From the NCBI GenBank assembly GCA_028290905.1, contig JAQGIW010000055.1, forward strand, positions 1 to 49,563: a DNA stretch of 49,563 bases, given 5' to 3'. The notes under the pieces were generated by a model. The model made no database searches. It was given only the letters and a program-made list of their open reading frames with translations, and had not been told where the DNA came from. Below are positions 1 through 49,563 of the stretch, in pieces. A program made the translations under genes and the position numbers. The stretch comes from Caulobacteraceae bacterium (GTDB taxonomy: Bacteria > Pseudomonadota > Alphaproteobacteria > Caulobacterales > Caulobacteraceae). Position 1 is the stretch's first letter. Every line of letters begins with the position of its first letter.

Positions 1-109
1 CCTTCGCACTCTGAGCCTCCAGACGGTTGATCGACGTCCGGCGCTCGCAGGCGCCACAAACCTGGGCGAGACCGGTCCGATTGAGGCTTCCCGGCCACAC
101 CCCGCCGCC

Positions 110-135
110 AAATCGCGACGCCGGCGTCGCGATTT
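110..135. other. 26-bp perfect palindrome upstream of the TonB receptor gene
   Basis: The arm AAATCGCGACGCC is followed at once by its exact reverse complement, with no loop, and then by TTTCTTG. It lies about 115 bp before the receptor start. It could be the bidirectional terminator of an upstream gene lying outside the window, or an operator for the receptor gene. A TTGACG that could serve as a -35 box begins at 137, but no convincing -10 follows. The symmetry is seen directly; the function is inferred. Confidence 0.6.
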
Positions 136-248
136 CTTGACGCTGCCCGCCGCCCGCGACACCTAGCGCCCCCGCTTGGAGCGGCCCGCGAGGGCCGAGG
201 GCCGGTTGTGTCAAGAACGCGGCGAGCAGCGCCGCATCAGGAGGAACG

Positions 249-2942
249 ATGCGTAAGCGTAACTTGTTGGTAACAACCGCCTGGGCCGCGGTCGCGTGCT
301 CCGCCGGTCTGGCCCACGCCGCCACCGCGACGGCCACGGACACCGCCGCCAGCGATTCCACGACGGTCGGCGAGATCGTCGTCACCGCCGAAAAGCGCGA
401 GGCCAACCTGCAGGAGGTCCCCGAGGCGGTGACCGCGTTCACCGCCAAGGATCGCAACCTTAAGGGCATCACCACCATCCAGGACATGACGAACTTCACG
501 CCTGGCCTGACCTATTCGAGCCAGCTGGACCGTCCCGCCATTCGCGGCCTGGCGCGCAGCACCAATCAGTATACGGCGGACTCCTCCGTCGCCGTCTACT
601 ATGACGACTTCTTTTCCAGCTCGACCTTCCTGGTCGGTCGCGACGACATGCTCATCGACCAGGTCGAAGTGCTGGTCGGTCCGCAGGGCACACTGTACGG
701 CCGCAATTCGATCGGTGGTCTGATCAACACCATCTCGAAGCGCCCGACCAACGAGTACACCGGCGAGTTTCGCCTGATTGAAGGCAACTACGACGCCACC
801 AAGGTGGAGGGCACGATCGCTGGCCCCGTGCCTTTCGTCCCCAACCTGACGTTCCGCGTCAGCGGCTACTACGATGGCCAGCAAAAGGGATACCTGCAGA
901 ACGTCGTCCCCGGCATGCCTACGGAAGGCGGCGTCCGCAAGGACCTCTACGGCGACTTCCAGCTGGAGTACAAAGGCGACAAGGACGACGTCTGGCTCGA
1001 CGCCTATGTGGTCGGGTTCAACAACGACCGCGGCGGCCCGGGCTCCTTGCTCGGCACCCCCACCAGCGGCGACTACGGCACGGCCCTGACCACCTACGGC
1101 CAGCTGAACTTCAACCCGAACTTCCCCTATGGGGGCGGCGCCGTCCCCGGTTCGGTGATCGGCCAGCTGCCGGGGAACAATCCGACCCTCGGCAACATCC
1201 GCACCTTCGCCCATTCCGTCGCCACCGACATCACGGTGGATAAGGCCTACACCGCCACCCTGCACTGGACGCACCACTTCGACGGCTTCGACGTCCGCTA
1301 CGTGGGCGGCTACAGCCAGTACCACTACGAACTGCACGGGGCCTATTTCAACAACGACAACTCGCCGATCACCTCGTACCAAGTGCCGATCTCGCCGCTG
1401 AGCCCATTCGCCCACGATCCCGCGATCAGTCCTCTGACCGTCAACCCGAGGCAGATCTTCAGCTTCACGACCCAGACCGCATGGTGGAGTCATGAGCTGA
1501 CGTTCTCTTCCACCAACAACAGTCCCTTCCAGTGGATCGCCGGCCTCTATTACTACAATGAGACCGACAACAATCCCGAAACGGACCAGACGCCGGACCA
1601 GGCTCAGGTCGCCTCGCCCGTCACCCTGGCCGGCATCACCTCGGCGGTCACCGCCGGCCTCACCGGCCAGCCGGTCCCCGCCTCCGCCCTGGCCTTGCCC
1701 AATCCATCGCGCGACGAGTTCCTGCTCAGCTATCAGGATCGCATCCAGAGCGCGGCGGCCTACGGCCAGGTGGACTGGAAGATCACCTCGACCCTGAAGA
1801 TCACCGCCGGCCTGCGCTACACCATCGACTGGAAGCACGGCACGGAGGAGACGCGCTACGTCGACTTCTCCAGCGGCATCTCGCCGTCGCTCAGCCCCTA
1901 TATCCTCGGCAGCGCCCTGCCGGCCGTGGACATCACCCCGGTGGAGATCTCGTTCGCGCCGGGCAAGGGCATTTGCGGCCTGCCCGTCCTGCAGACCGCG
2001 GGTCCCTACGCCGGCGCCTATACGCGCTGCCTGAGCGACCACTCCCAGGCTCTGACCGGAACGGCGGGCATCGAGTGGACGCCGGATTCCGAGACCCTCG
2101 CCTACGTCCGCTACAACCGTGGCTACAAGGCTTTCGCCTTCAACGCCGGCTTCATCAGCGCCAACACCGAGGCGGCCCCGGAGCACGTGGACGACGTGGA
2201 GATCGGCCTCAAGAAGACCCTGCTCGACCACACCCTGGTGATCGACGCCGCCGCCTTCTGGTACAACTACACCAACGACCAGGTGCCGCTCGGCGTCGCC
2301 AGCGGCTCGCTGACACTCACCCAGTTCCTCAACATTCCCAAGGCGATCTCCGAGGGCGTCGAACTCACCGCCGACTGGCGCCCGGTTCGCCACCTCGACG
2401 TCAACCTCACCTACGGCCTCGACCACACCGAGATCACCTCGAATTGCGTGTCGGTGGCGGGCGCGCCGACCGGCGCCTGCTATGAGGACGCGCTCGATCC
2501 CTTCGCCACCGCGGCGGGCGCCCGGCCCGTGGGTAACGTGACCTCGGCGGGCACCTTCCTGCAATCGGTGAAGGGCAACGCCCTGCCCCAGGCGCCGGAG
2601 AACAAGGTCGCCTTCAACGTCAACTACACCTGGGAATTCGAGCCCGGGAACTTCACCGCGTCGGCGACCTATGTCTGGAAGGACAAGTCCTACGCCTCGA
2701 TCTTCACCCGCACCTACGACATGGCGCCGTCCTGGAGCCAGGTCGACCTGCGCGTGGTGTGGAGCGGCAATCACGACCACTATGAGATCGTCGGTTTCGT
2801 GAAGAACCTGATGAACACCCGCGGCTACGACGCCGCCGCGGCCGGCTACATCGGGGGCACGCAGACGACCCTGACCCAGGTCCCCGCCTTCGACCTGACC
2901 CCGCCGCGGCTCTACGGCATGGAGTTCCACTACAAGTTCTAA
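249..2942 (+). CDS. TonB-dependent outer-membrane receptor
   Basis: Predicted outer-membrane beta-barrel that imports a ligand using energy from TonB-ExbBD. The 897-residue product begins with a signal peptide (basic MRKRN, hydrophobic stretch, cleavage near AHA-AT at about residue 24). A TonB-box-like segment, GEIVVTAEKR, lies at about 41-50, followed by the plug domain (IQDMTNFTPGL, then VEVLVGPQGTLYGRNSIGG). The rest is barrel strands, and the protein ends in the aromatic YKF typical of barrel proteins. The start has a strong GGAGGA ribosome site. The ligand is unknown. No siderophore or heme genes are adjacent, and the sequence resembles the large receptor class that Caulobacterales use for varied substrates. 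The gene stands alone, followed by a palindromic repeat and then a MATE gene. Confidence 0.95.
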   Translation: MRKRNLLVTTAWAAVACSAGLAHAATATATDTAASDSTTVGEIVVTAEKREANLQEVPEAVTAFTAKDRNLKGITTIQDMTNFTPGLTYSSQLDRPAIRGLARSTNQYTADSSVAVYYDDFFSSSTFLVGRDDMLIDQVEVLVGPQGTLYGRNSIGGLINTISKRPTNEYTGEFRLIEGNYDATKVEGTIAGPVPFVPNLTFRVSGYYDGQQKGYLQNVVPGMPTEGGVRKDLYGDFQLEYKGDKDDVWLDAYVVGFNNDRGGPGSLLGTPTSGDYGTALTTYGQLNFNPNFPYGGGAVPGSVIGQLPGNNPTLGNIRTFAHSVATDITVDKAYTATLHWTHHFDGFDVRYVGGYSQYHYELHGAYFNNDNSPITSYQVPISPLSPFAHDPAISPLTVNPRQIFSFTTQTAWWSHELTFSSTNNSPFQWIAGLYYYNETDNNPETDQTPDQAQVASPVTLAGITSAVTAGLTGQPVPASALALPNPSRDEFLLSYQDRIQSAAAYGQVDWKITSTLKITAGLRYTIDWKHGTEETRYVDFSSGISPSLSPYILGSALPAVDITPVEISFAPGKGICGLPVLQTAGPYAGAYTRCLSDHSQALTGTAGIEWTPDSETLAYVRYNRGYKAFAFNAGFISANTEAAPEHVDDVEIGLKKTLLDHTLVIDAAAFWYNYTNDQVPLGVASGSLTLTQFLNIPKAISEGVELTADWRPVRHLDVNLTYGLDHTEITSNCVSVAGAPTGACYEDALDPFATAAGARPVGNVTSAGTFLQSVKGNALPQAPENKVAFNVNYTWEFEPGNFTASATYVWKDKSYASIFTRTYDMAPSWSQVDLRVVWSGNHDHYEIVGFVKNLMNTRGYDAAAAGYIGGTQTTLTQVPAFDLTPPRLYGMEFHYKF

Positions 2943-2957
2943 AGCTTGGCCGCCAAT

Positions 2958-3065
2958 GGCCCCCTCCCCTCCCGGCCTTCGGCCGTACTCCCCCCAGAGG
3001 GGGAGAGAGGCGTGTCTCTCCTCCCTCTTTTGGGGGAGGGAGACCCCGAAAGGGTGGAGGGGGCC
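2958..3065. repeat. 108-bp intergenic palindromic repeat, copy 1
   Basis: The element is bounded by perfect 10-bp inverted arms, GGCCCCCTCC and GGAGGGGGCC. Inside are GGCCTTCGGCC and two CCCCCAGAGGGGG-like hairpins. It fills most of the space between the receptor and MATE genes. A second copy in reverse orientation lies at 8850-8955, sharing the CTCCCGGCCTTCGGCCGT block and the C-run/G-run hairpins. It is probably a dispersed extragenic element, and it could also act as a transcription terminator through its hairpins. Confidence 0.7.
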
Positions 3066-3136
3066 TCCGCGCCACACCGGTCTGAAAATCCCACTGGCGG
3101 GGTTGGATAAAGCGGCCGCCTCCTTATACAGGACCC

Positions 3137-4651
3137 ATGGACGCCATCACCGACGCCCCCAGTGATGGCGTTCGCAGCGCCGAATTCAGACCGGATCCCG
3201 GCGGTCCGCCGGGCCGAAGCGGGCCCGGCAGAGGCGGGCGCGACCTGACCCAGGGGCCGATCACCCGCACCCTGCTGGTGTTCTCCCTGCCCCTGCTGGG
3301 CGGCAACGCCCTGCAGTCCCTGAACGGCACGGTCAACCAGATCTGGGTCAGCCACACCCTGGGCGAGACGGCGATCACCGCGCTCGGCAACGCCAACATC
3401 GTGATGATGCTGATGATGGGGGCGATCTTCGGCGTCGGCATGGCCGCAAACATCCTTGTCGCCCAGGCCATGGGCGCGCGGGAGCCGGCCCTGGTCAAGC
3501 GCGTCATGGGTACGGCGACGACCTTCTTCCTGGGCCTGTCGCTGCTGATCGCCCTCATCGGCTGGCTGGCCTCGCCGACCATCCTGCAGTGGATGGCGAC
3601 GCCCATCGAGGCACGGGCCGGGGCGATCATCTATTTGCGGATCATCTTCATCGCCCTGCCGTTCATGAACTTCTTCATGTTCCTGCAGATGGCGCAGCGG
3701 GGCGCGGGGGATTCGATCACACCGTTCTGGTTCCTGGCCCTCGCCCTGGCCATCGACGTCGCACTCAACCCCCTGCTGATCCTCGGGATCGGCCCGTTCC
3801 CCCGGCTGGGGATCGCCGGCCCCGCCGTCTCGACCCTGATCGGCCAGGGGACGGCCCTGCTCGGACTCATCGTCTGGCTCTACCGCCGCAACAGCATCCT
3901 CGTCCTCCATCGGGGCGAGCTGCATCTGTTCAGGCCCGACTTCGACATCATGAGCGCCCTGCTCAGCCGGGGCCTGCCCATGGGGCTGCAGATGATCATC
4001 ATGAACGCCGCGGCGGTGGTGATGATCAGCTTCGTCAATGGCTTCGGCTCCCTGACCAGCGCCGCCTATTCGATCTCGTCGATCATCTGGGGCTATCTGC
4101 AGATGCCGACCATGGCCATCGGCGCCTCGGTCTCCTCGATGGCGGCCCAGAACGTCGGCGCTCGCCGCTGGGACCGGGTGAACAAGATCGCGCGCTCGGG
4201 GGTGATCTCGGGACTGACGGTCACCGGCTCGATCGCCCTGCTGCTCTACATCTTCAACGACCAGGTGCTGTCGATCCTGCTGCCCGCCCACTCGCCGGCC
4301 ATTCCCCTGGCCCGCCACATCAACACGACGGTGCTGTGGGGCCTGGTGCTGTTCTCGATCACCTTCGCCCTTTCGGGCGTGGTGCGTTCGACCGGCGCCG
4401 TCTGGGTGCCGATGGCGATCCTGGTGATCTCCATGGTCGGCGTGCGCATCCCCTTCGCGGCCCTGCTGATCCCCAGGTTCGGGGCCGACGCCATCTGGTG
4501 GAGCTTCCCCCTCGGCACCATCACCTCGGCCGCCCTGACCACCCTCTACTACCTGCACGGCGGCTGGCGCCGCGCCCGCATGCTCCGCGACGAACCCCAG
4601 GCCCCGCCCGCCGAGTCGGCGGAGTCCGCCCTGGCCGCCGCCGGCTCCTAG
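3137..4651 (+). CDS. MATE-family multidrug efflux transporter
   Basis: Inner-membrane antiporter expected to expel drugs or metabolites using Na+ or H+ gradients. The 504 residues have a hydrophilic N-terminus of about 45 residues, then about 12 hydrophobic segments (for example LLVFSLPLLGGNALQSL, IVMMLMMGAIFGVGMAANIL, and SIIWGYLQMPTMAIGASVSS followed by AAQNVGAR). The TRTLLVFSLP start of the first helix and the AAQN.GA motif after helix 7 are typical of the family. The C-terminus is a short Ala/Glu-rich tail. The chosen ATG has only a weak AGGA upstream at short spacing. No operon partner is evident and the substrate cannot be read from the sequence. Confidence 0.93.
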   Translation: MDAITDAPSDGVRSAEFRPDPGGPPGRSGPGRGGRDLTQGPITRTLLVFSLPLLGGNALQSLNGTVNQIWVSHTLGETAITALGNANIVMMLMMGAIFGVGMAANILVAQAMGAREPALVKRVMGTATTFFLGLSLLIALIGWLASPTILQWMATPIEARAGAIIYLRIIFIALPFMNFFMFLQMAQRGAGDSITPFWFLALALAIDVALNPLLILGIGPFPRLGIAGPAVSTLIGQGTALLGLIVWLYRRNSILVLHRGELHLFRPDFDIMSALLSRGLPMGLQMIIMNAAAVVMISFVNGFGSLTSAAYSISSIIWGYLQMPTMAIGASVSSMAAQNVGARRWDRVNKIARSGVISGLTVTGSIALLLYIFNDQVLSILLPAHSPAIPLARHINTTVLWGLVLFSITFALSGVVRSTGAVWVPMAILVISMVGVRIPFAALLIPRFGADAIWWSFPLGTITSAALTTLYYLHGGWRRARMLRDEPQAPPAESAESALAAAGS

Positions 4652-4669
4652 CGCCGCAGGCGCAAATTC

Positions 4670-4761
4670 AACCCACGAAGGCACGAAGAACACGAAGAAG
4701 AATTCGGGGAAGCCAATCGGCGCCTCGCGCCGATCTTCGTGTCCTTCGTGTCTTCGTGGTT
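4670..4761. repeat. Long inverted repeat with CACGAAG-unit arms
   Basis: The left arm (4670-4697) contains three near-tandem CACGAAG units. The right arm (4735-4761) is its near-exact reverse complement. Between them is a perfect hairpin, ATCGGCGC-CTC-GCGCCGAT. The element fills the gap between the MATE and LLM genes. It shares its design with the element at 9779-9897, where the unit is CACCAAG. It is probably a dispersed extragenic element with cruciform or terminator potential. Confidence 0.65.
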
Positions 4762-4842
4762 CAGAAAATGCCCACTTCGCGGGCCTTCCCTATGCGCCCG
4801 CTGGGCGCCTATGATCGGCGATAACCTGGGTGAGGAAACGTC

Positions 4843-6120
4843 ATGCGCTTCGGCATCTTCTACGAGCACCAGCTGCCACGGCCGTGGACGGAGGGGCTGG
4901 AGTTGCAGTTGTTCCAGGACGCCCTCGACCAGGTCGAGCTCGCCGACCGCCTGGGCTTCGACAACGTCTGGGAGGTGGAGCACCATTTCCTGGAGGAATA
5001 TTCCCACTCCTCGGCGCCGGAGATCTTTCTGGCCGCCTGCTCCCAGCGCACGAAGCAGATCCGCCTCGGGCACGGGATCGTCCTGATGCCGCCCGGCTAC
5101 AACCACCCCGCGCGGGTCGCCGAGCGCATCGCCACCCTCGACCTGGTCTCCCGCGGACGGGTGGAGTGGGGCACCGGCGAAAGCTCGGCCCTGCTGGAGC
5201 TGGGTGGCTATCGCGTGGCGGTGGATGACAAGCGCAACGCCTGGCGCGAGGCCGTGGAGCAGTGCGCCAACATGATGGCGATGGACCCCTATCCGGGCTT
5301 CGAGGGGCAGTTCTTCTCCATGCCCACCCGCAACATCGTCCCCAAGCCGGTGCAGAAGCCGCATCCGCCGCTGTGGGTGGCCTGTTCCAACCGCGAGACC
5401 ATCAAACTGGCGGCCCGGCTGGGGATCGGCGCCCTGACCTTCGCCTTCGTCGATCCGGCCGAGGCCAGGCAGTGGGTGGACGACTACTACCGGATCCTCC
5501 GCGAGGAGTGCGTGCCCATCGGCCACGCGGTCAACGCCAACATCGCCATGGTCTCCAGCTTCGGCGTCCACCACGACGCCGAGGAGGCCCGCCGGCGCTT
5601 CCAGGACGGCTTCCGCTTCTTCCAGTTCGCCCTCGGCTGGCACTACGGCTTCGGCGAACAGATTCCCGGCCGCACCGACATCTGGGCCAAGTTCGAGGCC
5701 GCTCTGCCGCACATGCCGCCGGCCGCGATGGGTGAGGGCGGTATCGGCACGCCGAAGCAGGTGCGCGACCACCTGCGCACCTTCGCGGACTGCGGCGTCG
5801 ATCAGGTGACCTTCATCCAGCAGGCCGGGCGCAACCGCCATGACCACATCTGCGAGGCCCTGGAGATGTTCGCCGGCGAGGTGATGGGCGAGTTCAAGGC
5901 CGAGGAGGCCGAGCGCGTCCGGCGCAAGGAGGAAGAACTGGCCCCCTACATCGCCGCGGCGATGGAGCGGAAGACCTGGATGAAGCCCCTGGCCGACGAG
6001 GAGATCGAACCGGTGGTCGCCCTCGGCCGCCAGATCGCCGAACGCGCCGCCGCCGAAGGCCAGCCCCTCCCGCCAAACCCGGTGCGCGAACGCTGGGTGG
6101 CGGCGTTGGCGAAGGGTTAG
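4843..6120 (+). CDS. LLM-class flavin-dependent oxidoreductase (luciferase-like)
   Basis: Predicted cytosolic monooxygenase or dehydrogenase with the bacterial luciferase TIM-barrel fold, using FMNH2 or F420. The 425 residues start MRFGIFYEHQLPRPW and continue with VELADRLGFDNVWEVEHHFL, RLGHGIVLMPPGYNHPARVA, LVSRGRVEWGTGE and PVQKPHPPLWVACS, all hallmarks of the family. The length is a little above the usual 330-400 residues because of a charged C-terminal tail (about 345-425). The start has GGTGAGGA upstream. A convergent FMN reductase gene ends 45 bp away and could supply reduced flavin, as in two-component monooxygenases. The substrate is unknown. Confidence 0.92.
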   Translation: MRFGIFYEHQLPRPWTEGLELQLFQDALDQVELADRLGFDNVWEVEHHFLEEYSHSSAPEIFLAACSQRTKQIRLGHGIVLMPPGYNHPARVAERIATLDLVSRGRVEWGTGESSALLELGGYRVAVDDKRNAWREAVEQCANMMAMDPYPGFEGQFFSMPTRNIVPKPVQKPHPPLWVACSNRETIKLAARLGIGALTFAFVDPAEARQWVDDYYRILREECVPIGHAVNANIAMVSSFGVHHDAEEARRRFQDGFRFFQFALGWHYGFGEQIPGRTDIWAKFEAALPHMPPAAMGEGGIGTPKQVRDHLRTFADCGVDQVTFIQQAGRNRHDHICEALEMFAGEVMGEFKAEEAERVRRKEEELAPYIAAAMERKTWMKPLADEEIEPVVALGRQIAERAAAEGQPLPPNPVRERWVAALAKG

Positions 6121-6129
6121 GGCCCGCGG

Positions 6130-6156
6130 CCTCCCTCCCCTTTATCGGGAGGGAGG
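6130..6156. terminator. Bidirectional hairpin terminator candidate
   Basis: CCTCCCTCCC and GGGAGGGAGG form a perfect 10-bp stem with a 7-nt loop (CTTTATC). It lies between the stop of the LLM gene and the stop of the convergent FMN reductase gene, where a shared terminator is expected. There is no long T-tract. Confidence 0.6.
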
Positions 6157-6165
6157 ATTCAATTC

Positions 6166-6747
6166 CTACGCCGCCCAGCGGCAGGCGAACTCGACGACCT
6201 GCTGGGCGACGGTCTCCACCTGCCAGAGGTCGCGGGGGTCGACGAAGGCGCCGGCTTCGTCGAAGAGGCCGCTGGCCCCCAGGGTGGCGCCGAACGGCGT
6301 GGGCCACCCGCGCAGGGCGTGGACGATGGACCGCAGGGCCGCCAGGGTCGACCCCGACGCCTGGGCGCCGCCGGCCGAGACGATGCACCCCACGGCGCGG
6401 CCGTCGAAATAGGGTCTGGCGTCGTCTCGTAGTCCTTCGAGGCAGTCCAGGGCGTTTTTGACCACCCCGGAAATCGAGCCGTGATAGCCGGGCGTCGAGA
6501 CGATGACGCCGTCCGCCGCGCTGACCGCGGCGAGAAACCGGTCCATTTCCGGCCCGCAGAACGGATCGTGGGGATTGTAGATCGGCAGGCCGGCCAGGAA
6601 GGCGCCGCCGAACAGCGCCGTGCGCGCGCCGGCCGCCTCCGCCGTCGCCAGAGCCAGCACCAGGGCCTTTTCGCTGCTCGATCCCGGGCGGACGGTGCCG
6701 CCCAATCCGACGATCAGGGGGGCGACGCCGAGCGGATGGTCGGTCAC
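6166..6747 (-). CDS. NAD(P)H-dependent FMN reductase
   Basis: Flavodoxin-fold reductase that transfers hydride from NAD(P)H to FMN. The 193 residues carry the phosphate-binding loop GLGGTVRPGSSSEKAL (about 14-29) and the signature TPGYHGSISGVVKNALD (about 86-102), as in SsuE- and ArsH-like enzymes. The start is GTG at 6747; its GTGA overlaps the stop of the upstream acyl-CoA dehydrogenase by 4 bp, so the two are very likely co-translated. Reduced flavin could feed the convergent LLM enzyme, or this pair could serve a separate reaction. Confidence 0.9.
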   Translation of the reverse strand: MTDHPLGVAPLIVGLGGTVRPGSSSEKALVLALATAEAAGARTALFGGAFLAGLPIYNPHDPFCGPEMDRFLAAVSAADGVIVSTPGYHGSISGVVKNALDCLEGLRDDARPYFDGRAVGCIVSAGGAQASGSTLAALRSIVHALRGWPTPFGATLGASGLFDEAGAFVDPRDLWQVETVAQQVVEFACRWAA

Positions 6748-8063
6748 GCGGTGGCGGCCTCGTTCTTGCGGGCCGCGTAGTGCTGCTTCAAGGCGTCGAG
6801 CTCTCCGGCGTACTTGTCCCGGGCCGCCTCCTGCAGCTTGGGAATGTGGTAGGAGGGGAACAGGTCGTTGTCGGGCCTATAGTCCTTGAGCACCTGCTTG
6901 GCCACGGTCACCTTGTGGACCTCGGTGGGACCGTCGGCGATCCCCATCACGAACGCCCCCTGAACCATGCCCATGAACGGCATCTCGTTGGAGACGCCCA
7001 GGGCCCCATGCAGATGCAGGGCGGCCGCGGCGATGTCGTGATAGACCTTGGGCATGGCCACCTTGATGGCGGCGATGTCCTTGCGGACCAGCTTGTAGTC
7101 CTGGTGCTTGTCGATCAGCCAGGCGGTGCGCAGCACCAGCAGGCGGAACTGCTCGAGCTGGATCCAGCAGTCGGCGATCTGCTGCTGCACCATCTGCAGG
7201 TCGGCCAGTCGGCCGTCGCGGGTCTGCCGCGACACCGCCCGCTGGCACATCAGGTCGAAGGCGTGGCGGCAGGCGCCGACCGTGCGCATGGCGTGGTGCA
7301 CCCGCCCGCCGCCCAGGCGCGTCTGGGCGATGATAAAGGCGCCGCCGCGCTCGCCCAGCAGGGCGTCCTTGGGGACCTTCACATTGGTGTAGCGGATATA
7401 GCCGTGATTGCCCTCGCCGGCATGGCCGACGCCCATGTTGCGCACCGTCTCCACGCCGGGCGTGTCCTTGGGGACCAGGAAGATCGAGGTGCGGCGGTAG
7501 GGGTCCTTGGCCTCCGGATCGGTGACCGCATAGACCACCAGAATCTGGGCGTAGCGGGAGCCGCTGGAGAACCACTTCTCGCCGTTGATCACCCACCCGT
7601 CGCCGACCAGTTCGGCGCGGGTCTTGAAGGTCAGGGGGTCCGAACCGCCGGTGGGCTCGCTCATCGAGAAGGCCGAGCGGATGTCGCCGTTCAGCAGCGG
7701 CTTCAGCCACGTCTCCTTCTGTTCGGGCGTGCCGTAGTGGGCGATGATCTCGGCGTTGCCGGTGTCGGGCGCCTGGCAACCGAACACGGAGGGGGCCAGG
7801 CTGTTACGGCCCAGCTTCTCGTTCATCAGCGCCAGCTTGAGCTGGCCGAAACCCTGGCCGCCGAGTTCGGGGCCGAGGTGGCAGGCCCACAGGCCCTGGT
7901 CCTTCACCTTCTGCTGCAGCGGCTTGATGAACCGCTGGCGGCCCTCGGAACCCCAGACGGCCATGCCGAGGTGCGAGATCGGCTCGACTTCGTCGGTCAT
8001 GAAGTCCTCGATCCAGTCCAGCTTCTTCTGGAACTCCGGATCGGTCTCGAAATCCCACGCCAC
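6744..8063 (-). CDS. Acyl-CoA dehydrogenase (ACAD10/11-like)
   Basis: FAD enzyme of the acyl-CoA dehydrogenase fold. The 439 residues include FSMSEPTGGSDP, WVINGEKWFSSGS and ALHLHGALGVSNEMP. The C-terminal motif is GIADGPTEVHK. Where medium-chain enzymes have the catalytic Glu of IYEG, this protein has Asp (ADG), a feature I recall for the ACAD10/11-like branch. It starts at GTG 8063 behind a clear GGAGGA. It is the first gene of a two-gene unit with the FMN reductase. The acyl substrate is unknown; unusual or hydroxylated acyl chains would fit the subfamily. Confidence 0.92.
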   Translation of the reverse strand: MAWDFETDPEFQKKLDWIEDFMTDEVEPISHLGMAVWGSEGRQRFIKPLQQKVKDQGLWACHLGPELGGQGFGQLKLALMNEKLGRNSLAPSVFGCQAPDTGNAEIIAHYGTPEQKETWLKPLLNGDIRSAFSMSEPTGGSDPLTFKTRAELVGDGWVINGEKWFSSGSRYAQILVVYAVTDPEAKDPYRRTSIFLVPKDTPGVETVRNMGVGHAGEGNHGYIRYTNVKVPKDALLGERGGAFIIAQTRLGGGRVHHAMRTVGACRHAFDLMCQRAVSRQTRDGRLADLQMVQQQIADCWIQLEQFRLLVLRTAWLIDKHQDYKLVRKDIAAIKVAMPKVYHDIAAAALHLHGALGVSNEMPFMGMVQGAFVMGIADGPTEVHKVTVAKQVLKDYRPDNDLFPSYHIPKLQEAARDKYAGELDALKQHYAARKNEAATA

Positions 8064-8174
8064 GGCGTCCTCCGTCGGTTATGTTCCGTCCGGCCGTCGG
8101 CCAGCGTTCGGCGCCATCATCGGTCCGGCGCCGCCGCCGCGCAACCGAATCGAAACGCGCGTTTGAGAAAACCC

Positions 8175-8849
8175 ATGGAGACGTTCGCCGATGGCGACGC
8201 CCTCGCCGATGCGGCGGCGGACGCGCTCGCGCAGGCCCTGGAGGGAACGGGGCCGAGGAGCCTCGTGGTCACAGGCGGCCGCTCCCCAGGCCCGGTCTAC
8301 GACCGGCTGTCGTCCCGCGATCTCTCCTGGGACGAAGTGACGGTGACCTTGAGCGACGAACGCTGGGTCGACCCCGGCGCAGCCGAAAGCAACGCGCGCT
8401 TCGTGCGCGAACGCCTGTTGAACGGCCGCGCCGCCGCAGCCAGGTTCGTCCCCCTCAAGGGCGCCGGCCCCACACCGGAGGCGGACGCGCGAGAGGTCGA
8501 GCCCGCCCTGCGCCCCCATCTTCCGTGGTCGGCGGTGCTGCTCGGCATGGGAGAGGACGGCCACGTCGCCTCGCTGTTTCCGGGCGATCCCGACCTGGCG
8601 GCGCGACTCGACCCGGACGGTCCACGGCTGTGCGTCGGCGTCGCCGCCGCCGGCCTGCCGCCCCTCGTGCCCCGCCTCACCCTGACCGCTCGCACCTTGC
8701 TCGATACCCGGCTCGTCCTGCTACTGATCACCGGCGAAGCCAAGCGCGCGATCGTCGAACGCGTGCTGAGCGACCCCGCCTACTCCCCGCCCGCCGCCGC
8801 CGTCCTTCGCCAGGACCGGGCCCCGGTCAGGGTGCTCTGGGCGCCTTAG
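8175..8849 (+). CDS. pgl: 6-phosphogluconolactonase
   Basis: Hydrolyses 6-phosphogluconolactone to 6-phosphogluconate in the pentose-phosphate and Entner-Doudoroff routes; cytosolic. The 224 residues (family about 220-240) contain VVTGGRSPGPVYDRL, LSDERWVDP, SNARFVRERLL and GMGEDGHVASLFPG, the DevB/Pgl signatures. The frame is open far upstream, but only because it lies opposite the acyl-CoA dehydrogenase. The ATG at 8175 matches the family's N-terminus. zwf and edd are not in this window, so the gene appears detached from its usual neighbours. Confidence 0.93.
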   Translation: METFADGDALADAAADALAQALEGTGPRSLVVTGGRSPGPVYDRLSSRDLSWDEVTVTLSDERWVDPGAAESNARFVRERLLNGRAAAARFVPLKGAGPTPEADAREVEPALRPHLPWSAVLLGMGEDGHVASLFPGDPDLAARLDPDGPRLCVGVAAAGLPPLVPRLTLTARTLLDTRLVLLLITGEAKRAIVERVLSDPAYSPPAAAVLRQDRAPVRVLWAP

Positions 8850-8955
8850 CCCCCTTCCCCTCTTCGGGGGACTTCCCCCAGAGGGGGAAGAGAGTTCAGA
8901 CGGGCGCCATACTCCGCCCTTTGGGGGGAGTAACGGCCGAAGGCCGGGAGGGGGG
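8850..8955. repeat. Intergenic palindromic repeat, copy 2 (inverted)
   Basis: This is the reverse-orientation relative of the element at 2958-3065. It starts with CCCCCTTCCCCTCTTCGGGG, contains CCCCCAGAGGGGG, and ends with ACGGCCGAAGGCCGGGAGG. It fills the gap between the convergent pgl and SDR genes and may double as their terminator. Confidence 0.7.
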
Positions 8956-8957
8956 CG

Positions 8958-9758
8958 TCACCCCCGGCGCACCGACGCGCCGCCGTCCACCGCCAGGATC
9001 TGGCCGGTGATGAACTTGGCTTCGTCGGAGGCGAGGAAGAGGGCGGCGTGGGCGGTGTCCCAGCCGTCGCCCATCCTGCCGCCGAGCAGGACGCGGGCGT
9101 TGCGCGCGGCCCGCACCGTCTCGACGCTCTCGCCACGAGAGGCCGAGAAGCCCTGGATCGCCATCGGCGTATCCATCAGCCCCGGCATGATGGCGTTGCA
9201 GCGGATCATGTGACGGGCATTGAGCGCGGCGGTGGAGGTGGTCAGCTTGTTCACGCCCGCCTTGGAGACCTCGTAGGCGATCATGTTGGCCGGCGCGATG
9301 GCGGCCACCGAGGAGATGTTGACGATCGCCCCGCCGCCCTGGGCCCGCATCACCGGCAGGGCGTGCTTGATCGTCAGCCACATGCCGGTGAGGTTGACCT
9401 TGAGGATCCGGTCCCAGTTCTCCCGCTCCAGCCGCGCGATCGATCCGTCGCCGCCGCCGATGCCGACGTTGTTGTGCAGGATGTCGAGTCCGCCGAGCCG
9501 CGATCCGGCTTCGGCGATCAGGGCCGCGCATTGGGCCTCGGCGGTAACGTCGGCCTCGAAGGCGAAGGCCGTCCCGCCCTCTGCCGCGATCATCGCGACC
9601 GTCTCCTCGGCCCTCGCAAGTTCGCGGTCCACGCACAGCACCCGCGCGCCCTCGCGCGCGAACAGGATCGCCGTCGCCCGCCCGTTGCCGATCGTCTCCC
9701 CCGGCGTCTGCCCCGCCCCGACGACCACCGCCGCCTTCCCCTTCAGCCGATCAGCCAT
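8958..9758 (-). CDS. SDR-family oxidoreductase
   Basis: NAD(P)-dependent classical short-chain dehydrogenase, 266 residues. The cofactor loop is atypical: VVVGAGQTPGETIGNGRA (about 11-28) instead of TGxxxGIG, as in a subgroup that lengthens the Gly-rich loop. It also has LHNNVGIGGG (the NNAG position), ISSVAAIA, and the catalytic Y-EVS-K. The C-terminus GQILAVDGGASVRRG is typical. The ATG is preceded by GGAAGGA. The substrate is unknown; the setting among acyl-CoA enzymes suggests a hydroxy- or keto-acyl or alicyclic intermediate. Confidence 0.92.
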   Translation of the reverse strand: MADRLKGKAAVVVGAGQTPGETIGNGRATAILFAREGARVLCVDRELARAEETVAMIAAEGGTAFAFEADVTAEAQCAALIAEAGSRLGGLDILHNNVGIGGGDGSIARLERENWDRILKVNLTGMWLTIKHALPVMRAQGGGAIVNISSVAAIAPANMIAYEVSKAGVNKLTTSTAALNARHMIRCNAIMPGLMDTPMAIQGFSASRGESVETVRAARNARVLLGGRMGDGWDTAHAALFLASDEAKFITGQILAVDGGASVRRG

Positions 9759-9778
9759 GCGACATCCTTCCGTATTCC

Positions 9779-9897
9779 ACCACCAAGCTCACCAAGGACA
9801 CCAAGGTCTTGCGCGACGCGCCCTGAACCTTGGCGATTTATCGCGAGGCCTTGAGAGGTCGGACATGCCTCTTGGTGCGCTTGGTGTCCTTGGTGGT
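9779..9897. repeat. Long inverted repeat with CACCAAG-unit arms
   Basis: The left arm (9779-9806) holds three near-tandem units ending CACCAAG. The right arm (9871-9897) is the approximate reverse complement, with CTTGGTG units. It is the same architecture as 4670-4761 with a one-base change in the unit. It occupies the intergenic space between the SDR start and the 3' end of the alpha/beta hydrolase gene. Confidence 0.6.
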
Positions 9898-9949
9898 AAG
9901 ACGCTCAGGCGCCGTCGCCGAAGACACGGCGAGATCCCGTCGGCGCCGA

Positions 9950-10726
9950 TCACTCTGCTCCATTCAATCCGGCTTCGGCGAGGAATCCCAGGATCGCCGC
10001 GTTGAACGCCTGCGGCTGGTCGATGTTGGCGGCGTGGCCGGCGTCCGGGATGACGGCCTTCTTCGCCCCGGGGATCTTGGCGGCCATGTAGTCGCTGGCG
10101 GCCAGGAAGGGGGTGTCGTTGGCGCCCACCACCACGATCGAAGGGACGGCGATGGTCGGCAGGCTGGAGATCACCCGGTCGTCGCGCTGGGTGAGCATGC
10201 CGCGGGCGGCGCGGGCGAGGCCCTCGGCGGAGCGGTGGGTGCTGGTGCGCATCTCGACGCTCCCGGCCGCCAGGCGCCCCAGTCCTTCGGTCTCGTAGCG
10301 CTCGGCGGTCTTCAGGGCGTTGGCGTTCCAGCCGTTGCGCGGCTCGTCCTTACGGTAGCCTGGGCCGGTGTCGATGATCAGCAGGGCGCGCACGCGGTCG
10401 GGGTGGGCCAGGTTGAAGGCCAGGCTCATGTAGCCGCCCAGCGACAGCCCGCCGACGATGGCGCGTTCCGCCCCCACCACATCCAGCAGGGCGGCCATGT
10501 CGGCCACCGTCGCCTCCTCGCTGTAGGCGGACTGATCGTCCGGATAGTCCGACTGGCCGTGGCCGCGCATGTCCCAGGTGACCAGGGTGTGATGCTTCGA
10601 CAGCGCCTCGACCTGCCCGGCCCACATCTGCGACGTGGCGGAATAGCCATGCGTCAGCAACAGCGCCGGCCCCTGGCCACAGACCTCGTAATAGAGATTC
10701 ACCCCGTCCCGGTTCAGCTTGGGCAT
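9950..10726 (-). CDS. Alpha/beta-fold hydrolase
   Basis: Serine hydrolase of 258 residues resembling 3-oxoadipate enol-lactonases and ring-cleavage hydrolases. The oxyanion region is LLLTHGYSATSQMW, followed by WDMRGHGQSDYP. The nucleophile elbow is GLSLGG, the acid is in VVGANDTPF and the His in PDAGHAANIDQP, so the triad is complete. The ATG has a strong AGGGAGG site. The gene is isolated by repeats on both sides; the substrate is unknown but the neighbourhood is catabolic. Confidence 0.9.
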   Translation of the reverse strand: MPKLNRDGVNLYYEVCGQGPALLLTHGYSATSQMWAGQVEALSKHHTLVTWDMRGHGQSDYPDDQSAYSEEATVADMAALLDVVGAERAIVGGLSLGGYMSLAFNLAHPDRVRALLIIDTGPGYRKDEPRNGWNANALKTAERYETEGLGRLAAGSVEMRTSTHRSAEGLARAARGMLTQRDDRVISSLPTIAVPSIVVVGANDTPFLAASDYMAAKIPGAKKAVIPDAGHAANIDQPQAFNAAILGFLAEAGLNGAE

Positions 10727-10814
10727 AGGCGTTACCTCCCTGTCACTTCGCCCCTCTGGTCAGGGCTTAGGTGCAACCTTCGCGCTCCACGGATCAGCGC
10801 GCAAGCACCCCCCT

Positions 10815-10844
10815 CCGCTCATCCCTGCGAAAGCGGGGACCCAG
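10815..10844 (+). repeat. Short dispersed repeat, intact copy
   Basis: The unit reads CCGCTCATCCCTGCGAAAGC followed by GGGGACCCAG. It matches the common CCGCTCATCC-CGCGAAAGCGGGGACC type of extragenic repeat. A second, opposite-orientation copy about 120 bp downstream is split by the insertion at 10951-11108. Confidence 0.6.
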
Positions 10845-10950
10845 TATTTTCCAGGAATCCGTGTCCGAGGTGATGCAAAGGATCGCGCGGCCCCACCATT
10901 CCGGATCAAATGCAAACAGCGCTGGTGTAAAACGCTCGGTCCCCGCTTTC

Positions 10951-11108
10951 CAGGCTGTGTGAAAAGTCGGAGTTGTCACATTTCAACGCAATAATATTCT
11001 GCAGTTGCCGTGAGACCGGAAAATCGTTTCGCAAGGCGCGCGTGCGCGGCGCGTAGGAGATTAAAAATTGCGCGGGAATGTGACTGCCTCGACTTTTCAC
11101 ACAGCCTG
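10951..11108. mobile_element. 158-bp MITE-like insertion with terminal inverted repeats and 4-bp target duplication
   Basis: The ends CAGGCTGTGTGAAAAGTCG and CGACTTTTCACACAGCCTG are perfect 19-bp inverted repeats. The similarity extends inwards to about 31 bp (GTCACATT is shared). Both sides carry TTTC. Removing the element and one TTTC restores CCCCGCTTTCGCGGGGATGA, that is, a copy of the repeat at 10815. The interior (about 95 bp) has no ORF and is less GC-rich than its surroundings. The structure is seen directly. The parent IS family is not identified, since no transposase of this type is in the window. Confidence 0.85.
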
Positions 11109-11136
11109 TTTCGCGGGGATGAGCGGATTTGTGACC

Positions 11137-11916
11137 CTACGCTCCCACGAACACTCCCGGCCGGCGCTCGTTGACCGACTTCACCCCCTCGGCGAAGTCG
11201 GCGGTGGCGCGCAGCCAGGTCTGTTCGATCATTTCGTGATCGGTCTGGGCCTTCACCGCCTCGGCGAGGCCGGCGCGCAGGGTGGCGCGGGTGGAGACCA
11301 CGGCCAGGGGCGCGGCCTCGGCGATCTCGCGGGCGAGGGCGAGGGTGGCGCCGCGAAGCTCGTCCATCGGGACAAGCTCGTCGGCGAGGCCCCAGGCGAG
11401 GGCCTCCTCGCCCTTGATCCGGCGGCCGGTGAGGCACATCAGCTGCGCCTTCTGCATGCCGACCACCCGCGGCAGGGTGTGGGTGATGCCGAAGCCCGGA
11501 TGGAATCCCAGCTTGACGAAGTTGGCCGCGAACCGCGCCTCGGGCGACACCACGCGGAAGTCGGCCACCAGGGCGAGGCCTAGGCCCGCTCCCACCGCCG
11601 CGCCCTGGATCGCCGCGACGATCGGCTTCTTGGCCGAGAACAGTCGCACAGCCTCGACATAGAGCGGATTGATCCCCTTCATCCCCTCGCCCCCGACTCC
11701 GGTGGGCGAGGCGAGGTCGGCCCCGGCGCAGAAGGTCTTGCCCGCCGCCGTCAGGACGCTGACCCGCAATTCCTTCTCGGCGTCGACGTCGAACAGCGCG
11801 TCGGCCAGGTTGCGCATCAGGTCGACGCTGACGAAATTGTTCGGCGGCCGGCTGATCTCCAGCAGAGCCACATGGCCGTCGATCCGGGCGGAGACTTCTC
11901 CGTACTGCTCTTTCAT
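11137..11916 (-). CDS. Enoyl-CoA hydratase/isomerase family protein
   Basis: Crotonase-fold enzyme, 259 residues from ATG 11916 (MKEQYGEVS). That start leaves a 13-bp gap to the upstream gene; an earlier in-frame start would overlap it. It contains AAGKTFCAGADL (oxyanion-hole region), AAIQGAAVGAGLGLALVADF, FVKLGFHPGFGITHTLPRVVG and LTGRRIKGEEALAWGLADE. In mitochondrial-type hydratases the second catalytic Glu lies where this protein has LGFHPGFGITHTLPR, so the exact reaction (hydration, isomerisation or other) is uncertain. It is in an operon with the acyl-CoA dehydrogenase upstream, consistent with consecutive beta-oxidation-like steps. Confidence 0.9.
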   Translation of the reverse strand: MKEQYGEVSARIDGHVALLEISRPPNNFVSVDLMRNLADALFDVDAEKELRVSVLTAAGKTFCAGADLASPTGVGGEGMKGINPLYVEAVRLFSAKKPIVAAIQGAAVGAGLGLALVADFRVVSPEARFAANFVKLGFHPGFGITHTLPRVVGMQKAQLMCLTGRRIKGEEALAWGLADELVPMDELRGATLALAREIAEAAPLAVVSTRATLRAGLAEAVKAQTDHEMIEQTWLRATADFAEGVKSVNERRPGVFVGA

Positions 11917-11929
11917 CGCTTGGGTCTCG

Positions 11930-13108
11930 CTATCTCTTTGAACCGAGGAGGTTGCGGGCCACCACCCATTTGTGGACCTCGGTGGGGCCCTCATAGATGC
12001 GCATGGTGCGCAGCTTCGCGGCCATCAGCTGCAGGGGCATTTCCTTGGTCATGCCCATGGCGCCGAAGGTCTGCATGGCCCGGTCGACCACCTCCCACGC
12101 CATCTCGGTGGCGTAGGCCTTGATCATCGACATCTCCAGGCGCGTCTCCCGGCCCTGGTCGATCTTCCAGGCGCAATCATAGGTCATCAGCCGCGCGGCG
12201 TGGATGCGCGTGGCGGCGTCTGTCACCCACCACTGGATCGCCTGGCGCTCCGAAAGGGGAAGCCCGAAGGTCTTCCGCTGCGGCGCGTACTCGCAGATCA
12301 TGTCCAGCGCCCGCTGGGCCATGCCGATCGACCATGCCGCCATCTCCAGGCGCCGGGTGCCCAGGCGCAGCTGCATGGGCGCGAAGCCCTGGCCCTCGAC
12401 GCCCAGCAGCTTCCACCCCTCCACCCGGCAGTCCTCGAGCAGCACCTCATAGGTGAAGGCCCCACCGATCATCGGGATGCGCCGCGGCACAGTGAAGCCC
12501 GGGGTTCCCTTGTCGATCAGGAAGGCGGAGATGCCGCCGCGGGCCCCCTTCTCACGATCGGTGACCGCCATCAGGATGGTGAAGTCGGCCTCCGGGACGC
12601 GGCTGACCCAGATCTTGCGCCCGTTGATCAGCCAGTCGTCCCCATCCTTGCCTGGCACCCGCACGGCGCGGGTGATCATGCCGGCCGGATCGCCGCCGGC
12701 CCCGGGCTCGGAGATGCCGATCGCCGAGATGGTCTCGCCGCGCACGTAAGGCGCCAGATAGGCGTCGCGCTGGCGCTCGGTGACCGTGGCGGCCAGCATG
12801 CGCAGGTTCGGGCTGTCCGGCGGCAGGGTGTAGGGGGTGACCGTGCTGCCCAGGGTCTCGTTGACGGCAACCATCGCCACATTGGGCAGGTCCATGCCGC
12901 CGAAGTCTTCCGGCGCGTCCAGGCCCCACAGGCCCAGCGTCTTGGAGACCTCGTCCAGGCGCTTGTGCTCTTCGGGGGCGAGGCCCAGGCCCTTGCCCTC
13001 GGCCTCGCGGGCGAGGACGCCGGCCTCCAGCGGCATCAGCTCGTCCTTGACGAACCGCGCCACCAGATCCTTGAGCATCCGGTGCTCTTCGATCAGCTCG
13101 AAATTCAT
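11930..13108 (-). CDS. Acyl-CoA dehydrogenase
   Basis: FAD-dependent alpha,beta-desaturation of an acyl-CoA. The 392 residues include AIGISEPGAGGDPAG (flavin contact), WLINGRKIWVSRVPEAD, QAIQWWVTDAATRIHAARL, and MRIYEGPTEVHKWVVARNLL with the catalytic Glu in IYEG. This differs from the ACAD10/11-like paralogue at 6744-8063. It begins at ATG 13108 with a weak AAGG. It is the leading gene of a unit with the crotonase downstream and is divergent from the CoA-transferase gene across about 100 bp. Confidence 0.93.
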   Translation of the reverse strand: MNFELIEEHRMLKDLVARFVKDELMPLEAGVLAREAEGKGLGLAPEEHKRLDEVSKTLGLWGLDAPEDFGGMDLPNVAMVAVNETLGSTVTPYTLPPDSPNLRMLAATVTERQRDAYLAPYVRGETISAIGISEPGAGGDPAGMITRAVRVPGKDGDDWLINGRKIWVSRVPEADFTILMAVTDREKGARGGISAFLIDKGTPGFTVPRRIPMIGGAFTYEVLLEDCRVEGWKLLGVEGQGFAPMQLRLGTRRLEMAAWSIGMAQRALDMICEYAPQRKTFGLPLSERQAIQWWVTDAATRIHAARLMTYDCAWKIDQGRETRLEMSMIKAYATEMAWEVVDRAMQTFGAMGMTKEMPLQLMAAKLRTMRIYEGPTEVHKWVVARNLLGSKR

Positions 13109-13210
13109 CTGAGCGCCTTGTCTCCCGCCATTTCGCCCTTGTTCCTCCCACCTTAGGGGTAGAAATCGCGGGCGTCATCGGCGCCCAAGCGTAAAGGGGA
13201 GGGATAAAGT

Positions 13211-14422
13211 TTGCCCAGGAACCGCCAACTGGCCGCCGAGGCCACCGGACCGCTGAAGGGCGTCCGCATCCTGGACATGACCAGCGTGGTGTTCGGCGCC
13301 TACGCCACCCAGATGCTGGGCGACCTGGGCGCGGACGTGGTCAAGGTGGAGTTCCCGGGGGGCCGGCGCGGCGGCGGCGGCGACATCATGCGCTGGGCGG
13401 GTCACGGCCAGCCGGGTGGGCCGGAAGACCTCGGCCCGATCTTCATGACCATCAACCGCAACAAGCGGTCGGTCTTGCTCGATCTGCGGGAGGACAAGTG
13501 CAAGACGGCGCTGCGGAAGCTGATCTCGACGTCCGACGTCTTCGCTCTCTCGGTCCGTTACGAGGGCCTCAAGCGGCTGGGGCTGGACTATGAGACAGTC
13601 AAGGCGATCAAGCCCGACATCGTCTATGTGCACGGCGCCGGCTACGGGTCCGAGGGCCCCTACGCCGGGGAGCCGGCCTACGACGACCTGATCCAGTCGG
13701 CCAGCGGCCTGGCCGACATCCTCCCCCGCACCGACGGCAACCCGACCCCACGCCTGCTGCCGACCCTGGTCGCCGACAAGGTCAGCGGCCACTTCATGGC
13801 CCAGGCCATCCTCGCCGCCCTCTTCCATCACCAGCGCACCGGCGAGGGCCAGTTCGTCGAGGTGCCGATGCTGGAGTGTATCACCAGCTTCGGCCTCGCC
13901 GAGCACCTCTACGGCCACGTCTACGACCCGCCGACCGGACCGCTCGGCTACCCCCGGGTGGCCAACCCCGAGCGCAAGCCGTTCGCCACCAAGGACGGCT
14001 ACATCGGCCTCCTTCCCTACACCGACCAGCAGTGGGACCAGTTCTTCGCCGTCGCCGGCTGGGGCGACACCTTCGGCAAGGACCCGCGCTTCGCCGACTA
14101 CAAGACCCGCGTGAAATACATCCGCGAACTCTACGGCCTCGTCGAGGACGTCACCCGCACCCGCACCACCGACGAATGGCTCGCGCTCCTCAAGCCCCTG
14201 TCGATCCCGGTCGTCCGCATGAACCGCCTCGACGACCTGATGACCGACCCGCATTTGGAGGCGGTGGGGTTGTTCGAACGGTACGAGCACCCGGAGGCGG
14301 GGGCGTACATCGCGATGCGACCGGCGGTGAAGTACGCCGCGACGCCGGCCAACATCCGGCGGCATCCGCCGCGGCTGGGGGAGCATACGGAGGAGGTGCT
14401 GGGGGAGCTAACGTCCGAGTGA
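13211..14422 (+). CDS. CaiB/BaiF (class III) CoA-transferase
   Basis: Transfers CoA between acyl groups through an aspartyl-CoA intermediate. The 403 residues start with GPLKGVRILDMTSVVFGAYA, then LGDLGADVVKVEFPGG, NRNKRSVLLDLR and VYVHGAGYGSEGPYAG, followed by AYDDLIQSASGLADI, where an Asp near residue 158 is the candidate nucleophile, and HHQRTGEGQFVEVPMLE. The start is TTG at 13211 behind GGGGAGGG; this matches the family's N-terminal length. It would activate the substrate that the divergent dehydrogenase/hydratase pair then oxidises. Confidence 0.92.
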   Translation: MPRNRQLAAEATGPLKGVRILDMTSVVFGAYATQMLGDLGADVVKVEFPGGRRGGGGDIMRWAGHGQPGGPEDLGPIFMTINRNKRSVLLDLREDKCKTALRKLISTSDVFALSVRYEGLKRLGLDYETVKAIKPDIVYVHGAGYGSEGPYAGEPAYDDLIQSASGLADILPRTDGNPTPRLLPTLVADKVSGHFMAQAILAALFHHQRTGEGQFVEVPMLECITSFGLAEHLYGHVYDPPTGPLGYPRVANPERKPFATKDGYIGLLPYTDQQWDQFFAVAGWGDTFGKDPRFADYKTRVKYIRELYGLVEDVTRTRTTDEWLALLKPLSIPVVRMNRLDDLMTDPHLEAVGLFERYEHPEAGAYIAMRPAVKYAATPANIRRHPPRLGEHTEEVLGELTSE

Positions 14423-14475
14423 CCAGTCGACGCGTCACGGAAGCGCGCCGCGGTGGATACGAGGCGGGGAGTATG

Positions 14476-14803
14476 TTCGAGTATTTCGCCGAGGGCCTCC
14501 TCGGAATAGGAGACGCCCTCCCTGCCCGCCGGGATCGTGAGCGCCGCGCGCGCCGCTTCATCGGTGAGGCGATCGATCGGCACCAACTCGAACAACCGTT
14601 CGACGTAGGACTTGGCGCGACCCATCTGGCCGACGAGCTGCGGCACGCCCGCCCCACCATGGTGATCGGTAATCGGCTCTGGCCGGCGCTGTGGAGCGCC
14701 ATGATGAGAGAGGCAAGCTGCTCTTCGGGCACGTACTGAAGCTCGTCGATGAACATCACGACTGTCGCCCGTTCTCCGGCGGCGGCCCCGACGGCGGCGA
14801 GCA
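14476..14803 (-). pseudogene. Frameshifted central fragment of an AAA+ ATP-binding protein gene
   Basis: The minus strand reads AAVGAAAGERATVVMFIDEL with Walker B-like MFIDELQY, then PEEQLASLIMALHSAG and LPITMVG. The frame then breaks near 14651-14656, where one G seems missing. It resumes in another frame with VPQLVGQMGRAKSYVERLFE, LVPIDRL and EGVSYSEEALGEILEHTP. An in-frame stop precedes it at about 14805, and similarity ends after ILEHTP, where relatives continue GYPYFLQ. It is therefore truncated at both ends and frameshifted. The Walker A part of the same protein type is found at 16617-16773 on the same strand. The family assignment is from recall of similar ATPases. Confidence 0.75.
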
Positions 14804-14877
14804 GTTAGGTGGCAGATTCGGTGACAGTTTACGAATTGCGTGCGCTGAGACCGCCGCCGAGATGGAAGGCCGGGCTA

Positions 14878-15249
14878 TCAACGTTCCGGAAGGGTCTTCA
14901 GCGCTGCCTCCAAATCGGACAGTGCCGCCTCTAGTTCCGGGAGGTCATGCACGATGGTGTCCCAGACCAGCGGCGGCACAGCCTTGTCGTCGTAGTCGTG
15001 GGCGAGGAAGTGGCGGAACCGGACGGGATCAACCCACGGCTCTCCAGGTGCAAGAACGACCAGATCCACGTTGCCGCCGAGGTCGCCGAGCGCTTCGCCG
15101 ATCGCGATGAACGCCCGATCGCAGGCATAGCGGGTGCGGACGTCGGCTTCATAGGGTTCAATATCCGTGGCTGCGGTCCATTCCCTGACGCGCGCTATGT
15201 GAAGCCGCGCCGCCGCGACGATCGCCAGGGGCGGCCGCTTCGTCGCCAC
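14878..15249 (-). CDS. HepT-like HEPN ribonuclease toxin
   Basis: HEPN-domain (DUF86) protein of 123 residues, the toxin half of HEPN/MNT systems. The RNase motif RHFLAHDYD (R79-x4-H84-x-Y86) is intact, and the helical architecture fits: VRTRYACDRAFIAIGEALGD, then DTIVHDLPELEAALSDLEAA. It starts at GTG 15249, three bases after the stop of the nucleotidyltransferase gene. In characterised pairs the MNT partner inactivates HepT by adding AMP to the Tyr of this motif. If the partner here is broken (see next entry), either this toxin is weak or silent, or the frameshift is a sequence error. Confidence 0.85.
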   Translation of the reverse strand: MATKRPPLAIVAAARLHIARVREWTAATDIEPYEADVRTRYACDRAFIAIGEALGDLGGNVDLVVLAPGEPWVDPVRFRHFLAHDYDDKAVPPLVWDTIVHDLPELEAALSDLEAALKTLPER

Positions 15250-15252
15250 GCT

Positions 15253-15553
15253 CTAGAAAACCGGGGTGAGATCGCCGGCGATCCGCCGCCGGAAGTCCGC
15301 AGCGCGCTCCAGGCCCTGCTGCGAGGTCAGATCCACCGAGCGACCGAGTATCCGCTCCAGCGCCGCTTCAGCCCGCGCCATGCTGAACAGCGTCATCGGA
15401 CGCTCGGGCGGTCCGCCGACGACCAGGTCGACGTCGCTGTCCGGCCCCGCGTCGTCACGGGCGACCGATCCGAACAAGGAGACATGCGCCACCCGCCGCC
15501 CGAAGCTCGTCGGCGTGTGACAGCAGCAGGGCGATGACATCGATCTTGCGCAC
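15253..15553 (-). pseudogene. MntA-like nucleotidyltransferase (antitoxin), apparently frameshifted
   Basis: The main part reads VAHVSLFGSVARDDAG and PDSDVDLVVGG, giving the GS-x10-DxD signature of MNT antitoxins, and ends DFRRRIAGDLTPVF. The expected N-terminal helix (IDVIALLLSHADELRAAG) is present, but in a different frame. The two join at about 15498-15505, where GCGGGTGGCG would need one more base to read AAGVAHV. A start at GTG 15553 fits the N-terminal frame. Without repair, only a product of about 78 residues starting at an internal GTG is possible, lacking the first helix. Either a real inactivating deletion or a single-base sequence error explains it. Confidence 0.7.
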
Positions 15554-15741
15554 CAGGGCGTTATACCATGGACGGGCGCGTCGAGGCGCCCTGCTTGGGC
15601 GCCCAAGGCGCCCCGAGGAACTTGCTCATCGACGCGGAGGTCGGGCACACTATGGAGGCGCGTCTCGCCGGAGCCCTCCGCGCGATCCGCGCGGGTGGCG
15701 GGTGGCCGCCGTCGCTCGAGGCCGACCTGGAGGAGAGGCTC

Positions 15742-16602
15742 ATGTCCCGCGCCAATCATGTCGTCGTCGTTCCGCTCGGCCCCACGATCGGGGCCGTCGT
15801 GAGCGGCGTCGACCTCCGCGACGATCATGCCGACGCGGTGATCGACGACATCCGCGCCGCCCTGCTGGGCCACAAGGTGCTGTTCTTCGAGGACCAGGAC
15901 CTGAGCCCCGAGCAGCAGCGCAACTTCGCCCTGCGCTTTGGCGCGTTGCACACCCACCCGCTCTATCCCGGCGAGGGCGCCGCGCCCGAGATCATGATCC
16001 TGGACAACCACCAGGAGAACCCCACCGACAACGACCACTGGCACACCGACGTCACCTTCCTCGAGCGTCCGGCCATGGGGGCGATCCTCCACGCGCGCGT
16101 GCTGCCGCCTTCGGGCGGGGACACGCTGTGGGCCAGCATGACCGCCGCCTGGCAGGCGCTGAGCCCGTCGATGCGCGCGTTCATCGAGACCTTGAGCGCC
16201 GTGCACGATCTCACGCACGCCTTCGCCGCCGATGGCGTCGTCGCCAGCGCCGCCGGCCGCGAGCGCTATGAAAAGGCGCGGGCGGAGAACCCGCCGGTGA
16301 TCCACCCCGTCGCGCGCACCCATCCGGAGACCGGCGAGACGGCGCTCTTCGTCAACTCGGCCTTCACCTCGCGCATCAAGGGCCTGCGCCGCGAGGAGAG
16401 CCGCGCGCTCCTCGACTTCCTTTTCCGCCACGTCCAGAAGCCGGAGTTCGCCGTGCGCTGGCGCTGGCGCGAGGGGTCGGTGGCCTTCTGGGATAACCGC
16501 TGCACTCAGCATTATGCGGTCAACGACTACCTGCCGAACCGCCGGGTGATGACCCGGGCGACGATCTTCGGCGACAAGCCCTACTTCGAGAAAGCCGCCT
16601 AA
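15742..16602 (+). CDS. TauD/TfdA-family Fe(II)/2-oxoglutarate dioxygenase
   Basis: Non-heme iron dioxygenase, 286 residues from the ATG at 15742 (MSRANHVVVVPLGPTIGAVV), which has AGGAGAG upstream; the frame is open further upstream without family similarity. The iron ligands are visible: HWHTDVTF (H101, D103) and CTQHYAVNDY (H257). The 2-oxoglutarate-binding Arg lies in RRVMTRATI. LGHKVLFFEDQDLSPEQQRN is typical of the family. Substrates in this family include taurine, alkyl sulfates and aryloxyalkanoates; none can be chosen here. It sits between the two fragments of the AAA+ gene, so it probably arrived with the island. Confidence 0.92.
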   Translation: MSRANHVVVVPLGPTIGAVVSGVDLRDDHADAVIDDIRAALLGHKVLFFEDQDLSPEQQRNFALRFGALHTHPLYPGEGAAPEIMILDNHQENPTDNDHWHTDVTFLERPAMGAILHARVLPPSGGDTLWASMTAAWQALSPSMRAFIETLSAVHDLTHAFAADGVVASAAGRERYEKARAENPPVIHPVARTHPETGETALFVNSAFTSRIKGLRREESRALLDFLFRHVQKPEFAVRWRWREGSVAFWDNRCTQHYAVNDYLPNRRVMTRATIFGDKPYFEKAA

Positions 16603-16616
16603 CGTCGTCGCTGGAG

Positions 16617-16773
16617 TTTTCACGCACCCTGGTCAGGGTATTTTCGATCCCATCACGGAGAAGAACGGTTTTACCGACGCCGCGCAATCCGTGCAGGATG
16701 AGGCTGCGGGCCGACCTCCCGTCGCGGATGCGGTCCCTCAGCGGCCCCACCCCAGCGAGCCCGCCGGCAGTCC
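16617..16773 (-). pseudogene. N-terminal P-loop fragment of the AAA+ ATP-binding protein gene
   Basis: The minus strand encodes GGLAGVGPLRDRIRDGRSAR, then SLILHGLRGVGKTVLLRDGI and ENTLTRV. Walker A is GLRGVGKT. It begins directly after the stop of msrA and runs out near 16617. This is the missing N-terminal part of the ATPase type whose Walker B part lies at 14476-14803, in the same orientation and correct order. About 1.8 kb of unrelated genes now separate them, with the stretch between Walker A and Walker B lost. Confidence 0.7.
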
Positions 16774-17289
16774 TCACTCGGCGGCGGCGCGAACGGGCAG
16801 CTTCCAGCCGGGCCGGATGAAGTGGCAGGTGTATCCGTTCGGGATCCGCTCCAGGTAATCCTGGTGCTCGGGCTCGGCTTCCCAGAACGGGCCCGCGGGC
16901 GCCACCTCGGTGACGACCTTGCCAGGCCACAGGCCCGAGGCGTCGACGTCGGCGATGGTGTCGAGCGCCACGCGCTTCTGTTCCTCGGTCGTGTAGAAGA
17001 TCGCGGAACGATAGCTGAGGCCGCGGTCGTTGCCCTGGCGGTTCAGCGTCGTCGGATCGTGGATCTGGAAGAAGAACTCCAGCAACTGGCGGTAGGAGAT
17101 GACCGCCGGGTCGAAGACGATCTCGATCGCCTCGGCGTGCGTTCCATGGTTCCGGTAGGTGGCGTTGGGCACGTCGCCGCCGGAATAGCCGACGCGCGTC
17201 GCCAGGACGCCGGGATAGCGCCGCAGCAGATCCTGGACGCCCCAGAAGCAGCCGCCGGCGAGGATCGCGGTCTCGGTCGAAGTGGCCAT
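16774..17289 (-). CDS. msrA: Peptide-methionine (S)-S-oxide reductase
   Basis: Repairs methionine-S-sulfoxide in proteins, with electrons from thioredoxin. The 171 residues contain [20 protein letters not shown] with catalytic C14, [30 protein letters not shown], and [11 protein letters not shown]. The end ([18 protein letters not shown]) has no clear resolving cysteines, so it may use a simpler recycling route. The ATG has GGAGGAAGGA upstream. It stands alone next to the AAA+ remnant. Confidence 0.95.
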
Positions 17290-17429
17290 GTCGTTGTCCT
17301 TCCTCCGGGCAGATGTGGGGACGGGCGCAGCGTTTTGCCCATGGATCCAATATCACGACGCCCGTGTCGGCAACATCGCGCGCGTTGCGAGGCGCCATAG
17401 GCGCGAGCGACCTGGTCTCCAGACCGGGG

Positions 17430-17458
17430 GCTTGCTATGCAAATTGCAATGTACTATA
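17430..17458 (+). promoter_or_regulatory. Near-consensus sigma-70 promoter
   Basis: TTGCTA (17430-17435), a 17-bp spacer, and a perfect TATAAT (17453-17458) lie in a local AT-rich patch. This is unusually close to the housekeeping consensus for a 70% GC genome. Initiation would be near 17465, just before an ATG at 17468 that opens a 22-codon frame ending at 17536. A hairpin with 9-bp arms (GCCGCTCCA/TGGAGCGGC, 17543-17587) follows. It could drive the PAP2 gene at 17698 through a long leader, or a small RNA. Confidence 0.5.
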
Positions 17459-17467
17459 ATTCGCCCG

Positions 17468-17536
17468 ATGCAGAACACCCTCTCCCTCGCCGCCCTGCCG
17501 CGTCCGCTCCAACCGCACCGTGTCAACGGTCAATAA
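17468..17536 (+). CDS. Possible 22-aa leader peptide
   Basis: ATG three bases after the predicted transcription start encodes MQNTLSLAALPRPLQPHRVN-GQ and a stop. It has no ribosome site, so it would have to be translated leaderless. It has no known family. It may be chance; it is listed because it coincides with a strong promoter and precedes a hairpin. Confidence 0.2.
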   Translation: MQNTLSLAALPRPLQPHRVNGQ

Positions 17537-17697
17537 CGGTGAGCCGCTCCAGCCCAAGGCCGATCCTCAGGCGAGCGGTGGAGCGGCCGTAGCAGACTCC
17601 CCGCGACAAAACGTCTTTCCCGTCGTCAATAAATCCCTGCGCAGACGCCTCCGGAACACGCGGCTTAGCCGTACGTTGCGCGGAGCGGAGAGACCGC

Positions 17698-18459
17698 ATG
17701 CCCGCAGCCCACACTGAACCAACGCCGACCTTCGGCAGGCGCATCAGCTTCCACCCCAGGGAACTCTGGGCCGGCGCCTGCGCGAAGGGCATCCACCTCC
17801 TGGTCGCCCTGCTGTCGATCTCCCTGCTGGTGGTCTTCGGATTCATCGTTGAGGAGATGCTGGAGGGGGAAACCACCCGGATCGACAGCGCCATCCTGCT
17901 GGCCTTCCGGGTCCCCGGCCACCTGGGGACGCCGATAGGACCGCGCTGGCTGCAGCAGTCGGCGATCGACATCTCCGCCCTGGGCGGATTCACCTTTATC
18001 TGGCTGTTCACCATCGTCGTGGCCGGCTTCTTCGCCCTCACCCGGCGCTGGCGGGCGATGCTGATCTTCCTGGCGGCCATCGGCGGCGCCTCGCTTCTGG
18101 ATTCGCTGCTCAAGGTCAGCTTCCACCGGGCGCGGCCGGAGATCGTGCCGCACCTCACCTACGTGACCAACGCCAGCTTTCCGAGCGGCCACGCCATGAT
18201 CTCGGCCGCCACCTACCTGACGGTCGGGGCCATGCTGGCGCGCACGCAGCCGTCGATGCGGGTGCGGGTCTACCTGCTCGGCGTCTTCATCGCCGTCACC
18301 CTGCTGATCGGGATCAGCCGCCTCTACCTCGGCGTGCACTGGCCGTCCGACGTGTTCGCCGGCTGGAGCGTGGGGGCGGCCTGGGCCCTCATCTTCTGGA
18401 TCATCGCCGAGCGGGGACCGGCGGCGAAGCCCGAAGAGGACCCCGCCGCCGAAATCTAG
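17698..18459 (+). CDS. PAP2-family membrane phosphatase
   Basis: Integral membrane phosphatase of the type-2 phosphatidic acid phosphatase family, 253 residues with about six hydrophobic segments (IHLLVALLSISLLVVFGFIV onward). The three active-site motifs are KVSFHRARPE, SFPSGHAM and SRLYLGVHWPSDVFAGW, so the catalytic His and Asp are present. Likely substrates are phosphatidic acid, phosphatidylglycerophosphate or undecaprenyl pyrophosphate. The ATG is preceded by GGAGAGA. About 400 bp of non-coding sequence, with the promoter above, lies upstream. Confidence 0.93.
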   Translation: MPAAHTEPTPTFGRRISFHPRELWAGACAKGIHLLVALLSISLLVVFGFIVEEMLEGETTRIDSAILLAFRVPGHLGTPIGPRWLQQSAIDISALGGFTFIWLFTIVVAGFFALTRRWRAMLIFLAAIGGASLLDSLLKVSFHRARPEIVPHLTYVTNASFPSGHAMISAATYLTVGAMLARTQPSMRVRVYLLGVFIAVTLLIGISRLYLGVHWPSDVFAGWSVGAAWALIFWIIAERGPAAKPEEDPAAEI

Positions 18460-18488
18460 GCGCCTGCGTGAGCCCCGCGCGGCCGCCT

Positions 18489-19364
18489 TTACTCGGCCGC
18501 GGCCTGAAGCTTGTCCGCGGTCTTGGTCTCGAAGTCGCTGGCGTCGTGGCGTTCCCACAGCTGGCTCGCCGGGTCGCCGAAGGCGCGGTTGACCATGCGG
18601 CCGCGCTTGACCGCCGGCCGCTGGGCGATCTGGTCGGTCCAGCGCTGCACGTTCTTGTAAGTTCCCACGTCCAGGAACTCGCCGGACTCGTAGAGCAGGC
18701 CCTTGGCCAGGCCGCCGTACCAGGGCCAGACGGCCATGTCGGCGATCGTGTATTCCGAGCCGGCCAGGTACTCGGCATCCGCCAGGCGCCGGTCGAGCAC
18801 GTCCAACTGGCGCTTCACCTCCATGGCGAAGCGATCGATGGCGTATTCGATCTTGCTGGGCGCGTAGGCGTAGAAGTGGCCGAAGCCGCCGCCCAGGTAG
18901 GGCGCGGCGCCCATCTGCCAGAACAGCCACGACAGGGCTTCGGCGCGGGTGTCGTCGGTGGGCAGGAACGCGCCGAACTTCTCGGCCAGGTGGATCAGGA
19001 TGGCGCCGGATTCGAAGACGCGGATGGGCTTGGGCCCGCTGCGGTCGACCAGGGCGGGGATCTTGGAGTTGGGGTTGGCGGCCACGAAGCCGCTGCCGAA
19101 CTGGTCGCCTTCGTTGATGCGGATCAGCCAGGCGTCGTACTCCGCGCCCTTGTGGCCGAGCGCCAGCAGCTCCTCCAGCATCACCGTCACCTTCACGCCG
19201 TTGGGCGTCGCCAGGGAATAGAGCTGCAGCGGATGGCGGCCGACCGGCAGTTCCTTCTCGTGCGTCGGTCCGGCGATCGGCCGGTTGATGCTGGCGAACC
19301 GCCCGCCGTTCTCCTTGTTCCAGGTCCAGACTTTCGGCGGGGTGTATTCGGCGGCGTCGGTCAC
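18489..19364 (-). CDS. yghU: YghU-type glutathione S-transferase / disulfide-bond reductase
   Basis: Nu-class glutathione transferase, 291 residues. It matches E. coli YghU closely as I recall it: VWTWNKENGGRFASINRPIA, then GPTHEKELPVGRHPLQLYSL, TPNGVKVTVMLEEL and NPNSKIPALVDRSG. The C-terminal domain has FYAYAPSKIEYAIDRFAMEV, YTIADMAVWPWYGG and the ending ERHDASDFETKT. YghU binds two glutathiones and reduces disulfides. The start chosen is GTG 19364 (MTDAAEYTPPKVW), with GAGGAG upstream, because longer open frame further upstream has no similarity. Confidence 0.95.
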   Translation of the reverse strand: MTDAAEYTPPKVWTWNKENGGRFASINRPIAGPTHEKELPVGRHPLQLYSLATPNGVKVTVMLEELLALGHKGAEYDAWLIRINEGDQFGSGFVAANPNSKIPALVDRSGPKPIRVFESGAILIHLAEKFGAFLPTDDTRAEALSWLFWQMGAAPYLGGGFGHFYAYAPSKIEYAIDRFAMEVKRQLDVLDRRLADAEYLAGSEYTIADMAVWPWYGGLAKGLLYESGEFLDVGTYKNVQRWTDQIAQRPAVKRGRMVNRAFGDPASQLWERHDASDFETKTADKLQAAAE

Positions 19365-19476
19365 AGGTGCTCGTCTCCTCGGGTCTGCGTTATGGCGCGG
19401 TGTAGCCCCGGACCATGTGGCGCCTACGGCGGCGTTTCGCCAGTCCGGCGCCGTCGCCTTGCGATGGGATCCATGG

Positions 19477-19493
19477 TGGACTAGGTTAGTCCA
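19477..19493. promoter_or_regulatory. Palindromic operator candidate of the toxin-antitoxin operon
   Basis: TGGACTA-GGT-TAGTCCA has perfect 7-bp arms and lies directly upstream of the GGAGG ribosome site of the antitoxin gene. Phd/YefM antitoxins repress their own operon by binding such palindromes, so this is a good autoregulation site. The symmetry is seen; the binding is inferred. Confidence 0.6.
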
Positions 19494-19507
19494 TCGGAGG
19501 CGCCCTC

Positions 19508-19750
19508 GTGCGAACTGTGAACATCCATGCAGCCAAGACGCACTTCTCACGCCTGATCGATGAGGTCGCGGCCGGGGAAGAGATCGTCATCGCCAAGGCG
19601 GGCAAACCGGTCGCCCGGCTCGCGCCCTTGTCGCCGGCCGCGACGCGGGGGAAGCGGCGCCTGGGGGCGCTGGCGGGCGTGGCCGTCGTGCCGCCCGATT
19701 TCGACGCCCCTCTGCCCGAGGCGGTGATCGACGCCTTCGAGGGCCAATGA
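19508..19750 (+). CDS. Phd/YefM-type antitoxin
   Basis: DNA-binding antitoxin of 80 residues. The N-terminal Phd fold is clear: VNIHAAKTHFSRLIDEVAAG, EEIVIAKAGKPVARL. The C-terminal half (PDFDAPLPEAVIDAFEG) is the usual toxin-neutralising tail. It begins at GTG 19508 with GGAGG at proper distance. It is immediately followed (no gap) by the PIN toxin gene, and the palindrome at 19477 sits in its promoter. Confidence 0.93.
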   Translation: MRTVNIHAAKTHFSRLIDEVAAGEEIVIAKAGKPVARLAPLSPAATRGKRRLGALAGVAVVPPDFDAPLPEAVIDAFEGQ

Positions 19751-20137
19751 GTGCGGCTGCTGCTCGACACCCACATCCTCCTGTGGGCGCTGATCGAGCC
19801 GGCCCGATTGAGCGACGATCTTCGAGACAAGCTGGAGGATCGCGGGCACACGGTTCTGTTCAGCGCGGCCAGCATCTGGGAGATGTCGATCAAGGCGGCC
19901 CTCGGCCGGGCCGATTTCAGGGTTTCGCCGAGCGAGATCGTCGCGGCCGCACTGGCCGTCGGGTTCGAGGAGTTGCCGGTGCGCTCGCTCGCCGCCTTGG
20001 CGGTCGCGACACTGCCGCTCCATCACCGCGACCCCTTCGACCGGCTGCTCGTCGCTCAGGCAATAACTGAGCCGGCCCACCTCTGCACCGCCGATGCGGC
20101 CTTGGCGCCCTACTCCGAACTCGTCGTCTTGATGTGA
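19751..20137 (+). CDS. PIN-domain toxin (VapC-like)
   Basis: Mg2+-dependent ribonuclease toxin of 128 residues. The acidic active site is complete: D6 (LLLDTHILLWAL), E44 (SIWEMSIKAALG), D94 and D97 (HHRDPFDRLLVAQA) and D115 (CTADAAL). The start GTG 19751 abuts the antitoxin stop, as usual for coupled translation. Unusually, the next gene, a metabolic hydrolase, follows within 8 bp, so the pair may be co-transcribed with it. Confidence 0.93.
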   Translation: MRLLLDTHILLWALIEPARLSDDLRDKLEDRGHTVLFSAASIWEMSIKAALGRADFRVSPSEIVAAALAVGFEELPVRSLAALAVATLPLHHRDPFDRLLVAQAITEPAHLCTADAALAPYSELVVLM

Positions 20138-20145
20138 GGGCCCTG

Positions 20146-21408
20146 ATGCGCGATCGCCACACCCCCCCACTGGCCGTCCCCCCACTGACCATCGACGGCG
20201 ATCGACTGTGGTCGAGCCTGATGGCGATGGCGCGGATCGGTCCGGGCGTCGCGGGGGGTTGCAACCGCCAGGCCCTGACCGACGCCGACCGGGAGGGGCG
20301 CGACCTCTTCGTGAGCTGGGCCAGGGAGGCGGGTTGCCGTGTCTCGATCGACCAGATGGGGAACATCTTCGCCCGCCGCCCCGGCCGCGACGACGAGGCC
20401 GCCCCGGTCCTGGCTGGGAGCCACCTGGACACCCAGCCCACCGGCGGCCGCTTCGACGGCGTCTACGGCGTCCTTGCGGGGCTGGAGGTCGTCCGGTCGC
20501 TGAATGACCGTGGCATCCAGACGCTCAGGCCGATCGAGGTCGCCTGCTGGACCAACGAGGAGGGAGCCCGGTTCGCCCCCGCCATGCTGGGCTCCGGCGT
20601 CGTCTCGGGGACCTATGACCTCGAGTTCGCCTACGCCCGCCAGGATAAGAGCGGCCGGTCGTTCAAGGACGAACTCGCCCGGATAGGCTACCTCGGCGAC
20701 ACGCCGGCCGCGCCGCGGGAGTTCGCGGCGATGTTCGAAGCTCACATAGAACAGGGGCCGATCCTCGAACACGAGGGCAACACGATCGGCGTCGTCACCG
20801 GCATCCAGGGCGCCTACTGGTTCGACGTGACGCTCGACGGCCAATCGTGCCACGCGGGGCCGACGCCGATGGCCCTGCGCCGCGACCCCTGGCGGGCGGC
20901 GGCGCCGATCATCGCGGAAGGGTTCGCAATCGCGGAGCGGAACGGGCCGGATGGTCGCTTCACCATCGGCGACATGAAGGCCGAGCCCGGCTCGCGCAAC
21001 ACCGTGCCGCACCGGGTGACCTTCCCCATCGACATGCGCCACCCGGACATGGCCCGTCTCGACGCCATGGTGGCGGCGTTCCGCGGCTTCGCCGAGGCCC
21101 GCTCTTCGGACCATCGCATAGGCTTCGCGATGGAACAGGTCTGGCGCATGCCGGCGACGGCGTTCGATGCGCGCCTGATCGACCTCATCGAAGAGTCGGC
21201 CGAGCAGCTCGGCTATCGCCACCGCCGCATCGTCAGCGGGGCCGGGCACGACTCCCTCCACACCGCCCAGTTCGCGCCTACGGCGATGATCTTCGTCCCC
21301 TGCGCAGGCGGCCTCAGTCACAACGAGGCCGAGGACGCCACCCCCGCCGACCTCGCCGCCGGCGCGTCGGTTCTTCTCCACGCCATGCTGAAGGCGGCCG
21401 ACGCGTGA
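20146..21408 (+). CDS. M20-family N-carbamoyl-amino-acid / ureido hydrolase
   Basis: Dinuclear metal amidohydrolase of the hydantoinase/carbamoylase family (allantoate amidohydrolase, beta-ureidopropionase, N-carbamoyl-L-amino acid hydrolase), 420 residues. It has GSHLDTQPTGGRFDGVYGVL, WTNEEGARFAPAMLGSG, EAHIEQGPILE, DGQSCHAGPTPMALRRDP and GAGHDSLHTAQFAPTAMIF, then LSHNEAEDA. It would release CO2 and NH3 from a ureido group. I chose ATG 20146, which has GAGGG just upstream; a GTG at 20134 overlapping the toxin stop is also possible. The next gene overlaps by 4 bp, so the two enzymes probably work on successive intermediates. Confidence 0.93.
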   Translation: MRDRHTPPLAVPPLTIDGDRLWSSLMAMARIGPGVAGGCNRQALTDADREGRDLFVSWAREAGCRVSIDQMGNIFARRPGRDDEAAPVLAGSHLDTQPTGGRFDGVYGVLAGLEVVRSLNDRGIQTLRPIEVACWTNEEGARFAPAMLGSGVVSGTYDLEFAYARQDKSGRSFKDELARIGYLGDTPAAPREFAAMFEAHIEQGPILEHEGNTIGVVTGIQGAYWFDVTLDGQSCHAGPTPMALRRDPWRAAAPIIAEGFAIAERNGPDGRFTIGDMKAEPGSRNTVPHRVTFPIDMRHPDMARLDAMVAAFRGFAEARSSDHRIGFAMEQVWRMPATAFDARLIDLIEESAEQLGYRHRRIVSGAGHDSLHTAQFAPTAMIFVPCAGGLSHNEAEDATPADLAAGASVLLHAMLKAADA

Positions 21409-22328
21409 GGGGCGCGCCGACGCGGCTGCGCGTCCGCGTGGAGGGTGGCGGCACGCCCCGGCCGAACCGATGGGGGAGCGACAGCGAGTACGGCCTCCTT
21501 CGCGACGTCCTCGTGGGCCCGCTAGACAACTTCGGCTGGCAGGCGGGCGCCAACGCCGTGATCGAGCGCACCCGGCGGCTGGGCCTGGCCTACGACGCGG
21601 CCGTGGCCCGCCGGCAGTACGAGGAGATGATCGACGCCTACGCGCAGGCGGGCGTCACGGTGCATACGCTGCCGGCGGAGGACGGCCTGCCCTACCAGCT
21701 GTTCGCCCGCGACAGCAGCGTGATGACCCCCTGGGGGGCGGTCGTCATGCAGCTGCAGAAGCCCTATCGCCGCGGCGAATACGCCGCCTGCCTGCGCTTC
21801 TATCTGGAGAACGACATCCCCATCTTCGACATGATCACCGCCGGCAATATCGAGGGCGGCGACTTCATGGTCCTGAAGCCCGGCGTAGCCATCTGCGGCT
21901 ATTCGGGGGAACGCTCCTGCGAAGCCGCGGTCAGACAGCTGAAGGGCTGGTTCGAGGCCGAGGGCTGGGAACTCTACGCCTACCCGTTCGACCCGCACTT
22001 CCTGCACCTGGACGTCCAGCTGGGCATGGTCGCCGAGGATCTCGCCGCGGTTTGCGTCGAAGCGGTGGAACCCAACCTGGTGGAATGGCTGCGTTCCAAG
22101 GGCATCCGCGTCATCGATGTCTCCTACGGGGCCGCCATGAACCTGGGGACGAACGTTGTCTCTCTCGGCGCCGAGCGCGTGCTCATTCCGGCGTCGAACA
22201 AGAGCCTGAGCGCGGCCTGCCGCGCCGAAGGCCTGACGGTGTTCGATCCCGACGTCTCGATGATCGCCGCCGGCGGCGGCGCCATCCACTGCATGTGCCA
22301 GCCGCTGCGGCGCGATCCGATTGGGTAA
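21405..22328 (+). CDS. Arginine-deiminase-superfamily (DDAH/amidinotransferase-like) hydrolase
   Basis: Guanidino-modifying enzyme with the pentein fold, 307 residues from GTG 21405, whose GTGA overlaps the carbamoylase stop. The catalytic set is visible: EGGD (E150-D153), HLD (H201-D203) and the nucleophile in GGGAIHCMCQPL (C296). LLRDVLVGPLDNFGWQ and YQLFARDSSVMTPWGAVV are substrate-loop regions. Family members hydrolyse arginine, methylarginines or agmatine, or transfer the amidino group. A hydrolase would yield a ureido product and ammonia (or amine), which the upstream carbamoylase could degrade. The exact substrate is not deducible. Confidence 0.9.
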   Translation: MRGAPTRLRVRVEGGGTPRPNRWGSDSEYGLLRDVLVGPLDNFGWQAGANAVIERTRRLGLAYDAAVARRQYEEMIDAYAQAGVTVHTLPAEDGLPYQLFARDSSVMTPWGAVVMQLQKPYRRGEYAACLRFYLENDIPIFDMITAGNIEGGDFMVLKPGVAICGYSGERSCEAAVRQLKGWFEAEGWELYAYPFDPHFLHLDVQLGMVAEDLAAVCVEAVEPNLVEWLRSKGIRVIDVSYGAAMNLGTNVVSLGAERVLIPASNKSLSAACRAEGLTVFDPDVSMIAAGGGAIHCMCQPLRRDPIG

Positions 22329-22335
22329 CCGGGAC

Positions 22336-23124
22336 TCAACCCTTCCGCGACCCCACCGGATGGCTCGAGCTCAGTCCGCCGTCCACCACGATCGCCTGGC
22401 CGTTGACGTAGGCGCTGTCGTCGGAGGCGAGGAAGAGGGCGGCGCCGGCGATCTCGTGCGGCTCGCCGCCCCGGCGCAGGGGGTTGAGCTGGCCGATCCT
22501 GTCGTCGGTGCCGCGCTCGCGGGCGTTCTTGTAGATCGGCGCGGTCATGCCGGTCTCGATCAGGCCCGGGCAGATGGCGTTGACCCTCACCCCTGTGCCG
22601 TAGAGCAGGTTGGCGCTGGTCTGGACCAGGTTGATCACCCCGGCCTTGCTGGCGCTGTAGGGGATGGGCCCCGCGCCCGAGCGGATCCCCGCCACCGAGG
22701 CGGTGCAGATGATCGAGCCCTTGCCGGCCGCGCGCATGATCGGGCTGGCGTGCTTGATGGCCAGGAACGGGCCGACCAGGTTGATGCGCAGCACCTCCAT
22801 CCACAAGGCGGCGTCGATCTCCTCCATCGGCTTCATGCCGCCGGTGATGCCGGCGTTGGCGTAGATGGCGTTGAGGCCGCCGAAGCGCTCAACGGCCAGG
22901 TCGATCAGCGCCTTGACGTCGGCTTCGTCGCCGGCGTCGCCGGCTGCCGCCAGGGCGGTCCCGCCGTCCGCCTCGATCAGGCGGGCCGTCTCGTGGACGG
23001 TTTCGGCGCGGTCGAAACAGACGACCTTGGCCCCCTCCTGGGCGAACAGGCGGGCGGTGGCGCGGCCGATGCCGCTGGCCGCCCCGGTGACGACCGTCGA
23101 GCGGCCGTCCAGGCGTCCAGGCAT
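22336..23124 (-). CDS. SDR-family oxidoreductase (FabG-like)
   Basis: Classical NAD(P) short-chain dehydrogenase, 262 residues. It has VVTGAASGIGRATARLF, IYANAGITGG (the NNAG site), ICTASVAG with catalytic Ser, YSASKAG with Tyr/Lys, and NGQAIVVDGGLSSSHP at the end. The start ATG 23124 overlaps the stop of the upstream SDR by one base (TGATG), so the two are coupled. The gene ends 7 bp from the convergent deiminase gene. The substrate is unknown. Confidence 0.93.
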   Translation of the reverse strand: MPGRLDGRSTVVTGAASGIGRATARLFAQEGAKVVCFDRAETVHETARLIEADGGTALAAAGDAGDEADVKALIDLAVERFGGLNAIYANAGITGGMKPMEEIDAALWMEVLRINLVGPFLAIKHASPIMRAAGKGSIICTASVAGIRSGAGPIPYSASKAGVINLVQTSANLLYGTGVRVNAICPGLIETGMTAPIYKNARERGTDDRIGQLNPLRRGGEPHEIAGAALFLASDDSAYVNGQAIVVDGGLSSSHPVGSRKG

Positions 23125-24065
23125 CAGCTCGCTGCCGCGGGGGCGGGCGTCGATGCGGTCGGGGTCGGCGGCAAGGGCAGGCGGGCCAGGGAGTAGAACT
23201 TGTCCTGCATGGCCGGCAGGGCCTCCGAGAGGATGGTCTCGATCGTCCACCCCTCGGCCTTGCTCTCGGTCTGGATCGGCCGGGGCTGGCTGTAGAGGAT
23301 GATGTTCTCGCCGCTGGAGCCGAAGATCTGGCCGGTCACATTGCGGGCGGCGTCGGCCAGCAGGGCGACGGAGAACCGCGCCGGCTGGTCGGCCCGGATG
23401 GACTCGGCCATCTGCTGGCGGCGAGCGGCGGAGGCCTCGTCGCGCACCGGCACCGACTGGGTCATCCGCGTCCAGGCGACCGGCGCCAGGCAGTTGCAGC
23501 GGATGTTCTTGGCCGCGCCCTCCATGGCGATGATCCGCGAGAGGCCGGCGATGCCCATCTTGGCCGCGCCATAGTTGGTCTGGCCGATGTTGCCGATGAT
23601 GCCCGAGGTGGAGGTGTACAGCACATAGGCGCCGTCCTCCTGGTTGCGGAAGTGCTCGATGGTGGCGCGGCAGACGTTGTAGGTGCCGCGCAGGTGGACG
23701 TTGATGACCGCGTCCCAGTTCTCCTCGGTCATCTTGTGGAACATGCCGTCGCGCAGGATGCCGGCCGGGTTGATCACCCCGTGCAAGCCGCCGAAGGTGT
23801 CCAGCGCCTGCTGCACCATGTGCTCCACCGCCTTCAGAGAGGTGACGCTCTCGGTGTTGAACGCCGCCTGGCCGCCGGCCGCGATGATCTCGTTGGCGAC
23901 GGTCTCGGCCGGCCCGGCCGAGCCCTCGTCGCCGCCGGTCAGGGATCCGCCAAGGTCGTTGACCACCACCTTGGCGCCCTCGCGGGCGGCGATCAGGGCG
24001 CACTCGCGGCCGATGCCGTTGCCGCCGCCGGTGACCAGAACGACCTTGCCTTCCAGAACGCCCAT
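23124..24065 (-). CDS. SDR-family (3R)-hydroxyacyl-CoA dehydrogenase-like protein
   Basis: 313-residue SDR resembling the dehydrogenase part of type-2 peroxisomal multifunctional enzyme. It has VTGGGNGIGRECALIAA, then the family-specific insert VVNDLGGSLTGGDEGSAG, and YGAAKMG with catalytic Tyr/Lys. The NNAG tetrad region reads NPAGILRDG. A C-terminal extension after about residue 245 (GQIFGSSGENIILYSQPRP onward) is Pro/Ala-rich at the end. The start ATG 24065 has GAGGGAG upstream. It probably acts on a hydroxyacyl-CoA or a steroid-like substrate and is coupled to the next SDR. Confidence 0.9.
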   Translation of the reverse strand: MGVLEGKVVLVTGGGNGIGRECALIAAREGAKVVVNDLGGSLTGGDEGSAGPAETVANEIIAAGGQAAFNTESVTSLKAVEHMVQQALDTFGGLHGVINPAGILRDGMFHKMTEENWDAVINVHLRGTYNVCRATIEHFRNQEDGAYVLYTSTSGIIGNIGQTNYGAAKMGIAGLSRIIAMEGAAKNIRCNCLAPVAWTRMTQSVPVRDEASAARRQQMAESIRADQPARFSVALLADAARNVTGQIFGSSGENIILYSQPRPIQTESKAEGWTIETILSEALPAMQDKFYSLARLPLPPTPTASTPAPAAAS

Positions 24066-24106
24066 GACCGCATCTCCCTCAAGCGATGTGAATTTGGCCA
24101 AGACGC

Positions 24107-25357
24107 TTATTCGAGGCGGTCCGCCTTGCGCAAGGCCGGAAAGGCCCAGGCCCAGACGCCGGTGACGATCAGGGCGCCCACCCCGCCGAACAGCACCGCG
24201 CCCACCGCGCCCAGGAACCGCGCCGCCAGGCCGCTCTCGAACTCGCCGAGCTCGTTGGAGGCGCTGATGAACAGGGTGGAGACCGCCGCCACGCGCCCGC
24301 GCATGGCGTCGGGAGTCATCAGCTGGACCAGGGTCTGGCGCACGAAGACGCTCAGCGCGTCGGCGCCGCCCAGGATCGCCAGGGCGATCACCGACAGCCA
24401 CAGGAGTTTGGAGAGGCCGAACACCACCGTCGCGGCGCCGAAGGTCGCCACCCCCGCGAACATGGTCAGGCCGGCGCGGCGGCGGATCGGATGCAGGGTG
24501 AGGAACAGGCCGACGACGGTCGCGCCCAGCGCCGGGCCCGCGCGCAACACGCCGAAGCCTTGCGCCCCCACGTGCAGGACGTCCCTGGCGAAGGCCGGCA
24601 GCAGGGCGGTCGCCCCGCCAAGGATCACCGCCGCCAGGTCCAGCGAGATCGCCCCGAACACCACCTTGTGGCTCCAGACGTAGTTGAGTCCCTCCTTGAC
24701 CAGTTCGAGACGCGAGCCGGGCTGGACCTGCGGCTTCGTCGGGCGCCGGATGGAGAGCAGGGCGAAAGCCGCGGCGACATAGAGCGCGAGAGTGGTTGCG
24801 AACGCCGCGCCGGGGGAGATGGCGACCAGCGCCCCGCCGATCGCGGGCCCGGCGACCGACGCCGACTGCCAGGCCAGGGAATTCCAGGCGATCGCCCGCG
24901 GCAGCAGCGCGCGCGGCACCATCATCGGCCCCAGCGCCGTCATCGCCGGCGAGAAGAAGGCCCGCGAGGCCCCGAAGGCCAGGGCCGAGCCCAGCAGCAG
25001 GGGAACGGTGGCCGCGCCGGAAAAGGCGGCCCAGCTGAGCACGGCCACGGTGGCGATCTCGCCGGCGTAGCAGAACATCAGCACCTTGCGCCGGTCGTGG
25101 CGGTCGGCGGTCTCCCCGGCCGGAAGGGCGAGGAAGAACAGCGGCGCGAAGGTGATCAGGCCGACCAGGCTGACGTTGAACGCCGAGGCTCCGACGCTGA
25201 GGGTGTGGCGGGAGATGGCGTAGATCTGCCAGCCCATGGTGACGCTCTGGATCTGCGAGCCGAGGCTTCCCATCCAGCGCGAGGCCCAGAACTTCAGGTA
25301 GTCGGCTTCACGCAGCAGAGCGCGGGCCGAAGGCAGGGCGCTCACGGCGTCGGACAT
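24107..25357 (-). CDS. MFS transporter (EntS-like, MFS_3)
   Basis: Twelve-helix major facilitator exporter, 416 residues from ATG 25357 (MSDAVSALPSARALLREADY). It has FWASRWMGSLGSQIQSVTMG at helix 1, then LALPAGETADRHDRRKVLMF (the loop 2-3 motif A), and VRQTLVQLMTPDAMRGRVAA in the second half, typical of the enterobactin-exporter-like branch. The open frame extends 20 codons further into the palindromic repeat at 25381, without similarity, so I reject that extension. No clear ribosome site is seen. It ends 41 bp before the SDR pair and may lead that transcript. Confidence 0.9.
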   Translation of the reverse strand: MSDAVSALPSARALLREADYLKFWASRWMGSLGSQIQSVTMGWQIYAISRHTLSVGASAFNVSLVGLITFAPLFFLALPAGETADRHDRRKVLMFCYAGEIATVAVLSWAAFSGAATVPLLLGSALAFGASRAFFSPAMTALGPMMVPRALLPRAIAWNSLAWQSASVAGPAIGGALVAISPGAAFATTLALYVAAAFALLSIRRPTKPQVQPGSRLELVKEGLNYVWSHKVVFGAISLDLAAVILGGATALLPAFARDVLHVGAQGFGVLRAGPALGATVVGLFLTLHPIRRRAGLTMFAGVATFGAATVVFGLSKLLWLSVIALAILGGADALSVFVRQTLVQLMTPDAMRGRVAAVSTLFISASNELGEFESGLAARFLGAVGAVLFGGVGALIVTGVWAWAFPALRKADRLE

Positions 25358-25380
25358 CGGCCGTGCATAGCCCGCGAGAG

Positions 25381-25422
25381 CGCGTTCCGAAAAGTGGGAA
25401 CCGGGTTTTCGGATCAAACGCG
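25381..25422. repeat. Palindromic extragenic repeat upstream of the MFS gene
   Basis: CGCGTT-CCGAAAA, then a 12-bp centre GTGGGAACCGGG, then TTTTCGG-ATC-AAACGCG. It resembles a dispersed palindrome I know from many alphaproteobacterial intergenic regions. It lies within 30 bp of the MFS start codon on its upstream side, so it may influence transcription, but no function is established. Confidence 0.55.
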
Positions 25423-25534
25423 CGGAAAGAAAAAGGCTTGCGGCCGTTACGGCAATTGACCTCGCCCCCTCAGGGAACCGCTGTGATGCGCAGGCGTTGA
25501 CGCGGGCCCTACCGCCCCCTAACGCCCCCCGACC

Positions 25535-26065
25535 ATGCCCAACGCCGCCGCCCTCGCCGCGACCCCCGCCGTCGCGCCCCTGATCGCTCCCGAACGGGCG
25601 CAGGACACCCGCTTGGTGGAGGGGCTGATCGACCGCGCCTTCGGGCCTGGCCGGTTCGCCAAGACCGCCGAGCGCCTGAGGGAGCGCCAGCGTCCAGACC
25701 TCGGCCTCAGCTTCGTGGCCTGGGGCGAGGGCCGCGCGGTCGGCTGCGTGCGCCAGTGGCCGATTCTGATCGGTGACGTCCCGGCCGTGTTGCTGGGGCC
25801 GATCGCGGTGCAGGAGGACCGTCGCCGCGAGGGCCTCGGCGCGAGCCTGATCCTCCGCGCCTGCGACGCCGCGCGGGACGCCGGCTACGGCGCCATCCTG
25901 CTGGTGGGTGACGAGGCGCTCTTCGGTCCGTACGGGTTCTCGGCGGCCGCCGCGAGCCGTGTCACCCTTCCCGGCCCCGTCGATCAGCGGCGGGTGCTGG
26001 CCCGGGCGCTCGGCTCCGGCGCGGCCGCCGCCCTGTCAGGTCCGGTCCGTCCCATCGCGGCTTGA
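25535..26065 (+). CDS. GNAT-family N-acetyltransferase (YhbS-like)
   Basis: Acetyl-CoA-dependent acetyltransferase, 176 residues. The acetyl-CoA site is the QEDRRREGLGASLILRA segment (R/Q-x-x-G-x-G/A type). The region LLGPIAVQEDRR and the late ILLVGDEALFGPYGFSAA match the YhbS branch. The substrate is unknown. It is the first gene of a + strand run leading into DUF1285, NUDIX and CCA-enzyme genes, separated from the next by 31 bp. Confidence 0.88.
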   Translation: MPNAAALAATPAVAPLIAPERAQDTRLVEGLIDRAFGPGRFAKTAERLRERQRPDLGLSFVAWGEGRAVGCVRQWPILIGDVPAVLLGPIAVQEDRRREGLGASLILRACDAARDAGYGAILLVGDEALFGPYGFSAAAASRVTLPGPVDQRRVLARALGSGAAAALSGPVRPIAA

Positions 26066-26096
26066 GCCCGCCCGCCGGCGAGCCTAACTCTAGGCG

Positions 26097-26705
26097 ATGA
26101 ACGGGACGGTATCTTCCGGCGGGCCGGCCAAGGGCGGACTCGAGAGTGTAGCCGCGGCCGCCAGGACCCAGGCGCCGGGGCGCGGCCTGCCGCCGGTGCA
26201 CCTGTGGAATCCGGCCCACCACGGCGACATCGATATCGTCATCCGCCGGAGCGGCGCCTGGGTCCACGAGGGCGCGCCGATCGGCCGTGAGGCGCTGGTG
26301 CGCCTGTTCTCCACCATCCTGCGCAAGGATCCCGACGGCTTCCACCTGGTGACGCCGGTGGAGAAGATGCGGATCACGGTCGAGGACGCGCCGTTCGTCG
26401 CCGTGCGTGTCGACCAGGTCCACGACGCCGCCGGCCGTCCCGTGCTCCGCTTCCTCACCAACGTCGGCGACGAGGTCGACGCCGGGCCCGACAACCCGAT
26501 CCGCGTGGAGACCGACGCCGACACCGGCGAGCCGCGGCCCTACGTCCACGTGCGGCGCGGCCTGGAGGCGCTGATCTCGCGGCCAGCGTTCTACGAAATG
26601 GTCGAGTTGGCCGAAGAGCGCGACCTGCCGGGCGGAGCGACACTCTCTGTCGAGAGTGGCGGGGCGTGGTTTCCGGTCGCGCCGCCCGGGGTCGATCTCT
26701 CATGA
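26097..26705 (+). CDS. DUF1285 family protein
   Basis: Conserved protein of unknown function, 202 residues. It has PPVHLWNPAHHGDIDIVIRR, GAPIGREALVRLFSTILRKD and GFHLVTPVEKMRITVEDAPF, the hallmarks of DUF1285. The first 30 residues are a variable tail. Its stop overlaps the NUDIX start by ATGA. The same order DUF1285-NUDIX-CCA enzyme is, to my knowledge, common in alphaproteobacteria, which suggests a role linked to CoA or RNA metabolism; this is inference only. Confidence 0.92.
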   Translation: MNGTVSSGGPAKGGLESVAAAARTQAPGRGLPPVHLWNPAHHGDIDIVIRRSGAWVHEGAPIGREALVRLFSTILRKDPDGFHLVTPVEKMRITVEDAPFVAVRVDQVHDAAGRPVLRFLTNVGDEVDAGPDNPIRVETDADTGEPRPYVHVRRGLEALISRPAFYEMVELAEERDLPGGATLSVESGGAWFPVAPPGVDLS

Positions 26706-27376
26706 AGGCTGGCCTCACTCCGGCCGATCTGCGCGACTGGATCTCCGCCCGCCTCGACCCCCTCGACGAGAGCTGGGCGTGCGGCGACTGGGGTGAACGG
26801 GAGACGCGGTCGGACTTCGATCTCGGCCAGGGACCCCCGCCGCCAGACGGCGCGCCGCTGAAGGATGCCGCCGTCCTCGTCGCCCTGGTCGAACGCCCGG
26901 CGGGCCTGTCGGTGATTCTGACGCGGCGGGCGGACACCCTGCGCAGTCACACCGGCCAGGTCGCCTTCCCCGGCGGCCGCTGCGATCCGGGCGAGACGCC
27001 ATGGGCCACGGCCCTGCGCGAGGCGCACGAGGAGATCGGCCTCGAGCCCTCCCAGGTGACCCTGGCGGGGCTCTCGAGCCCCTATCGGACCGGCACCGGC
27101 TATCATGTGGTCCCGGTTGTGGGCTTCGTCACGCCGCCGTTCACCCTTTCGCCCAACCCCGACGAGGTGGCCGACATCTTCGAGACCCCGTTCCTGTTCC
27201 TGATGGACCCGGCCAACTACGAGCAGCGCCAGGGCAAGTCCCCGGCCGGCGAGGAGCGCCGCTTCTACGCCATCACCTGGGAGGACCGGCTGGTCTGGGG
27301 GGCGACGGCCGGCATGCTCCGGGCCCTGCACGACCGTTTGGAGGGGGAGCCGCCAAAAGGGGTATCGGGTGGCTGA
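26702..27376 (+). CDS. NUDIX CoA pyrophosphatase
   Basis: Hydrolyses CoA or acyl-CoA to phosphopantetheine and 3',5'-ADP, like E. coli NudL (YeaB) and peroxisomal NUDT7. The 224 residues have the upstream CoA-type motif RSHTGQVAFPGGRCD fused to the NUDIX box (PGE..ATALREAHEEIGL). Then STP-like YRTGTGYHVVPVVGFV follows. The ATG at 26702 forms an ATGA overlap with DUF1285. The gene end overlaps the CCA-enzyme start by 8 bp. Confidence 0.93.
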   Translation: MKAGLTPADLRDWISARLDPLDESWACGDWGERETRSDFDLGQGPPPPDGAPLKDAAVLVALVERPAGLSVILTRRADTLRSHTGQVAFPGGRCDPGETPWATALREAHEEIGLEPSQVTLAGLSSPYRTGTGYHVVPVVGFVTPPFTLSPNPDEVADIFETPFLFLMDPANYEQRQGKSPAGEERRFYAITWEDRLVWGATAGMLRALHDRLEGEPPKGVSGG

Positions 27377-28619
27377 CGTCCTGCCGCCCCAGCCGTGGAG
27401 GGTGCATCCGGCCACGGTGGCGGTGATGGAGGCCCTCGCCAGCGCCGGCGGCGAGGACTGCGCGCGGTTCGTCGGCGGCTGCGTGCGCAACGCCGTCATG
27501 GGCGCGCCGGTGCGAGACATCGACATCGCCACCACCCTCACCCCGCCACAGGTGATCGCGGCCCTGGAGGCGGCCGGGCTCAAGGCCATTCCGACGGGGA
27601 TCGACCATGGCACCGTCACGGCGGTGGCCCAGGGAAAGCCTTTCGAGATCACCACTCTCCGCCGGGACGTGGAGACCGACGGCCGGCGCGCGGTGGTGGC
27701 CTTCACGACCGACTGGGCGGAGGACGCCGCCCGGCGGGACTTCCGCCTCAACGCCCTTTACGCCGACATCGCCGGCCGCATCTACGATCCGACGGGCGAG
27801 GGCCTCGCGGACGCGCGGGCGGGGCGGGTGGTGTTCGTCGGCGATCCGGCCATGCGCATCGCCGAGGACGCCCTGCGCATCCCGCGCTACTTCCGCTTTC
27901 TGGCCTGGTACGGGCGGGGTGAGCCGGAAGCCGCCGCCCTCGCTGCCTGCGCTGAGCACCGGGGGCTCGTGAAGGGCCTGTCGGCCGAGCGTATCGGCCA
28001 CGAACTGATGACCCTGCTCGCGGCGTCCGATCCTCGCGCGGCAATGGGATTGATGGCCCAGGCGGGAGTCCTCGCCCTGCTGGTCCCAGACGCGACGGGC
28101 CTGGAGCGTTTCGACGCCCTGGTCAGGATCGAGACGGAGATCCTGTTCAGCGAGGACCCGCTGCTGCGCCTGGCCGCCCTGCTCCCCGACGACCCCGCCG
28201 CCGGCCTCGCCACGGCCGCGCGCCTGCGGCTCTCCAACGCCGAGCGCGACCGACTCGCCGCCGCGCTGGGAACCGACCCGCCGCTGGTCTCATGGATGAG
28301 CCCGCGCGAGATCCGGCGGGCGGTCTACCGTCTGGGGCCGGGGATCTTCTGCGATCGCGCCCTGCTCGCCTGGGCCGGATCCGATCGGCCGGCCGCGGCG
28401 GTGCAGTGGCGGGCGCTGCTGGCGATGGCCCGGACGTGGACGCCGCCCACCCTGCCGCTCACCGGGGCGGAGGTGATGGCCGCGGGCGTGCCGGAAGGGC
28501 CCCTGGTCGGCGCGGTCCTGCGCGAGGTCGAGGCCTGGTGGATCGACCACGACTTCCTGGACGACAAGCTCTCGGTGGTGGAGCGCCTCAAGGCGGTGGC
28601 CCAGGGCATGGTCTATTAG
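27369..28619 (+). CDS. CCA tRNA nucleotidyltransferase
   Basis: Adds or repairs the 3' CCA of tRNAs, or belongs to the related poly(A) polymerase branch of class II nucleotidyltransferases. The 416 residues have FVGGCVRNAVMGAPVRDIDI (GG and DxD metal site), then RRDFRLNALYAD and MRIAEDALRIPRYFRFLAWY. The C-terminal half is helical and Ala-rich. The start is GTG 27369, inside the NUDIX gene. The sole tRNA in the window already encodes its CCA. Confidence 0.93.
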   Translation: MADVLPPQPWRVHPATVAVMEALASAGGEDCARFVGGCVRNAVMGAPVRDIDIATTLTPPQVIAALEAAGLKAIPTGIDHGTVTAVAQGKPFEITTLRRDVETDGRRAVVAFTTDWAEDAARRDFRLNALYADIAGRIYDPTGEGLADARAGRVVFVGDPAMRIAEDALRIPRYFRFLAWYGRGEPEAAALAACAEHRGLVKGLSAERIGHELMTLLAASDPRAAMGLMAQAGVLALLVPDATGLERFDALVRIETEILFSEDPLLRLAALLPDDPAAGLATAARLRLSNAERDRLAAALGTDPPLVSWMSPREIRRAVYRLGPGIFCDRALLAWAGSDRPAAAVQWRALLAMARTWTPPTLPLTGAEVMAAGVPEGPLVGAVLREVEAWWIDHDFLDDKLSVVERLKAVAQGMVY

Positions 28620-28648
28620 GGCCGCACAAGGGGTTAGGCCGCAACGGC

Positions 28649-29014
28649 TCAGGCGGTCACCAGCTGATCGCCCTCGATCCTGACAGGCCAGGGGGTCAGG
28701 GTCTTGCCGGCGCAAGGGCCGCCGACGCAGTGGCCATCGGCGGGGCGGAACAGCGCGCCATGGGAGGCGCAGAGGATGAGGTCGCCCTCGCGGGTGAGGT
28801 AGCGGTTGGGAACGATCGCCAGGGGCATGCCGGCGTGAGGGCAGTGGTCGACCCAGCCGGCGACCGTCCCGCCGGCGCGGGTGACGAAGCCGAGGAACAG
28901 GGCCTCGCCCTCGCGGAACATGAAGCCCCGGGCGCCCGGATCGCGCAACTCGGCGAGGGCGCAGAGCGGCGTCCCCGGACGGGGCCTTGCCGGATTGTTC
29001 CCTTCGCCGATCAT
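28649..29014 (-). CDS. Rieske [2Fe-2S] domain protein
   Basis: Small electron-transfer protein, 121 residues. The cluster ligands are CPHAGMPL (C-x-H) and CASHGALF (C-x-x-H). It carries no transmembrane or catalytic domain, so it resembles free ferredoxin-like Rieske proteins. The start ATG 29014 overlaps the gpsA stop by one base (TGATG), so it is translated with gpsA. The partner redox enzyme is unknown. Confidence 0.92.
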   Translation of the reverse strand: MIGEGNNPARPRPGTPLCALAELRDPGARGFMFREGEALFLGFVTRAGGTVAGWVDHCPHAGMPLAIVPNRYLTREGDLILCASHGALFRPADGHCVGGPCAGKTLTPWPVRIEGDQLVTA

Positions 29015-30003
29015 CAGCCCTCCGCGCGCAGGGGGCGGGCGAGCAAGGCGGCGATGGCGGGGTCGACCGCCGTCTCGCCGGCCAGGATCGCGCTCACCGC
29101 GTCGCAGATCGGCGTCTCCACGCCCAGACGTCCGGCCAGCGCGCGCACCGCCGGCGCCGAGGCGACCCCTTCGGCTACCGAGGACCTGCCGGCCAGGGCC
29201 TCGTCCAGACTCTCCCCCCGTCCCAGGGCGAGGCCCACGCTCATGTTGCGCGACTGGTGGCTCGAGCAGGTGAGGACGAGGTCGCCGAGTCCGCAGAGAC
29301 CGGCCACCGTCTCGGCTTGGCCGCCGAGGGCCACGGCGAGGCGCGTCAGTTCGGCGAAGCCGCGGGTGATCAGGGCGGCGTGGGCGCTGCGCCCCAGCCC
29401 GCGGCCCTCGACGATTCCGCAGGCGATGGCCAGCACGTTCTTCACCGCCCCACCGGCCTCGGCCCCGATCATGTCGCCCGAGACGTAGGGCCGGAAGGTG
29501 GGGCTGGCGATCGCCTGGGCGATGGTCTCGGCAAGGCGTGTGTCGTCGGCCGCCAGGGTGACGGCCGTAGGGAGTCCTCGGGCGACCTCGCCCGCGAAGC
29601 TGGGACCCGAGAGCACCGCCGGCTGCGCGGCGGGCAGGGTTTCGGCGAGGACCTGCGTCATCAGCCTGAGCGATCCCGCCTCCACGCCTTTGGCGCACAG
29701 GACCACCGGCGCGCCGGCCGGCGCGTGGGGGGCGAACTGGGCCAGGGTGGCGCGGAGGTGCTGGGCGGGCGTCACCGCCAGGATCACGTCGGCCCACGCC
29801 AGGTCGGCGGGATCCTCCGTGGCGGAGATCCCCAGGTCCAGGGTCACGCCCGGCAGGAAAAGGCTGTTGCGATGGTCGGCGTTGATCTCGGCCACGACCT
29901 CCGCCTCGCGCGCCCACAGGGTGACGCTCAGGCCGGTGCGCGCGCAGACCTGGGCCAGGGCCGTGCCCCAGGCTCCCCCGCCGAGAATCCCGGCCGCCCT
30001 CAC
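29014..30003 (-). CDS. gpsA: Glycerol-3-phosphate dehydrogenase [NAD(P)+]
   Basis: Reduces dihydroxyacetone phosphate to sn-glycerol-3-phosphate for phospholipid synthesis. The 329 residues have [14 protein letters not shown] (dinucleotide loop), [27 protein letters not shown], and [17 protein letters not shown] with the catalytic Lys. The start is GTG 30003, behind GAGGA, 10 bp after the tsaD stop. The tsaD-gpsA-Rieske order forms one unit. Confidence 0.95.
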
Positions 30004-30013
30004 GCCGCCGTCC

Positions 30014-31138
30014 TCATGCTTTCGCTCCCTTGCGTCCGGGAATGTGGGTGGGCCTCTGCCGGGCGGCGACTTCGTCGAGGGGCCATCGCGGCCGGGCGAC
30101 CACATCGAGGGCGTCGGTGAGCCCGACGGCCAGCCGCTCGGCCCCGGCCAGGGCGATCATGGCGGCGTTGTCGCCGCAATAGGCAAGCGGCGGAGCAGCG
30201 AAGACGTAGCCCCGCGCCTCGGCCAGCGACTGGAGGGCCAGGCGCACCGCGCCGTTGGCGGCGACACCCCCGGCGACCACCAGCCGCCGGTCTCGTCCGC
30301 CGTGTGCGGCTTCATAGAGGTCGAGGGCCCGGGCCGTTCGCTCGGCGAGCTGGCGGGCGATGGCGGCCTGGACTGCGGCGGCCAGGTCCCGGCGGTCCGC
30401 CTCGCTGGCAAGCCGCGCGGCGATGCGGGCGGCGGCGGTCTTCAGGCCCGAGAACGAGAAATCGCAGCCTTCGCGCCCCAGCAGCGCCCGGGGCAAGGGG
30501 AAGCGGCTCGCGTCGCCGCCGCGCGCCAGCTGCTCCAGCGCCGGCCCGGCCGGGTACGGAAGCCCGAGCGCGCCGCCGATCTTGTCGAAAGCCTCGCCCG
30601 CGGCGTCGTCGATGGTCGATCCCAGCCGCCGGCTGGCGCCGACGCCGGCCACCTCCAGCAGCTGGCAATGGCCGCCGGAGACCAGCAGCAGGAGGAACGG
30701 ATAGGGCAGGTCGGCGGTCAGGCGGGCGGAGACCGCGTGGCCCTCCAGGTGGTTGACGGCGATCAGCGGCCGCCCGAGGGCCAGGGCCATGGCCTTGCCG
30801 AACGAGAGGCCGACCATCACCCCGCCCACCAGGCCGGGGCCGGCGGTGGCGGCGATGGCGTCCAGGCCGCCAGGCGTGACGCCCGCCTCGGCCAAGGCCT
30901 GGGCGGCGATGGCGTCGATGGTCTCCACATGGGCGCGGGCGGCGATCTCGGGCACCACCCCGCCATAGGGCGCGTGCTCGGCGGTCTGGCTCAGCACCAC
31001 GGAGGAGAGGACCTGAACCTGTGGATTGGGCGCCCCCTCGCCGGGGGTCAGGCGCACCACCGCCGCCGCGGTCTCGTCGCAGCTGGTCTCCAGGCCCAGG
31101 ACCGTGAGCGGCGCGGTGGTGGCGGGGGGCAGGGTCAC
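30014..31138 (-). CDS. tsaD: tRNA N6-threonylcarbamoyladenosine transferase TsaD
   Basis: Transfers threonylcarbamoyl to A37 of ANN-decoding tRNAs with TsaB and TsaE. The 374 residues have [27 protein letters not shown] (metal His), [23 protein letters not shown], and [13 protein letters not shown]. It starts at GTG 31138, where the family's N-terminus begins. The length, slightly over the usual 340, is from both termini. It is divergent from hemC across 60 bp. A tRNA-Thr, a natural substrate class, lies about 2 kb away. Confidence 0.95.
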
Positions 31139-31198
31139 GGGACGGCCGGTAAGCCTCGATGATTGCCGGGTGGGGCGGCGTGGGGTAGCTGCACGCGC

Positions 31199-32128
31199 AT
31201 GATCACGCAACCGCTGCGCATCGGCACGCGCGCCTCCAAGCTCGCCCTTGCCCAGTCGGGCCTGATCCGCGACCGGATCGCCAAGGCGCTGCCGACAGGT
31301 ATGGTGAGCCTCGCCCAGATCACAACTTCCGGCGACCGCATCCAGGACCGCACCCTGACCGAGATAGGCGGCAAGGGCCTGTTCACCAAGGAAATCGAGG
31401 ATGCGCTGCTTTCGGGTCGCATCGACTGCGCCGTCCATTCCCTGAAGGACATGCCGGCGCTGAGCCCCCCGGGACTGGTGATCGCCGCCATTCCCGAGCG
31501 CGAAGATCCGCGCGACGCCTTCCTGAGCGTGGCCTACGACAGCATCGAAGCCCTGCCCCGGGGCGCACGGCTGGGGACCGCCAGCCTGCGCCGACAGACC
31601 CAGGCCCGTCATCGACGGCCGGACCTGGTGATCGTCCCCCTTCGCGGAAACGTCGACACCCGCCTCGCCAAGCTGGAACGCGGCGATGCCGACGCCATCC
31701 TCGTGGCGATGGCCGGCCTCAATCGCCTCGGACTCGGTCATCTGGCCCGCGGCTGCATCGATCCACTGGTCTCTCCCCCGGCGCCTGGACAGGGGGCTCT
31801 GGCCATCCAGACCCGCGAAGCGGACGCCGACGCGCCCTGGCTGGACGGCCTGAAGCACAGGCCCACGACCCTGGCCGTGGCCGCCGAGCGCGCGGCACTG
31901 GCCGTCCTGGAAGGTTCCTGCCGCACGGCCATCGGCGCCTTCGCCCGCGTCGAGGGTGGTCGGCTGATCCTCATCGTCGAAGCCCTGACCCCCGACGGCG
32001 CGCGCTGTTTCCGGCGCGAGGGCGAGGTGGAGGTCGGCGACCAAGGCGGTGAGGCCGCCGCGCGCCAGCTCGGGATGCGCCTGGGCGGCGAGGTTTCGGC
32101 CGAGGGCGGCGAGGCCCTGCTGGGGTGA
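31199..32128 (+). CDS. hemC: Hydroxymethylbilane synthase
   Basis: Polymerises four porphobilinogens to hydroxymethylbilane in heme synthesis. The 309 residues have [69 protein letters not shown], and [13 protein letters not shown] with the dipyrromethane-cofactor Cys. The ATG at 31199 is chosen because the in-frame upstream extension lacks similarity. hemD overlaps its stop. Confidence 0.96.
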
Positions 32129-32832
32129 GCGGCGCGCTCATCTGGGTTACGCGGACCCAGCCGGGCGCGCGGGCCACCGCCCACCGCCTGCGGGCCATGG
32201 GCTTCGATCCCCTGGTCGCCCCCCTCCTCGAGGTCCGCGCCCTTGGCAGCGACCCCATCGACCTCGCCGGCGTCGGCGCCCTGGCCTTCACCAGCGCCAA
32301 CGGCGTCGCCGCCTTCGCGGCGCGGTCGGGGGAGCGGAGTTTGCCGGTGTTCGCCGTCGGCGCGGCGACGACGGCGGCGGCCAGCGCGGCGGGCTTTGGC
32401 TCGGTGACATCGGCCGACGGGGATGTAGCCGCCCTCGCCCCGGCCGTTGCGGCCGGCGCGCCTTTCGCCGGCGAGGTCCTCACCCCTGGCCCCGTCGAGC
32501 CGGCCGGAGACCTGGTCGGCGCCTTGGCCGCGCTGGGCGTGGCCGCCCGCGCCATGGCTGTCTACGAAACGGTCTCGCGCGCGCCGGATCCGCCGACCTC
32601 GGCGCTCATCCCCGGCTTGGCCGCCGTCCTCCTCCATTCCCCTCGCGCCGCCCGCGTCCTCGCCGACCACCTCGCGGATCACCCGGCGCCCAGGCTGACG
32701 GCCCTTTGCCTTTCGGAGGCGGTCGCGGCGCCCCTGACCACGAGCGGCCTCGCCAGCGTTCGCGCAGCGCGCCAGCCCACCGAGGCGGCCCTCCTCGCGC
32801 TCCTCTCCGATGCCGGGGCGGCCGCCAGATGA
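32125..32832 (+). CDS. hemD: Uroporphyrinogen-III synthase
   Basis: Closes and inverts ring D of hydroxymethylbilane. The family is poorly conserved, but the 235 residues show [35 protein letters not shown] and [16 protein letters not shown], followed by [17 protein letters not shown]. The start GTG 32125 overlaps the hemC stop by 4 bp, which fixes its role by context. Confidence 0.92.
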
Positions 32833-33053
32833 CCGGCCGCGACGCCGACCCGCCGAGGCTGCTCACGCGCGCCTTCTGGGCGATGATGGCCTTGGCCGTC
32901 CTGAGCTTTCTGGCCGCGGCGGCGGTGATGGTGGCGTTCGGCTCGCGCCACGTGGCCGCCGGGCCCGGACCAGCCGCCCGCTCCGCGCCCTTGGCGGAAG
33001 GATCAAGGGGCGCTAAGACGGCCCCGCCCCAATCCTCACTTGGGCCGCCTTAG
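32829..33053 (+). CDS. Small single-pass membrane protein downstream of hemD
   Basis: 74 residues starting at an ATGA overlap with the hemD stop. There is one strong transmembrane helix (AMMALAVLSFLAAAAVMVAF, about 19-38), then a Pro/Ala/Gly-rich tail. In many alphaproteobacteria hemD is followed by a long hemX/mitofilin-like membrane protein. This could be a very short counterpart or remnant, but no similarity proves it. Its stop codon lies inside the tRNA-Thr gene. Confidence 0.65.
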   Translation: MTGRDADPPRLLTRAFWAMMALAVLSFLAAAAVMVAFGSRHVAAGPGPAARSAPLAEGSRGAKTAPPQSSLGPP

Positions 33054-33119
33054 CTCAGCCGGTAGAGCGGCGCATTCGTAATGCGTAGGTCGGGTGTTCG
33101 AGTCACCCAGGCGGCACCA
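33044..33119 (+). tRNA. tRNA-Thr(CGT)
   Basis: A full cloverleaf is visible. The acceptor stem is GCCGCCT/AGGCGGC. The D-arm is GCTCAGCCGGTAGAGC. The anticodon loop TTCGTAA has anticodon CGT, reading ACG. The T-arm is GGGTG-TTCGAGT-CACCC. The discriminator A and CCA are encoded, ending at 33119. Its first ten bases contain the TAG stop of the preceding small ORF. Confidence 0.96.
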
Positions 33120-33128
33120 CCCCACCTT

Positions 33129-33160
33129 GGCTTCCGTCCCTAGGGGACTATGGTGAAGCC
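33129..33160. terminator. Hairpin after tRNA-Thr
   Basis: The outer arms GGCTTC and GAAGCC enclose GTCCC-TA-GGGGAC. It sits 10 bp after the tRNA, before the next start at 33195, and may terminate or process the tRNA transcript. There is no T-run. Confidence 0.35.
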
Positions 33161-33194
33161 ATAGCGCGCCGGCTGGCCAAAGGGGGGTCTTACC

Positions 33195-33845
33195 GTGGCG
33201 GTTACCACAGCCGAATTCGAGGCGATGACGGCCCAGCCCTATTCGCAGGCCAGGTCCCAACTGCAGACCGGCGATCTCCTGCTGTTCTCGTCCAGGGGTG
33301 GCTTCTCGGCGATCATCGAGCATTTCACCAACAGTCTTTGGAGCCACGCCGGCCTGGTCTGGCGGGTCGGCGACAACGACTTCGATCGCGTGCTGATCCT
33401 GGAAAGTATCGAGAATCTGGGGATACGGGCGGTGTCGGCCAGTAATCGCCTGAACGGCACGGCCGCCGCGCCGGCGCCCTATGAGGGCGCGGTGCTCGTG
33501 GCGCGTCACCAAAAGCTTCCCCAACCCCTGTCGCCCGCTCAGGTGCTCGAGATGACCCGCTATGGCGTCGACCACCTGGGGTTTCCCTACAATCCCGAAG
33601 AACTGGCGAAGATCGCCGTTCGGATAGCGGCCGGCCTGGCGAACATCATCCTGCCCGGTCACCTGGAGCCCACCAATTCGTTCATCTGCTCGGAATTCGT
33701 GGCGAAGTGCTACGCCGCCGTCGGCGTGGACCTCGCGCCCGACAAGGAAGGCTATATGGCGCCGGCCGACATCGCCGCGGATCCCGACGTCTTCGCGGTG
33801 GTTAGGCTCTGTCCCGATCCGCCGCCTGTCCCGGCGACGGCTTGA
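33195..33845 (+). CDS. Permuted papain-like amidase/peptidase (YiiX/YebB-type NlpC/P60)
   Basis: Cysteine hydrolase of the permuted NlpC/P60 class, 216 residues. The early His is in SLWSHAGLVW (about 50-59), and the late nucleophile in NSFICSEFVAKCYAAVG. QTGDLLLFSSRG is the typical opening strand. No signal peptide is seen, so it probably acts in the cytosol. Substrates in this group include lipids, peptides and cell-wall fragments. The start is GTG 33195 with a GGGGGG tract upstream. Confidence 0.85.
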   Translation: MAVTTAEFEAMTAQPYSQARSQLQTGDLLLFSSRGGFSAIIEHFTNSLWSHAGLVWRVGDNDFDRVLILESIENLGIRAVSASNRLNGTAAAPAPYEGAVLVARHQKLPQPLSPAQVLEMTRYGVDHLGFPYNPEELAKIAVRIAAGLANIILPGHLEPTNSFICSEFVAKCYAAVGVDLAPDKEGYMAPADIAADPDVFAVVRLCPDPPPVPATA

Positions 33846-33914
33846 CCTGAATCAAGGCCGCGTACGCTCCCCGCGCCGGTAGCGGCTCGGGTTCGCGTGC
33901 GCTACAGGCGGCGG

Positions 33915-34931
33915 ATGACGAGACCCTGGATGATGCTGCGGGCGGGCGTCCGGGCGGTCGCCTTTGCCGGCGCCGGCGTGGGCTTGGTCGGCGGGCTGCT
34001 CGGCCAGGGCGGTCGCTTTAGTCCCCGGCTCGATGTCGCCAGTCACTTCGCGCCGTTCTGGCTGTTCGGGGCGTTGCTGGCCGGCGTCTGGGCTTTGGCC
34101 GCCGAGCGGGACGGCCCCAGGCGCGTTCTGCTCGGGATGGCGGTGCTGGGAATTCTGGCGTCCGGCGCCCTGATGGAGCCGGAGCTGACCCGCCCCCTTC
34201 CGCCGCGAGCCACGGTCGACGCACCGTTCCGGCTGCGGCTGATCCAGTTCAACACCTGGGATGCGCTGGCCGATCCGATCGGTGCGGCGGACTGGATCGC
34301 GAGTGAGCGGCCCGACGTGGTGACGGTCGAGGAGGAGACCGAACCCCTCCGTCAGGCCCTGGTCCGTCGGGGATTCCAATACAGTCGCGGGATGGCCGGA
34401 GTGGCCATCTTCAGCCGGCAGCGGCGGACCTACTCCCCGTTCATGGTTCCCGGACCAGCCTGGCGCACCCTCCCCGGGTTCGCGCGCGCCACCTTCGCCA
34501 GCCCGGACGGCGGGGCGCCCTTCAGCGTGGTGGCCGCGCACCTCACCTGGCCGACCGTGGCCGACACCTGGGGCGAGCGCAGGGCCCTGGCGTCCCTGCT
34601 CGACCGCTATCCCCGCGACCGGCTGATCGTCGCGGGCGATTTCAACCTGACGCCGTGGTCTTTTGCGCTGCGGAGCCTCGACGGGCGCTTCGGTCTGGAA
34701 CGCCGGGACCGGGCCATTTCCACCTGGCCGGCCCGGCAGGCTGTGGGTGGAACGCTCATCGCGGCGCCGGCAGTCCTTCCGATCGACCACGTCTACGCGG
34801 GATCGGCCTGGCGAACGGTGAGCGTCCGCCGCGGACCGCGCCTGGGCTCGGACCACTATCCCCTGGTCGTGGATCTCGCGCTGACGGTACCGGCGCCGAT
34901 CCTGCCCGCCGGCTCGCCGGCGGGCAGGTAA
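33915..34931 (+). CDS. Endonuclease/exonuclease/phosphatase-family membrane protein
   Basis: 338 residues: two or three N-terminal hydrophobic helices (VAFAGAGVGLVGGLLGQGG, FAPFWLFGALLAGVWAL, VLLGMAVLGILASGAL), then an EEP domain. The domain shows RLIQFNTWDA, VVTVEEETEPL (metal Glu), VAAHLTWPT, VAGDFNLTPWS, PIDHVYAG and GSDHYPLVVDLAL, a complete active site. It would be a periplasm-facing or membrane-tethered phosphodiesterase. ATG 33915 is preferred to GTG 33897 because AGGCGG precedes it. The function is unknown. Confidence 0.88.
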   Translation: MTRPWMMLRAGVRAVAFAGAGVGLVGGLLGQGGRFSPRLDVASHFAPFWLFGALLAGVWALAAERDGPRRVLLGMAVLGILASGALMEPELTRPLPPRATVDAPFRLRLIQFNTWDALADPIGAADWIASERPDVVTVEEETEPLRQALVRRGFQYSRGMAGVAIFSRQRRTYSPFMVPGPAWRTLPGFARATFASPDGGAPFSVVAAHLTWPTVADTWGERRALASLLDRYPRDRLIVAGDFNLTPWSFALRSLDGRFGLERRDRAISTWPARQAVGGTLIAAPAVLPIDHVYAGSAWRTVSVRRGPRLGSDHYPLVVDLALTVPAPILPAGSPAGR

Positions 34932-34962
34932 GCTCGAACGCGGAGAGTCTCAGCGACGCTGG

Positions 34963-35358
34963 TCAGCGGTGACCGTGCTCGTGGTCGCCGCCATGGCGGC
35001 CGCCTTCGTGACCACGCCACCCGCCCTCGTGTCCATGCCAGTCGCCGCGACCGTAGTGGCCACCGCGCCACTCCCGGCCGCCACGCCACCCGTGCCATCC
35101 GTATGGCCCGCCCCAGCCGTATCCGCGCCGCCAGGGGTTTCCGCACCAGTACCAGCCGGGACCATGCCAGCCGCCGTCATACCAGCAGTAGTTGCGACCG
35201 GCCCAGACGAATTGCACAGGGTCCAGCGCCGGGCGGTCGGAAGCCCTGTCGACACCGAAGATGAGTCCTGTCTGAGGCAGGGGCTGAGCCTGCGCGACCA
35301 CGGCGGAGGAGCCAACGAGGGAGGTCGCGAGGGCAAGGGCGACTAGGGGTTTAGACAT
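34963..35358 (-). CDS. Secreted Gly/His/Trp-rich protein
   Basis: About 131 residues. The signal peptide is SKPLVALALATSLVGSSAVV, with cleavage near AQA. A middle segment reads FVWAGRNYCWYDGGWHGPGW with two Cys (CWYDGG, YWCGNPW). A tail of about 55 residues is rich in Gly, His, Arg and Trp (WRGGHYGRGDWHGHEGG). The W-x-x-G-W-type repeats are common in exported proteins of Proteobacteria; metal binding is plausible from the His content but unproven. A start at 35373 is also possible. It is convergent with the EEP gene. Confidence 0.75.
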   Translation of the reverse strand: MSKPLVALALATSLVGSSAVVAQAQPLPQTGLIFGVDRASDRPALDPVQFVWAGRNYCWYDGGWHGPGWYWCGNPWRRGYGWGGPYGWHGWRGGREWRGGHYGRGDWHGHEGGWRGHEGGRHGGDHEHGHR

Positions 35359-35547
35359 GTTCCGATTTTCCATCTGAGTTTAGACAGGCGTCGGGTCGGG
35401 CGGAGTTCTTTCGCGCTTGGGATTCCCCCCGCGGAAATACCGCGCATCTCCGATGGCTCGACACGGACGGCGCGAGATTAATCGGGCCACCTGAACCGTT
35501 CCTGAACGAATCGTTCGGGCTTTAACAACGAGGGCGGGCCCAATCCC

Positions 35548-35658
35548 GTGGCCGTGCAGAACAGCCCCTACGGCGCCGGGCCGCTCGCATTCGTGAAGGT
35601 GCTGGAGGCCTGGCGGTCGGCCGGCGGCATGTCCGGCCTGGAGATTCGGCGGGATTAA
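35548..35658 (+). CDS. Possible 36-aa small protein
   Basis: A GTG-initiated frame encodes MAVQNSPYGAGPLAFVKVLE, then AWRSAGGMSGLEIRRD and stop. Third positions are GC-rich, as in real genes here, although the surrounding 330 bp are otherwise non-coding. The ribosome site is poor (GAGGGCGGG about 10 bases upstream). It may be a small protein, or the end of a decayed gene. No family is recognised. Confidence 0.3.
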   Translation: MAVQNSPYGAGPLAFVKVLEAWRSAGGMSGLEIRRD

Positions 35659-35705
35659 GGCGAGCGCCCTTTCCGGCGGGCCCTCCTCGACGCTATAACA
35701 CGGCC

Positions 35706-36902
35706 ATGGCCATGTCACTTTTTCACGTAGATAACGCAGGCGCCCTCAATCCTCTTCGCGAGACGCCCTATGGCTCGGACGAGGAATTGCAGTTGCTGAT
35801 CGCCGAGCACCCGTCCCTGCTCGGAGGCGATCCCGACGCCGCCGGCGGCTGGTTCGCGCTCGCGCGCAGGGGGCCGTTGCCCGACGGCGCCACCCGCTCG
35901 CCACGCTGGTCGGTGGAACACCTGTTCCTGTCCCAGGATGCAACGCCGACGGTGGTGGAGACGCTGCGCTCGGGCGATCCCCGCGCCCACGGCGACCTGT
36001 TCGGTCAGATCCTCTATTATGCGGCCAACGCCGCGCTCTGGTGGCCCCGCGACGCCCTGAAGGCCGCGTTCGCGGCCGACCACCTGTCGCCGGGAGTCGC
36101 GGAGGGCGAGGCGCTCGCGCGCGTCGTCGGACCGGGTCCCAGCCCGGAGTCTTTCTGGGATCAGGTGGAGGCTGGTCTGGCCGCCGGCCGGATCCGGATG
36201 GTGCTGGTGGTCGACGAGGTCCAGGCCGAGCTCGCCCGGATGGTGGACTTCCTGAATGCGCAGTTGCGCGACGCCGAGGTCTGGGTCCTTGAGGTCAGGC
36301 AACTGGCGGGCCCGTCCGGGCGGCTGCTCCAGACCGACATTGTCGGACGCCGCGGCGATGTCCCGGCGACGAAGTCCGTCAAGAAGGCGCCCGCTGCGAG
36401 GGCGGCGAGTCGGGCGGAGGCCACGCCGCCGGCCAGCCCCGCGCGCACGGACGCCGCGTCCCGCGAGGCCTGGGTTTCCTCTCTGCGCGCGCGGTGCGAC
36501 GAGCAGGAGGCCGTCGTGCTGGACGATCTGCTGCGCTGGATGAGCGAGCAATACGGCGCCACGTCCGTCAACAGCGCGCCGCCCGCCACCTTCAGGCTGG
36601 CGGTCAAGGAAGGCGGCAAGGACCGATACCCGTTCGGCGTGACCGAGACCAAGGCGGCCGCCATTCACCTGGGATCCCTGTCGGCGACCCGCGCCTATGA
36701 GGGCGAGGAGGCGCGCCGGGGCCTGATCCATGAGATCGCCGCCACCGGCCTTCCGATTTCCGAGGTCGATCTGAAGGGCGACCTGCGGATACCCCTGAAG
36801 GACCTCGCCACGCCCGCCGTGCGCACCCAGGTGCTGGCGGTCCTCGACGGCGTCATCGAAACCCTGCGCTTGAAGGAAGCGCCGAGCGCCTACCTGTCCT
36901 GA
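35706..36902 (+). CDS. Hypothetical protein with degenerate PD-(D/E)XK-like N-terminal domain
   Basis: 398 residues. The N-terminal 130 residues follow the pattern of restriction-like nuclease domains: ELQLLIAEHPSLLGGD, WSVEHLFLSQDATPTVVETL, RSGDPRAHGDLFGQILYYAA. Relatives as I recall them have D-x-L before the strand and E-V-K-R after it. Here these read EHL and ETLRS, so the metal-binding Asp and catalytic Lys are replaced and the domain is probably inactive. An Ala/Pro/Lys linker (about 225-250) leads to a C-terminal domain (LDDLLRWMSEQYGATSVN onward). It is followed 7 bp later by an alpha/beta hydrolase gene. Confidence 0.75.
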   Translation: MAMSLFHVDNAGALNPLRETPYGSDEELQLLIAEHPSLLGGDPDAAGGWFALARRGPLPDGATRSPRWSVEHLFLSQDATPTVVETLRSGDPRAHGDLFGQILYYAANAALWWPRDALKAAFAADHLSPGVAEGEALARVVGPGPSPESFWDQVEAGLAAGRIRMVLVVDEVQAELARMVDFLNAQLRDAEVWVLEVRQLAGPSGRLLQTDIVGRRGDVPATKSVKKAPAARAASRAEATPPASPARTDAASREAWVSSLRARCDEQEAVVLDDLLRWMSEQYGATSVNSAPPATFRLAVKEGGKDRYPFGVTETKAAAIHLGSLSATRAYEGEEARRGLIHEIAATGLPISEVDLKGDLRIPLKDLATPAVRTQVLAVLDGVIETLRLKEAPSAYLS

Positions 36903-36909
36903 GGCGCCC

Positions 36910-37797
36910 ATGACGCAGGAAGGTTTCGAAACCGGCCTCGGGCCGACCTCGCACAGCTACATGTCGCAGCGCCTGAGGCTGCATTATGTGGATTGGGGCA
37001 ACGCCTCCGCGCCGCCGCTGATCCTCCTCCATGGCGGACGCGACCATTGCCGGAACTGGGACTGGGTGGCCCGCGCCCTGCGGCGCGACTGGCACGTGAT
37101 CGCGCCCGACCTGCGCGGTCACGGCGATTCAGCCTATTCGCCCAGCGGCGACTATTCGATGTCGGCCTTCGTCTACGATCTGGCCCAACTGATCCACGGC
37201 CAGCATCTGGCCCCGGTGCGCATCGTCGCCCATTCGCTCGGCGGCAATATCGCCCTGCGCTACGCCGGATTGTATCCCGACTTGGTCAGCCGGCTGGTCG
37301 CCATCGAGGGCATGGGCCCCTCTCCCGCGATGCAGGCCAAACGGGCCGACACTCCGGTCGCCGAGCGCCTCGCCCGCTGGATCGAGGAGCAGCGCGCCGT
37401 CGCCGGGCGTCTGCCCCGCCGGTACGCCTCGATCGACGAGGCCCTGGCCCGAATGCAGGCGGAGAACGCGCATCTCACACCGGAGCAGGCGCGCTACCTC
37501 ACCGTCCACGGCGTCAGCCAGAACGAGGACGGGACCTACAGCTGGAAGTTCGACAACTATGTGCGCGGCTTTCCGCCGGTAGACCTGACAGTCGACGAGC
37601 AGCACAGCCTGTGGTCGCGCATCGCCTGTCCCACCCTGCTCGTCTACGGCAAGGAAAGCTGGGCCTCCAATCCCGAGGAGGACGGTCGCATCCGGCACTT
37701 CGCCAATGCGCGCGTGATCAGCTTCGAGCGCGCCGGGCACTGGGTGCACCACGACCGGCTGGACGCCTTTCTGGACGCCTTGAACGGCTTCCTCTGA
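36910..37797 (+). CDS. Alpha/beta-fold hydrolase
   Basis: Serine hydrolase of 295 residues. It has ILLHGGRDHCRNWDWVARAL (oxyanion region), APDLRGHGDSAYSPSGDY, nucleophile elbow AHSLGGN, and the catalytic His in RAGHWVHHDRLD. The acid is probably in YGKESWASNPEEDGR, which departs from the common G-x-x-D pattern. Relatives include haloalkane dehalogenase-like and epoxide-hydrolase-like enzymes. Tight spacing to the preceding gene suggests co-transcription. Confidence 0.88.
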   Translation: MTQEGFETGLGPTSHSYMSQRLRLHYVDWGNASAPPLILLHGGRDHCRNWDWVARALRRDWHVIAPDLRGHGDSAYSPSGDYSMSAFVYDLAQLIHGQHLAPVRIVAHSLGGNIALRYAGLYPDLVSRLVAIEGMGPSPAMQAKRADTPVAERLARWIEEQRAVAGRLPRRYASIDEALARMQAENAHLTPEQARYLTVHGVSQNEDGTYSWKFDNYVRGFPPVDLTVDEQHSLWSRIACPTLLVYGKESWASNPEEDGRIRHFANARVISFERAGHWVHHDRLDAFLDALNGFL

Positions 37798-37899
37798 CGG
37801 CGGCGGGCGGCCTATGGAACAGGTGGCGGCGCCGCCCGGTTGTTCCATTGTCGAGGCTGGCCAGAAAAGGACCGTGGCGTCGATGAAGGCGACCCGCGC

Positions 37900-39165
37900 G
37901 TGGCTGTATTGACGGCTCCACTCTCGCACGCGGCGCGCCCGGAAGCTGTGCGCCGCCGGGATCTGGCCCGCATGCGCCGGCTGGCCACGGGGCTGCTGCT
38001 GCTGATGACGGCGGTCTACGTCGCCACCCGCGTGGCCCCCGCCGCCTGGACCTGGACCGCCTATGTGCAGGCCTTCGCCGAGGCCGGCATGGTGGGGGCC
38101 TGCGCGGATTGGTTCGCGGTCACCGCCCTGTTCCGCCGTCCCATGGGCCTGCCCATACCCCACACCGGCATCATACCGCGCAACAAGGATCGGATCGGTG
38201 AAGCGCTGGGAGACTTCATCGCCAACAACTTCCTGACCCCCGCGGTCCTCGACGCCCGCCTTCGGCGGCTCGAGCCCGCCCGCCGTCTGGCCGACTGGCT
38301 TGTCACCGGTGACCACGCCCAGGTGCTGGCGGCGCGCGTGGCCGCCGTCCTGCCCGATATGATCGGCGCCGGGGCCGAGCTGCGCGGTCTTGCCGGCGAA
38401 CTCGTCCGCCGCGCGGCCCGATCGCGCCCCGTCGCGCCCCTGGCGGGACGCCTACTGGGGTGGCTGTGGCGCGAGCCCGCCGTCCAGCGCCTGGTGACCC
38501 GGGCCATCCACCGCCTGGCGGACTTGGGCCTGGAGCACGAGGCCTTCATCCAGTCTCGAATCGCCGGGGAGACCTGGAAATGGCTGCCCAAGTGGGTCGA
38601 CAGGTTCCTTGCCGAGAAGTTCACCCGGGATCTTCTGCGCGCTGCAAACGAGCTCCGCGATCCCGAACATCCCTGGCGCCGCGAACTGGATGCGGCAGTG
38701 GAAGATTTCATACGGCGTCTGGCCGAGGACCCCGAATTCCTGGCTCGGGGTGAGGCCATGCGCGACCAGCTTCTCGCCGACCCGGCCCTCGGCCGCCGCC
38801 TGGAAGGGCTGTGGGCCGAATTGGCCGAACGTCTCGCCGCCGACCCCGGCGCGCGCGGCGCGCTCATTGCCGAGGCCCTCGCCCGCGGCCTGCGCGGACT
38901 GGGCGCCTGGCTCGCGGAGGACCCCGCCGCCCGCGACCGGCTCGATCGCTGGATCAGGGTGGCGGCGCGCCGCACCCTCTCGTCCCAACGCCAGGCGATC
39001 GGCGGTTTCGTCGCCCAGGTCGTTGCGGGCTGGGACGCCGGGGAGGTCACCGACCGGCTGGAACTTCAGGTCGGACGGGACCTTCAATACATCCGTATCA
39101 ACGGCACGCTCGTGGGCGGGCTGGTCGGGCTGGCGATCTTTGCGGTCTCGCGGTGGCTGTCTTGA
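37900..39165 (+). CDS. DUF445 family membrane protein (YjiN-like)
   Basis: 421 residues from GTG 37900; the frame is open to a TTG at 37840 without similarity. One N-terminal helix (LATGLLLLMTAVYVATRVAP) and one at the very C-terminus (LVGGLVGLAIFAVSRWL) bracket a long helical soluble region. The family signature AGMVGACADWFAVTALFRRP, PHTGIIPRNKDRIGEALGDF and IANNFLTP is clear. The C-terminus has DLQYIRINGTLVGGLVG. The role is unknown; it is probably anchored in the inner membrane. Confidence 0.9.
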   Translation: MAVLTAPLSHAARPEAVRRRDLARMRRLATGLLLLMTAVYVATRVAPAAWTWTAYVQAFAEAGMVGACADWFAVTALFRRPMGLPIPHTGIIPRNKDRIGEALGDFIANNFLTPAVLDARLRRLEPARRLADWLVTGDHAQVLAARVAAVLPDMIGAGAELRGLAGELVRRAARSRPVAPLAGRLLGWLWREPAVQRLVTRAIHRLADLGLEHEAFIQSRIAGETWKWLPKWVDRFLAEKFTRDLLRAANELRDPEHPWRRELDAAVEDFIRRLAEDPEFLARGEAMRDQLLADPALGRRLEGLWAELAERLAADPGARGALIAEALARGLRGLGAWLAEDPAARDRLDRWIRVAARRTLSSQRQAIGGFVAQVVAGWDAGEVTDRLELQVGRDLQYIRINGTLVGGLVGLAIFAVSRWLS

Positions 39166-39175
39166 GGTCGCCGAC

Positions 39176-41617
39176 TCAGGTCTCGATGGCGAGGGGCGGC
39201 GCCTGCAACAGCTTCTGATCCTCTCCGCGCGACGACGGCCGCTCGCAATCCTCGCTCTCCTCGCTCGGGCAGAGGGGCAAGGTCACGGTGAACACCGTCC
39301 CCCGGCCCTTTTCGCTGCGCCAGTCGATGACGCCGTCATGGCGGTGCACGACGGTCTGAACCATCGCCAGGCCCATTCCCAATCGCACGCCGCTCCCTGG
39401 GTCAGGCATGGCGTCATCGTTGTCGCCCAGAAGGGGGGGTCTCGCGAACGGGTCGAAAAGACCCCGCTGCTGCTCGGCCGTCATGCCGTCGGACTGGTCG
39501 GTGATGGAGCAGCACACCGCAGGGCGGTCGCGTAGCCGCGTCTCGGCCAGGATGCACGTTACGCGGGCCGCGGGCGGACTGAATTTGACGGCGTTGTCCA
39601 GCAGGTTGATCAGCGCTCGCGCCATCAGGCCGCGATCGGCGTCGACCACGAACTCCCGCTCGGGATCCTCGACGACGATCTCGACCGACGCCGCGCGCGC
39701 GATCGACCACAGCGCATCGGCCGCATCGCCAAGCAGGTGGAAGAGGTCGATCGGCGCAAAGGTGTAGTATTCGGGGCTTTCGGCCTGGGCCAGCCGCACG
39801 AAGCCTTCGGCCAGGGCCACGGTGCGCATGGCGTTTCTGGAGATCCGGTCCCGCAGCTCCTGGGGGACGGATTGGAAGTCTTCATGCTCCAGGGCCGCCA
39901 GGATAGCCGACTGGGGGGCGCGCATGTCATGCGTGAAGAGCTGGAGCGCTTCCTCGCGCTGACGCATGGCCGACACCTGCGCCGTGACGTCCGCCAGGTG
40001 CACCGTCCATCCCTTTACTTCACCGGCGTCCTCCTGTCCGGTAGCCGCGTAGCGGGCTTCGAGGATGCGGCCGCCTGGGGCGACGCCACGCGGCGCCACG
40101 ACGCCTGGACCCGTGTTCGGCGGCCACAGGCTGCACCGGTTTCCGGCGGCGTCGGCGAGATCCTGCAGAATCGGCTGGACGTAGGCGCCGGGGTCCGTCG
40201 GTCGGCCCAGCTTCTGCGCCAGGTCGACCGCGGCCTGATTGTACATCAGGACACGGCCGCGAGACGTCACCACCATGACCGGGTCCGAAAAGTTGGCCAG
40301 GACGTCGGTGACGAAGCGACGGAGCTCGCGGATGCGGCGCTTGGTTTCGTCGATCAGGATCATCTGCCGGGTCACGCTGTCACCCATCGGAAGGCCGCGT
40401 TCGCCGGGGACCGGCAGGATCGCGCCGCCGGAGCGGATCTGCAACTCGGCCAACTCGCGGGCGAAATAGTCGCTGGCGGCCTGCAGCCGCCTGGAAGACC
40501 AGACGATCTGCACGATGGTCCGGACGATCACGATCGACATCGGCGGGAACCAGACGCCCGTCAGGATGAGAGCCCCGGCGGAGCCCAGCAGGACCGCGAG
40601 GCTGCCGATGGGCTGGAGCGCGAACTGAGTGGGTTTCAGCCAGAGCAGTTCGAAGAACGTCACCCACAGCAGGATCAGCGACAGGACGACCGTGGCCGTG
40701 GGCGGCAGCGCCCGCACCAGATGATGGTGGAGAACAGCGTCGAGCGTGTTGGCTTCGATCTCCACGCTGGACATCCCGTCGGCCCCCGAGACCGGCGTAG
40801 GATAGTTGTCGAGCAGACCCGGCGCGGTCGGTCCCACCAGGACATACCTGTCCCTGAACCGCCCGGGCTGGACCAGTCCATGCAGGACGTCAGCGGCCGA
40901 CACGCGGTCGAAGTGGCCGGGCGGCCCAGCGAATGGAATGAGAACTTCACCTCGCTTGGCGACCGTGTTCTCATGCGCGGGCGACAAGGTCCGCGCGGCG
41001 CCGCCCCGGGATTGGCCCGCGGCCAGCACCGCCACGTCGGGGAGCTCTCGACCGTTGTAGGACCCGTAAAGGACGGCGCGGCGCACGATGCCATCGAGGT
41101 CGGGGGTAGGGTTGCTGAGGCCCACCCCGGCGGCGACCGACGCGATCGCGGCGATCGGCTTGATGAGGTGGGCCCCGATTCCCCGCCCAGGATCGTCGAG
41201 CGCCTCGGGAAGGAACACAGGCGCGGCGGCGACGGCGGCGTGCAGCGCCGCGTCTCCCGCCGGCGAGCCTTTGGTGGCCACCAGAAACTGAAAGACCACC
41301 GCCCGGGGGTGGCCCCGGGCGACCGTGTCGAGAATGGCGGCGAGGGTTTCGCGCGGCCAGGGCCACGGCCCCAGCTTGGTCATGCTCGGAAAATCTATGC
41401 CGACGATGACGATGTCCGGCGGCGCCGGCCGGTGCCTGAACTTCAGGGCGAAGTCATAGATGGCATTGTCGAGCCGCGTCGTCGCGCCCGCGAAAACCAG
41501 TCCGCCGATCAGCAGCGTTCCGGCCAGAAGCAGCGCCGACCATTCCACCAGGAGCCAGCCCCGGGCCCTGAAGATCGGCGCTGCTGGCGGGTGCTCGTCG
41601 CGCCGCGGGTCCGGCAT
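39176..41617 (-). CDS. CHASE2-domain sensor histidine kinase
   Basis: 813-residue inner-membrane kinase. A helix (about 23-45) precedes the extracytoplasmic CHASE2 domain (IVIVGIDFPSMTKLGPWPWP to about 300), then three helices (PTATVVLSLILLWVTFFELL onward). A PAS-like segment has FSDPVMVVTSRGRVLMYNQA. The H-box is LQLFTHDMRAPQSAILA with phospho-acceptor H563, and the N-box is LINLLDNAVKFSP. The G1 box reads SITDQSDGM, where DxGxGM is usual; the last glycine box is VRLGMGLAMVQTVV. It ends with an acidic tail. Its partner regulator lies 16 bp upstream in the same operon. Confidence 0.93.
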   Translation of the reverse strand: MPDPRRDEHPPAAPIFRARGWLLVEWSALLLAGTLLIGGLVFAGATTRLDNAIYDFALKFRHRPAPPDIVIVGIDFPSMTKLGPWPWPRETLAAILDTVARGHPRAVVFQFLVATKGSPAGDAALHAAVAAAPVFLPEALDDPGRGIGAHLIKPIAAIASVAAGVGLSNPTPDLDGIVRRAVLYGSYNGRELPDVAVLAAGQSRGGAARTLSPAHENTVAKRGEVLIPFAGPPGHFDRVSAADVLHGLVQPGRFRDRYVLVGPTAPGLLDNYPTPVSGADGMSSVEIEANTLDAVLHHHLVRALPPTATVVLSLILLWVTFFELLWLKPTQFALQPIGSLAVLLGSAGALILTGVWFPPMSIVIVRTIVQIVWSSRRLQAASDYFARELAELQIRSGGAILPVPGERGLPMGDSVTRQMILIDETKRRIRELRRFVTDVLANFSDPVMVVTSRGRVLMYNQAAVDLAQKLGRPTDPGAYVQPILQDLADAAGNRCSLWPPNTGPGVVAPRGVAPGGRILEARYAATGQEDAGEVKGWTVHLADVTAQVSAMRQREEALQLFTHDMRAPQSAILAALEHEDFQSVPQELRDRISRNAMRTVALAEGFVRLAQAESPEYYTFAPIDLFHLLGDAADALWSIARAASVEIVVEDPEREFVVDADRGLMARALINLLDNAVKFSPPAARVTCILAETRLRDRPAVCCSITDQSDGMTAEQQRGLFDPFARPPLLGDNDDAMPDPGSGVRLGMGLAMVQTVVHRHDGVIDWRSEKGRGTVFTVTLPLCPSEESEDCERPSSRGEDQKLLQAPPLAIET

Positions 41618-41633
41618 TCCCGTGCCTTGCGCC

Positions 41634-42347
41634 TTACCGGGTCACGACCTCGGCGGCGCCGGATCCGATCTTTTCCAGGCGGTAGCCGAACCCATACACC
41701 GGGCCGAAACTGTAGCCGTTGGCCGGCGTCAGCCCCAGCTTGGTCTTCAAGCGGCAGACATGGGTGTCGAGGGTGCGCGAGGACACGTCCGCCGTAGCGC
41801 CCCACACCTCTTCCATCAGGTAGCGGCGGGCCAGTGGCCGGTGCATGTTGCGAAACAGCAGCAGGGCCAGATTGAATTCCTTGGTGGTGAGGACGCACTC
41901 CTTGCCATGGGCGATCACCACGTCTCGCGAGCGGTCGAACAGGTACTCGCCGAATCGCTCGAGAGGATCGAGGGCGGCCGGGGCGAGGCGGCGCAGTAGG
42001 GTCTCGACCCGCGCCAGGAGGACGGGCTTGCGCACCGGCTTGGTCACATAGTCGTCCGCGCCCGAAACCAGGCCTGCGACGACATCCTCGTCGGCGCTGC
42101 GAGCGGTTATCATGATGATCGGCATGTTCGGCGCTTGAGCGCCGCTGCGAATGCGCTTGACCAGCTCCACACCGGTCATACCCGGCAGGTTCCAATCGAC
42201 GCACGCCAGGTCGAAGGTGTCGCGGTGGAGCGCCATCAAAAAGGATTGGCCGTCGCTGAACGGTACGCACGGCCCATGATCGCTCAGAACGGCAGTCAGA
42301 CGCGCCAGTTCGTCCGGATCATCTTCGACGATAGCGATCTTTCTCAT
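41634..42347 (-). CDS. OmpR-family response regulator
   Basis: 237 residues: a receiver domain with acidic pocket VEDDPDE, phospho-acceptor D51 in LACVDWNLPGMTG, ITARS and VTKPVRKP. A winged-helix DNA-binding domain follows (LTTKEFNLALLLFRNMHRPL, then SSRTLDTHVCRLKTKLGL, and VYGFGYRLEK). It is translated just ahead of the CHASE2 kinase and is surely its partner. About 400 bp of AT-richer non-coding DNA lie upstream and should hold its promoter. Confidence 0.95.
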   Translation of the reverse strand: MRKIAIVEDDPDELARLTAVLSDHGPCVPFSDGQSFLMALHRDTFDLACVDWNLPGMTGVELVKRIRSGAQAPNMPIIMITARSADEDVVAGLVSGADDYVTKPVRKPVLLARVETLLRRLAPAALDPLERFGEYLFDRSRDVVIAHGKECVLTTKEFNLALLLFRNMHRPLARRYLMEEVWGATADVSSRTLDTHVCRLKTKLGLTPANGYSFGPVYGFGYRLEKIGSGAAEVVTR

Positions 42348-42753
42348 TCGACCCCCATGGTCCGGAGCGCCCAGTTAACCGCGTGAGAAACCTTCGGACG
42401 ATTGCGGGGGCGAGCTTGTTCGCCTCGGCCGTTCAGGAACCAACGCGGTTTGATTCTTCACGCCGCTTCTCAACGGTGACAACCCATATTCTTTAGTCGG
42501 AGCGAAACGGGGACGCCAGAAAGATTGACTCCAATGCGATGCATGTTCCTACCCGCGGTCGCCTCGACCTTGCCGGTGTACGCCGAGCGCCTAAGTTGCA
42601 ACGCAACTCACCGCACTGCAGCATAGAAGCGGCGCCGGTGATAGAACGGGTAAGACGTTGGATTGAAAAAATTTCCGCCTCCACATTTCTAATGCTGCGC
42701 GGGGTTCCTCCTCGGGCCATGATGCGCCTGCTCACGCCCTTCTGACGCGTGGA
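42348..42753. other. 406-bp AT-richer intergenic region
   Basis: No convincing gene. A 68-codon frame on the + strand (42539-42745) has ordinary, not GC-biased, third positions and is probably chance. A perfect palindrome AGTTGC-AAC-GCAACT lies at 42594-42608. A run TTGAAAAAATTT lies near 42662. The region should contain the promoter of the response regulator and the 3' side of the YcaQ-like gene. Confidence 0.5.
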
Positions 42754-43953
42754 TCAGGCCAGGGCCCGGCTGAGGGCGGCCGCGAGCGCTCCCTTGTCCA
42801 CGACTTCGACGCCCGTCAGTCCGAGCCATCGGGCCATTTGTCGCAATACGCCGGCCAGGGCGTCGGACGTCAGGCCAGGGTCCGCCTGGGTTTCGGGGTG
42901 CGCCGCCTGGACGCGCAGCACTCCGGCGCCGCGGTCGGCCTTGAGGTCGACGCGCGCCGTCAGCGTGTCGCCCAGCAGGAACGGCAATACGTAGTAGCCA
43001 TGTTCCCGGCGGTGCGCGGGGGTGTAGATCTCCAGGCGGATTCGGGCCCCGAACAGGCGCTGGGTCCGGTCGCGGCTCCAGATCAGGTTGTCGAATGGCG
43101 ACAGCAGGGCCGCGCCGGCCGGACGCTTCGCCCGACCCGCGCCGGCGGCGAGAAAGGCGTCCTGGCGCCAGCCTTCGACCTTGACCCGCCTCAACTCGCC
43201 CATCTCGACCAGCTCCGCCAGCCGTTCGGCCAAGCCGTGCACGGGCATGCGAAAGTAGTCGCGCAGGTCGCCCGCCGTGGCGACGCCTAAGGCCCGGGCC
43301 GCAACGGCCAGCAAGCCGCGATGCGCGTCGGGCTCGCTGGGCGTGGGCGCATCCAGGACAGCGCGCGGCAGAACGCGGTCGGTGAGATCGTATACCCGCT
43401 CGAATCCGCGCCGGGTGCGCGTGGTGATCAGCCCGGCCCAGAACAGCCATTCGAGCGCGCGCTTGCCGTCGCTCCAGTTCCACCAGCCCGGGGCCCTGGG
43501 CCCGTCGGCGAAATCTCCCCCGGTGAGGGGGCCTTCACGCTCGATTCGCTGCAGCACGGCCTCGACGAAGTCGGCGCGTTCCCGGCCGAATACGGCGAGG
43601 CCGCTCCACAGGGCGCCCTCGCGGGCGCGGGCCATGCGCCAGCGGAACAGCGGCTGGAACTCCACGGGCATGAGTGAAGCCTCATGGCCCCAATATTCGA
43701 ACAGCCACGGCCGGGGACCCCACGCCGCCGCCTCGAGGAGTTCGCGCCGGTAGTCGCCGAGTCGAGAGAAGGCGGGCAGGTAGTGGCTGCGGACCAGGAC
43801 GTTGACCGAGTCGATCTGCACGACGCCCAGCCCGCCGATCATCCGTTTCAGGCTTCGCGCGCCGGGTTCGCCGGGGCGCGGCCGAGCAGCAAGGCCCTGG
43901 GCGGCGATGGCGATCCGCCGGGCCGCGCGCGCCGACAGCCTCTCCTCAGGCAA
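42754..43953 (-). CDS. YcaQ/AlkX-type winged-helix DNA glycosylase
   Basis: HTH_42 family protein, 399 residues. Characterised members unhook DNA interstrand crosslinks by excising alkylated bases. The catalytic region reads GVVQIDSVNVLVRSHYLPAF, a Q-x-D motif at Q46-D48, as in the E. coli-type branch. It also has WGHEASLMP, LLSPFDNLIWSRDRT, and YYVLPFLLGDTLTARVDLKA. The start is TTG 43953, giving an 8-bp overlap with the globin gene; this matches LSARAARRIAIAAQG at the family's N-terminus. Confidence 0.9.
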   Translation of the reverse strand: MPEERLSARAARRIAIAAQGLAARPRPGEPGARSLKRMIGGLGVVQIDSVNVLVRSHYLPAFSRLGDYRRELLEAAAWGPRPWLFEYWGHEASLMPVEFQPLFRWRMARAREGALWSGLAVFGRERADFVEAVLQRIEREGPLTGGDFADGPRAPGWWNWSDGKRALEWLFWAGLITTRTRRGFERVYDLTDRVLPRAVLDAPTPSEPDAHRGLLAVAARALGVATAGDLRDYFRMPVHGLAERLAELVEMGELRRVKVEGWRQDAFLAAGAGRAKRPAGAALLSPFDNLIWSRDRTQRLFGARIRLEIYTPAHRREHGYYVLPFLLGDTLTARVDLKADRGAGVLRVQAAHPETQADPGLTSDALAGVLRQMARWLGLTGVEVVDKGALAAALSRALA

Positions 43954-44368
43954 GCTGCAAGCCGGCGCTCTGGTCGGGATGGGTGGCGAACCAGTTCATC
44001 TGGTCCAGCATTTCGCGCCAGGCCGCCTCGACCGCCGGGGTCCAGTCCGCCCCCACGACCTCGCGGAGCGTATCCGCGACCTTGCCGAAGAACACGCCGA
44101 ACACGTCCGGCGGCACCCCGTAGCCCTCGTGGGTCACCACCTCGCATTGGATCATCTGGGCGGCGTAGGCGCGGCGATCGATGAAATCGAGGATCATCTC
44201 GAATACCCGGGCCAGCATCTCGCCGCGCACCGCGCCATTGGTGTCGCGGACGAACATGGCCTCCATCTCCGGGTGGTCCGCGAAGAGTCGCGCATAGACC
44301 CGGGGCGTGAGATCGGCGTCCCGTTCGGCGGCGATCTCGAGGCTCCGCTCGATCAGGCTGGCGTCCAT
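43946..44368 (-). CDS. Single-domain globin
   Basis: 140-residue globin-fold heme protein. IAAERDADLTPRVYARLFAD (A-B helices) and an F-helix around VVTHEGYGVPPDVFGVFFGK with proximal-His candidate THEGYG. The C-terminal helix is VEAAWREMLDQMNWFATHP. No reductase domain is fused, so it may serve NO, O2 or redox chemistry with another reductase. The ATG has AGGGAG upstream. It overlaps the DNA-glycosylase gene by 8 bp, suggesting a shared stress-related transcript. Confidence 0.85.
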   Translation of the reverse strand: MDASLIERSLEIAAERDADLTPRVYARLFADHPEMEAMFVRDTNGAVRGEMLARVFEMILDFIDRRAYAAQMIQCEVVTHEGYGVPPDVFGVFFGKVADTLREVVGADWTPAVEAAWREMLDQMNWFATHPDQSAGLQLA

Positions 44369-44429
44369 GTCTGTCTTTCTCCCTGGTGTGCGACCGCCAG
44401 AGCCGGATCCCGGGGTCGGCCGGTTGCCT

Positions 44430-45410
44430 TCACAGGTGATCCAGAATGGGCTTGGGCTGGTAGAGCGCCTCGAGCGCTTTCACCTCATCTTCGGTGAGCG
44501 TGATCTTCAGGGCCGCGAGGGCGTCGTCCAGGTGGTGCGACTTGGAGGTCCCGATGATGGGCGAGGTGATCACCGGGTTCTTCAGCACCCAGGCCAGCGC
44601 GATCTGCATGTTCGGAACGCCCCTGGCCCGGGCGATGGTCTCCAGGGCCTCCAGAACCTTGTAGTCGGATTCGCGGTAGTAGAGACGCGGGGCGAACTCG
44701 TCGGTGCGCGCCCGCTCGGTGTTGCCCTCGCCGGGACTGCCCCGTCCGCCGGCCAGGAAGCCCCGCGCCAGGGGCGACCAGGGAATCACGCCGACACCCT
44801 GGTCGCCGCACAGCGGCAGCATCTCCCGCTCCTCCTCGCGATAGACCAGGTTGTATTGCGGCTGCATGGAGACGAACGGGGTCCAGCCGCGGGCTCGCGA
44901 GACGCTCAGCATCTTCATGAACTGCCAAGCGTACATCGACGAGGCCCCGATGTAGCGGGCCTTGCCGGCGCGCACGACGTCGTTCAGCGCCTCCAGCGTC
45001 TCTTCCACGGGGGTGTCGTAGTCGAAGCGGTGGATCTGGTAGAGGTCCACATAGTCCACGCCCAGACGCGCCAGGCTGCGGTCGATGCCGTCCAGGATGT
45101 GCTTGCGGGAGAGGCCGCGGTTGTTCGGGTCGGCGCCCATGGGCCCGTTGACCTTGGTGGCGATCACCACCTCATGGCGTTTGGCATACTCCTTCAGCGC
45201 CTTTCCAGTCACCCGCTCGCTTTCCCCCTGGGAGTAGACGTCTGCGGTGTCGAAGAAATTGATGCCCGCCTCGATCGCGCGCTTGAAGAACGGCAGGCTC
45301 GCCTCTTCGTCGAGCACCCAGGGGCGCCACTTGGAACTGCCGTAGGTCATGCATCCCAGGCACAGCCGGGACACCTTGAGGCCTGTATGGCCCAGTCGAA
45401 CAAAGTCCAC
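44430..45410 (-). CDS. Aldo/keto reductase
   Basis: NADPH-dependent (alpha/beta)8 oxidoreductase of 326 residues, similar to the YajO/YeaE-like AKR group. The catalytic tetrad is visible: FDTADVYSQGESE (Asp, Tyr), VIATKVNG (Lys) and YQIHRFDYDTP (His). Cofactor contacts are in SPLARGFLAGGRG and IIGTSKSHHLDDAL. It starts at GTG 45410 behind a strong AAGGAGG. The PPK2 gene ends 13 bp upstream on the same strand, so the two are likely co-transcribed. Confidence 0.94.
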   Translation of the reverse strand: MDFVRLGHTGLKVSRLCLGCMTYGSSKWRPWVLDEEASLPFFKRAIEAGINFFDTADVYSQGESERVTGKALKEYAKRHEVVIATKVNGPMGADPNNRGLSRKHILDGIDRSLARLGVDYVDLYQIHRFDYDTPVEETLEALNDVVRAGKARYIGASSMYAWQFMKMLSVSRARGWTPFVSMQPQYNLVYREEEREMLPLCGDQGVGVIPWSPLARGFLAGGRGSPGEGNTERARTDEFAPRLYYRESDYKVLEALETIARARGVPNMQIALAWVLKNPVITSPIIGTSKSHHLDDALAALKITLTEDEVKALEALYQPKPILDHL

Positions 45411-45423
45411 GGCGCGTTCCTCC

Positions 45424-46185
45424 TTATTTGGCCAGGCGCCCGTCCACGAGCGCCGATTCCTCGAATGGAAACAGGATGTCCGGATCGGGCGGTGGGAAGT
45501 CGGTTCTGACGTCGGGAGGCGCCAGGATCTGGACCAGGTGACGAATGACGCTCAGCCGCGCACTTTCCTTGTGGTCGGCGCGCACGCAAACCCACGGCGC
45601 GATCGGCGTGTGGGTCCGTAAAAGCATCTGGTCGCGGGCGGCCGAATACACCTTCCACTTCTTCTGGGCCACCGTGTCGAGATCGCTGATCTTGAGCTGC
45701 TTGAGGGGATCTTTGCGGCGCGCCTCAAGCCGTTTCGCCTGTTCCCGCTTGGAGATGTCCAGCCATATCTTCACGAGTGGCAGGTCCGACTCCTCGAGCA
45801 TGCGCTCGAACGCAGGCACGTCGCGCAGGAAGTCCTCGTGTTCGCGCGGCGTACAGAACCCCATCACCGGCTCGACGCCGGCGCGGTTGTACCAGGAGCG
45901 GTTGAAGATCACGAACTCCGCGGCGGCCGGCAATCGCCTCACGTAGCGCTGGAAGTACCATTCGGAGCGCTCGCGGTCGGAAGGCTTGGGCAGGGAAACG
46001 GCGCGCGTATTGCGGGGGGCGAGGTGCTTGGTGATCCGGGCGATGGCGCCGTCCTTGCCGGCTCCGTCTCGCCCCTCGAAGATCACCAGGGCCTTCGCGC
46101 CCGTCTTGATGGCCCAGGCCTGGTAGCGCACCAGGCCGATCTGGAGTTCACGGAGCTGCTCCGGGTAGCCTGTCATTTTCGCCAT
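45424..46185 (-). CDS. Polyphosphate kinase 2 family protein
   Basis: Transfers phosphate between polyphosphate and nucleotides. The 253 residues (from ATG 46185) have Walker A VIFEGRDGAGKDGAIARITK (about 34-53), SLPKPSDRERSEWYFQRYV, FNRSWYNRAGVEPVMGFC with lid Arg residues, and RRKDPLKQLKISDLDTVAQK. This is the PPK2 class I pattern. A longer version from GTG 46245 is possible; neither start has a clear ribosome site. It probably leads the transcript with the aldo/keto reductase. Confidence 0.93.
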   Translation of the reverse strand: MAKMTGYPEQLRELQIGLVRYQAWAIKTGAKALVIFEGRDGAGKDGAIARITKHLAPRNTRAVSLPKPSDRERSEWYFQRYVRRLPAAAEFVIFNRSWYNRAGVEPVMGFCTPREHEDFLRDVPAFERMLEESDLPLVKIWLDISKREQAKRLEARRKDPLKQLKISDLDTVAQKKWKVYSAARDQMLLRTHTPIAPWVCVRADHKESARLSVIRHLVQILAPPDVRTDFPPPDPDILFPFEESALVDGRLAK

Positions 46186-46305
46186 TGCCGCAAGATAGCC
46201 GCTGGCGGACGGCGCGCCAGCCAATTGCGCGGTCCGCGTTGACACCCCGCCGGGTGCGCCGCCTTATGGTCCTTCAGGACCCGCGAGAGAGTCCGAGGAG
46301 GCGCC

Positions 46306-47925
46306 ATGGCCGGCTGGACTTATGCGGATCTGTGGGAGGCGGTCGCGGAGGCGATTCCGGCGCGACCGGCGCAGGTCCACGGCGCGCGCACGCTCAGCTG
46401 GCGCGACTTCGACCGCCGGGCCGACGCCCTGGCGCGACACCTCCTCGACGCCGGGCTGCAGCATCAGTCCAAGGTCGCCGCCTACCTCTACAACGGTCCG
46501 GAATACCTCGAGACCTACTACGCCGCGTTCAAGGCGGGCCTCGCGCCCGTGAACACCAACTACCGCTATGTGGCCGATGAGCTCGTCTATCTGTTCGACA
46601 ACGCTGACGCCGAGGCAGTGGTGTTTCATGCCTCGTTCGCCCCGACGGTCGATCGCATCCGCGGGCAGCTTCCCAAGGTCAGGAGCTGGATCGCGGTTGC
46701 GGAGGCGGGCCACCCTGTCCCCCCGTTCGCGGCCGACTATGACGCCTTGGTGGCGCAGGACACGCGTCGGACCCAGGCGCGATGGGGTCGCTCGGGCGAT
46801 GACGTTCTGATCCTCTATACCGGCGGCACGACGGGCATGCCCAAGGGGGTGATGTGGCGCCAGGACGACCTGTTCAACGTCCTGGGCGGCGGCGGCAACC
46901 TGCTGATGGACATCCCTCCGCTGTCGACCATCGCCGAGGCCGGCGAGCGAGCCCGCGCCTCCGATCCTGGCGCCATGATCGCCGCGGCGCCGCTCATGCA
47001 CGGCACGGCGCAGTTCACGGGCATGATGACCCTGACCACCGGCGGGACCGTCGCGTGCCTTCCGTCCAAGCACTTCGACGCCCACGAGTTCTGGAGCGAG
47101 GCCGAGCGGCTGAAGGCCACCGGCGCGGCCATCGTGGGCATGGCGTTCGCTGCGCCTCTGCTCGAGGCGCTCGACCGAAACCCGGGCCGATGGGATCTTT
47201 CGGCGCTTGGCCGCCTCGGTTCCTCGGGCACCGTGTGGAGCATGGAGAACAAGCAGGGGCTCCTGAAGCACCTGCCCGATTGCGTGATCTTCGACAGCTT
47301 CGGATCCTCGGAGGCGGTGGGAATGGGCGCGTCGAGCTCTTCAGCGGGGGCCATGGCCGAGACCGCCAAGTTCATGGTGGGCGCCAGCAGCGCGGTGTTC
47401 ACCGAGGACGGCCGCCGGGTCGAACCGGGATCGGGCGAGCGAGGACTGGTGGCGGTGTCGGGATTCCTGCCGGTCGGCTACTACAAGGACCCCGAGAAGA
47501 CCGCCCGCACCTTCAGGGAGTTCGAAGGCCGGCGGTGGTCGGTGCCGGGCGATTTCGCCACGGTCGAAGCGGACGGCAGCCTCAGGCTGCTGGGCCGCGG
47601 ATCGCAGGTGGTCAACACCGGCGGCGAGAAGGTGTTTCCGGAAGAGGTCGAGGAGGCGCTCAAGCGCTATCCAGGCGTGCGCGACGCCGCCGTGGTCGGC
47701 GTGCCGGATCCGCGGTTCGGCGAACGCATCTGCGCCGTTGTCGACTACGCCGGCGAGGCGACCCCGACCCTGGCCGATCTCTCCGCCCATGTTCGCGAAC
47801 ACCTGGCCGGTTACAAGGCGCCACGCGAACTGGTGCTGGCCCCGATCACCCGGGCCGCCAATGGCAAGCTCGACTACAAGGGCGTGCGGGCGCTCGCCCT
47901 GGAGCGCTTGGGTCTCGCGCCCTGA
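46306..47925 (+). CDS. Acyl-CoA synthetase (AMP-forming)
   Basis: Activates a carboxylic acid through an acyl-AMP to acyl-CoA. The 539 residues have the P-loop LILYTGGTTGMPKGVMWRQD, VIFDSFGSSEAVGMGASSSS (A5 region), WSVPGDFATVEADGSLRLLG (A7), GRGSQVVNTGGEKVFPEEVE (A8), and TRAANGKLDYKGVR with the catalytic Lys (A10). It belongs to the long-chain/steroid FadD-like branch. The ATG has GAGGAGG upstream. It likely feeds the acyl-CoA dehydrogenase/hydratase enzymes elsewhere in the window. Confidence 0.94.
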   Translation: MAGWTYADLWEAVAEAIPARPAQVHGARTLSWRDFDRRADALARHLLDAGLQHQSKVAAYLYNGPEYLETYYAAFKAGLAPVNTNYRYVADELVYLFDNADAEAVVFHASFAPTVDRIRGQLPKVRSWIAVAEAGHPVPPFAADYDALVAQDTRRTQARWGRSGDDVLILYTGGTTGMPKGVMWRQDDLFNVLGGGGNLLMDIPPLSTIAEAGERARASDPGAMIAAAPLMHGTAQFTGMMTLTTGGTVACLPSKHFDAHEFWSEAERLKATGAAIVGMAFAAPLLEALDRNPGRWDLSALGRLGSSGTVWSMENKQGLLKHLPDCVIFDSFGSSEAVGMGASSSSAGAMAETAKFMVGASSAVFTEDGRRVEPGSGERGLVAVSGFLPVGYYKDPEKTARTFREFEGRRWSVPGDFATVEADGSLRLLGRGSQVVNTGGEKVFPEEVEEALKRYPGVRDAAVVGVPDPRFGERICAVVDYAGEATPTLADLSAHVREHLAGYKAPRELVLAPITRAANGKLDYKGVRALALERLGLAP

Positions 47926-47934
47926 ACCGCCCGG

Positions 47935-48066
47935 ATGAATGAAATTTCCACGCCATTTCGCGCCAACGGCACGGTTCGCAATGTGGACACCTGGTGCGCC
48001 GCCTTCGACATCAGGCCGGGCGAAGCCATGTATCTCCCCGCCGACCGGCGCGTGCGCATCTGGTAG
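47935..48066 (+). pseudogene. C-terminal remnant of an M13 (neprilysin/PepO) metallopeptidase gene
   Basis: A 43-codon frame reads MNEISTPFRANGTVRNVDTW, CAAFDIRPGEAMYLPADRRV, RIW, stop. This is the very end of M13 peptidases: the FRVNG-x-x-x-N segment, the AF-x-x-x-PG-x-x-M motif, and the terminal V-x-I-W. The catalytic HExxH and E-x-x-x-D parts are absent, since the fragment starts right after the acyl-CoA synthetase stop. It is therefore a relic left by a deletion or replacement. The family identification is from recalled motifs; the truncation is seen directly. Confidence 0.8.
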
Positions 48067-48073
48067 ACGCGAA

Positions 48074-48102
48074 GACCCGCCACGGATTTCCCGCGGCGGG
48101 TC
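48074..48102. terminator. GC-rich hairpin after the M13 remnant
   Basis: GACCCGCC and GGCGGGTC form an 8-bp stem with a 13-nt loop, 8 bp beyond the remnant's stop codon. It is probably the original terminator of the lost peptidase gene and now may end the acyl-CoA synthetase transcript. The next 180 bp, up to hisG, are AT-richer and hold no gene that I can see. Confidence 0.45.
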
Positions 48103-48280
48103 GCGCCGGCGCGTGACCGCCGGCTCGTTCGGTGCGTTCTCTCTCCCAGAAGTGGGAAGTCTCGGGCCTTGTGAACTCGGCTCGTAAACTTCTCAAGTGT
48201 AGAGAGGGTCACCTCTGCCCTTATGTCAAGCGCCCCCGCTCAATCGAGGGAAGAAAATTTGCAAACTTAAGCTGTGGTGG

Positions 48281-49261
48281 TCAAATCAACCCCTGCGCGG
48301 CCTGGCCGCTCAGGGCCGACGCCAGGCGGTCGGCTTCGGGAGAGGTCGGCTGGAACACGTAGGCGGGCTGCTCGACGCTCACCGGGCCGACGCCGGCCGC
48401 GCCCAGCGCCGCCGTCGCCGCGAACAGTCGCGATCGCTCGACGAGGGCGCCATGCGCCCGGCCGGGGGCTCCCCCCTCCACGAACGGGGCGACGGCCGCC
48501 TGGGCCGCCGCCTCCTGCGCGGCCGGCCACGTCAGGCCGGCGATCCGCTTGGCGCGCGCCCTGGCCTCGAAGATCGCCAGCAGGCGGCGGCAGGTCGCCT
48601 GGTTGGCGTCGGTCCATTCCGCGCCGAGCGCCGCCGCGAGATGAGCCTGGCTTTTCAGGATCAACCCGTCCGAGAGAACCTTCAGGCCGTTGGCCGCGAG
48701 TGTTGCGCCGGTCGTGGTTATGTCCACCACCAGTTCGGCGGCCCCGGCGGCGGGCGCGCCTTCGGTGGCTCCCCCCGACTCGGCGAGGCGGTAGTCCGCG
48801 ATGCCGTGACGGGCGAAGAACGCCCGCGTCTGGGCCAGGTATTTGGTCGCCACCCTGAGGCGCCGACCCGTTCGGGCCAGATAGAGGTGGGCGACGTCGT
48901 CCACGTCGGCCATGGTCTCCACGTCGACCCAGCTTTTGGGTGCGGCCACCACCAGGTCCGCGCGCCCGAAGCCCAGCGGCGTCAGCAGCAAGACACGGCC
49001 GGCCATGCCGTTGGCGGTTTCGCGCAGGAGGTCTTCGCCGGTCACGCCCAGGTGAACCTCCCCGGCGTGGAGCTGGGCGGCGATGTCGGAGGCCGACGCC
49101 AGACGGACCTGGACGTCGTCGAAGCCCTCGAGCGAAGCGGAATAGCCCCGCGCGCCACCGGCGGTGCGGAGGGTCAAGCCGCAGTCCGCGAGCCAACCCT
49201 CCACCTGCTCCTTCAGTCGTCCCTTGGAGGGAACGGCGATGATCAGGGGACCGGTGGTCAT
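48281..49261 (-). CDS. hisG: ATP phosphoribosyltransferase
   Basis: First step of histidine synthesis: condenses ATP and PRPP. The 326 residues have IIAVPSKGRLKEQVEGWLAD, VHLGVTGEDLLRE, VATKYLAQTRAFFARHGIAD and ELVVDITTTGATLAANGLKV (PRPP loop). After about residue 225 it continues for roughly 100 residues (FEARARAKRIAGLTWPAAQE, VEQPAYVFQPTSPEADRLAS) that do not resemble the usual C-terminal regulatory domain. The start ATG 49261 overlaps the hisZ stop (ATGA), which decides it over an ATG at 49279. Confidence 0.94.
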   Translation of the reverse strand: MTTGPLIIAVPSKGRLKEQVEGWLADCGLTLRTAGGARGYSASLEGFDDVQVRLASASDIAAQLHAGEVHLGVTGEDLLRETANGMAGRVLLLTPLGFGRADLVVAAPKSWVDVETMADVDDVAHLYLARTGRRLRVATKYLAQTRAFFARHGIADYRLAESGGATEGAPAAGAAELVVDITTTGATLAANGLKVLSDGLILKSQAHLAAALGAEWTDANQATCRRLLAIFEARARAKRIAGLTWPAAQEAAAQAAVAPFVEGGAPGRAHGALVERSRLFAATAALGAAGVGPVSVEQPAYVFQPTSPEADRLASALSGQAAQGLI

Positions 49262-49563
49262 CGTATCGCGCCCGCCCATGCGCGGCCGGGCCGCACCATG
49301 CAGCCGACGGCCCCCGTCGGCAGGCGCGCGCCCAGCCTCGCCGGCAGGCCATCGTAGCGCCCCCCGGCCGCGACCGCCTGGTCCTCGCCCAGGGCGGCGC
49401 TGCGGATTTCGAAGAGCACGCCGTCATAGTAGCCGAACGCCCGCCCGAACGCCGCCGAGAAGCGGATGCGGTCACGCGGGACGCCGGCGGCCGCCAGGGC
49501 GGAGAGCCGCCGCTCCCAGGCCTCGCGCGCGGCGTCAAGCAGGGGCGTCGTCCGGGCGACCAG
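49258..49563 (-). CDS. hisZ: ATP phosphoribosyltransferase regulatory subunit HisZ (C-terminal part)
   Basis: Last 101 codons of a class II aminoacyl-tRNA-synthetase-like protein; the 5' part is outside the window. It has FSAAFGRAFGYYDGVLFEIR, AVAAGGRYDGLPARLGA and AVGCMVRPGRAWAGAIR, matching the motif-3 end of HisZ (the histidyl-tRNA synthetase paralogue). It overlaps hisG by ATGA, so the subunits are co-translated. Confidence 0.88.
   Translation of the reverse strand: MVARTTPLLDAAREAWERRLSALAAAGVPRDRIRFSAAFGRAFGYYDGVLFEIRSAALGEDQAVAAGGRYDGLPARLGARLPTGAVGCMVRPGRAWAGAIR

Follow-up and report, generated by a model that had tools for sequence, protein, structure and literature searches.

The window, that is, the whole stretch of 49,563 nt analysed here, contains on its forward strand an ORF of 398 aa (positions 35706-36902, ATG start, stop codon included) that encodes a putative pseudonuclease. 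Both motifs quoted in an earlier note on this DNA, one of them GQILYYAANAA, were found in this ORF, which is single copy in its genome (an assembly of 317 contigs and 5.2 Mb). Its orthologue in a congeneric genome, G451, is 62% identical in the N-terminal part and 68% in the C-terminal part. The product comprises a PD-(D/E)XK domain of NucS/EndoMS-like fold (residues 20-215; 35763-36350), an Ala/Pro-rich linker predicted to be disordered (residues 216-246; 36351-36443) and a C-terminal alpha/beta domain (residues 247-398; 36444-36899). The last nine residues are a tail (KEAPxAxL) common to the window and G451 proteins and missing from the eight intact relatives compared.

An ORF of 398 codons also lies on the opposite strand (35715-36911), antisense to the pseudonuclease gene. 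This antisense ORF looks like a coincidence of high-GC DNA: in a comparison with the orthologue, most changes fall on third positions of the forward frame (55/45/109 by codon position in 215 codons). The window protein gave no meaningful match in Pfam, NCBIfam, PADLOC or PHROGs, and the single Pfam line obtained (E 0.19) was put down to chance. Nothing relevant was retrieved from PDB chain sequences with this protein and two profiles, nor was there any match to the window protein in a phage collection.

The last 45 codons and stop of a monooxygenase gene (35521-35658, forward strand) end 47 nt ahead of the pseudonuclease gene; this remnant is 75.6% identical over 45 aa to G451 by tblastn (E 1e-17), and we take it to be of the Baeyer-Villiger type from reading the G451 and G466 proteins. 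An alpha/beta hydrolase gene (36910-37797, forward strand) follows after a gap of just 7 nt in the window and 8 nt in G451, suggesting that the two genes are co-transcribed. A simple scan of positions 35350-37900 found no sigma-70-type promoter. The sequence GCTATAA (35692-35698, forward strand), 7 nt before the start codon, is conserved in both pseudonuclease genes, its second occurrence being upstream of the start in L015; it resembles a -10 element near the start and could point to a leaderless message. A tRNA-Thr (CGT) gene at 33044-33119 (forward strand), ca. 2.6 kb upstream of the pseudonuclease gene, is a possible integration site. Downstream, a gene for a DUF445 protein (37840-39165) adjoins one for a CHASE2 sensor histidine kinase (39176-41617, reverse strand), and four further congeneric genomes also have a DUF445 gene near the hydrolase gene.

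The orthologue was found in two of the 16 genomes of the genus, the window's and G451, and G491, in which a contig ends within the hydrolase gene, gave only a distant sister-family match. The G451 copy is spread over two contig ends, the pieces of which overlap by the same seven residues; assembled from these contigs, the order is monooxygenase, pseudonuclease and hydrolase genes. Since the monooxygenase remnant and the hydrolase gene flank the pseudonuclease gene in the window as in G451, both genomes carry it at one shared ancestral site. This site is empty in G466, where 102 nt separate the monooxygenase and hydrolase genes and nothing lies between them, and in G427 a different gene, on the other strand, lies upstream of the hydrolase gene; by reading of its sequence, this is presumably an aldehyde-dehydrogenase-like frame. 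Close orthologues of the hydrolase (at least 68% identity, two of them partial) occur in 14 of the 16 congeneric genomes, the window's included, and their tree groups the window genome (G000) with G451 and G491 (support 0.90), with G466 and G427 just outside. A single gain in the G000/G451/G491 clade would fit, and loss elsewhere is possible. Five profile matches at E <= 1e-20 were obtained among 390 genomes of the bacterial family, namely the window gene, G451, G461 and G1325, the last two with intact motifs, and a G508 fragment that does not cover the motif; no further copy with a lost active site was found in these 390 genomes.

Fold and domain arrangement

The AlphaFold2 model of the window protein, built on a 78-row alignment with 77 relatives, has a mean pLDDT of 86.6 and a pTM of 0.57. 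Because of this pTM, and because pLDDT falls below 50 across residues 219-247, each domain is considered well modelled singly, and their mutual placement is not. By model and structural alignment, the protein contains the restriction-endonuclease-like core of the PD-(D/E)XK superfamily. The earlier note had predicted such a fold, joined by a flexible linker to another domain, and had named as contrary evidence a structure prediction lacking it; no such result was seen. The strand-strand-helix core was modelled at the predicted place (strands 69-76 and 81-87, helix 92-112), the match to the NucS/EndoMS nuclease domain has a Z of about 10, and the low-confidence residues 216-246 do lead into a C-terminal domain.

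With VIA-align, residues ca. 20-201 of the model were superposed on the nuclease domain of NucS (2vld; Z 10.1, 2.5 A over 108 residues) and of EndoMS (5gke; Z 10.0, 3.1 A over 113 residues), with lower scores for the same domain against XisH (8.4), SduA of Shedu (7.6), FokI (7.5) and HamA of Hachiman (7.5). EndoMS was also the best match in a Foldseek search against the PDB alone, with a non-significant E of 9.3e-3, none being at or below 1e-3. The likeness to NucS/EndoMS (PF01939) is one of nuclease domain fold. In the family studied here, this domain is N-terminal and followed by a different one, and the NucS N-terminal DNA-binding/dimerisation domain is missing: model residues 24-200 align with 2vld residues 126-233, with no room ahead. 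The window protein, whose catalytic residues are gone, matched neither PF01939 nor the NCBIfam NucS models; PF01939 matched one of the 78 family rows (E 0.0037), and the NCBIfam models one row each (2.7e-4 and 0.0024). In the available text of PMC7736090, Ala mutants of SisEndoMS residues D159, E173 and K175 are called catalytic-deficient, and the D-x13-E-x-K spacing of these residues is that of D71, E85 and K87 in the intact relatives.

For the C-terminal domain, structural matches were obtained to 9t2w, a YdhG-like protein (Z 7.9), to 1kaf and 5jlt, structures of the MotA C-terminal domain (Z 6.2 and 6.0), and to the DUF419 protein DR2400 (2a1v, Z 5.8), values in the range where the tool warns of a merely common arrangement. 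The modelled domain thus bears at most a weak resemblance to the YdhG-like/YjbR and MotA C-terminal folds, and we leave it unassigned.

The family and its active site

The family lacks a Pfam model. The Uma2 model PF05685, which we take to be COG4636, matches one of 78 family rows (E 5.6e-5). The relatives match the PADLOC phage-defence candidate PDC-S11 (PDLC04916, PDLC04915): PDLC04916 reaches every one of the 77 searched (E <= 0.001; best 6.4e-18), with the match in the N-terminal domain in the five relatives whose ranges were examined. Unlike them, the window protein gives nothing in PADLOC at E <= 1 and, by the test of this model, is a diverged relative of PDC-S11 rather than a member. 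The available parts of the literature merely list PDC-S11 among defence candidates and describe no mechanism, and our literature search, made largely without subscription papers, found no functional account of the family or of its members with lost active sites.

A first contig scan with the window protein alone as query found no relative, and a profile of eight intact relatives identified at least 471 in genome contigs of bacteria and archaea, of which the best 80 were examined. Among these best 80 of at least 471, the aligned motif is D...ExK except in four cyanobacterial rows and one uncovered row, its commonest form being WSxDHLFxDQDxxPTLVEVKRSxDTRxRREVVGQMLDYAAN. The profile scan was biased to intact genes, given that one of its patterns held D71 and the other D or E at 104, so that the window itself would match neither; no pattern included E85 or K87. 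Among the tallied rows, the 29 from pattern-free searches of whole genomes or plasmids, with the window protein or a profile, all have D71, E85 and K87.

The full tally covers 104 distinct relatives among the matches listed, distant sister families included. The earlier note had asked whether homologues with an intact E-x-K exist, and these proved plentiful: D71, E85 and K87 are all kept in 100 of the 104. By column, K87 and R95 are present in 104, R96 in 103, and D71 and E85 in 100 each; Q101 and Y105 are invariant. The four exceptions at D71 and E85 constitute one cyanobacterial group (L100, L105, L117 and L127). The tally omits L088, L099 and L138, whose frames (240-266 aa) are shorter than the match and of which the first two read intact at the motif, the region being uncovered in L138. 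Also omitted were L019 (motif uncovered), the window copies L001, L027 and L057, L059 (a copy of L005), and L007, L009, L025, L026, L064 and L066, without a match to L011; the L007 frame has an intact D...ExK. Relatives L004 and L010, both in genome G197, are nearly identical over their shared part, one being cut at the N terminus and the other at the C terminus, as if recombined or interrupted.

Several intact relatives lie in defence or mobile settings, as observed at individual loci. L011 (6001-7128 in NZ_CP023066.1, a Sinorhizobium plasmid; annotated as hypothetical) is the neighbour of brxL, the last gene of a BREX-1 cluster that opens with DUF1819 and DUF1788 genes and continues with brxC, pglX and pglZ. 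A Shinella relative is 10 nt downstream of hsdM-hsdS-hsdR, hsdM genes are near L101 and L123, and a Magnetospirillum relative has a SIR2-domain gene 20 nt upstream. Six relatives occur in viral contigs, all with D...ExK. The 65 named relatives with long flanks have no general partner gene; hsdM-type genes, which form one cluster, are near five of these 65, with L072, L101 and L123 confirmed by Pfam.

Loss of the catalytic centre

The PD-(D/E)XK signature, D...(D/E)xK, is incomplete in both the window protein and its G451 orthologue. As the earlier note claimed, the window has Glu for the metal-binding Asp at residue 71 (35916-35918) and Leu for the catalytic Lys at residue 87 (35964-35966), positions with D in 100 and K in 104 of the 104 relatives among the matches listed. 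Beyond that note, the Glu of ExK is still present at residue 85 (35958-35960), residues 95-96 are HG instead of the conserved RR (35988-35993), and in QILYY (residues 101-105; 36006-36020) the Q and Y of QxxxY are retained and D104 is replaced by Y. The G451 protein has D71, Q85, L87, L95, G96 and Y104. The two proteins thus share K87L, R96G and D104Y and have both changed R95 as well as D76 (S76 in the window, A76 in G451); D76 varies in sister families and was not counted as catalytic. As to whether the substitutions are conserved, the two known members of the lineage share the loss: K87L, R96G and D104Y are found in both orthologues, and E71 is absent from G451, which has D71.

The changes are concentrated at the active site rather than a by-product of divergence. 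The window is off consensus in 19 of 54 conserved columns and the N-terminal part of G451 in 18, each with six of the seven active-site columns (D76 among the seven). This contrasts with 14 distant sister-family proteins that are more divergent (23-28 of the 54 columns off consensus) and still keep D71, E85, K87, R95 and R96, with two D104E. In addition, a catalytic Lys that had migrated is unlikely in the window, because the only Lys of its first 215 residues is at 119, with none in 1-118; the Lys of G451 near the active site (55, 77 and 92) are not shared with the window. The net charge of the N-terminal domain of the window, -12, is the same as the median for 85 relatives (four cyanobacterial rows with lost triads among them), and an argument from surface charge for or against DNA binding was discarded, as the two degenerate domains do not stand out.

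The shared loss of K87, R95, R96 and D104 indicates that inactivation predates the split of the window and G451 lineages. Different members of the triad went on eroding after the split (D71E in the window, E85Q in G451), as expected if catalysis were irrelevant. In a quick-method tree, the two proteins are sisters with a support of 100 and group with the Sinorhizobium and Shinella relatives and two more alphaproteobacterial proteins with a support of 99.

As the window and G451 genes had already suffered the shared losses when they split, their divergence accumulated after inactivation. NG86 estimates of dN/dS for this pair were 0.23 for residues 1-215 (0.15-0.35 in 200 bootstraps), 0.34 for residues 60-115 (0.15-0.64), and 0.24 for the C-terminal domain (0.15-0.36), compared with 0.14 (0.09-0.20) for the hydrolase gene next to it; all are approximate because dS was 0.67-1.18. 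Both domains have been under purifying selection after the loss, less tightly than the hydrolase, and by these estimates the window gene does not behave as a decaying pseudogene.

The cyanobacterial exceptions were explored in a sample of 194 genomes of one order, searched at E <= 1e-60 with the L105 protein, a query that is itself without an intact triad and a threshold that omits more distant copies. A match was found in 71 genomes, and all 71 (L166-L236) were examined at the triad positions: 24 have D, E and K, another 14 differ solely by D/E or K/R exchanges (DDR in seven, DER in three, EEK in three and EDR in one), which may leave activity when E to D or K to R, and in 33 the loss is clear, with replacements such as A, T, S, N or Q for E, Q, C or V for K, and N or A for D. 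Six of the 24 intact rows are outside the main cyanobacterial clade, within which D, E and K are present in 18 of 65. A FastTree tree requires 10 losses, eight when branches with support below 0.9 are collapsed most favourably, and six at 0.99, counts that assume an intact ancestral state and exclude regain.

Departure from consensus in the 65 clade rows was ranked over 46 columns, each with a conservation of 95% or more among 68 relatives from outside the cyanobacteria. E85 ranked second (54% changed), K87 fourth (42%) and D71 eighth (31%); the chance of three given columns all being in the top eight of 46 is 0.004 for random ranks, relatedness ignored. Column 98 (V to I, M or L) ranked first and R96 third, and 13 of the 46 columns never change. 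These include W113, W151, E181-F182-L183-N184, E196, G214 and W278; the never-changing columns are all kept in the window except for E181, which is Asp, and they likely mark a working surface.

Seven groups with lost triads gave dN/dS values of 0.03-0.23 (at most six pairs per group), a D,D,R group 0.11-0.16, and four groups with the triad intact 0.02-0.24; with such similar ranges, the cyanobacterial genes with lost triads are about as constrained as the live ones. Flanks were covered for the 30 loci with the best scores among the 71, and dapF lies within 1.5 kb in every one of these. PMC7464499, consulted for a phenotype of the cyanobacterial gene, concerns a VRR-NUC protein in its available text. 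The cyanobacterial triad loss is an independent parallel to that of the window and G451.

A proposed function without cleavage and its alternatives

These data make it likely that the window gene codes for a pseudonuclease, inactivated at its catalytic centre in the ancestor that the window and G451 copies share and since kept by selection for a function independent of cleavage. Two features of a pseudoenzyme are present, catalytic residues lost where the relatives keep them and purifying selection after the loss. This interpretation is limited by there being two such orthologues in the lineage, by dS near 1, by the upper bound of 0.64 for residues 60-115 and by a constraint below that of the hydrolase. 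In the proposed sequence of events, a two-domain protein of an uncharacterised NucS/EndoMS-like PD-(D/E)XK family would have lost its catalytic centre before the window/G451 split, and selection would since have kept it for work that involves no DNA cleavage. The protein would function by binding, holding a partner, be it a protein or a nucleic-acid structure, instead of cutting it. The binding surface would most likely be the part invariant in degenerate and live members (around 181-196, W113, W151 and G214) together with the C-terminal domain, and the protein would probably be made with the hydrolase from one message, given the 7-nt gap. For both the alphaproteobacterial and the cyanobacterial cases, the plainest account would be that the protein does more than cut, and that the chromosome keeps that part.

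The kind of partner is a separate matter. Because R95 and R96, basic and near the active site, are lost in both degenerate proteins and the charge of the N-terminal domain equals the median of the relatives, nothing in the sequence favours DNA over protein. Searches of the window and G451 genomes, both incomplete assemblies, found no second family member, so that no partner to regulate or neutralise is in sight. Consequently, of the earlier note's proposal, the catalytically inactive nuclease with a role other than cleavage stands, with residues lost and constraint kept, but its suggestion of DNA-binding, sensor or immunity functions does not gain support. On present evidence our order of preference begins with a scaffold for nucleic acids or proteins, continues with regulation of the hydrolase or immunity, and ends with a pseudogene or an active nuclease.

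A sequence-specific DNA-binding regulator of its own locus, i.e., of the hydrolase gene, would explain the tight linkage in both carriers (7 and 8 nt) and agree with the weak similarity of the C-terminal domain to the DNA-binding MotA C-terminal domain (1kaf and 5jlt). However, close orthologues of the hydrolase are in 14 of the 16 genomes and the putative regulator in two, the MotA Z values of 6.2 and 6.0 are in the range of a possibly common arrangement, both domains are net negative, and a general role would also have to explain the dapF-linked cyanobacterial copies; we therefore consider this function unlikely. Slightly less likely still is an immunity or dominant-negative protein that pairs with, and poisons, intact family nucleases brought in by plasmids, phages or defence islands. 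In its favour, such settings are where the nearest intact relatives occur (the Sinorhizobium plasmid by BREX-1 and Shinella after hsdM-hsdS-hsdR), the six viral-contig relatives all have D...ExK, and NucS/EndoMS forms dimers, as stated in the available text of PMC7736090. Nevertheless, those nearest relatives are only ca. 35% identical, making hetero-dimers unlikely, and the search for a second family member in the two carrier genomes, like that for any member in the phage collection, found none.

A decaying pseudogene, in which the whole gene is unneeded and the frame remains open merely because GC-rich DNA has few stops, would agree with the long chance ORFs of the window, the antisense one of 398 codons included, with the presence of the gene in only two of 16 genomes and an empty site in one congener, and with the decay of the upstream monooxygenase gene to a remnant. 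It is nonetheless improbable: along a branch wholly posterior to inactivation, dN/dS is 0.23 and 0.24 (upper limits 0.35 and 0.36), the two parts align with G451 at 62% and 68% with no internal stop, and the window retains the scaffold residues W113, W151, F182-N184, E196, G214 and W278. The least probable option, by a little, is that of a nuclease with a rearranged centre, in which Glu71 stands for Asp, E85 is kept and another residue serves as the Lys. The change from Asp to Glu is mild and the window does keep E85, and the available text of PMC551604 describes a migrated catalytic Lys in COG4636/DUF820 (Uma2), a mainly cyanobacterial PD-(D/E)XK group of putative nucleases with a non-canonical active site. 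In COG4636, however, the site is thought to be complete, whereas in the window the residues are lost with no evident substitute: there is no Lys in 1-118, Lys 55, 77 and 92 of G451 are not shared, the orthologue has Q85, and R95, R96 and D104 are lost in both proteins.

The preferred reading of a selected pseudonuclease can be extended, at a little less than even odds, to the family as a whole. All members would have an old function independent of cleavage, with the nuclease as an optional activity used in defence settings; permanent uptake into the chromosome, beside dapF in cyanobacteria or beside the hydrolase gene in the alphaproteobacterial genus, would lead to repeated shedding of the active site while the surface remained fixed. 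What is now a candidate defence nuclease would then be a binding protein that has been domesticated. The repeated loss across the wider family raises the importance of the single window protein, since a phage-defence candidate family would have shed its presumed effector activity several times with the protein still under selection. This predicts that part of the biology of the family is independent of cleavage and warns against naming such genes nucleases or defence genes by homology alone. Natural catalytic mutants and their live sister genes within one order provide material for finding the second function.

If an old non-cleavage function exists, the family would parallel in bacteria the way in which pseudonucleases arose repeatedly among fungal Ssd1/Dis3L2 proteins, for which the available text of PMC8097288 describes repeated loss of the active site with a retained, nuclease-independent function; these are eukaryotic proteins of the RNase II family with known RNA binding, and no homology is claimed. 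A second likeness is to Wolbachia CidB/CinB, whose PD-(D/E)XK pseudonuclease domains keep the fold without the catalytic residues, although there are several such domains per protein and the biological setting is another, according to the available text of PMC12687446.
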